From Planctomycetia bacterium (GTDB taxonomy: Bacteria; Planctomycetota; Planctomycetia; Pirellulales; PNKZ01): a stretch of 35,275 nucleotides of DNA. Both the position numbers and the translations under genes were made by a program. Each line of letters starts with the position of its first letter. Position 1 is the stretch's first letter. The DNA lies in the NCBI GenBank assembly GCA_021413845.1, contig JAIOPP010000019.1, positions 1 to 35,275 on the forward strand, written 5' to 3'. The notes below the pieces were generated by a model. That model ran no database searches. It saw only the letters and a program-made list of their open reading frames with translations, and was not told where the DNA came from. Of the stretch, positions 1 through 35,275 are shown one piece after another.

Positions 1-2
1 CG

Positions 3-548
3 ACCAAGCAGCGACTGAAGAAGCAATTGCTCACGGCCCGCGAGTACACGCGGTCGCTCTTGACCGACCTTTCGACGCCCGAGCAATGGACACAGCAGGT
101 TCATCCCGAAGCGAATCACCCCCTTTGGTTCGCCGGACACATGGCCACGGCCGACAACTTCTTTCTCTCCACGTTGGCACCGGAGAGGGTCGTGAAGCGA
201 CCGGAGTTCGATCATGCTTTCGGCACCGGCAGCCGGCCGACGAGCAATCCGGCCGATTATCCCCCTCCCGACGAAGTGCTCGAAGTGATGGACGAACGCC
301 GCCGCACCTTGCTTGAAGTGCTTGAGGGGATGGAAGAGCCCGACTTCGAAAAGCCGCTCCCGAAAGGAGCGCCGGACTTCCTGCCCGACTTCGGCTCAGT
401 CTTCGAGATGGCGATCTGGCACGAAGGCCTGCACAGCGGCCAGCTCTCGGTCGCGCGCCGCTCAATGGGGTTGAAGCCCTGCGCGGAAACCAAGGGAATC
501 AAGCCGTGTGCGGAACAGCGCCGCAGCGACGATTCGCCGGCCCGGTAA
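3..548 (+). CDS. DinB-family protein (5' end outside window)
   Basis: The reading frame is open from the first bases of the window, so the true start probably lies upstream; the TTG at 27 is only the first possible start codon inside. The protein has the DinB four-helix-bundle pattern: an early HPLWFAGH motif and a late WHEGLHSGQLS motif, whose spaced histidines are the usual divalent-metal ligands of this superfamily. Members include DNA-damage-induced DinB of Bacillus and thiol-dependent transferases; which reaction this one performs cannot be told. The C-terminus is odd: after the last helix the stretch GLKPCAE is followed ten residues later by GIKPCAE, an imperfect tandem duplication, then a basic tail. 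The gene converges on the DtxR-type regulator with 7 bases between the stop codons. The fold is fairly sure, the function unknown. Confidence 0.8.
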   Translation, partial: TKQRLKKQLLTAREYTRSLLTDLSTPEQWTQQVHPEANHPLWFAGHMATADNFFLSTLAPERVVKRPEFDHAFGTGSRPTSNPADYPPPDEVLEVMDERRRTLLEVLEGMEEPDFEKPLPKGAPDFLPDFGSVFEMAIWHEGLHSGQLSVARRSMGLKPCAETKGIKPCAEQRRSDDSPAR

Positions 549-555
549 AGCGGAA

Positions 556-1221
556 CTAGCCGGAAACGGCAGTAACTAAGATCTTCTGCGCAATGTCTCG
601 GCCGAGCGTCGTCGATTGCCCGCCGACGACGACCGTCATCGCGCCGCTTTCGGCCCGATTGGCCGTGACGTCGCCGCTGGAGCCGATCGTGAGTCGGGCT
701 TCGCTTAGGTAGCGTAGAAAGTCGGGCGATTGATCGAGTACGCGCACGAAACGGAAGCTCTCGCCCGTGCGGCATTCGGCGAGGCTGCGCCCGGCGGCTT
801 CTTCGACCGTGCCGTCGGCGCGAGGGATCGGGTCGCCATGCGGATCGACTTTGGGAAAGCCGAGGAACGCGTCGATCCGGTCGATGAGCAACTCGCTCAC
901 CGCATGTTCGAGGTGCTCCGCCTCGTCGTGGACTTCGTCCCAATTCATTTTCAAAGTCGTGGCGAGAAACAGTTCCACGAGCCGATGCCGCCGCAACACG
1001 CGCAGCGCGAGCGTGGTGCCGTGGGCCGTGAGCCGCACGCCTTCATAGGGCGTGTAGGTCGCGAGGCCGCTTTCGCTCAGGGTTTTGAGCATGCTCGTCA
1101 CCGTGCCTGGCGACACCCCCAGCGCTTCGGCCAGCGCGCCGGTAGCGGCTGGCCCGCCCGGCGTGCGGCCGCAGATCTGATGGATCGTCTTCAGATAGTT
1201 TTCAACCGTCAGGCTAGCCAT
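556..1221 (-). CDS. DtxR/MntR-family metal-dependent transcriptional regulator
   Basis: 221 residues, normal for the full-length DtxR/IdeR/MntR family. Residues 1-65 form the winged helix-turn-helix (VENYLKTIHQI, then the recognition region SPGTVTSMLKTL). Residues 66-140 are the metal-binding dimerisation domain, with the family hallmark HRLVELFL, then WDEVHDEAEHLEHA, which supplies Glu and His ligands, and FGFPKVDPHGDPIP-like sequence. Residues 145-221 look like a FeoA/SH3-like C-terminal domain. Proteins of this family repress iron or manganese uptake genes when loaded with Fe2+ or Mn2+. No metal transporter lies next to it in this window, so the metal and targets are open. It sits 60 bases downstream of the thioesterase on the same strand and may share its transcript. 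Confidence 0.9.
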   Translation of the reverse strand: MASLTVENYLKTIHQICGRTPGGPAATGALAEALGVSPGTVTSMLKTLSESGLATYTPYEGVRLTAHGTTLALRVLRRHRLVELFLATTLKMNWDEVHDEAEHLEHAVSELLIDRIDAFLGFPKVDPHGDPIPRADGTVEEAAGRSLAECRTGESFRFVRVLDQSPDFLRYLSEARLTIGSSGDVTANRAESGAMTVVVGGQSTTLGRDIAQKILVTAVSG

Positions 1222-1281
1222 AACAGCGATGAAGTGAGGCGTGAGTTGGTATTTTTCGTACGCAAGTCAAAAACCGACGAT

Positions 1282-2058
1282 CTACGAAGTGCGCGTTTTC
1301 GGGAAGGCCGATTGTAGCTCTTGCGCCAAAATTCCGAGCAACTGATCCTGGGCGGTCTTCAAAAAGAAGTGGTCGCCGGGAAGAAATCGCATGCTGAACC
1401 CTGCCGACGTTTGTTCGCTCCAATCCGCGAGAGCGTAGGGAGCCACTTCCACATCGTCGACCCCGCCGAGCGCCGAGATCGGGACCGCGAGCGGCGCATC
1501 GTCGCGACATCGGTACGTTTCCAACAACTCGAAGTCGGCCCGAATGACGGGCAACAGCAAGTTGAGCAACTCGCGATGGGCGAAGACGGCATCGGGCGTT
1601 CCCTTAAAACGACGCATTTCCGCAATCAGATCGGCATCGCTCAGCAGATGGATCGGCGGCTTTCGGGCATGTTCGTGTTGCGGCGCGGGAGACGCAGCCA
1701 CGATGAGCCGCTTCGGCATCGCGCGGCCCGAACGCCGGAGTAAGCGCGCGGTTTCGAAGGCGATCAGGCTCCCCAGGCTGTAGCCGAAGAACGCGAACGG
1801 CAGATCCATGAGCCCTTGCATCGACGCGGCAACTTCGGCCGCGACGTCGTCCATGTCGACGAGCAACTTATCACGGTGCCGATTCTCTCGGCCCGGAAGT
1901 TGCATAGCGACGATCTCGACATTAGAAAATGACTGCAACCAGCCTCGAAAGACCCCGGCCGATCCGCCCGCATAGGCGAAGCAAAAAAGCCTCCCCTGCG
2001 CGTCCGGTGTCGGGCTTCGTTGCAGCCAGTCGCTTGTTGATTCCTTGTCGCTCATCAT
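1282..2058 (-). CDS. Type II thioesterase (GrsT/TEII-like alpha/beta hydrolase)
   Basis: 258 residues, the normal length for stand-alone type II thioesterases, which remove misprimed or stalled acyl groups from the phosphopantetheine arm of NRPS and PKS carrier proteins. Visible landmarks are LFCFAYAGGSAGVF (oxyanion region), QLPGRE, the nucleophile elbow GYSLG with Ser94, the acid in GGVDD (Asp201) and the catalytic histidine in PGDHFF (His230), so the triad looks complete. Two adjacent ATG codons (2058 and 2055) compete as start; neither has a clear Shine-Dalgarno sequence. No NRPS or PKS gene is present in this window, so it is an orphan here. It is divergent from the fatty-acid desaturase (243 bases between starts) and precedes the DtxR-type regulator. 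Confidence 0.9.
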   Translation of the reverse strand: MMSDKESTSDWLQRSPTPDAQGRLFCFAYAGGSAGVFRGWLQSFSNVEIVAMQLPGRENRHRDKLLVDMDDVAAEVAASMQGLMDLPFAFFGYSLGSLIAFETARLLRRSGRAMPKRLIVAASPAPQHEHARKPPIHLLSDADLIAEMRRFKGTPDAVFAHRELLNLLLPVIRADFELLETYRCRDDAPLAVPISALGGVDDVEVAPYALADWSEQTSAGFSMRFLPGDHFFLKTAQDQLLGILAQELQSAFPKTRTS

Positions 2059-2301
2059 GACTCGCCGGCGCTCACCGCGACTGCGTCTCCATCGCAGAGA
2101 AAATTTACGTGCAAGACCCAGGTCGTCATCGTAACATTTTGCCTACGTGTAAGAATCGTTAATTGCGAATGGATACCGAGGAAGAAGCCGACTTATTCCT
2201 GCAAATCGATAGTGGCCTGACGGCCGTACGAAGTTAATTTTAAGAAACGCTCACCGCCCACCGAAAATACCTCGGCAGATCCCTCGAAAGACCGGGTAAC
2301 C

Positions 2302-3537
2302 ATGATCGAAGAGACCAGCTTTCCGACGGGATACGGCCCCGCGAATCCGATCGACCGTCCGTTCGTAATCGCCGCAAAGACTTCCATGCCGAGCGACCCG
2401 CCAGCATCTCACGATGCATCGGCCTCCGATTCGTCGGCCGGCGATGCGGCTGCGGCGAAAGTCGAGCATGAAGCCAACTCGCTGTTTATGCGGCAAGTGC
2501 GCTCGCTGGTGAAAGACCTGCTCGAGCCGAATCCGTGGATCTATTGGACCGACATGCTGCTGACGCTCGTCGTCGGTCAAGGCGCGTTCTTCTTGTTCTC
2601 GCTGGATACGCTCTCTTGGGCCGTGCGCGCTCCGGCGTTCGTCGTCGCCGCATTTGCGTTCTATCGCGCCACGGTCTTTACGCACGAGCTATCGCACTTC
2701 CGCAAAGGGACGTTCCGCGGCTTTCGGGCCACGTGGAACGCGTTGGTCGGCGTCCCTTTCTTGCTCCCGGCGTTTCTCTACGAAGATCACCGTCTGCATC
2801 ACGTAAACCATAGCTACGGCACGGAAGACGACTCGGAATACCTGCCGCTCGCCAGCGGCACGGCCTGGGACATCGTTCGCTACTTTCTGAAGGCGTTGTT
2901 GGTGCCGGTATTGGGAATCTTCCGGTTCGTCATTCTCGCGCCGCTCGGTTGGTTCAGCGCTTCCTGGCGGCAGTGGATGTGGCAGCGTTCGTCGTCGGCT
3001 CTCGCGATCAATTGGAACTATCGCCGTTCGCCGGAAGACGAGTCTGCCCATCCGGTGGAGATGCGCGTCATGGAGATTTGCTGCTTCGTTTACGGCATCG
3101 GCTTCTTCACGCTCATGGTGTTCGGCATTCTCCCGATCAGCGTGTTTTTCAACTTCTACGCCGTTTTTCTCTGTGTCGCACTCATCAACTACGTGCGCAC
3201 GCTGGGGGCGCATCGCTATCGCGGCGTCGGCGAGCCGATGACCTACATCGATCAAATTCTCGACTCTTACACCATCGCCGGCCAGGAGACGATCACCTCG
3301 CTCATGGCACCGCTCGGAATGCGATTCCACGCCTTGCACCACTTGGTCCCGTCGTTGCCGTATCACAATATGCGCACCGCACATTACCGGCTCGTCGCGG
3401 GCTTGCCCGCCGACTCGCCTTACCATCGCACGATCCGGCGAACGCTATGGCAAGCGGTCGGAGAGGTCGTGCGTCGCGTGCGCGAAGCGGATCCGATCGA
3501 AGAATCGGCGCTGGTCGTCGAATCGGCGTCGACCTAG
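2302..3537 (+). CDS. Membrane fatty acid desaturase / hydroxylase family protein
   Basis: 411 residues with the three histidine clusters of membrane di-iron desaturases: HELSH (His128, His132), HRLHHVNH (His163, 166, 167, 170) and HALHH (His343, 346, 347), plus a further His304 in LGAHRYRG. Hydrophobic segments lie at about 83-122, 145-160, 193-220 and 257-297, the usual two-hairpin arrangement. The family introduces double bonds or hydroxyls into acyl chains using O2 and an electron donor. The substrate (acyl-lipid, acyl-CoA or carotenoid-type) is not decided by the sequence. An internal ATG at 2386 is an alternative start and would remove 28 poorly structured residues; neither site has a strong ribosome-binding site. 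The N-terminal 60 residues are Ser/Ala/Asp-rich and probably disordered. Confidence 0.87.
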   Translation: MIEETSFPTGYGPANPIDRPFVIAAKTSMPSDPPASHDASASDSSAGDAAAAKVEHEANSLFMRQVRSLVKDLLEPNPWIYWTDMLLTLVVGQGAFFLFSLDTLSWAVRAPAFVVAAFAFYRATVFTHELSHFRKGTFRGFRATWNALVGVPFLLPAFLYEDHRLHHVNHSYGTEDDSEYLPLASGTAWDIVRYFLKALLVPVLGIFRFVILAPLGWFSASWRQWMWQRSSSALAINWNYRRSPEDESAHPVEMRVMEICCFVYGIGFFTLMVFGILPISVFFNFYAVFLCVALINYVRTLGAHRYRGVGEPMTYIDQILDSYTIAGQETITSLMAPLGMRFHALHHLVPSLPYHNMRTAHYRLVAGLPADSPYHRTIRRTLWQAVGEVVRRVREADPIEESALVVESAST

Positions 3538-3662
3538 CGCGGCTTTCTGCGCCGAATCGTCGCCGCCTGCCGGCTCGCTCTGGCGTTTTTCGAGCCGACG
3601 GAAGATAATCGTCTTCATCGAGAGCATCGCTGCGCTCCATTGCATCGCCGAGAGGACACCCC

Positions 3663-4847
3663 ATGAGCATCACGCCCCGCCGCTCGGGCCGTAGCGCGCC
3701 GTCGCTTCGCCGTGGCTTCACGCTCAAGGAATCGATCGTGGTCGCCGTGATCCTCGCAGTCGTCGCCGCGATCGGCATGCCGGTCTTGGTGATGGTTCGC
3801 GAAAGGGCTCGGCGCATCGCTTGTGAAGGCAACCTGCGCAACGTCGGGCAAGCGATCGATCGCTACGCTACGGCGGATTCCGCCGGATCGTTGCCGATCG
3901 GTTCGCGGTTCGCATTGCAAACCAAATCAAGCGGCACCTCCTGGTGGCTCGAAATCCTGCCGTTCGCCGACGCCGACAAGACCAACTATCGCTGGAACAC
4001 CCAGCCCGACAGCGGCGACTTCGACCATCCGTACACACCGAATGCCAATACCGAATTCGCCGATGGCTTTCGGATCCCGCTTTTCTTTTGCCCGGCGAGC
4101 CCGCTGCCGCTGTTCAACGATCCGCTTCGGCACATGTCGGCGGAGAACCGCGCCTTGCTCAAGGGTCGTCGAGCGACCGGAATCGCGGTGCCGATGTATA
4201 CTGCCGTCGCCGGTTCGGCGCCCGACCTGCGCGATTACAATCCCACCGCCGAGCTCGACCGCGCCGCAGGACGCAACACGAGCGATGGCCCATGGGGAAT
4301 CCTCTCCGCGTCGGGCGTGTTCCCGCCGAATCGCCGGCTACGTCGCGCTTCGGTGCTGGATCAGAAAGACAAGACGATCATGCTTGTCGAACAATCCGAC
4401 TACGCGCGCGATACGTCGGTCGAACCGCCCGACCGTTTCGACATTCGCAGCGCGTGGCCGAAGGGGGCGTTCATGGGAGCCACGGGCAACTACGACGAGC
4501 TCAGCACCACGGCGCTGAGCCTCAACGGCGACGGCAGCGAACGGTGTTGGAACATCACGTCGGTCCGCTATCCGCTCAACATGCGCGACATCAAACAGAA
4601 GCGGGGCATCTTCACCGACCCTGCCCCCCCGCGACCTGAGAAGGAAGGGGATCCTACGCCGCCGACGCCCCCTTACCCCATCGATGGCTATGGCCCCGGC
4701 CACAACCAACCGATCATCTCGGCGCATCCCGAGGGAGCGCAAGTTTTGATGTTCGACGGCTCGGTGCATTTCCTCAACGAAAAGATGGATCTCGCGCTGC
4801 TGCTGCGCATGTGTACGCGCGACGACCGAACGGACATTGCGGAATAG
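3663..4847 (+). CDS. DUF1559 (SBP_bac_10) pseudopilin-like protein
   Basis: 394 residues. The N-terminus is a type IV pilin/pseudopilin signal: basic residues, then RRG|FTLKESIVV with Phe at +1 and Glu at +5, followed by a hydrophobic helix to about residue 45. The rest is a globular extracytoplasmic domain ending in AHPEGAQVLMFDGSVHFL, the His...Gly...DGSV signature of DUF1559 proteins, which occur in many copies in planctomycetes. Their role is unknown; the signal predicts processing by a prepilin peptidase and export by a type II secretion-like or pilus machinery. Lys at +4 instead of the common Val/Ile is slightly unusual. A Pro-rich loop (PPRPEKEGDPTPPTPPYP) lies at about residues 322-339. 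A GAGAGG-like purine stretch about 10 bases before the ATG can serve as ribosome-binding site. Confidence 0.9.
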   Translation: MSITPRRSGRSAPSLRRGFTLKESIVVAVILAVVAAIGMPVLVMVRERARRIACEGNLRNVGQAIDRYATADSAGSLPIGSRFALQTKSSGTSWWLEILPFADADKTNYRWNTQPDSGDFDHPYTPNANTEFADGFRIPLFFCPASPLPLFNDPLRHMSAENRALLKGRRATGIAVPMYTAVAGSAPDLRDYNPTAELDRAAGRNTSDGPWGILSASGVFPPNRRLRRASVLDQKDKTIMLVEQSDYARDTSVEPPDRFDIRSAWPKGAFMGATGNYDELSTTALSLNGDGSERCWNITSVRYPLNMRDIKQKRGIFTDPAPPRPEKEGDPTPPTPPYPIDGYGPGHNQPIISAHPEGAQVLMFDGSVHFLNEKMDLALLLRMCTRDDRTDIAE

Positions 4848-4918
4848 CGAGCGAATCAGTCAGCGAAATCCGCGACGAACCTGTGGCCTGCTTGCTTCGT
4901 TCGCCGAGCGCTCGCTCC

Positions 4919-4947
4919 TTGAACCCCCGCCCAGCCCCACATAGAAT
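4919..4947 (+). promoter_or_regulatory. Candidate sigma-70-type promoter for folE
   Basis: TTGAAC at 4919-4924 and TAGAAT at 4942-4947 are separated by exactly 17 bases. Transcription would begin near 4954, giving a leader of about 45 bases before the GTG start of folE at 4999. The same TAGAAT hexamer also precedes moaE and pyrD in this window. Confidence 0.5.
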
Positions 4948-4998
4948 AGGAGGTTTCGACGATCTTCGGCGGCGGTTCTTAGTCAGACAGGTGATCTA

Positions 4999-5661
4999 GT
5001 GGCGGACGGTTCCAGATACTCCGCGTGCGGCGGCGACGATGAGGAAAACGGCTGCGCGCCGACCGCGCAAACGCCGGCCGCCGGCTCGAAAAGCGTCGTC
5101 GATCTTAAGCGCATCGAGCGGGCCGTGCGTGAGATTCTCGCCGCGGTCGGCGAAGATCCCGATCGCGAAGGCCTGCTCGAAACGCCGGCGCGCGTGGCCC
5201 GAATGTATGCCGAAATGTTCAGCGGCCTGCACGACGATCCACGCATCCACTTGAAAAAAGTCTTCACCGAGAAGTACGACGAGGTCGTGCTCGTGAAAGA
5301 CATCAGCTTCAACAGCATGTGCGAGCATCACATGCTCCCGTTCCACGGCAAGGCCCACATCGGCTACATCCCGCAAGGGAAAGTACTCGGGCTCTCGAAG
5401 CTCGCGCGGGTCGTCGAGGTCGTCTCGAAGCGTCCGCAAGTGCAAGAGCGAATGACGGAGACGATCGCCGACCTCATGGTTTCGGAATTGAACCCCAAGG
5501 GGGTCGCCGTGGTCGTCGAAGCAAGTCACTCCTGCATGACCATTCGCGGCGTGAAGAAGCCGGGAAGCATGTGCGTCACGTCGGCGATGCGCGGACTCTT
5601 TCGCTCGAACCTTTCGAGTCGTTCCGAAGTGATGACGCTCATCTACGGCGACCGGCGCTAG
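4999..5661 (+). CDS. folE: GTP cyclohydrolase I (type IA)
   Basis: 220 residues. The enzyme converts GTP to 7,8-dihydroneopterin triphosphate and formate, the first step of tetrahydrofolate and biopterin synthesis and also the entry to 7-deazaguanine (queuosine) synthesis. The zinc site is visible: Cys108 and His111 in MCEHHMLPF, and Cys179 in [10 protein letters not shown]. Other signatures are [34 protein letters not shown] and RPQVQERMT. The start is GTG at 4999; the protein then carries about 32 residues of Asp/Cys/Ala-rich sequence before the conserved core, longer than in minimal bacterial enzymes. The stop is 14 bases before the next membrane-protein gene, so the two may be co-transcribed. 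Confidence 0.97.
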
Positions 5662-5675
5662 CGAGTCTGCCGAAC

Positions 5676-6437
5676 ATGCTGCTACTCTCGCAGTTCCTCT
5701 ACCGTCTCTCGTTCGGCATGGCCGCGGCCATGGCGATCACGCCGGCGCGGCTTGTCACCAGCGGCTACTACCGCAACAACTTGTATGTGCTGCTCGGCAT
5801 GAATTTGCTCGTAGCACTCGCGGCCTGGGGAGGCGCAGCGACCGAGCCCAGCGCTTCCCGGTTCCCAGCAACCGCGGCACTCATTCTCTGTTACGTGGGC
5901 TCGGCGCTCTGGCTCTACGAAAAGCCGCGGCTCGGCATCGCAGCGCTCGTCGCCGTCGCGGGCTCGACCCTCTTCGGCGTTTTCGCGACGACGCAAGCGA
6001 CCGATAAGCCGGCCTCGCTCGTTGCGCTCGCCTATGCCGACTCGCTCGCCTCCGGCCTGCTGCTCGGTGCGACGATGGCCGCGATGTTGCTCGGCCATTG
6101 GTATCTCAACGCACCCGGCATGCGCATCCAACCCCTCTTTCGCCTCACGGCCTGCATGGCCGGGGCGCTGGTGCTGCGAACCATCGTGAGCGGTATCGGC
6201 TTCGCGGGTTCCATGTCCGCAGGGGTCGCGTTCGAAAACGCTCAGTGGTTCATGCTCGCCTTGCGTTGGCTCGCGGGCATCTTCGGTACGGCCGGGCTGA
6301 TCGCCATGACCTGGAGCACGCTGAAAATCCCGAATACGCAGGCCGCGACCGGAATGCTGTATGTTGCCGTCATTACGACGTTTTTGGGCGAACTCCTAGG
6401 GCAACTCCTGTCGGTCGGAAGCTTGTATCCTCTATGA
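5676..6437 (+). CDS. Multi-pass membrane protein of unknown function
   Basis: 253 residues from the ATG at 5676, 14 bases after folE. The frame is open further upstream, but that part lies inside folE and is not protein-like. About eight hydrophobic segments are visible, near residues 1-20, 35-52, 64-81, 86-104, 114-140, 155-177, 191-212 and 223-247. Short polar landmarks are VTSGYYRNNLYVLLGMN, a GHWYLNAPGM motif with a membrane-proximal histidine, and TLKIPNTQAATGMLY. I do not recognise the family. The paired short loops and isolated His would fit a cofactor-binding or quinone-type membrane protein, but that is only a guess. Its stop codon region (ATGATGG) overlaps possible starts of the next gene, suggesting translational coupling. 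Confidence 0.75.
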   Translation: MLLLSQFLYRLSFGMAAAMAITPARLVTSGYYRNNLYVLLGMNLLVALAAWGGAATEPSASRFPATAALILCYVGSALWLYEKPRLGIAALVAVAGSTLFGVFATTQATDKPASLVALAYADSLASGLLLGATMAAMLLGHWYLNAPGMRIQPLFRLTACMAGALVLRTIVSGIGFAGSMSAGVAFENAQWFMLALRWLAGIFGTAGLIAMTWSTLKIPNTQAATGMLYVAVITTFLGELLGQLLSVGSLYPL

Positions 6438-6448
6438 TGGAGCGTAGT

Positions 6449-7015
6449 ATGCCTAGTACGCTTCCCTCGCTAGAAACACGCCGCCGAATCTTCCCGCCTA
6501 TGAACGTCACGTTCGCTTGCCCTCGTTGCGATCAGTCCGTGCGAACCGAAGTGGCCGATAGCGCCGCTACGGTCGTCTGCACGGCCTGCAATGGTTCGAT
6601 CGCGATTCCGCCGGGAGCGTTCGAGGCCGGTCAGTTGAAGCAGTGCTTAGTCTGTCCGAGCACCGATCTGTTCGTGCGCAAAGATTTTTCGCAGCGGCTC
6701 GGCGTGTCGATCGTCGCAGCCGGGTTCGCCGCGAGTTGCGTCACTTGGTATTTCTATCTCCCTTATTGGACCTACGGCATTCTCTTCGCTACGGCCGGGC
6801 TCGATGTCGTGCTGTATTTCTTCGTCCCCAACTGCTTGAACTGCTACCGTTGCGATGCGCAGTATCGCGGCCTGGCCGATCTCGACAAACACGAAGCCTT
6901 CAACCTCGAAACACACGAGCGCTACCGCCAACAGACGATCCGGCTGCGCGAAGCCGCAATCGCCGCCGAGCGCTCTTCCACACGCAAGCCCGCGCCGCAA
7001 ACCACGAAGAGTTAA
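6449..7015 (+). CDS. Zinc-ribbon protein with a membrane hairpin (unknown function)
   Basis: 188 residues from the ATG at 6449, chosen because GGAG (6439-6442) sits 6 bases upstream; ATGs at 6434 and 6500 (starting MNVTFACPRC) are alternatives. Cys24/Cys27 (CPRC) and Cys44/Cys47 (CTAC) form a first zinc ribbon. A second CxxC, Cys66/Cys69 (CLVC), precedes two hydrophobic stretches (about 84-103 and 106-127), and a cluster NCLNCYRC (Cys129, 132, 135) follows them. This CxxC - membrane hairpin - CxxC order could bring the two halves of a second zinc site together at the membrane surface, as in LITAF domains. The C-terminal 50 residues are charged and helical. No function can be assigned. Confidence 0.72.
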   Translation: MPSTLPSLETRRRIFPPMNVTFACPRCDQSVRTEVADSAATVVCTACNGSIAIPPGAFEAGQLKQCLVCPSTDLFVRKDFSQRLGVSIVAAGFAASCVTWYFYLPYWTYGILFATAGLDVVLYFFVPNCLNCYRCDAQYRGLADLDKHEAFNLETHERYRQQTIRLREAAIAAERSSTRKPAPQTTKS

Positions 7016-7097
7016 CGCCCGTACCATTAAGTAGTCGCTCCGCTTCCTCGGAAACCTTGCCTCGGAATGCCCTCTCTTCGACGCGGTCGCCCCCTTC

Positions 7098-10085
7098 ATG
7101 GATCCACAGCGTCAACGCATTCAAGAAGACCTTCGCGGACTGCTCGCGGGGGAAGTCCGTTGCGACGACGTCTTTTTGCAACTCTATGCGACCGACGCGA
7201 GCGTCTACCGTGTTCGCCCCCTCGGGGTCATTCGTCCGAAGTCGACCGACGATGTCGTAGCCGCCGCGCGCTACTGCCATGAAAACCAAATCACGCTGCA
7301 TGCCCGCGGCGCAGGGTCGGGCCTCGCCGGCGAGTCGCTCGGGCCGGGGCTGATCATCGATTTTTCAGTCCACATGCGCCGCATTCTCGCCGTGGGCGAC
7401 GATACGGTTCGCCTCCAGCCGGGCGTCGTCCACGAACGACTCAATACAGCGCTGGCGAAACATGGCCGAACGTTCGGGCCCGATCCTTCGAACAGCGTCG
7501 TCACGACGATGGGGAGCGTCGTCGCGATCGATGCTTCCGGCCGGCATTGGCTGAAATACGGCTCGGCGCGGCGGCATGTGAAGAGCCTGCGCATCGTCTT
7601 GCCCGACGGCACGCGGCTGGATGTCGGCCGCGAACCGCTCGTCGCCGGCGAGAGCGTCTCGACGGACGAACGCTTGCGCGAGCTGGTGAATTCGCTTGTC
7701 AGGCTATTGCGCGACAATCGCGAATTACTCGAACGACATCGTCCCCGCTCGCGCGTGAATCGAAGCGGCTACGAGATCTTCGACGTCTTGCGAGAAGACT
7801 CGCTCGATCTCGCCGGCATCATCGCCGGAAGCGAAGGCACGCTCGCCCTGATTACCGAGATCACGCTCGCCACGCAGCCGATCGCACGGCACTCCGGCAT
7901 GGCGATGCTCCTCTTCGAGCGGATGGAGTATGCAGCGCGCGCCGTACACGACGTCGTCGACCTGGAGCCGATCGCGTGCGACCTGATGGACCGCCGCCAC
8001 TTAGGCCTGGCCCGCGAAATCGATCCGCGCTACGAAACATTGATCCCAATCGAAACGGAAGCGATGCTGCTCGTCGAGGTCGACGGCGACGATCCGACCG
8101 TCGTGCGCGAGAAGTTGCGGAAGATCATCGATCAAGTAAAGATCCGCAAAGCACTCGCCTTCGAGGCGCGCCAGGCGCTGAGTCCGGAAAACTTGGCGTT
8201 GTTCAATCAGCTTCCGCGCGAAGTCACCCCGTTGCTGCATCGGATCAAAGGGGCGACTCGGCCGCTGCCGTTCGTCGAAGATTTCGCGGTGCCGCCGGAA
8301 GTGCTGCCCGAAGCCCTCGTCGAAGTTCAAAATGTCTTGAAGCGCCATCAAGTAACGGCCTCGCTCTACGGCCATGCCGGGCACGGACAGATGCACGTGC
8401 GACCTTTTCTCGACCTTGCCGATCCGGCGCAAGTCGGCGTCATGGCTCGTTTGGCTTCGGACCTCTACGACGTCGTGCTCGGGCTCGGCGGCACGATCAG
8501 CGGCGAGCATGGCGACGGCATCAGCCGAACGCCGTTTCTCGCACAGCAGTACGGGCCGGCATGCGATGTGTTTCGTGAAGTGAAGCGCATTTTCGACCCG
8601 CGCAACATTCTCAACCCCGGCAAAATCGCCGGGGGCGAGCCGCAAGGACTGACGGAAAATCTACGCCCTACTTCGGCGGATTCCGTCGTCGATGTCGATA
8701 AGCCGGTCGTTTCGCAACCGGTGGATGGCGCACCGACGGTCCCTCGCGAACTGATCTCGCTCCAACTCGCTTGGTCGCCGGAGGCGATCTTGCAGAGTTC
8801 GCGAAGCTGCAACGGTTGCGGCGTTTGTCGAACGCAAAGCCCGAACTCACGCATGTGTCCGATCTTCCGCTTCGCGCCGGCGGAAGAAGCCTCACCGCGC
8901 GCCAAAGCAAACCTGATGCTCGCGCTGCTGACGGGAGGACTTGATCCTTCGAGCGTGAAGACCGACGAGTTCAAAGCGGTCGCGGATCTCTGCGTGAATT
9001 GTCAACAGTGCCGACTCGAGTGCCCGGCCGGCGTCGATATTCCGCGTTTGATGCTCGAAGCGAAAGCGGCGTATGTCTCCAGCAACGGCATGCGGCTCGC
9101 CGAATGGCTCGTCACGCGTTACGACTTGCTCGGGGCTTTCGGCTCGCTGTTCTCGCCGATCGCCAATTGGTTGATCGCCAATCGGACGTTTCGCTGGATG
9201 CTCGAGAAGACGATCGGCATCGCGCATGCGCGCAAACTGCCGACCTTCGCCTCGCGCGTATACATGCGTCGCGCGAAGACCAAACTGCTGACGAAACCGG
9301 CGCGCAGCGCAGGCCGGAAAGTACTCTTCTTCGTCGACACCTACGCCAACTATCACGATCCGCAACTGGCCGAAGCCCTCGTCGCCGTGTTCGAGCACAA
9401 CGGCATCTCGGTCTTCGTGCCGCCGAACCAAGGGCAATCGGGCATAGCGATGATCTCGCTCGGCGCCGGCGAGTTGGCGCGCAAGACGGCGCAAGCCAAT
9501 ATCGCGGTCCTAGCCGATGCCGTGCGTCAGGGCTACACGATCGTCACGGCCGAGCCTTCCGCAGCGCTGTGCTTGAAGATCGAATATCCGCAACTGGTCG
9601 ACGACGAAGAGGCCCGCCTCGTCGCTGCGAACACGCAAGAAGCCTGTCATTATCTTTGGACCCTGCACGCAGCCGGCAAACTCCAACTCGACTTCAAGCC
9701 GGTCAACGCCGTCGTCGGCTATCATCAGCCGTGCCATGTCCGAGCGCTGGAGATGGGCTCGCCCGGCGAGAACCTGTTGCGCCTGGTGCCCGGCTTAACC
9801 GTCACGACGGTCGATAAAGGTTGCTCGGGCATGGCCGGATCGTTCGGCTTGAAGAAGGAAAACTTCCGCAACAGCATCCGTGCCGGCTGGGATCTAATCT
9901 CTACGGTGCGCGAATCCGACTGGACGGCCGGCACGACGGAATGCAGCGCTTGCAAGATGCAGATGGAACAAGGAACCAGCAAGCCGACGATTCATCCGAT
10001 GAAGCTGCTGGCGCTTTCCTACCGGCTCATGCCCGAGCTGAACACACTGCTCGCGACGCGCAGCCGAGAGCTGACCGTGACATGA
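7098..10085 (+). CDS. FAD-linked oxidase / 4Fe-4S dehydrogenase (YdiJ/GlcD-GlcF-like fusion)
   Basis: 995 residues, close to the length of E. coli YdiJ (D-2-hydroxyglutarate dehydrogenase). Residues ~35-215 are a PCMH-type FAD domain (LHARGAGSGLAGESLGPG). Residues ~250-520 are a FAD-oxidase C-terminal domain with GHAGHGQMHVRP and GTISGEHGDGISR. Two 4Fe-4S ligand sets follow: Cys571/574/577 with Cys587, and Cys632/635/638/642. CCG-type (GlcF/HdrD-like) motifs lie at Cys879 (HQPCH) and Cys909 (KGCSGMAGSFG). The protein should oxidise a 2-hydroxy acid (D-2-hydroxyglutarate, D-lactate or glycolate) and pass electrons through FAD and Fe-S clusters, probably to the quinone pool. The substrate is not decided by sequence. 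Its TGA overlaps the ATG of moaD, so it heads or joins the moa series. Confidence 0.93.
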   Translation: MDPQRQRIQEDLRGLLAGEVRCDDVFLQLYATDASVYRVRPLGVIRPKSTDDVVAAARYCHENQITLHARGAGSGLAGESLGPGLIIDFSVHMRRILAVGDDTVRLQPGVVHERLNTALAKHGRTFGPDPSNSVVTTMGSVVAIDASGRHWLKYGSARRHVKSLRIVLPDGTRLDVGREPLVAGESVSTDERLRELVNSLVRLLRDNRELLERHRPRSRVNRSGYEIFDVLREDSLDLAGIIAGSEGTLALITEITLATQPIARHSGMAMLLFERMEYAARAVHDVVDLEPIACDLMDRRHLGLAREIDPRYETLIPIETEAMLLVEVDGDDPTVVREKLRKIIDQVKIRKALAFEARQALSPENLALFNQLPREVTPLLHRIKGATRPLPFVEDFAVPPEVLPEALVEVQNVLKRHQVTASLYGHAGHGQMHVRPFLDLADPAQVGVMARLASDLYDVVLGLGGTISGEHGDGISRTPFLAQQYGPACDVFREVKRIFDPRNILNPGKIAGGEPQGLTENLRPTSADSVVDVDKPVVSQPVDGAPTVPRELISLQLAWSPEAILQSSRSCNGCGVCRTQSPNSRMCPIFRFAPAEEASPRAKANLMLALLTGGLDPSSVKTDEFKAVADLCVNCQQCRLECPAGVDIPRLMLEAKAAYVSSNGMRLAEWLVTRYDLLGAFGSLFSPIANWLIANRTFRWMLEKTIGIAHARKLPTFASRVYMRRAKTKLLTKPARSAGRKVLFFVDTYANYHDPQLAEALVAVFEHNGISVFVPPNQGQSGIAMISLGAGELARKTAQANIAVLADAVRQGYTIVTAEPSAALCLKIEYPQLVDDEEARLVAANTQEACHYLWTLHAAGKLQLDFKPVNAVVGYHQPCHVRALEMGSPGENLLRLVPGLTVTTVDKGCSGMAGSFGLKKENFRNSIRAGWDLISTVRESDWTAGTTECSACKMQMEQGTSKPTIHPMKLLALSYRLMPELNTLLATRSRELTVT

Positions 10086-10327
10086 CCATTCGCGTTCGAC
10101 TCTTCGCCGTCGCACGGGAAGCGGCAGGGGCAGATTTCATCGATCTCGACTTGCGCGAAGGGGCGAGCGTCGGCGAATTGCGACAGGCCTTCCTTACGCG
10201 ACTTCCGTCGCTTGGCTACGCCACCAAGCAATTGCTCTTCGCCGTCGGCGGGGAATACGCGACCGATGCGACCATCGTCGCCGCCGGAAGCGAGGTCGCT
10301 TGCATTCCGCCGGTCAGCGGCGGTTAG
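10082..10327 (+). CDS. moaD: Molybdopterin synthase sulfur carrier subunit MoaD
   Basis: 81 residues, the usual size. It is a ubiquitin-fold protein (MTIRVRLFAVAREAAG at the start, ACIPPVSGG at the end). The C-terminal Gly-Gly is adenylated and thiocarboxylated, then donates sulfur to precursor Z (cPMP) in the MoaD2-MoaE2 synthase. The ATG at 10082 overlaps the TGA of the preceding FAD/Fe-S gene (ATGA), which fixes the start. moaE follows 57 bases later. No moeB or other MoaD-activating E1-like gene is in the window. Confidence 0.95.
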   Translation: MTIRVRLFAVAREAAGADFIDLDLREGASVGELRQAFLTRLPSLGYATKQLLFAVGGEYATDATIVAAGSEVACIPPVSGG

Positions 10328-10372
10328 CGCCGCTGCCCGGCGGAGTTGGTGGTGGCTCAGGGGCGTCGTGGA

Positions 10373-10378
10373 TAGAAT
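10373..10378 (+). promoter_or_regulatory. Possible -10 element of a leaderless moaE transcript
   Basis: TAGAAT lies 6 bases before the moaE ATG at 10385. If used as a -10 box, transcription would begin at or next to the A of the start codon, giving a leaderless mRNA. There is no good -35 box: TTGGTG at 10346 is 21 bases away. It shares its hexamer with the better folE and pyrD candidates, but may be chance. Confidence 0.25.
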
Positions 10379-10384
10379 AGAGAC

Positions 10385-10879
10385 ATGGACTTGTCTTCTG
10401 CCCCTCATCTCACGACCCGACCGATCGACCCGAACGAACTGCTCGCTCGCGTCTCCGATAGCGCTGCGGGTGCCGTCGTGCTGTTCCTCGGCACCGTGCG
10501 CGAAATGACCGCCGGCCGCCGAACGCTGCGCTTGCATTACGATTGCTATCCGGAGATGGCCGAAAAGAAGCTCGTGGAACTGGAAGCCGAGGCGCGCGAG
10601 CGCTGGCCGCTGATCGGCACGGCTCTCATTCACAGGCTTGGCCGGCTCGAACTCGGCGAGGCTTCCGTCGGCGTTGCGGTCAGTTCGGCCCATCGCGATG
10701 TCGCGTTCGAGGCGGGTCGTTGGTTGATCGACACGTTGAAAGAAGTCGTGCCGATCTGGAAGCAAGAACATTGGGCCGACGGCTCGACGCAGTGGGTCCA
10801 TCCCGGGCTGGAGCCGAAGTTAGATGGCGCTGGAGCGGCCGCGGACATGCGTCGCGCGGCTATCGAGGAGGAGCGATGA
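10385..10879 (+). CDS. moaE: Molybdopterin synthase catalytic subunit MoaE
   Basis: 164 residues. MoaE binds cPMP and, with thiocarboxylated MoaD, inserts the dithiolene sulfurs to make molybdopterin. Family signatures seen are GAVVLFLGTVREMT, LHYDCYPEMAEKKL, IHRLGRLELGEASVGVAVSS and the active-site region KEVVPIWKQEHW, with its conserved lysines and tryptophans. A C-terminal stretch of about 25 residues (Ala-rich, ending MRRAAIEEER) extends past the usual domain end. The final TGA overlaps the ATG of moaA (ATGA at 10876), so translation of the two is probably coupled. Confidence 0.95.
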   Translation: MDLSSAPHLTTRPIDPNELLARVSDSAAGAVVLFLGTVREMTAGRRTLRLHYDCYPEMAEKKLVELEAEARERWPLIGTALIHRLGRLELGEASVGVAVSSAHRDVAFEAGRWLIDTLKEVVPIWKQEHWADGSTQWVHPGLEPKLDGAGAAADMRRAAIEEER

Positions 10880-11886
10880 GTTCTTCCGCTCATAATCTTT
10901 CGCTTGTCGATACCTTCGGGCGCGTGCATACCGATTTGCGGATCAGCGTTACCGATCGTTGCAACATTCGCTGCTTTTACTGCATGCCGAATGAAAACGT
11001 CACGTTCAAGCCGCACGACGAGTTGCTCACGTTCGAGGAGATCGAACGCTTCGTGCGGATCGTCGCACCGTTGGGGATCAATAAGCTCCGGCTGACCGGG
11101 GGCGAACCACTCGTCCGGCGCGACTTGCCGCTCTTGGTTAAGAAACTCGCCGCGATCGATGCGATCGAAGACCTCGCGCTCACGACCAACGGCATCCTCC
11201 TCGCCGAGCATGCCGAGGCGCTCCGACAAGCCGGGCTGCGCCGCATCAACATCAGTCTCGATGCTCTCGATCGTGAAACCTTCCGCGCGATCGCGCGCCG
11301 CGACGGGCTCGAAGACGTGCTCGCCGGCATCGCCGCGGCGCAGCGCGTCGGCTTCGAGAAGATCAAGCTCAACGCCGTCGCGATCCGCGGGCTCACGGAA
11401 GCCCAGATCATCCCGCTCGGCCGCTTCGCGCGCGAGCGCGGCCTGGAACTTCGCTTCATCGAATACATGCCGCTTGACGCCGAACGAACTTGGCGCAACG
11501 AACAAGTACTCTCCGGCAATGAAATCCTGGCAACGCTGGAAGCCGAGTTCGGGCCGCTCGAGCCGGTGCCTGCGCTGCATGCCGGCCAGCCTGCAAGCGA
11601 CTATCGATTCGTCGCTGGCGGCGGCATCGTCGGGTTCATCAATCCGGTGACGGAGCCGTTTTGCGGCGATTGCAATCGGTTGCGGATCACGGCCGAGGGG
11701 CAGCTACGCAACTGCCTTTTCTCGCAAACGGAGTTCGATGTCCGTGCGCTGCTTCGTTCCGATGCGGACGACGAGCACATCGTGCGGCTGATTCGCGACT
11801 GCATCGCCGCGAAACTCGCCGGCCACGGAATCCGCAGCGACGACTTCTCTCGGCCGGCGCGGGCCATGTACCAAATCGGCGGATGA
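10876..11886 (+). CDS. moaA: GTP 3',8-cyclase MoaA (radical SAM)
   Basis: 336 residues. MoaA uses a radical-SAM 4Fe-4S cluster to turn GTP into 3',8-cyclo-GTP, the first step of molybdenum cofactor synthesis. The N-terminal cluster motif CNIRCFYC (Cx3Cx2C), LTGGEPLVR and ALTTNGILL are visible. The second cluster that holds GTP is CGDCNRLRITAEGQLRNC (Cx2Cx13C). The C-terminus ends in Gly-Gly (YQIGG), which in MoaA reaches into the active site. The ATG at 10876 overlaps moaE, with GAGGAGGAGC directly upstream as a strong ribosome-binding site. moaC, needed for the next step, is not in this window. Confidence 0.97.
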   Translation: MSSSAHNLSLVDTFGRVHTDLRISVTDRCNIRCFYCMPNENVTFKPHDELLTFEEIERFVRIVAPLGINKLRLTGGEPLVRRDLPLLVKKLAAIDAIEDLALTTNGILLAEHAEALRQAGLRRINISLDALDRETFRAIARRDGLEDVLAGIAAAQRVGFEKIKLNAVAIRGLTEAQIIPLGRFARERGLELRFIEYMPLDAERTWRNEQVLSGNEILATLEAEFGPLEPVPALHAGQPASDYRFVAGGGIVGFINPVTEPFCGDCNRLRITAEGQLRNCLFSQTEFDVRALLRSDADDEHIVRLIRDCIAAKLAGHGIRSDDFSRPARAMYQIGG

Positions 11887-13073
11887 TCTCGATGACGCAG
11901 GGCTCGCAACAGCGGATCTATCTCGACAACGCTTCCACAAGCTGGCCGAAGCCGCCCGAGGTCTACGACGCGGTCGACCGTTGGCAACGTGAGAACGGCG
12001 CGGCGGCCGGACGGGGCACTTCCGCGGCGGCGATGGAAACCGATCGACAAATCGAACTCTCGCGGCGCGCGGTCGCGCAATTGCTCGGCACGCCGCACTG
12101 GAAGAACATCGTCTTCACCTTGAACGGCACCGACGCTCTGCACCTCGCCATTCAAGGGCTCATCCGGCCGGGGGATCACGTCGTCGCGACCGTGATCGAG
12201 CACAACTCGGTACTCCGGCCTCTGCGGCAACTCGGCGACCCGCGCGGGGTGGCCGTTGCGCATGTCGGCTGCGATCAAGAAGGAATCGTGTCAGCGAGGT
12301 CGGTGCTCGACGCAATCAATTCGAAGACGAAGTTCGTCGTAGTGTCGCACGCCTCGAACGTGACGGGGACATTGCAGCCGATTGCCGAAATCGGAGCGGA
12401 ACTTCGCAAGCGCGACATTCCGCTGCTGGTCGACGCGGCCCAAACGGTCGGCGAGATTCCGCTCGACGTCGACGAACTCGGTTGCGATCTCCTCGCAGCT
12501 TCCGGACATAAAGGCCTGCTCGGCCCGCTCGGAACCGGCATTCTTTACGTTCGCACTGGTATGGAAGAGCGACTCAAAAGCATTCGCTCGGGCGGAACCG
12601 GAACGGAGAGCAGTTCGACTTTGCAACCGACGAAATCGCCGGAAAAATACGAGTCGGGCAATCTGAACGTGCCGGGAATCATCGGCCTCGGCGAAGGGGC
12701 TCGATGGCTGGCGAGACAGCGTATCGATAGCCTGCGAAAGCGAACCGTTTCGCTCATGCGACGACTACTCCAGGGGCTCGAAGCGGCGAAGGGGCTTTCG
12801 ATCGTCGGCCCGCGCGAAGCGGAGAAGCGCGTGGGACTGGTGAGCGTCGCGGTCGACGGTTATGATCCCCAAGAAGTGGCCACGATCTTGGCGGGGCAAT
12901 ACGGCATCGAGGCCCGAGCCGGCCTGCATTGCGCTCCGCTCATGCATCGCGCGCTCGGGACCGAATCGCGCGGCGGAACGCTGCGGATCAGCCTCGGCCA
13001 CTTCAACACGGCGGAAGAGGTCGATGCCGTGGTCGCGGCACTGAGCGAAATAGCAGCCGCGGCGGTTGCATAA
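11883..13073 (+). CDS. Cysteine desulfurase-family PLP enzyme
   Basis: 396 residues, class V aminotransferase fold. PLP-site features are YLDNAST at the start, IEHNSVLRPL, VSHASNVTGT, VDAAQTVG and the Schiff-base Lys210 in SGHKGLLGP. The persulfide-forming cysteine is Cys350 in RAGLHCAPLMH, so the enzyme should take sulfur from L-cysteine and hold it as a persulfide. The ATG at 11883 overlaps the TGA of moaA. This placement suggests that sulfur goes toward MoaD thiocarboxylation or Moco sulfuration, whereas housekeeping desulfurases (IscS, SufS) sit with Fe-S assembly genes. Supplying the Fe-S cluster of MoaA or the neighbouring dehydrogenase is an alternative. The family is secure; the partner is inferred from context. 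Confidence 0.92.
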   Translation: MISMTQGSQQRIYLDNASTSWPKPPEVYDAVDRWQRENGAAAGRGTSAAAMETDRQIELSRRAVAQLLGTPHWKNIVFTLNGTDALHLAIQGLIRPGDHVVATVIEHNSVLRPLRQLGDPRGVAVAHVGCDQEGIVSARSVLDAINSKTKFVVVSHASNVTGTLQPIAEIGAELRKRDIPLLVDAAQTVGEIPLDVDELGCDLLAASGHKGLLGPLGTGILYVRTGMEERLKSIRSGGTGTESSSTLQPTKSPEKYESGNLNVPGIIGLGEGARWLARQRIDSLRKRTVSLMRRLLQGLEAAKGLSIVGPREAEKRVGLVSVAVDGYDPQEVATILAGQYGIEARAGLHCAPLMHRALGTESRGGTLRISLGHFNTAEEVDAVVAALSEIAAAAVA

Positions 13074-13101
13074 TCGATGGATCTTTCAAGGGAGTCGAAC
13101 G

Positions 13102-13521
13102 ATGGCCGGTGAACCTTGGTACAAAGACGGGCTCCGTTTCGAATGCACGCAATGCGGCGACTGCTGCACCGGTGCGCCGGGCTTCGTTTGGGTCAACCAA
13201 GAAGAAATCGACGCGCTGGCGAAAGAGATCGACCTCGATGCCGATGAGTTCGAGAAGAAGTACGTGCGCAAGATCGGGATGCGACGGAGCTTAGTCGAGT
13301 TCCCGAACGGCGATTGCGTCTTCTTCGACACCGTGAATCGCAACTGCTCGGTCTACGGTGCCCGACCTAGGCAGTGTAAGACCTGGCCGTTTTGGAACTC
13401 GAACATCAACTCGGCGAAGGCCTGGGAAGAGACCAAGGCGGTTTGCCCCGGCTGTGATAAGGGCAAGAAGCTCTACTCGATCGAGCACATCCAAGCGCAA
13501 GCGGCCGTGATCCGCATCTAA
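13102..13521 (+). CDS. YkgJ-family cysteine cluster protein
   Basis: 139 residues from the ATG at 13102, which has AAGGGAG (13088-13094) upstream as ribosome-binding site. The protein shows the Zn/Fe-binding pattern of the YkgJ/CxxCxxCC family: CTQCGDCCTGAPG near the N-terminus, CVFFD, then CSVYGARPRQCKTWPFW and a late CPGC. Biochemical roles are poorly known; some relatives act in metal-cluster handling or as oxidoreductase partners. It starts 28 bases after the cysteine desulfurase and is probably the last gene of the moa series, which hints at sulfur or metal-cluster work. Confidence 0.9.
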   Translation: MAGEPWYKDGLRFECTQCGDCCTGAPGFVWVNQEEIDALAKEIDLDADEFEKKYVRKIGMRRSLVEFPNGDCVFFDTVNRNCSVYGARPRQCKTWPFWNSNINSAKAWEETKAVCPGCDKGKKLYSIEHIQAQAAVIRI

Positions 13522-13892
13522 TCGCGACATCGTTCGCATCCCGGCCGAACCGCGACAGACCGTCGCACTCTCCTCGCCCCCATCGACGGCGGCACTGGCA
13601 GCAGCCGGCAATCGTTTTGCGCGCCCGTTTATGCCGGTTCTTATTTTCTTGACGATTGAGTGAAGTTTGCCGGTTGGCTCGGCCGATGATAATGCCGCGC
13701 AGAGGTAGTTTGAGGAGTCGGGAAGTCGATGGATCGAGCCCAAGCTTGATCGAATCTAACTGCCCGTAACGCCTTTAACGACAACAGCTTTGGGCGAATC
13801 GAAACGGCCTCGGCCATGAGATTCAACGTAAGTTCTTTGACAATTGATGCTTAGCTCCGATCGAAACGATCGAGAAGCTGCCTACAACGATG

Positions 13893-13922
13893 CTGCGGTA
13901 GCGACGTAAGTCGAAGCCGCAG
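13893..13922 (+). other. RNA hairpin in the HU upstream region
   Basis: CTGCGG (13893-13898) pairs with CCGCAG (13917-13922). After a 3x3 internal loop, CGAC (13902-13905) pairs with GTCG (13910-13913) around a GTAA tetraloop, which fits GNRA. There is no T-run after it, so it is not a standard terminator. It lies between two TTGACA boxes. Confidence 0.4.
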
Positions 13923-13945
13923 TAGTCGTGGGCGGCCGAATCGAC

Positions 13946-13974
13946 TTGACACTAATGCTTACGGCACCTACAGT
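13946..13974 (+). promoter_or_regulatory. Candidate promoter for the HU gene
   Basis: A perfect -35 TTGACA at 13946-13951 is followed after 17 bases by TACAGT (13969-13974), which matches the -10 consensus at four of six positions. Transcription would start near 13981, leaving a leader of about 90 bases to the GTG at 14071. Confidence 0.42.
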
Positions 13975-14070
13975 TGGAGCGTGACTTGTGGGCTTGAGCG
14001 ACGTCTGAATTTTCTAGTTTCGTCGCTCAACAGCTTGGTCTCGTCGCCGTACTGTGGGGAGAGTCGACTC

Positions 14071-14439
14071 GTGACGAAAAAAGAAATCGTTAAGACCATC
14101 TCGGACGAAATCGGCCTGACTCAGTTGAAGACGAAGGAGATCGTTCAAAAGACGTTCGATGCCATCGTCGAAACACTGGTCGAGGAGAAGCGGATCGAGT
14201 TGCGAAACTTCGGCGTGTTCGAAGTAAAAAAGCGAGCCGCTCGAAAGGCTCGCAACCCGCGAACGGGCGACAAGGTTTACGTACCGGAAAAGTATGTAGT
14301 GACCTTCAAGCCGGGCAAGGAAATGGAAGAGAAGGTGCGAGAGTTGGAACGCCAAGCTGCCGAACGAGCAGCCGCTGCGGAAGCCAAACAGTCGCCCGCC
14401 ATGGAAAGTGCCCCTCCGAGCGTCGACGGCTCGCCTTAG
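14071..14439 (+). CDS. HU/IHF-family DNA-binding protein
   Basis: 122 residues from the GTG at 14071, chosen because GGGGAGAG (14056-14063) lies just upstream and the protein then begins with the standard HU N-terminus [10 protein letters not shown]. Residues 1-90 match HU/IHF, including [23 protein letters not shown] and the DNA-intercalating arm [13 protein letters not shown] with the proline at the tip. HU bends and compacts DNA as a dimer. It is longer than typical HU (about 90 residues): residues 91-122 are an Ala/Glu/Arg-rich helix followed by a Pro/Ser tail, acidic overall rather than the Lys-rich tails of actinobacterial HU. It stands alone with its own likely promoter. Confidence 0.95.
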
Positions 14440-14445
14440 CCGTCG
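14424..14445 (+). terminator. Weak hairpin at the end of the HU gene
   Basis: CGACGGCT (14424-14431) and AGCCGTCG (14438-14445) form a perfect 8-bp stem around a 6-base loop; the downstream arm begins with the last two bases of the stop codon TAG. The following sequence (GCTAAAGTCTTTCTC) is only mildly T-rich, so termination would be weak. Confidence 0.35.
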
Positions 14446-14803
14446 GCTAAAGTCTTTCTCACGCAATGGTTTAACCAAACCGAGGTTGCCCCCAATTTGG
14501 CGGCAACGATAGCGATTCTTTGGGCGGAATACCGAACCTGATGGCCTAGCTGCCGCAGGCCGGTTCGGCTACTTTACGCCGCCCGTTCCGCCACACCGTC
14601 CGTGAATGTGCATTCCGGCAGTTCTCGTAGTCGTTTCGCTCGCAGCCAAGCATCAACGCTTTCAAGCCCCGATGGGTGAGAAGGCGTGATTCGGTTGGGC
14701 CGCAGCGCACGCTACTGCCCAGAATGTTACAGGCCGAACGGTACAACGGCGCCATCGATGTCGATGCGACATCCAGCGTCCGGGTCACGGAGGATTGGAG
14801 TTT
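14440..14803 (+). other. 364-base non-coding stretch between HU and the lipoprotein gene
   Basis: Nothing firm is seen here. An 80-codon minus-strand frame (14546-14788) has no ribosome-binding site and a low-complexity, Arg/Ser/Cys-rich product unlike a folded protein. GGAGG at 14789-14793 belongs to the next gene. Confidence 0.4.
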
Positions 14804-15022
14804 ATGCGTAAGTTTTTATTCTGCATGATCGCCGGGATGAGCATCGCCACCGCCACGGGATGCGCCACGCCGATTTATTCCGGCGATCCGGCCCGACGGA
14901 CGCAAGAATTGATCTTCACGTCGGAAAACTTGCGGCTCTTCCTCGACGATTGGGAGCGGTTCTGGCTGCTCGATCAGCCGAGCCATCTCTCGCCGTTCCG
15001 CACGCACGGCGGCATCATTTAA
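14804..15022 (+). CDS. Small putative lipoprotein (72 aa)
   Basis: 72 residues from the ATG at 14804, with GGAGG (14789-14793) and GGAG (14797-14800) upstream. The N-terminus MRKFLFCMIAGMSIATATGC is a short signal peptide ending in a lipobox-like ATGC with Cys20 as the lipidation site; Ala at -3 is less usual than Leu. The mature part (about 52 residues) holds RRTQELIFTSENLRLFLDDWERFW and ends DQPSHLSPFRTHGGII. I associate this Trp-rich DDWERFW...DQPSHL...RTHGG pattern with short conserved planctomycete proteins of unknown role. It probably sits in the inner or outer membrane facing the periplasm. A strong hairpin follows 32 bases after the stop. Confidence 0.82.
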   Translation: MRKFLFCMIAGMSIATATGCATPIYSGDPARRTQELIFTSENLRLFLDDWERFWLLDQPSHLSPFRTHGGII

Positions 15023-15053
15023 GCTGCCGACGAGCCGAAGCGACACATAGCCG

Positions 15054-15087
15054 GCGAACGCGATCTCGAAATCGAGGTCGCGTTCGC
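15054..15087 (+). terminator. Strong hairpin downstream of the lipoprotein gene
   Basis: GCGAACGCGA (15054-15063) pairs perfectly with TCGCGTTCGC (15078-15087). The stem continues through a T-G pair and CTCG/CGAG to an AAAT loop, about 15 bp in all. There is no T-run afterwards, so it may be a non-canonical or factor-assisted terminator, or an mRNA-stabilising structure for the upstream small gene. Confidence 0.5.
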
Positions 15088-15170
15088 TCCGGCATTGGTC
15101 CCGTTTCGCGGAGCGGCTTGATTGCGCCGCGAAAGCCGGTGCCGCGGCTCCTTGCCGAGTGCGCACCTCA

Positions 15171-15200
15171 TAGACTCGCAGCGAGGTGATCCCATAGAAT
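15171..15200 (+). promoter_or_regulatory. Candidate promoter for pyrD
   Basis: TAGACT (15171-15176) and TAGAAT (15195-15200) are separated by 18 bases. Transcription would begin near 15207, about 140 bases before the GTG of pyrD. The -10 hexamer is identical to that before folE. Confidence 0.35.
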
Positions 15201-15347
15201 GGGCGGACCCTACGAGCCGTCGTGGGAACACCTATCTTCTTCTGCACGGAAAGCGCCCCTCGCGCGGCAACGCGTAGCCGGGTTATTCGTGACTTCCGGC
15301 AGACGCCGCGAGGTCGTTTCCTGCGAAGTCATCCATCGAGTTTGCCC

Positions 15348-16286
15348 GTGAAAACCGCTGCCGTAGACCTCGAGGTGCGCCTCGGTCGCCTTCGATTACC
15401 GAATCCGATTCTCGCTGCGTCGGGCACCTTCGGATACGCTCGCGAGATGGCCGGATTCGTCGACCTCGCACGGCTCGGCGGCATCGTCCCTAAGACGATC
15501 ACGAAACTACCGCGCCCAGGCAACAAGCCTTGGCGCACCGTCGAGACAACCGGCGGCATGCTCAACTCGATCGGCCTCGACAACGACGGCATCGACGCCT
15601 TCATCGAAGGCCATCTGCCGTATCTCGGTTCGCTCGGCTGTCCGATCATCGTCAGCATCGCAGGCTGCGACGAGAACGAATTCGCCGAGCTCGCCGGCCG
15701 ACTGAGCGGTCGCGAGGAGGTTGCGGCGATCGAATTGAACGTCTCGTGCCCGAACGTCAGCGGCGGGGTAGATCTGGGAACCAATCCGGCACGGTGCGAG
15801 CAAGTCGTGGCGATGGCGCGCAAGGCGTGCGATCGACCGATCATCGCCAAGCTGACGCCGAACGTAACGAGCGTCGTCGACATCGCCAAGGCCGCGGAAG
15901 CCGGCGGGGCCGACGCGATCTCGCTGATCAATACCTGCCTCGGCATGGCGATCGACTGGCGCCGCCGCAAGCCGCTGCTCGGCAACGTCGTCGGCGGCTT
16001 GAGCGGTCCGGCGATTAAACCGATTGCGCTACGCTGCGTCTATCAAGCTGCCCGCGCGATCAAGACTCCGATCATCGGCATCGGCGGCATCGCCACGCTC
16101 GACGACGTGATGGAGTTCTTCGTGGCCGGCGCCTCGGCAATTCAACTCGGCACGGTCCATTTCTACGATCCCACCGCTCCGATTCGCATACTCGACGCGC
16201 TGCCCGAAGCGCTGAACCAACTCGGCGCAAGCCGCCTGAGCGACGTTGTCGGCACGCTCGCGGCGCCCGCACCCGTAGGAAAATAA
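15348..16286 (+). CDS. pyrD: Dihydroorotate dehydrogenase, class 1B catalytic subunit
   Basis: 312 residues from the GTG at 15348 (a TTG at 15342 is also possible). FMN-binding TIM barrel: [16 protein letters not shown] at the start, [11 protein letters not shown], the active-site loop [12 protein letters not shown] with Cys134 as the catalytic base, [21 protein letters not shown], and [26 protein letters not shown] at the FMN phosphate. A catalytic Cys rather than Ser marks class 1 enzymes, and the sequence fits class 1B, which uses NAD+ through an FAD/2Fe-2S partner, PyrK. No pyrK lies in this window. The enzyme oxidises dihydroorotate to orotate in pyrimidine synthesis. Confidence 0.95.
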
Positions 16287-16356
16287 ATCGGCCACGTCGC
16301 CGTCGTCGAACTCCCCTCGCTCACTGACAATCTTCACCTCGACTAAGCTTCGATCC

Positions 16357-17319
16357 ATGCGCGTTCTCTCGGGCATCCAACCCACCGGTCGCTTCCATTG
16401 GGGCAACTATTTCGGCGCCATTCGGCAATACATCCATTTCCAGAACGGAAACGAAGCGTATTACTTCATCGCCGATTTGCACGCTCTCACGACGGTTCGC
16501 GAACCGACACGACTCAAACAGAACACGCTCGACGCCGCTCTCGACCTCCTGGCGCTCGGGCTTGATCCCGAGAAGGCCGTGCTGTTTCGGCAATCCGACG
16601 TGCCCGAGGTATCTGAGCTTTGTTGGCTCCTGATGACGGGCACGCCCATGGGTTTGCTCGAGCGCTGCCACGCCTACAAAGACAAAAAGGAAAAAGGGCT
16701 CACGGCCGACGCCGGACTCTTCACCTATCCCGTGCTGATGTCGGCCGACATCTTAGCCTACGACGCCGATGTCGTGCCGGTCGGTGCCGATCAGGTGCAG
16801 CACATCGAAGTCTGCCGTGATCTGGCAGGCAGCTTCAATCACCACTTCGGCCCGACGTTCGTGCTGCCGAAGGCGCAGACCCTCGATGCGTCGGCGAAAG
16901 TTCCCGGCACCGACGGCGAGAAGATGTCGAAGAGCTACAACAACACGCTCGAACTCTTCGAGGAAGCGAAGGCGCTGCGCAAGAAGATCATGCGCATCAC
17001 GACCGATTCGCGACCGATGGAACAAGGCAAAGAACCCGACGACGATCATCTTTATCAGTTGTATTCGCTATTCGCGAGCGATGCCGAGCGCGAAGCGATG
17101 GCCGCAATGTATCGGCGCGGCGGCTTCGGATACGGCGAAGTGAAGAAAGCGATCGCCGATGCGGCCGACCTCTTCTTCGCAGAACCGCGGGCCAAGCGCG
17201 CCGAGCTCGCGGCGGATCCCGCGAAGGTCGAAGCGATTCTCGTCGACGGCGCGGCCCGCGCTCGCAAGAAAGCCGCGGCGACCCTCCTTCGCGCGCAGAA
17301 GAACTGCGGAATCAAGTAA
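16357..17319 (+). CDS. trpS: Tryptophanyl-tRNA synthetase
   Basis: 320 residues, normal for bacterial TrpRS. Class I synthetase signatures are [17 protein letters not shown] (the HIGH motif appears as HWGN) and [10 protein letters not shown] (KMSKS). [38 protein letters not shown] and [13 protein letters not shown] are also typical. It charges tRNA-Trp. There is no clear Shine-Dalgarno before the ATG. The gene lies 70 bases after pyrD and 55 before the GT2 gene; it may begin a transcript with the glycosyltransferase cassette, but this is not evident from the sequence. Confidence 0.97.
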
Positions 17320-17374
17320 CCTTTCGGACGTCTCTCCTCTCGGCCGCGACTTTTACGAATCGACCCGCTCAGCG

Positions 17375-18202
17375 ATGCTCAACGGCCGCAAAATCGTCGT
17401 CGTGATGCCGGCCTACAATGCCGAGAAGACCTTGCGGCGCACGTTCGACGAGATCCCGCACGACATCGTCGATGCGGTCTTGCTCGTCGACGACGGGAGC
17501 CGCGACAGCACGACGAAGCTTGCGGCCTCGCTCGGTATTCCCACCTTCGTCCACGTGCGCAACTACGGCTACGGCCGCAACCAAAAGACCTGCTACCTAG
17601 AAGCGTTGCGACTCGGGGCCGATATCGTCGTGATGCTGCATCCCGACTACCAGTATTCGCCTAAGCTCATCACGGCGATGGCCGGCTTGATCACGAGCGG
17701 CGAGTTCGACGTCGTGCTCGGCTCGCGCATTCTCGGGGTCGGCGCGTTGGCGGGCGGTATGCCGTTTTACAAGTACGTGTTCAACCGCGGCCTGACGCTC
17801 GCGCAAAACATTCTGCAGCGTCACAAGCTCTCGGAGTATCACACCGGCTACCGCGCTTTCTCGCGCCGCGTGCTGACCGAACTCCCGCTCAACGAAAATT
17901 CCGACGACTTCGTGTTCGACAACGAGATGCTCGCGCAGGCCATTTACTTCGGCTTTCGGATCGGCGAAGTCACTTGCCCGACGAAGTACTTCGAAGATGC
18001 TTCGTCGATCAACTTTCGCCGCAGCGTCGTGTACGGATTGGGAGTGTTGCGCACGTCGTTGCTGTTTCGCTTGAATCGTTGGGGGTGGGCGAAGACGAAT
18101 ATCTTCGATGCCGCCGGTCGAAAACTCGACGACGATACGGTACTCGGCGACTACTACCGCGAAGAAGCCGCCGCGAGCCGGAAGTCGGGAGAAAGCGCAT
18201 GA
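17375..18202 (+). CDS. Family 2 glycosyltransferase (polyprenyl-phosphate type)
   Basis: 275 residues from the ATG at 17375. GT-A fold of the DPM1/dolichyl-phosphate mannose synthase-like branch: VVVMPAYNAEKTL, LLVDDGSRDST, the nucleotide-sugar region MLHPDYQYSP, VLGSRILG, and YHTGYRAFSRRVL after the acceptor-site hairpin. No membrane-spanning tail is seen, so it is a soluble or peripheral enzyme that would transfer a sugar from a nucleotide donor, probably onto a polyprenyl phosphate. Its TGA overlaps the ATG of the methyltransferase (ATGA), and the ArnT/PMT-like transferase that could use such a lipid-linked sugar lies two genes on. Confidence 0.88.
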   Translation: MLNGRKIVVVMPAYNAEKTLRRTFDEIPHDIVDAVLLVDDGSRDSTTKLAASLGIPTFVHVRNYGYGRNQKTCYLEALRLGADIVVMLHPDYQYSPKLITAMAGLITSGEFDVVLGSRILGVGALAGGMPFYKYVFNRGLTLAQNILQRHKLSEYHTGYRAFSRRVLTELPLNENSDDFVFDNEMLAQAIYFGFRIGEVTCPTKYFEDASSINFRRSVVYGLGVLRTSLLFRLNRWGWAKTNIFDAAGRKLDDDTVLGDYYREEAAASRKSGESA

Positions 18203-19212
18203 CTTCCGATAACCGTTCGACGAACGGAAGCCGCAGCGCCGAGCGTTGCCCCTGGTGTCGAGCGGCGGATGCCGCACAGGCGTGGCCCGGCACCGAACCC
18301 GACGACTTTCAAGTTCGCCGCTGTCGGCAGTGCGAGCATCATTTCACGGTTCCGGTGCTCGGGCCCGACGAGATCGGCCCCTACTATGCGGAGACTTACT
18401 ACGGCAACAAAAATCGGCGTTTCAATCCGCTGATGGAGCGGCTCGTCGCCTGGTTTCGTCGTCGCCGCGCCGCCACGCTCGGCCGGTTCGCGAAAATCGG
18501 CAAGGTGCTCGATGTCGGATGCGGTCGCGGACTGACGCTCGCTACGCTTCGCTCCTGCGGTTGGCAAACGCGCGGTTGCGAATACAGCGAAACATCGTCT
18601 CGCTACGCCCGCGAAGTTTTGCAACTCGACGTCGATCACGATGGTTTCCGCCCCAGCAACTATGCCGACGGCGAGTTCGACGCGGTGATCATGTGGCATG
18701 TTTACGAACATTTGGCCGACGCGCGCGAAACGCTCGAGACCTGCGCACGCATTATCAAGCCCGGCGGCATCCTCGCGATCGCGGTGCCAAACTTCGACTC
18801 GCTCCAGGCGCAAGCGACGCGTTACGGCTGGTTCCATCTCGATATGCCGCGGCATTACTCGCACTTTTCCGCTCCTTGGCTCCGAAAGCATTTGGCGACG
18901 TCGGGCTTTCGGATCCTCGGCGAGTTTCACGGCTCGGCCGAGCAAAATCCTTACGGCTGGATTCAAAGCGTTTTGAATCGCTTGGGTCTGCGGCGAAACT
19001 TGCTGTACGATGTTCTACGTCAGCCCTCGGCCCGAAGCGTGAAGCAGCCGTGGCGAGAACTGCCCGGGCAGTCGTCGGCGAGCGTGATAGGTGCGGCGCT
19101 GCTGTTGCCGTTTTCGCTGTTGATGCTGTTGCCGGAGATCTTGCTGCGGCGCGGCGCTACCGTCGAAATGTATGCCGTACGTGAATCGTCTACGCCGGCG
19201 AAGACCGCATAA
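18199..19212 (+). CDS. Zinc-ribbon class I SAM-dependent methyltransferase
   Basis: 337 residues. An N-terminal zinc ribbon (Cys17/Cys20 in CPWC, Cys42/Cys45 in CRQC) is followed by a Rossmann methyltransferase core with the SAM-binding motif KVLDVGCGRG (about residue 103), then MWHVYEHLADAR and IKPGGILAIAVPNFDS. This resembles sugar or lipid methyltransferases found with surface-glycan genes. A hydrophobic stretch near residues 294-316 could anchor the C-terminus in the membrane. The start at 18199 overlaps the GT2 gene. The substrate is unknown; a methylated sugar or lipid in the same pathway as its neighbours is likely by context. Confidence 0.88.
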   Translation: MTSDNRSTNGSRSAERCPWCRAADAAQAWPGTEPDDFQVRRCRQCEHHFTVPVLGPDEIGPYYAETYYGNKNRRFNPLMERLVAWFRRRRAATLGRFAKIGKVLDVGCGRGLTLATLRSCGWQTRGCEYSETSSRYAREVLQLDVDHDGFRPSNYADGEFDAVIMWHVYEHLADARETLETCARIIKPGGILAIAVPNFDSLQAQATRYGWFHLDMPRHYSHFSAPWLRKHLATSGFRILGEFHGSAEQNPYGWIQSVLNRLGLRRNLLYDVLRQPSARSVKQPWRELPGQSSASVIGAALLLPFSLLMLLPEILLRRGATVEMYAVRESSTPAKTA

Positions 19213-19226
19213 GCAGGAGCGACTTC

Positions 19227-20864
19227 ATGCAGGCTGCTCCGACGACGCCGCACGACAGCGAAACTGTGCCCGGAGGAATTTCACGGCGAGCGGCGAGCCT
19301 GTTTTCGCTCGTCTGGCTCGCATTTGCGGCAGGCCTGTTGTTTTGGAATCTCGGCTGGTATCCGTTCTGGGGCGATGAAGCCGATACGGTGATCTTCGCC
19401 CGCAATGCTTGGGAGACCGGCGATGTCGGCGCGTACTACGGCGACAACATTTACATTTACCGCAACGGCACGCTGCTCGAAGACTTGAAGAATCGGAGCA
19501 CGCCGCCGCTATCTTATTACGTCGCCGCGCCGTTCTGGGGCGCATTCGGCGACGATCACTTTTGGATGCGCATGCCGTTCGCGCTGTGCGGCTTAGCGAC
19601 GATCGGGCTGCTGTGCCGCTGGCTTCGGCGCGGCCAAGCCTCGGCGACGATGTGGTTCTGCCTCGGTGCCTCGGTTACGTTCAACGTGTCGTTTTTGCTG
19701 TATGCACGGCAGTGCCGCTACAATGCGCTCGCCTCGCTGCTGACTCTCGCCGTCGCCTATCTCTATGTCACGTACGACGGCCGGCGAACGCGCCTATTCG
19801 GCATCGCCGCGGCCTTGATTCTCCTCGCGGCGACGCATTATCTGCACTTCGCCGCGCTCGCAGTCGCGATGGTCGTCGACTACGTGCTGTGGCAACGACG
19901 CGTGCGGCCGCTCTCTCAAGGAGATTGGATTCGCTTGTTGTTGCCGACCGTGATCGCCGTCGGCGCACTTGCGGCCGTCTTCAATCCGCTCGGCAAAAAC
20001 AGCCTGCCGGACGAAGGAGAGCGGAGCTTTTGGTGGGACAAATTGACGCTGCTCTGGTGGTCGCTGCGCGACATCAACGAGTGTGAGTTCGGCGTCGGGA
20101 TCATCATCCTCTGCGCTCCCGTGGTCGCGCTGTGGCGCGGCGATCGGATGCTGCTGCGACTCTTCGTCGCTTGTCTCCTCTATGTTTTGACGACGACGCT
20201 GCTCTCGCCGCAACCGGTGCAGAATGCCGAAGAATCCGACATTCGCTACCTCGCTCCGCTCATCGTGCCGTGCATCTATCTCACGGTTCGCACCATCTAT
20301 CTCGCGTGCGCCGGCCGGGCTTGGCTCGTCGTGCCGATCGTGGCGTTTGCGATGGGAACCAACGTCCTCAATCAGTTGGTAGACAAACAGAAATGGCGTT
20401 CGACGATCGGCGAATTCGTGCATGAGCTTCGGCATCCGCGCCATGTGGCTGGCGCCATTCTCTCCGAGTGGTTGAAAGCGAATGTGAAAGAGGGAGAAAG
20501 CGTTTGGATCGAGCCCAACGAAATGACGGCTCCGCAAATCGTCGAGACGCCGAACCTCGTGTACGCTTGGCAGCTCGATAATCCCGCGATCGTCGATAAG
20601 TATCGCAAGCTCCCTCGGTTTCACTTTCGGGGCGAGACGTCGGTCGACTACATCATCGCGTTCGGGTTCCACGACACATTGAAGAACGTCACCGAAAAAG
20701 CGCTGCCGATCCTCAAAGAACGGGGCTTCCTTTACGAACCGATCGCTACGCTCGACACGTTTTTCGATGACCGTACGCGGCCCGAGTTGCATTGGCACTG
20801 GTTTCGCGAGCGACCGTATGATAAGACCAAAAAGTCCATCTATATCTTTCGCTTAAAGCATTAG
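19227..20864 (+). CDS. ArnT/PMT-like membrane glycosyltransferase (GT39/GT83 type)
   Basis: 545 residues, with AGGAG 8 bases before the ATG. The first membrane helix ends in WYPFWGDEADTV, carrying the acidic D-E pair that is catalytic in GT-C enzymes of the ArnT/PMT clan, followed by a long first periplasmic loop (YYGDNIYIYRNGTLLEDLKNRSTPPLSYYV). About ten hydrophobic segments fill residues 20-390, then a soluble C-terminal domain of about 150 residues. Such enzymes use polyprenyl-phosphate sugars to glycosylate lipids or proteins on the outer face of the inner membrane. With the GT2 and methyltransferase upstream this makes a plausible three-step cassette: sugar loading, methylation and transfer. 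Confidence 0.87.
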   Translation: MQAAPTTPHDSETVPGGISRRAASLFSLVWLAFAAGLLFWNLGWYPFWGDEADTVIFARNAWETGDVGAYYGDNIYIYRNGTLLEDLKNRSTPPLSYYVAAPFWGAFGDDHFWMRMPFALCGLATIGLLCRWLRRGQASATMWFCLGASVTFNVSFLLYARQCRYNALASLLTLAVAYLYVTYDGRRTRLFGIAAALILLAATHYLHFAALAVAMVVDYVLWQRRVRPLSQGDWIRLLLPTVIAVGALAAVFNPLGKNSLPDEGERSFWWDKLTLLWWSLRDINECEFGVGIIILCAPVVALWRGDRMLLRLFVACLLYVLTTTLLSPQPVQNAEESDIRYLAPLIVPCIYLTVRTIYLACAGRAWLVVPIVAFAMGTNVLNQLVDKQKWRSTIGEFVHELRHPRHVAGAILSEWLKANVKEGESVWIEPNEMTAPQIVETPNLVYAWQLDNPAIVDKYRKLPRFHFRGETSVDYIIAFGFHDTLKNVTEKALPILKERGFLYEPIATLDTFFDDRTRPELHWHWFRERPYDKTKKSIYIFRLKH

Positions 20865-20904
20865 CTCGCCCAAGACTTCGCTCACGGTTCTTCGCATCCA
20901 CGCC

Positions 20905-21537
20905 ATGTCGGAATCATCCATCGCCGGGCCTTCACGCACGCAGCCCGAAGTCCCCGCTTCGCTCGCCTGGCTGGGGGCCGCGGGCGTGGCTTTCGGGTCC
21001 GGTTTTGCGGCCGTTTACGTGCAAAATACGTTTGCTCCCGTCGGTGTGTTCCCTCTCGCGCTCGGGGCGATCACGGGATTTGCCGTCGGCGGGGTTTGGA
21101 GTCGCCGGGGCGGGGGAACGAAGCGCGCGATCTTGCTCAGTGCCTTACTCGCCGGTTTGGTATGCACGGCGACGTTGCACTTCGGCACCTATTTTGCCGC
21201 GCGCCGCGCCGACGAAGCGCGGCGCATCGCCGCTCCCGCCAAGGCCGCGATGTTCGAGCCGGATCCCGAGCGGGAAGATGCGCCGTTTCGATCGTACGGC
21301 AACTACATGACGCGAGAATGGAAGGTCGGGCGAAGCCTCGGGTCGTATCGCGTTCGCGGTGCTTGGCTCGCTCTCTGGTGGACGCTCGACGGGTTGTGCA
21401 TCGTCGGCGCGACGATGCTCGGTGCGGCCGCGTCGGCGAAGCCGATCTTGCGTGCCTCGGGCGAAAAGAAAACGGAAGCAAGCGACACTACGAAAGACAC
21501 CCTCGGGCTCGAGCCCGACTCAGGAGCGGCATCGTGA
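20905..21537 (+). CDS. Membrane protein of unknown function
   Basis: 210 residues with four hydrophobic segments: ASLAWLGAAGVAFGSGFAAV, VGVFPLALGAITGFAVGGVW, RAILLSALLAGLVCTATLHF and WLALWWTLDGLCIVGATML. The last two are separated by a polar loop of about 60 residues (FAARRADEARR... SYGNYMTREWKVG). The C-terminal 35 residues are charged and probably disordered. I do not recognise the family. The stop overlaps the GTG of acpS (GTGA), which suggests coupled translation. There is no clear ribosome-binding site before its own ATG. Confidence 0.72.
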   Translation: MSESSIAGPSRTQPEVPASLAWLGAAGVAFGSGFAAVYVQNTFAPVGVFPLALGAITGFAVGGVWSRRGGGTKRAILLSALLAGLVCTATLHFGTYFAARRADEARRIAAPAKAAMFEPDPEREDAPFRSYGNYMTREWKVGRSLGSYRVRGAWLALWWTLDGLCIVGATMLGAAASAKPILRASGEKKTEASDTTKDTLGLEPDSGAAS

Positions 21538-21947
21538 GATTGATCGGGATCGGCAGTGAAATGGTCGAGTGCTTGCGGGTCGCTCGGATGATCGAACGCC
21601 ACGGCGAGCAGTTCATCAATCGGGTCTACACGACCGCCGAGATCACGTTTTGCAACAGCCGTCGGCAAACGACCCAACATTTCGCCGGCCGCTGGGCTGC
21701 GAAGGAAGCGGTGTTACGCGCGCTCGGCGTGCGCAATCGCAAGAGCTTCGACTGGCGCGACATCGAGATTCGCCGCGATGAAAACGGCAAGCTCACGGCG
21801 GCCTTCCGCGGCGCAGCGCGCGACATCGTCGAAGAACGCTCCGTCGGCGATATCCACATCACGATCGCCCATTGCAGGGCCGTCGCCACGGCTACGGCGA
21901 TCGTGCTGGCCGCGCCCCGCCCGAAACGACCGCCGAAAGAAAGCTAA
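21534..21947 (+). CDS. acpS: Holo-[acyl-carrier-protein] synthase (AcpS)
   Basis: 137 residues from the GTG at 21534, which overlaps the stop of the membrane-protein gene. AcpS moves 4'-phosphopantetheine from CoA to the serine of acyl carrier protein. The family frame is clear: IGIGSEMVECLRVARMIERHG at the start, then HFAGRWAAKEAVLRALG with the metal-binding Glu of KEA, WRDIEIRRDENGK, and HITIAHCRAVATATAIV near the end. Two departures stand out. The metal-binding Asp of the usual G(T/I)D motif is Glu9 here, and the GTG(I/W) loop after the KEA helix reads GVRNR. Asp-to-Glu keeps the charge, so activity is likely but not assured. The gene converges on topA, 31 bases away. Confidence 0.88.
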   Translation: MRLIGIGSEMVECLRVARMIERHGEQFINRVYTTAEITFCNSRRQTTQHFAGRWAAKEAVLRALGVRNRKSFDWRDIEIRRDENGKLTAAFRGAARDIVEERSVGDIHITIAHCRAVATATAIVLAAPRPKRPPKES

Positions 21948-21978
21948 GTCTCAACTCAGATATACCGGCAAGCCCGAA

Positions 21979-24702
21979 TTACGCTTCTTCGCCGGCATTC
22001 GCTTTCTTCTTCGCAGGCTTTTTCTTCGTGCTTGCCGAGGCCGCTTTCTTTTTCATTGGGCGTTTCTTCGCCGGCGGGCCCGCCGCGGCGCGGGCTTCCA
22101 AGAGAGGGAGCGCCAGTTCAAGCGTCGCTTCTTCGAGCGAGGTGTTCTTCGGCAACGAGGCGTTCGTCACGCCGTCGGTCACATATTGCCCGTAGCGCCC
22201 TTCGAAGAGCTTGATCGGTTGCTTCGTTACGGGGGATTCACCGAGCACCTTAAGCGGCTCGCGCACCGCGCCGCCGAAGCGCCCCTTTTGCGTCTTCGGC
22301 TCCGCCAACAACTTCAGCGATTCTTCGAGCGTCACCTCCAGCGGCGACACGCCGGCCGGCAGGCTTCGCGTATCGACACCGGCTTTGATGTAAGGACCGA
22401 ACCGGCCGTTGTAGGCCGTGATCTTCTCGCCGTCCGCCTCGCGCACACCGATCGTCCGCGGCAACTCCAGCAGTTTCAGCGCGACCGCGAGCGTCACGTC
22501 TTCGACCTTCATCCCCTTGAGCAGGGAAGCGTTCTTCGGCTTCTCTTCGTCTTCCGCCGTGCCGAGTTGCACATACGGACCGAAGCGCCCGACCTTGATG
22601 AATACCGGCTTGCCGGTTTCCGGGCACGAGCCCAACGGTTCGTCGGCCACGGCCGCTTGGCTGAGCATCCCTTGCGCCGCAGGCATCGTCAGTTCGTCGG
22701 GCGGGAAGCCGTCGGGGATGCTCGCGCGACGGTCCCCTTGTTCGAGAAACGGACCGAACTTTCCGACCCGCACGTAGATCGGCACCTCGGATCCTTCGGG
22801 CGTTCCCAAGAGCGTGCGGCACGCCTCGCGGGCATCGATCTCATCGACCTTGCCCGTGATCTGCTCCTTCAAGCCGCGCTCGCCGCCGACATCGGTGTTT
22901 CCGTTGCCGTGATAAAACGATTGCAGATACTCGAACTGCCCCCGCTCGCCCCGGCTGACCGCATCGAGGTCTTCTTCCATCTTCGCGGTGAAGCCGTAGT
23001 CGACGAGCTTCGCGAGATGCTCGCCCATGAGCTTGGCGACCGCCATTGCGGTCCACGTCGGCACGAGGGCATTCCCCTTCTTATAGACATAGTCGCGCGC
23101 CAAGATCGTGTCGATGATTGCGGCGTACGTGCTCGGCCGGCCGATGCCGAGTTCTTCGAGCGACTTCGTCAGCGTCGCTTCGTTGAAGCGCGCCGGAGGT
23201 TGGGTCGCGTGGCCTTTGCATTCCAACTCGCGACAGGCCAACGCTTGGCCGAGCGCCACGGCCGGGAGCACCTTTTCGCGATCCGCAAGTTCGGCGGCCG
23301 GATCGTCGGAGCCTTCGACATACGCTCGCAGATAGCCCGCGAAGTCGATCGTCTTGCCGCTCACGGTGAAGATCGCGCCGTCGCCTTCGATCGTGATTAC
23401 GATCCGGCGGCCGGTGCTATCGGCCATTTGGCTGGCGATGGTCCGCTTCCAGATCATGTCGTACAGGCGGAACTGCTCGTCGTTGAGTTCCTTGCGCAAC
23501 GTCTCGGGAAGCGTGAACGGGGCACCGGCAGGGCGGATCGCTTCGTGCGCCTCTTGCGCGTTCTTCACCTTCGTTTTGTAAACGCGCGCTTCATCCGGCA
23601 AATACTGCTTGCCGTATTCCGACGACACCAACTCGCGAGCCGCATCGATCGCCACGCTCGCCAAGTTGGTCGAGTCGGTACGCATGTAAGTGATGTAGCC
23701 GTTTTCATACAAACTCTGCGCGACTTGCATCGTCCGCTTGGCAGTGAAGCTGAGCTTGCGATTCGCTTCTTGTTGCAGCGTGCTGGTCGTGAACGGCGGG
23801 TACGGCTTCGACGAGTAGGGCTTATCGTCCAACGAAGCCACGCGGAACTTCGCCTTTTGCAACCGCTCGCGCATCTTCATCGCCGCAGCTTCGTCCATTT
23901 GCAGCAAATTCGCGTCTTTGATCCGGCCCGTTGCCGGGTCGAAATCCTTCGCGGCGGGGATGCGGCGGCCATCGACGCTCGCCAACTCCGCCTCGAACGG
24001 TACGGCATCGCTTCCGGCGGCTTCGGCAAACGTCCCGAGCAGATCCCAATACGAGGCCGAACGGAACGCCATCCGCTCCCGCTCGCGATCGGCGATCATC
24101 CGCACCGCCACGCTTTGCACGCGCCCGGCCGAAAGCCGAGGACGGACCTTGCGCCATAGGAGGGGCGAGACCTCGTAACCATAGAGCCGATCGACGATCC
24201 GGCGGGCCTCTTGAGCGCGGACAAGGTTTTCGTCGATGTCGCGGGGGTGTTCAAGCGCTTCGTGGATCGCTTCGGAGGTGATTTCGTGAAAGACGAGCCG
24301 TTTGACCGGGATCTTCGGTTGCAAAATCTCTTGGAGGTGCCAACTAATGGCTTCCCCTTCGCGGTCTTCGTCCGTCGCCAGAAAGAGTTCGTCGGCCGTC
24401 TTCACCAGGGCTTTCAGCTTACGCACATGCTCCGCCTTGCCGGGCGGGATGACGTAGATCGGCTGAAAGGTTTCCTCGACGTTTACGCCGAGATTCGCCC
24501 ACTTCTGCCCCTTAAACTCAGCAGGGACTTGCTTGGCCCCTTCCGGCAAATCGCGAACGTGGCCGATACTGGCTTCGATGATGTAACCATCGCCGAGAAA
24601 CTTCCCGATAGTGCGGGCCTTGGCCGGCGACTCGACGATGACGAGCGACTTGCCGGACGAAGGTGCTTTTTTGCGGGGAGATTTAGCGGCTTTTTTTGCC
24701 AT
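21979..24702 (-). CDS. topA: DNA topoisomerase I (type IA)
   Basis: 907 residues. It relaxes negative supercoils by passing a strand through a transient single-strand break. Visible parts: a Lys/Ser-rich N-terminus, then the TOPRIM start KSLVIVESPAKARTIGKFL and ATDEDREGEAISWHL; LSAGRVQSVAVRMI; the active-site tyrosine Tyr339 in GYITYMRTDSTNL; and LGIGRPSTYAAIIDTI. The C-terminal third has no Cys4 zinc fingers. It carries about five GRFGPYV-like repeats (RVGKFGPFLEQG, KVGRFGPYVQLG, YNGRFGPYIKAG and others) of the Topo C-repeat type. A Lys/Ala-rich tail (KKRPMKKKAASASTKKKPAKKK) ends the protein and probably holds DNA non-specifically. Confidence 0.97.
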   Translation of the reverse strand: MAKKAAKSPRKKAPSSGKSLVIVESPAKARTIGKFLGDGYIIEASIGHVRDLPEGAKQVPAEFKGQKWANLGVNVEETFQPIYVIPPGKAEHVRKLKALVKTADELFLATDEDREGEAISWHLQEILQPKIPVKRLVFHEITSEAIHEALEHPRDIDENLVRAQEARRIVDRLYGYEVSPLLWRKVRPRLSAGRVQSVAVRMIADRERERMAFRSASYWDLLGTFAEAAGSDAVPFEAELASVDGRRIPAAKDFDPATGRIKDANLLQMDEAAAMKMRERLQKAKFRVASLDDKPYSSKPYPPFTTSTLQQEANRKLSFTAKRTMQVAQSLYENGYITYMRTDSTNLASVAIDAARELVSSEYGKQYLPDEARVYKTKVKNAQEAHEAIRPAGAPFTLPETLRKELNDEQFRLYDMIWKRTIASQMADSTGRRIVITIEGDGAIFTVSGKTIDFAGYLRAYVEGSDDPAAELADREKVLPAVALGQALACRELECKGHATQPPARFNEATLTKSLEELGIGRPSTYAAIIDTILARDYVYKKGNALVPTWTAMAVAKLMGEHLAKLVDYGFTAKMEEDLDAVSRGERGQFEYLQSFYHGNGNTDVGGERGLKEQITGKVDEIDAREACRTLLGTPEGSEVPIYVRVGKFGPFLEQGDRRASIPDGFPPDELTMPAAQGMLSQAAVADEPLGSCPETGKPVFIKVGRFGPYVQLGTAEDEEKPKNASLLKGMKVEDVTLAVALKLLELPRTIGVREADGEKITAYNGRFGPYIKAGVDTRSLPAGVSPLEVTLEESLKLLAEPKTQKGRFGGAVREPLKVLGESPVTKQPIKLFEGRYGQYVTDGVTNASLPKNTSLEEATLELALPLLEARAAAGPPAKKRPMKKKAASASTKKKPAKKKANAGEEA

Positions 24703-25023
24703 AACGGTTCAAACGATCGAGCAGGAGGAGCAGCGGGAAGGAGAGACTTTACATCGCCTACGGCAAGTCGGCGCGGCATCCCGACCCGCGAGACGCGCGG
24801 CGCGAGAAGCTGCGGCAGCGGCCTATTTCAGGGGCTTGCGCGTCGTCGGGAACCTTGTTTGGGATTGCATTTACGACGACGAGACCTAAAATCACGACCG
24901 TTCGGAAAGCGTCGGCTTAACGCTCGTTGTTAACCTTCGCTTCCCCCCGCTGTCAAGTGTTGTTCGCTCCCGGCGACCGACGGCAGCGCTCCCTCCTCAG
25001 ACCGGTAAGGATCTCGGTTTACG
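24703..25023 (+). other. 321-base divergent intergenic region (topA / SurA-like)
   Basis: It separates the divergent topA and SurA-like genes and should hold promoters for both, but I see no hexamer pair good enough to call. A TTAAC...GTTAA inverted repeat (5-bp arms, 7-base loop) is present near 24917. AAGGA at about 15 bases before the ATG at 25024 is rather far for a ribosome-binding site. Confidence 0.35.
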
Positions 25024-27552
25024 ATGGCTAGCCCCTTCGCACTGTTCCGTAAAAACCAAAAAATTCTCATGGTCGTGTTCGGGCTCATGGCCATGATCGC
25101 GTTCGTGTTCTTCGATTCGATGGGGCCGATCGTCGATCCCGGCAATCCGTCGAACACGCTCGTCGCCGAGTCCGATCACCTGAAGCTGCATGAATTGGAA
25201 GTCGACATTGCGGTTCGCAATCGCTCGATCGTGCATCAATTCCTGACGAAGGCGCTAGCGTCTTCGATCGAGCAACGGCAGTTCCTCCAACTTCAGCAAG
25301 AGCTCAAGGGGGAGAGCGAGGAAACCATCCGCGCGCAACTGGCCGAGATGCAAGCCCGGATCTACAGCAGCGTCAACATGGCCGTCATTCGCCGGATCGG
25401 CGTCTCCGACGAAAAATCGGTCGTCGACAACCTCGTGCTGGCCGACCTGGCGAAGCGCTCGGGCGTGCAAGTAAGCGACACACGGATCATCAAGTTCATC
25501 GGCGAGTTTCTGGCTGCGTTCCAAGTCGATCCGCTCGACGGAGCGAAGCTCGACAAGATCGCCAACAGCCTGAACGGCGTCTCGCAACGGCGTCTGAACG
25601 AGGCGTTTCGGACGGAGCTACTCGCCGGTGCGATGCGCGACTATTTAGCTTACAACCCGGCATTTTCGCCGAGCACGTTCAACCAACTCAAGCCGCTGGC
25701 GACGCCGATCGACCGCTGGAATTACTACACGCGCAAGAACCTTCGTGCGACGGCGGAAGTGGTCGCCGTGCGGACATCGGACCTCGTGAAAGCGAAGAAG
25801 GTGCCGGAGCCGCAGGAGCGCGAGCTCGCCGCCTTCTATGAAGAATACAAGTTCGAGGAACCGACCCCCGGCTCGCCCGACCCCGGCTTCAAGATTCCGC
25901 AACAGGCGGCGTTCCAATACTTCGCGGCCGACGAATCGAAATTCATGGAGCCGGAAAAGATCACGGCCGCCGAGATCGCGGAACACTACGAGAAGAACAA
26001 GGCGCGCTATCCGTATACTCCGGAAGATTTTTCCGAGCCGGTGAAAAAGGAAGAGCCGAAGGTCGAAGTGCCTAAGGCGACGACTCCGGCGGCAACTACA
26101 GTAAATCCGACGCCTCCTGCTCCGGTTCCTAGCGCTACGGCACCCGCTCCGGCGGCGACCGCGAAACCGCAAGCGACTGCGCCGGCCACGCCTGCTTCGA
26201 CTCCGTCGGCGACTGCCGTCCCTGCGCCGACTCCCTCGGCTTCGGCCGTTCCGCCGGCTCCGAAGCCCTCGGCCTCGGCTACGACACCAGCGGCTGGTTC
26301 GTGTGAGAACGACGAAGCCGACTCGGACGGTTGTCAAACTCCGGCACCGACCGCGAGTGCGACTCCTTCGGCGACACCCTCTGCGACGGCAAGCGCCACT
26401 CCTACGGCTTCGCCCAGCGCACCGGCATCGACCGCGAAACCGCAAGCGACTCCCTCGGCCACGCCTGTAGCGACCACGCCGGCTTCGACTCCGCTGCCGC
26501 CGACTCCGCTCCCGAGCGAAGACGTGATGCTGCCGACCGATATTCGTACCGGTCGCGATCCGCAGTACGATCCGTTGTGGAAAGTGGAAGATAAGGTTCG
26601 CAAGGAACTCGCCGAAGCGGGCGCTCGCAAACGGATACAGACGATCTTCGACGAACTCAAAGCCACGCTGAACAATAAGGCCATCGCCCAACCGTTCGAC
26701 GTCCCGAAGGGGACCGTGCTGCCTCCTCTCTTCACGGCGGACGAATGGCGCAACTTGGCGAAGCCCTATCCCGGCCTGATCGCCGAGACAACCGACGTCG
26801 TCAGCCGAATCACGATCGACGCTCAAGCCGACCAACCCGGCCTATACCACTCGACGATCGGCGGCCGGCCGTTCGCGCAATTCGTATTCGCCTCCCGTGC
26901 GCTCAACGTACCGACGCAATCGATCGAGATTCCGGAATCGACCGGAATCGAAGCGATCGTCAATCCGCGAAAGTCGGTCAGCTACCTGTTTTGGAAGACG
27001 ACCGACGTCGAGGCTCGCGTGCCTGAGTTGAAGGAGATTCGCAACGAGGTCGTGTTCGCTTGGCAAACCCGCACGGCTCGTAAAACCGTGCAAGACGAGG
27101 CCGCGAGCATGGCGAAGCGGGTACGTGAATCTTCGAAGTCGATGGCCGAGCTTTTCCCCGATCGGCAAGTGAAGCTGACGAACGCCTTCACTTGGTTCAA
27201 GCCGGATCTCTCGGGCGGATTCGGGCGTCAAGCACCGCTGGTTCTCAGCGAAGTCGACAACGTCGAAGACGCCGGGGCCGACTTCATGGAAACCGTATTC
27301 AGCTTAGATCCCGATCAAGTCGCCACGGCGTTCAACAATCCGCAAACGGTTTGCTACGTGGTGCGGGCACTTACGATCAGCCCGCCGCGGCAGCAGCTGT
27401 ATCAAACGTTCCTCGCGGATCAATTTCAATCGTATATGCAATACGGAGAAACGGACGCCGAGCGCTTAGCCAACGGCGCGACGAAAACGATGCTCGTCAA
27501 TTCCGGTCTGCGGTGGCTGCGCGAGCCGAAGGAATTCGATCCGAATCAATAA
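25024..27552 (+). CDS. Membrane-anchored SurA/PpiD-like protein with large Pro/Ala-rich insert
   Basis: 842 residues. A single membrane helix (about 12-34, KILMVVFGLMAMIAFVFF) anchors it with the bulk outside, as in PpiD. Residues 40-330 are helical and resemble SurA/PpiD N-terminal chaperone regions, including ITAAEIAEHYEKNKARYPY, which normally leads into a rotamase (PPIase) region. There the sequence is interrupted by about 158 residues (340-498) of Pro/Ala/Thr/Ser-rich sequence with repeats such as AKPQAT and SATPSAT, containing one short acidic segment between two cysteines (SCENDEADSDGCQ). The helical fold resumes at DPLWKVEDKVRKELAEA. I cannot see a full parvulin active-site signature, so chaperone activity is likelier than proline isomerase activity. 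It probably assists folding of exported proteins. Confidence 0.78.
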   Translation: MASPFALFRKNQKILMVVFGLMAMIAFVFFDSMGPIVDPGNPSNTLVAESDHLKLHELEVDIAVRNRSIVHQFLTKALASSIEQRQFLQLQQELKGESEETIRAQLAEMQARIYSSVNMAVIRRIGVSDEKSVVDNLVLADLAKRSGVQVSDTRIIKFIGEFLAAFQVDPLDGAKLDKIANSLNGVSQRRLNEAFRTELLAGAMRDYLAYNPAFSPSTFNQLKPLATPIDRWNYYTRKNLRATAEVVAVRTSDLVKAKKVPEPQERELAAFYEEYKFEEPTPGSPDPGFKIPQQAAFQYFAADESKFMEPEKITAAEIAEHYEKNKARYPYTPEDFSEPVKKEEPKVEVPKATTPAATTVNPTPPAPVPSATAPAPAATAKPQATAPATPASTPSATAVPAPTPSASAVPPAPKPSASATTPAAGSCENDEADSDGCQTPAPTASATPSATPSATASATPTASPSAPASTAKPQATPSATPVATTPASTPLPPTPLPSEDVMLPTDIRTGRDPQYDPLWKVEDKVRKELAEAGARKRIQTIFDELKATLNNKAIAQPFDVPKGTVLPPLFTADEWRNLAKPYPGLIAETTDVVSRITIDAQADQPGLYHSTIGGRPFAQFVFASRALNVPTQSIEIPESTGIEAIVNPRKSVSYLFWKTTDVEARVPELKEIRNEVVFAWQTRTARKTVQDEAASMAKRVRESSKSMAELFPDRQVKLTNAFTWFKPDLSGGFGRQAPLVLSEVDNVEDAGADFMETVFSLDPDQVATAFNNPQTVCYVVRALTISPPRQQLYQTFLADQFQSYMQYGETDAERLANGATKTMLVNSGLRWLREPKEFDPNQ

Positions 27553-27590
27553 CCGACGACTACCTTCATCGGCATTCGTCGCAGATGCAT

Positions 27591-27634
27591 AAAAGGTTGG
27601 GCGACGTCCTCGCGACGTCGCCCAACCTTTTTTT
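27591..27634. terminator. Bidirectional intrinsic terminator
   Basis: A perfect 18-bp inverted repeat (27591-27608 with 27614-27631) surrounds the loop CTCGC. The top strand ends in seven T and the complementary strand ends in a shorter T-run, so it can stop the SurA-like gene (+) and glgB (-), which converge here. Confidence 0.92.
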
Positions 27635-27685
27635 ATCGATCGTGATGCATGTCGATACATGGCTCGCGCGCTGCGAGGCCCAAGC

Positions 27686-29893
27686 CTATTCCGGCTTGAA
27701 CACCAGCACGCTCAATGGCGGCAGCACCACTTCGATCGAATACGGCCGGCCGTGCCAAGGAATCATCTCGGCTTGCACACCCGCCCCGTTGCCGACGTTC
27801 GAGCCGCCGTAGTAGGTCGAGTCGCTATTCAAAGCTTCGCGATAGAAGCAGAGCTTCGAGACGCCGATCCGATGACGTTGCCGCGGCACCGGCGTAAAGT
27901 TGCACGCCGAGAGTAGGAAGTCGTCGGGGTTCTTGCCTTTGCGAAGGAACGCCAGCACGCTCTCTTCCCAGTTGTGGCAATCGACCCACTCGAAGCCGTG
28001 GTGATCGAAGTCGAGCTCATGTAAGGCGGGCTCGTTCTTCAACAGCTTATTCAGATCGGCCACGTAGCGCTGCAAGCCGCTATGCGATTCCCATTGCAGC
28101 AGATGCCATTGGAGGCTCGTGTCGTAGTTCCATTCGGTCCATTGCCCGAACTCGCCCCCCATGAACGTCAGCTTCTTACCTGGGTGGGTCCACATATAGC
28201 CGAACAGGAGCCGCATGTTGGCAAACTTCTGCCACAAGTCGCCCGGCACTTGATCGAGTAGCGAGCCTTTGCCGTGTACCACTTCGTCGTGCGACAAAGG
28301 CAGCACGAAATTTTCGGTGAAGGCGTAGATCAGGCTGAACGTCAATTCATCGTGATGGTATTTGCGATGAATCGACTCGTGCTTCATGTAGCTGCGCGTA
28401 TCGTTCATCCAGCCCATGTTCCATTTCAGGCTGAACCCGAGGCCGCCGATGTAAGTCGGTCGCGAGACATTGGGCCACGCGGTCGATTCTTCGGCGATGG
28501 TCAGCGTGCCGGGGAATTGCGTGTGCGACTGCACGTTGAGCTCGCGAAGGAAGTCGAGCGCTTCGAGGTTCTCGCGTCCGCCGAAGCAATTCGGTTCCCA
28601 GTCCCCTGCTTCGCGGCTGTAATCGAGATAAATCATCGAAGCGACGGCGTCGACCCGAAGACCGTCGATGTGGTATTTGTCGAACCAGAAGAGCGCGTTC
28701 GAGATCAAGAAGTTACGGACTTCGTGTCGTCCGTAGTTGAAGATCAACGTCCCCCAATCGCGATGCTCTCCCTTGCGCGGGTCGGAGTGTTCGTAGAGGT
28801 TCGTGCCGTCGAAATACGCCAGCCCGTGGCCGTCTTTCGGGAAGTGGGCGGGCACCAAATCGAGCACCACGCCGATGCCGTTTTGGTGGCAAAGATCCAC
28901 GAAGAACATAAAGTCTTCGGGCGAGCCGTAGCGCGCGGTCGGCGCGAAATAGCCGACGATCTGATAGCCCCAGCTTCCCGAAAACGGATGCTCCGAGATC
29001 GGCAGCAGCTCGATGTGCGTGTAGCCCATCTCCTTCACGTAGTTCACCAAGTCGACGGCGAGCTCGCGATAGGTCATCCAGCGATCCGGGTTATCCCCCG
29101 GCCGGCGCCAACTGCCGAGATGCACTTCGTAGTACGACATCGGGGCGTCGAGCGCATTATTCTTCTTGCGCTTCGCCATCCACTCCGAGTCTTGCCACTC
29201 GTAGCGCGTGAGATCGATCACCTTCGAAGCGGTCTTCGGCGGGCACTCGGCCCCGAAGCCGTACGGATCGCACTTCTCTTGCACGAAGCCGCCGTTTTTT
29301 ACACGGTACTTATACAGCGTGCCGTCGGGCAGGCCGGGAACGAACAGCTCCCACACGCCGCTAGGAATGTGCTTCCGCATCGGGTGCCGGCGCTCGTCCC
29401 ACTTGTTGAAGTCGCCGACGATGCTGACGCTCGTCGCGTTCGGAGCCCACACCGCGAAGTTCACGCCGCGCACGCCGTCGACCGTGCGCATCTGAGCGCC
29501 GAGCTTATCGTAGCTTTGCCAGTGCGTCCCTTCGCCGAGCAGATACAGATCGAAGTCGCTCAACAGCGGCGGGAAGGCATAGGGGTCGTGCATATTCTTA
29601 CGTGCGCCTTGTTCGTCGACTACTTGCAAATGATAGGGAGCGGGCCCCGCCGCTTGGTCGTCGAGCGGACAGATCGCTTCGTACAATCCTGAAGGATGAA
29701 TCTTCCGCATCGGCCGAGGAACGCCGTGAGCCGCTTCGACCCAGGCCTGCTTCGTCTCCGGCAAGAAGGCCCGCACCGCCATCGCACGGCGACCGTCTTG
29801 CTCGACGATATGGGGGCCGAGCAGTCGTTTCGGGTCTTCCAGGCGACCGTCGACGAGCCGCCCGATCGTGTCTAACGAGGTCAGCGTTCGCAC
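27686..29893 (-). CDS. glgB: 1,4-alpha-glucan branching enzyme GlgB
   Basis: 735 residues, normal full-length GlgB. The start is GTG at 29893, with AAGGAG 7 bases upstream. N-terminal carbohydrate-binding domains (first ~120 residues; then a CBM48 with [22 protein letters not shown]) precede a GH13 barrel. Catalytic-site motifs are [10 protein letters not shown], the nucleophile Asp415 in [10 protein letters not shown], the acid/base Glu near residue 468 in [10 protein letters not shown], and [14 protein letters not shown]. The C-terminal beta domain ends in [10 protein letters not shown]. The enzyme makes alpha-1,6 branches in glycogen. No other glycogen gene (glgA, glgC, glgP) is in this window. 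Confidence 0.97.
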
Positions 29894-30192
29894 GACACGC
29901 TCCTTCGGATTGCTGATGATTGTGCTTGGGGTCAGTCGAGGCGTCTAGGAGGTAAGCAGTATGGGTAATGAGTTTCGGGCCGATTGAACCGGTTTCATGA
30001 CCCCGATCCCGCCGGGTCGGCTTATGACGATCAGGCGGTAAATCCGGCAAAATCGGAATGATTTCAGTAACGCGACCCACCGACGAACGGTATCAACCGG
30101 ACTTTCGGTAAAGTCATTTATCGCGATTAAATCGCCCGTTTTCGCTCCGTTCCGACCCCCTCACACCCACTTCTACTATCGACCGTCGGCCC
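29894..30192 (-). other. 299-base intergenic region upstream of glgB
   Basis: It should contain the glgB promoter on the minus strand. I see no convincing -35/-10 pair, and no gene. The 12-mer TCGCGATTAAAT here (about 30121) recurs near 31111, upstream of the RNase H-like gene, which may be chance. Confidence 0.3.
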
Positions 30193-30840
30193 TCAATTCC
30201 GCCACGATCCGCCGGCGATCGAGGCCCCGAACTGCGCACAAGACATCGTCAGCCCGTCGGCCCGATCGCGCATTCTGCGGCGAGTCCGGTGCCAAGAGTC
30301 TTTCCAGCGTCGCGCCACGGTCGCGGCTTCCTTCTTCGCGGCAGCGTCGGCAGCAGGAGCTTCCGCCGCCGAGGAGGCTTGCTCCGTCGCTTCTTCGTCG
30401 CGATTCCGGCTCGTCGTCGTTTCCGCCGGGCGATCCAAATGCGCCGCATCGAAGCGGAACACGCGCCGTGTCTCCAACTTGTGGAAGCACAATGCCCGAT
30501 CGAGCCGCTGCCACAGGTCGCGGTTCTTGATCGGGGCCATTTCGCCGTAACATTCCCACATCCAGCCGTTGCGACGCCATTCGTCGAGTCCCTCGGCCAC
30601 GGCGCGGCGCACCGTTCGAGCTCCCGACGTCATCGTCACGATCGACGGTTGGTCGAGCGCTTCAAGCGCGCGAACCACCGCCAGCAATTCCAGTCGTTCG
30701 CTGCTCACGTCGAGTTCTTCGTCGCAAGCCGTCAGTTCCGCCGATCCATCGGCCGCCGTCAGAGCGAAGTTCCATTCGCCCCGTTTCCCTTCGACCTGCG
30801 CCTCGCAGCGCAAGAAGAAGTGCGGTTGGGCAGAAGCCAT
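30193..30840 (-). CDS. RNase HI-like protein with degenerate active site
   Basis: 215 residues. Residues 40-125 align by eye with RNase HI. SSERLELLAVVRALEAL matches the helix TNNRMELMAAIVALEAL of the E. coli enzyme, keeping the catalytic Glu (Glu51 for Glu48). VRRAVAEGLDEWRRNGWMWE...APIKNRDLWQRLDRAL matches the substrate-handle region including NxDLWQRLD. But the usual first Asp (TDGS, E. coli Asp10) is not found, and the Asp70 position (TDSQ) reads TSGA, giving Gly73. The fourth Asp cannot be placed with confidence. The C-terminal 75 residues are Ala/Glu/Lys-rich and basic. Nuclease activity is therefore doubtful; a nucleic-acid-binding role is more plausible. No clear ribosome-binding site. 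Confidence 0.75.
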   Translation of the reverse strand: MASAQPHFFLRCEAQVEGKRGEWNFALTAADGSAELTACDEELDVSSERLELLAVVRALEALDQPSIVTMTSGARTVRRAVAEGLDEWRRNGWMWECYGEMAPIKNRDLWQRLDRALCFHKLETRRVFRFDAAHLDRPAETTTSRNRDEEATEQASSAAEAPAADAAAKKEAATVARRWKDSWHRTRRRMRDRADGLTMSCAQFGASIAGGSWRN

Positions 30841-31216
30841 AGAGTTATGAGCTCTTGAGTTTTTGGGAAGGTGGGATGCGTTGTGGGTCGACCGATTCGA
30901 CCGAGGGGCAAGCGTGCGTCTTGCTTGTTTTCGCTAACAAGCTCTATCGGCAGACTCACCCCGAACTTCGCAACTTTGCCCCCCAACGCAACACATTTTT
31001 CTTCGCGCGCGGTCGACGGTAGATTTTAGATCGACTTTAACGATCGCGAAAACTCTCCGAGGCGAGCGGGGACCGTTATATCCCCGTTGAACGAAGTCAG
31101 AGATTCTATCTCGCGATTAAATTCAAAGACAACAAAACAAAAAAAAGCCGGCTCGAAGCGAATGTCGCTTCGAGCCGGCTTAGATGATTCAAACGTATCG
31201 TCGACTATAGCCGCAC
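30841..31216 (-). other. 376-base intergenic region between the RNase H-like and C26-like genes
   Basis: It holds the terminator of the C26-like gene (31138-31181) and, by position, the promoter of the RNase H-like gene. A TATAAC hexamer on the minus strand near 31080 could be a -10 box but has no good -35. No gene is seen. Confidence 0.35.
31138..31181 (-). terminator. Intrinsic terminator of the C26-like gene
   Basis: A perfect 16-bp stem (31145-31160 with 31166-31181) closes on a 5-base loop. On the minus strand it is followed by a run of eight or nine T (the A-run at 31138-31146 on the top strand). It lies 36 bases after the stop of the minus-strand C26-like gene. Confidence 0.9.
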
Positions 31217-31987
31217 TTACGCCGCCATGCGGATCGTCATCGGTTCGTCGTCTTCCACGGCCGGGGCTTCGCCCGTGATGGCCCAGATGAATTCTTCGAT
31301 GATCCGCAGATCGAGGGCCGAGGCGCTGTCGGCTTCCGGATGGAATTGCGTTCCCATCGCGAACCAATCGGGGCGGATGCTTTCGATTGCTTCCACGACG
31401 CCGTCCGGGCAGCGGGCCGAGACGATGAAGCCGGTCGCGACTTCGTCGATGCCCATGTGGTGCATGCTGTTGACGCGGATTTCACCTTCGCCGTACACCC
31501 GTTCCATGATCGTGCCGCGAACCACTTCCAACGCGTGGCGATGGTTGACGTCGATCGGGTCTTTATGCGGCAGGCTCTTCGGGAGATCTTCCGGAATGTG
31601 GAAAAAGAGGTTGCCCCCTTGCGAGACGTTGAGCAACTGCATGCCGACGCCGATGCCGTAGAACGGCAAGCGTCGATCGGCTGCGGCGCGAACCAACCGG
31701 CGATCGAACGATTCGCGGCGCGGTTCCATCGTGCGGATCGAAGGGTGCATCATGAAGCCGTCGCGTCGCGGGTCGAGATCGGCACCGCCGATCATCATCA
31801 CGCCGTCGAGCAGGTCGAGAAATTGATTCAGGTCTTCGTCTTCTTCCAGCATCGGAATAATGACGGGAACGCCGCCGGCCTTGACGATCGCATCGTGGTA
31901 ACCCGTGCATAGGTAGCTCATCGCTGGACTATCTTTGCGTGCGGCGCGATAATCCATGTTGATCCCGATCAAAGGCTTACGTTTCAT
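31217..31987 (-). CDS. Peptidase C26 / class I glutamine amidotransferase-fold protein lacking the catalytic Cys
   Basis: 256 residues from the ATG at 31987, preferred over an ATG at 32011 because AGGAG sits 7 bases upstream of it. Overall it matches gamma-glutamyl-GABA hydrolases (PuuD-like): KPLIGINMDYR, YHDAIVKAGGVPVIIPML, LDGVMMIGGADLDPRR, VNSMHHMGIDEVA, FAMGTQFHPE. The nucleophile elbow, normally GICRGMQLLNV, reads GIGVGMQLLNV: Gly113 (codon GGC) stands where Cys (TGC/TGT) should be. The His-Pro-Glu of the triad is kept. Without the cysteine it cannot run the usual thioester chemistry, so it is probably a pseudoenzyme (binding or sensing) or uses other chemistry. The short C-terminal tail is acidic. 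It has its own terminator and a dyad in its leader. Confidence 0.85.
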   Translation of the reverse strand: MKRKPLIGINMDYRAARKDSPAMSYLCTGYHDAIVKAGGVPVIIPMLEEDEDLNQFLDLLDGVMMIGGADLDPRRDGFMMHPSIRTMEPRRESFDRRLVRAAADRRLPFYGIGVGMQLLNVSQGGNLFFHIPEDLPKSLPHKDPIDVNHRHALEVVRGTIMERVYGEGEIRVNSMHHMGIDEVATGFIVSARCPDGVVEAIESIRPDWFAMGTQFHPEADSASALDLRIIEEFIWAITGEAPAVEDDEPMTIRMAA

Positions 31988-32005
31988 CGTCAGACTCCTG
32001 TGTGG

Positions 32006-32022
32006 CGACACATCCTGTGTCG
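32006..32022. promoter_or_regulatory. Dyad CGACACA-N3-TGTGTCG in the C26-like leader
   Basis: A perfect 7-bp inverted repeat with a 3-base spacer, 6 bases upstream of the AGGAG of the C26-like gene on the minus strand. It could be a repressor operator or a leader hairpin affecting ribosome access. Which protein would bind is unknown. Confidence 0.4.
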
Positions 32023-32151
32023 TGTTCCTGATTCTCAGACGAGTGGCACGAGGCGTCGCGAACGAAACGTGCGAAGTCGGAGCGGAAGAGCAGCAGCCGA
32101 GAAAGACGACCGACCGAGACTTGCGCGGGTCGAAAGAAAGACGCCGGTGGT

Positions 32152-32169
32152 TTCAGCCGCAAGGCTGAA
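32152..32169 (+). other. GNRA-tetraloop hairpin in intergenic region
   Basis: TTCAGCC and GGCTGAA form a perfect 7-bp stem around GCAA, a stable GNRA loop when read on the plus strand. There is no T-run. It may be part of a structured RNA or an extragenic repeat. Confidence 0.35.
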
Positions 32170-32364
32170 GGTGCGTCGGTTTTGCGCAATGTCGGACATA
32201 ATGAGCGTCATCCTTGAACGCCGTGATCTCGCAGTCAGGCTCATCCCGAGCCCTGCGAAACCCTCTTCCGACCGCGAGCTTTCGCCGCCGCCGGACCGAT
32301 ATCCCTATCGTAAACCTCATGACTCTCGAGCCCCGGACGATTGTCCTCTTGGAAGGCTCGCTCA

Positions 32365-32469
32365 CAAGCAACGAACGAGTTATAGGAGGCTCAAGCTCAT
32401 TTACAAGCAATTTGCATATCTTGCGGAATGCGATGCACGCGACACTAGATCGTGTGCAAGCAACGAACG
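32365..32469. repeat. Pair of 13-base direct repeats (CAAGCAACGAACG)
   Basis: Identical 13-mers occur at 32365-32377 and 32457-32469, 92 bases apart, upstream of the OleA-like gene. The second copy sits in a small hairpin (GCAAGC...GCTTGC, 32456-32474). A third, partial ACAAGCAA is at 32403. They might be paired regulator sites. Confidence 0.4.
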
Positions 32470-32567
32470 CTTGCTGCAATGTGCCGGCTTGATGATTGGT
32501 CGAATCATGAGTAGGTTGACTACTCTTCGATCATGAATCGCTCCGTTTTTCAGGCATCTTCCGCTCT

Positions 32568-33656
32568 ATGCGTTTGCGTTACGAAAACGTCTGTATCGAG
32601 GCCTTTGGTTACGATTTGCCGACGGAAATCGTCTCCACGGCGGAGCTCGAACATCGTCTCACTCCGCTCTACGAACGCCTCCGCTTGCCGCAAGGTCGGC
32701 TGGAGCTCATGACCGGCATTCGCGAGCGGAGATTCTTTCCGGCCGACATGCCGCCGAGCGAAGCGAGCGCGCGCAGCGGCGCACGCGCCATCGCAGCGGC
32801 GGGCATCGACCGAGCGAAAATCGGCCTCTTGATCCACGGCTCGGTCTGTCGCGACTATCTCGAACCGGCAACCGCGTGCGGCGTGCATCGCGAGCTCGAC
32901 TTGCCGAAGAACTGCATCATCTACGATCTCTCGAACGCCTGCCTCGGCCTGCTCAACGGCATGCTGCAAGCCGCCGATATGATCGAGCTCGGCCGAATCG
33001 AAGCGGCGCTCGTCGTCGGCACGGAGAACGGCCGGCACTTGGTCGAGAACACGATTCAAAACCTAAATGAGAGCACGTCGCTCACGCGCGACGATGTGAA
33101 GCTCTCGATCGCTTCGCTCACGATCGGCGCGGCCAGCGCCGCCGTGTTACTGACGAGCAAGTCGTTGAGCCGCACGCAGAATCGGCTGCTCGGCGGCCAC
33201 GTACTCGCCGACACGCACAACTTGGCCCTTTGCCGGAGCGGGCGCGACGAGGCTCGCGCCGACGGAGTGCGCCCGCTGATGACGACCGACTCCGAAGCGT
33301 TGCTACACGGCGGCATCGCGGCGGCCGGCGAAGCGTTCGGCGGCTTTCTCGCTGCACTCGGCTGGCAAGCCTCGGACATCGACAAGACCGTTTGCCATCA
33401 GGTCGGCATCGCGCATAAGAAGTTGCTCTTTCAGAAGCTCGGCCTCGATCCGGTGCGCGATTTCAGCACGTTCGAGTTTCTCGGCAACACCGGCTCCGCG
33501 GCCCTGCCGATCACCGCGGCGCTCGGCATCGAGCAGGGCCACCTGCAGGCCGGCGACCGCGTGGCGATGATGGGGATCGGCTCCGGCATCAACGTCGTCA
33601 TGCTCGGCGTCGAATGGCAAACGGCTCTCGCCGGCCGGGGCCCGGCAGCCGGATAG
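32568..33656 (+). CDS. OleA/FabH-like 3-oxoacyl-ACP synthase III family enzyme
   Basis: 362 residues, thiolase superfamily. The triad is complete: Cys125 in LSNACLGLLNG, His277 in VCHQVGIAHKK and Asn307 in LGNTGSAALP. Regions such as TGIRERRF, GSVCRDYLEPATACGVH, MIELGRIEAALVVGTENG and GDRVAMMGIGSGINVVMLGVEW resemble OleA, which condenses two fatty acyl-CoAs head-to-head to a beta-keto acid for long-chain olefins, more than housekeeping FabH. No oleB, oleC or oleD gene is next to it here; the next gene is NAD+ synthetase. So either the partners lie elsewhere or the enzyme makes another product, such as a ketone, lipid or starter unit. There is no clear ribosome-binding site before the ATG. Confidence 0.85.
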   Translation: MRLRYENVCIEAFGYDLPTEIVSTAELEHRLTPLYERLRLPQGRLELMTGIRERRFFPADMPPSEASARSGARAIAAAGIDRAKIGLLIHGSVCRDYLEPATACGVHRELDLPKNCIIYDLSNACLGLLNGMLQAADMIELGRIEAALVVGTENGRHLVENTIQNLNESTSLTRDDVKLSIASLTIGAASAAVLLTSKSLSRTQNRLLGGHVLADTHNLALCRSGRDEARADGVRPLMTTDSEALLHGGIAAAGEAFGGFLAALGWQASDIDKTVCHQVGIAHKKLLFQKLGLDPVRDFSTFEFLGNTGSAALPITAALGIEQGHLQAGDRVAMMGIGSGINVVMLGVEWQTALAGRGPAAG

Positions 33657-33766
33657 TCGACAGAAGCGTTAGACGTCGACTCGTCGACCCCGCCGGATGC
33701 GAGCGTGGCCTAAGTCGGACGAATCGGGCCACTTGTATCTCCCGCGCCGGCGGCCAAGAATCGAGT

Positions 33767-35275
33767 ATGAAACTAATTCGCGTCGCCGCCGGTGTTTTGA
33801 ACCAAACGCCCCTCGACTGGGACGGCAACAAGGCTCGTATTCTCGCGGCGATCGAAGCGGCCCGCGCCTCAGGCGCCTCGATCCTTTGTCTGCCGGAGCT
33901 GTGCATCACCGGCTACGGTTGCGAAGACGCGTTCCATTCGCCGGCCCTGCAAGACACGGCGCTCGAAGTGTTACAGGAGATCTTGCCGGCGACGCGCGGC
34001 CTGGTCGTGTCGCTCGGGCTGCCGCTCTTATATCAGCAAGGGTTGTTCGACACGGTTTGCCTCGCCTGCGACGGCCGGATCGTCGGCTTCACGGCGAAAC
34101 AATTTCTTGCCGGCGACGGCCTGCACTACGAGCCGCGGTGGTTCAAAGCGTGGCCCAAGGGGCATCGCTCGACGATCGATCTGGCGGGCCACGACTATCC
34201 GATCGGCGATGTGTTTTTCGATTGCGGCGGCATCAAAATCGGTTTCGAGATCTGCGAAGACGCCTGGGTCGCCGATCGTCCGGGAAGCGATCTTGCGCTG
34301 CGCGGCGTCGATATCATTCTCAACCCGAGCGCGAGCCACTTTTCGTTCGGCAAGTATCAAGTTCGCGAACGGTTCGTGCTCGAAGGCTCGCGTGCGTTCA
34401 ACGTTAGTTACGTCTATGCGAACCTGCTCGGCAACGAAGCCGGCCGCGCGATCTACGACGGCGACGCCATCATCGCTTCCGGAGGCGAGCTCCTCGCGAC
34501 CGGGCCGCGGTTCACGTTCGACGACGCCCGCGTGACGACGGCGCTGATCGATATCGATGAGACCCGGATGAAGCAATCGCGCACCGGCAGTTTCCGGCCC
34601 GATCTGCACGGACACGATTCGTGCATCGAAACCCCGTTTGCGTTCCCGCACTTGATGCCGGAGCCGGTCGTGGTGCATGAGCCCCGCTGGGAAAGCGGGC
34701 TGCATGTGAAAGAAGAAGAGTTCGCGCGGGCCGTCTCGCTCGCGCTGTTCGATTACTTGCGCAAAAGCCGATCGCAGGGGTTCGTCGTCTCGCTCAGCGG
34801 CGGGGCCGATTCCGCCGCCGTTGCCTGCCTCGTAGCGATCGCGGTCGAGCGCGGGGTGCAAGAGCTCGGCTTACAGCGGTTCCTAGCTAAGCTCGGCTAT
34901 TGCGCTCGCATTCAAACCTGCACGACCTCGGCCGAGATTCTCGAGCGGCTGCTCGCGTGCGTTTATCAGGCCACGGAAAACAGCGGCGAAGTGACCCTTA
35001 ATGCCGCTCGCGCAGTGGCTGCGGCCGTGCATGCCGAGTTTATGGTGCTCGACATCGGCGGGCTGCATCGCGGTTATCTAGAGCTGATCACGAAAGCGAT
35101 CGGCAGGCCGCTCGATTGGAAAACCGACGACTTGGCGCTGCAAAACATTCAGGCGCGCGTGCGGTCTCCCGGTGTCTGGATGCTTGCCAACTTGCGCGGC
35201 GCGCTGTTGCTGGCAACGAGCAATCGCTCCGAGGCTGCGGTCGGCTACGCGACGATGGACGGCGATACCGCCGGC
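33767..35275 (+). CDS. nadE: Glutamine-dependent NAD+ synthetase (3' end outside window)
   Basis: The frame is open from the ATG at 33767 to the last base: 503 codons are seen and the C-terminal part is missing. The N-terminal nitrilase-type glutaminase domain has its triad Glu44 (LPELCITGYG), Lys111 (GFTAKQFLAGDG) and Cys163 (FEICEDAW). The ammonia passes to the synthetase domain, where the ATP-pyrophosphatase P-loop is SLSGGADSAA (Ser344-Ser349). NIQARVRSPGVWMLANLRGALLLATSNRSEAAVGYATMDGD-type sequence, typical of NadE, ends the visible part. The enzyme amidates nicotinic acid adenine dinucleotide to NAD+. It follows the OleA-like gene after 110 bases, a region containing two GTCGAC palindromes. 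Confidence 0.96.
   Translation, partial: MKLIRVAAGVLNQTPLDWDGNKARILAAIEAARASGASILCLPELCITGYGCEDAFHSPALQDTALEVLQEILPATRGLVVSLGLPLLYQQGLFDTVCLACDGRIVGFTAKQFLAGDGLHYEPRWFKAWPKGHRSTIDLAGHDYPIGDVFFDCGGIKIGFEICEDAWVADRPGSDLALRGVDIILNPSASHFSFGKYQVRERFVLEGSRAFNVSYVYANLLGNEAGRAIYDGDAIIASGGELLATGPRFTFDDARVTTALIDIDETRMKQSRTGSFRPDLHGHDSCIETPFAFPHLMPEPVVVHEPRWESGLHVKEEEFARAVSLALFDYLRKSRSQGFVVSLSGGADSAAVACLVAIAVERGVQELGLQRFLAKLGYCARIQTCTTSAEILERLLACVYQATENSGEVTLNAARAVAAAVHAEFMVLDIGGLHRGYLELITKAIGRPLDWKTDDLALQNIQARVRSPGVWMLANLRGALLLATSNRSEAAVGYATMDGDTAG

Follow-up and report, generated by a model that had tools for sequence, protein, structure and literature searches.

What is a protein kept for when its family label is that of a gamma-glutamyl hydrolase and yet every orthologue examined in its class is without the Cys of the hydrolase mechanism? 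Such a gene lies on the minus strand at 31217..31987 of the window, by which we mean the whole stretch of 35,275 nucleotides analysed here, and its retention in most genomes of the class in spite of this loss points to a conserved, non-catalytic role. It begins with an ATG at 31987, the stop codon ends at 31217, and the translated frame of 256 residues plus stop is free of internal stop codons. An AGGAG ribosome-binding site (31995..31999, minus strand) is located 7 nt upstream of the ATG, and a hairpin resembling an intrinsic terminator, with 17 pairs followed by a T-run in a consensus scan (31145..31181, minus strand), lies around 35 bases beyond the end of the gene. A preliminary description of this DNA, which named no strand, had reported the ribosome-binding site, the terminator and the intact frame, and all three were found again, on the minus strand.

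The same description placed the protein on a PuuD-like scaffold of the C26 family, and this assignment stands: the Peptidase_C26 profile PF07722 is matched over its entire length (1-219 of 219; E 1.7e-60; 204.9 bits against a cut-off of 20.5), with a score for the PuuD equivalog NF008471 that stays below its threshold (101.2 bits against 266). The closest solved structures by sequence are Lin1909 (3fij), SpuA (7d4r, with the title ‘Probable glutamine amidotransferase’) and PuuD (6vtv), and SpuA, PuuD and Lin1909 also rank first in a Foldseek search that used a weak structure model (7 sequences, mean pLDDT 57.5). The GGxDxxP, NSxHH, DGxxEAxE and HPE segments are retained, and QFHPE at residues 214-218 (31334..31348, minus strand) contains both remaining members of the former triad, His216 and Glu218, in agreement with the FHPE noted before. 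The nucleophile elbow is where the protein departs from this scaffold, since residues 111-120 read GIGVGMQLLN and Gly113, encoded by GGC (31649..31651, minus strand), aligns in a pairwise comparison to the Cys of ICRG in Lin1909; translation, codon and alignment thus all bear out the Gly-for-Cys elbow that had been read from the letters. When held against an active Cys hydrolase, the protein has the His and the Glu, and Gly at the position of the catalytic Cys.

This feature is by no means restricted to one genome. With a limit of E<=1e-5, 52 of 57 near genomes contain a relative; with E<=1e-30, 280 of the 297 class genomes do, three of the 280 (G220, G267 and G274) giving weak matches only, that of G220 being of the Asp type described below, while the other 17 genomes were without a match. 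Across the phylum, a match was obtained in 225 of 294 genomes, with best scores of at least 355 bits inside the class and of 241 bits outside it. A scan of contigs with the single protein as query, which detects close relatives only, returned 6 loci, all with planctomycete titles. Residue 113 was read in 121 loci, a non-random set chosen by best match and by hand across families, in which some entries are one place retrieved twice, and these gave 115 distinct proteins at an identity of at least 41.5%. Gly occupies the position in 110 of them, Ala in four, Ser in one and Cys in none, so that Gly is nearly, if not entirely, fixed in the planctomycete homologues, which was the check proposed beforehand. 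On the other side, the elbow Cys is present in all 40 other planctomycete C26 proteins compared (15 from inside the class and 25 from outside) and in all 28 outside-class loci examined (L169-L195 and L217).

An unrooted tree of 80 rows separates these groups clearly, a branch with an SH-aLRT of 99 dividing the Gly-type and Asp-type proteins from the Cys-type ones; a near copy (L062, a Cys-type in-class paralogue) was excluded from it, and the rows L200, L208 and L209 are fragments. The simplest reading is that the Cys would have been lost once, in the ancestor of the class and before its radiation. Regarding selection, comparison with four close relatives (three from the same genus and one from the same family) yields a dN/dS of 0.136-0.147, and ten other usable pairs yield 0.017-0.186; one further pair of the 15 computed is saturated and does not enter the range. 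These values, together with the relatives found in the near genomes, agree with the earlier suggestion that the gene is maintained rather than decaying, and support the view that the Cys-less protein evolves under purifying selection. The near-fixed loss of a catalytic residue over a whole clade under such selection, with Ala or Ser, and never Cys, as the exceptions at position 113, is what characterizes a pseudoenzyme. As judged from its residues, the protein is not an ordinary Cys hydrolase, and it is likely to be without any activity.

Genomes of a Gemmataceae-like family (f23) encode, as a second copy, a C26 protein that also lacks the Cys and has Asp at the elbow in 10 of 10 cases examined (L107, L200, L202, L203, L204, L208, L209, L211, L214 and L216). 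These Asp-type copies form one branch (SH-aLRT 100). All ten have lost the Glu of HPE and six have lost the His as well, and six end in [VA]A.

The best clue to how the Cys-less protein may be controlled is its C-terminus. The window protein ends in Met-Ala-Ala (31220..31228, minus strand), a candidate ssrA-like degron that follows the last helix and a linker variable in both length and sequence. The corresponding pattern, [LMIVAF][VA]A (that is, LVA/LAA/MAA-like), closes 91 of the 115 orthologues as against 1 of 262 background ORFs, the latter being greedy longest ORFs of at least 150 aa from 19 stretches of 20 kb; an alternative background of ORFs of at least 200 aa, in which the window is included, gives 2 of 237, one of these being the window protein itself. 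The Cys-type planctomycete relatives differ in this respect, as the tail is absent from 39 of 40 and the pattern is present in 1. The looser end [VA]A is shared by 104 of 115 orthologues, with Ala at position -1 in 106, Ala or Val at position -2 in 112 (Val in 42) and Leu as the commonest residue at position -3. Because the codons of the tail vary synonymously among orthologues, selection on it acts at the protein level. Some lineages deviate: the tail is lacking in all five orthologues of lineage f21, which end in KVG, RVG or KAS, and of the 11 proteins of lineage f22, four conform to the strict pattern and all 11 to [VA]A. In lineage f26, the last three residues are LAA in five proteins and AAA in one. 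This conserved tail was absent from the preliminary description.

The machinery that could read such a tail is encoded in the same genome. Its tmRNA specifies the tag AEDSYALAA, and its ClpX (TIGR00382, 599.2 bits) retains the tag-binding loops GYVG and GTVANVPPQGGRKHP, the pairing of these motifs with loop names being in part our assumption. Since the tmRNA tag of this genome ends in LAA and the tag-contacting loops of ClpX are kept, the tail, with its C-terminal Ala-Ala, looks like a built-in ssrA-type degron. Its layout, with mostly Ala at -1, Ala or Val at -2 and Leu at -3, resembles that of the ssrA tag and of the natural ClpX substrates ending in Ala-Ala treated in passages of PMC7652416; unlike the ssrA tag, it is encoded by the gene, resides on a pseudoenzyme, is conserved over most families of the class and has Val at -2 in more than a third of cases (42 of 115). 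The same passages single out the Ala-Ala-carboxylate at the terminus as the chief element of the ssrA degron and report a higher KM for ClpXP in E. coli after a change of either terminal Ala (PMC7652416), which weighs against a degron in the 42 orthologues carrying Val at -2. LVA and AAV are named as tag variants in use in a section of one review (PMC9382460). Among the readings of the tail, a degron is the best supported, with a docking peptide as its main rival.

When these elements are put together, we propose, with confidence evenly balanced between belief and doubt, that the family is a class-wide planctomycete pseudoenzyme acting as a non-catalytic binding protein, the level of which would be set by Clp proteolysis. 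A C26 protein of the gamma-glutamyl hydrolase type would have lost its Cys while keeping the rest of the pocket and gaining fixed residues of its own. A glutamine- or gamma-glutamyl-type compound, a kind of ligand that the retained pocket alone suggests, would be bound there and left uncleaved, and the LVA/LAA/MAA-type degron at the C-terminus would be readable by ClpX, with the bound ligand or a partner either hiding or exposing it. Since the C-terminus carries a putative encoded ssrA-like degron, the amount of protein would be adjusted after translation. The lack of activity, the ligand, the proteolysis by Clp and the gating of the tail are all what we infer.

A different role, possible but rather doubtful in our estimation, would be that of a subunit or scaffold in a complex, formed in some lineages with the product of an AnmK-like neighbour, so that the tail would serve as a docking peptide or as a signal for the removal of unassembled subunits. 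Immediately after the Cys-less C26 gene and in its orientation, 38 of 121 loci carry a gene of an AnmK-family cluster (L124:2715-3932, L086:95-1312, L014:2305-3423 and 35 further loci), and a Pfam run on three of them confirmed the assignment. By lineage, 18 of these loci belong to f23, 5 to f26, 1 to f24 and 14 to the window's own order, which leaves 24 outside that order. C-termini of the form [AV][AVI] are likewise over-represented among the AnmK-like products (21 of 32, as against 8 of 262 background ORFs; the count covers 32 of the 34 proteins compared, L025 and L078 running to the end of the locus). The comparison was made on 34 of the 38 loci, L037, L070, L084 and L101 being excluded because they nearly duplicate other loci or the genus of L028, and it shows the exact SGTSxDGxD motif to be lost in 34 of 34, as opposed to its presence in 4 of 6 distant comparators. 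The Asp of this motif is kept in 5 of 34, and the Glu preceding the conserved Ala is found in 6 of 34 against 6 of 6 comparators. These changes count in favour of such a complex, but the Asp of FRxxD persists in 32 of 34, which is why the AnmK-like neighbours may still be enzymes, altered and not dead; the roles of SGTSxDGxD and of the FRxxD Asp in AnmK are here taken as we presume them to be. A second point against the complex is that the own genome and six relatives of the same genus or family (G000-G006) gave no match to an AnmK-like protein at E<=1e-10, and yet both the C26 gene and its tail are kept there. Since these relatives are without a match, the AnmK-like gene is better described as a frequent but dispensable companion.

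The binding-protein proposal and the neighbour can also be combined in a more elaborate scheme, which we consider unlikely in its entirety. Here, a protease-tuned sensor derived from a former enzyme would recognize a gamma-glutamyl ligand, possibly derived from the cell wall, and would be joined in many lineages by an altered AnmK-like partner with an AAV-type-like end, the binding of ligand or partner shielding the tails and thereby setting the levels of the proteins.

It might further be argued that the protein is still an enzyme, with a pocket that works without the Cys by an altered chemistry, for instance through His216 together with D143, R150 or Y165. This we hold to be quite improbable, even if the retention of His216 in 114 of 115 orthologues and of Glu218 in 107 of 115 could be explained by residual chemistry. 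The family has acquired 18 specific positions, conserved in at least 90% of orthologues and shared by less than 35% of the Cys-type relatives, among which are Gly113, R96, D143, R150, Y165, W208 and D226, and many pocket residues are fixed in both the Gly-type and the Cys-type group. The new fixed polar residues D143, R150 and D226 would be at the disposal of such a chemistry, but Ser, Thr and Cys are absent from the 18 positions and variation among orthologues extends to residue 114, so that no replacement nucleophile is evident at the elbow. Moreover, lineage f26 (L091, L092, L095, L097, L101 and L106) has Ala or Ser at position 113 in 5 of 6 proteins and HPH for HPE, that is, His for Glu218, in 6 of 6; little of the triad remains there, and the protein is nonetheless kept. 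The second copy of f23, with Asp at the elbow and the Glu lost in all ten cases, speaks against a conserved chemistry in the same way.

Finally, a local mutation or a sequencing error in one genome, for which the GGC codon lies only a single base away from TGC, has a negligible chance of being the explanation and is rejected, given the complete lack of Cys in 115 distinct orthologues and a dN/dS of about 0.14.

The preliminary description had also considered a ligand sensor or a regulatory subunit; as the partner of a C26 paralogue the latter is unlikely here, as the own genome (7.08 Mb, 99.59% complete) contains no second match to the protein at E<=0.01.

Returning to the non-catalytic binding protein, several known systems provide a frame of reference. 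The full-length C26 family match, and the nearest position both by sequence and by the fold of the weak model, tie the protein to PuuD, SpuA and Lin1909, from which it is set apart by the lack of the catalytic Cys and by its 18 family-specific positions. The inactive glutaminase of CPS1 (carbamoyl phosphate synthetase I) is a domain of a large synthetase in which Ser replaces the Cys. Both cases have in common that a class I amidotransferase fold has been retained after loss of the catalytic Cys, the difference being that the planctomycete protein is a stand-alone C26 protein with Gly for Cys and a C-terminal tail. Pseudoenzymes and ssrA-like degrons are each already known; what would be new is their combination in a C26 family that lacks the Cys across a class and encodes an ssrA-like tail, no description of which was found among the open-licence papers searched. 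The main text of a study on the essential genes of Planctopirus limnophila (PMC10632474) has 0 occurrences of amidotransferase, C26 or gamma-glutamyl. Another paper (PMC10945688) deals, in the part concerned, with phage genes and is unrelated to this protein. The tmRNA-like tail matters because it turns the vague label of pseudoenzyme into a testable claim of regulated proteolysis, in a group of bacteria whose cell biology is poorly understood.

As to the neighbourhood in general, neither the OleA-like nor the AnmK-like cluster covers the whole class. Upstream of the C26-family gene, a divergent gene of the 3-oxoacyl-ACP synthase III family (32568..33656, plus strand; Pfam ACP_syn_III_C, 4.7e-17) encodes an OleA-like protein, the best solved match of which is 3fk5 (1.8e-57), which we take to be Xanthomonas OleA. 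Its cluster recurs in 40 of 121 loci, 37 of the same order, family or genus and three named planctomycete records, and none of the 40 is related at class level only; the gene is a recurring neighbour and, at most, a candidate part of the system. Downstream of the C26-family gene, an RNase H-domain gene (30193-30840) and a glgB-like branching-enzyme gene (27686-29893) follow, both on the minus strand. In lineage f22, six of the 11 loci with larger flanks have in common an upstream stretch with an ORF cluster, and an aspartokinase-like gene is, by eye, common to three of the 11. Cytochrome b-type genes, likewise recognized by eye, are common to three of the five f21 loci.
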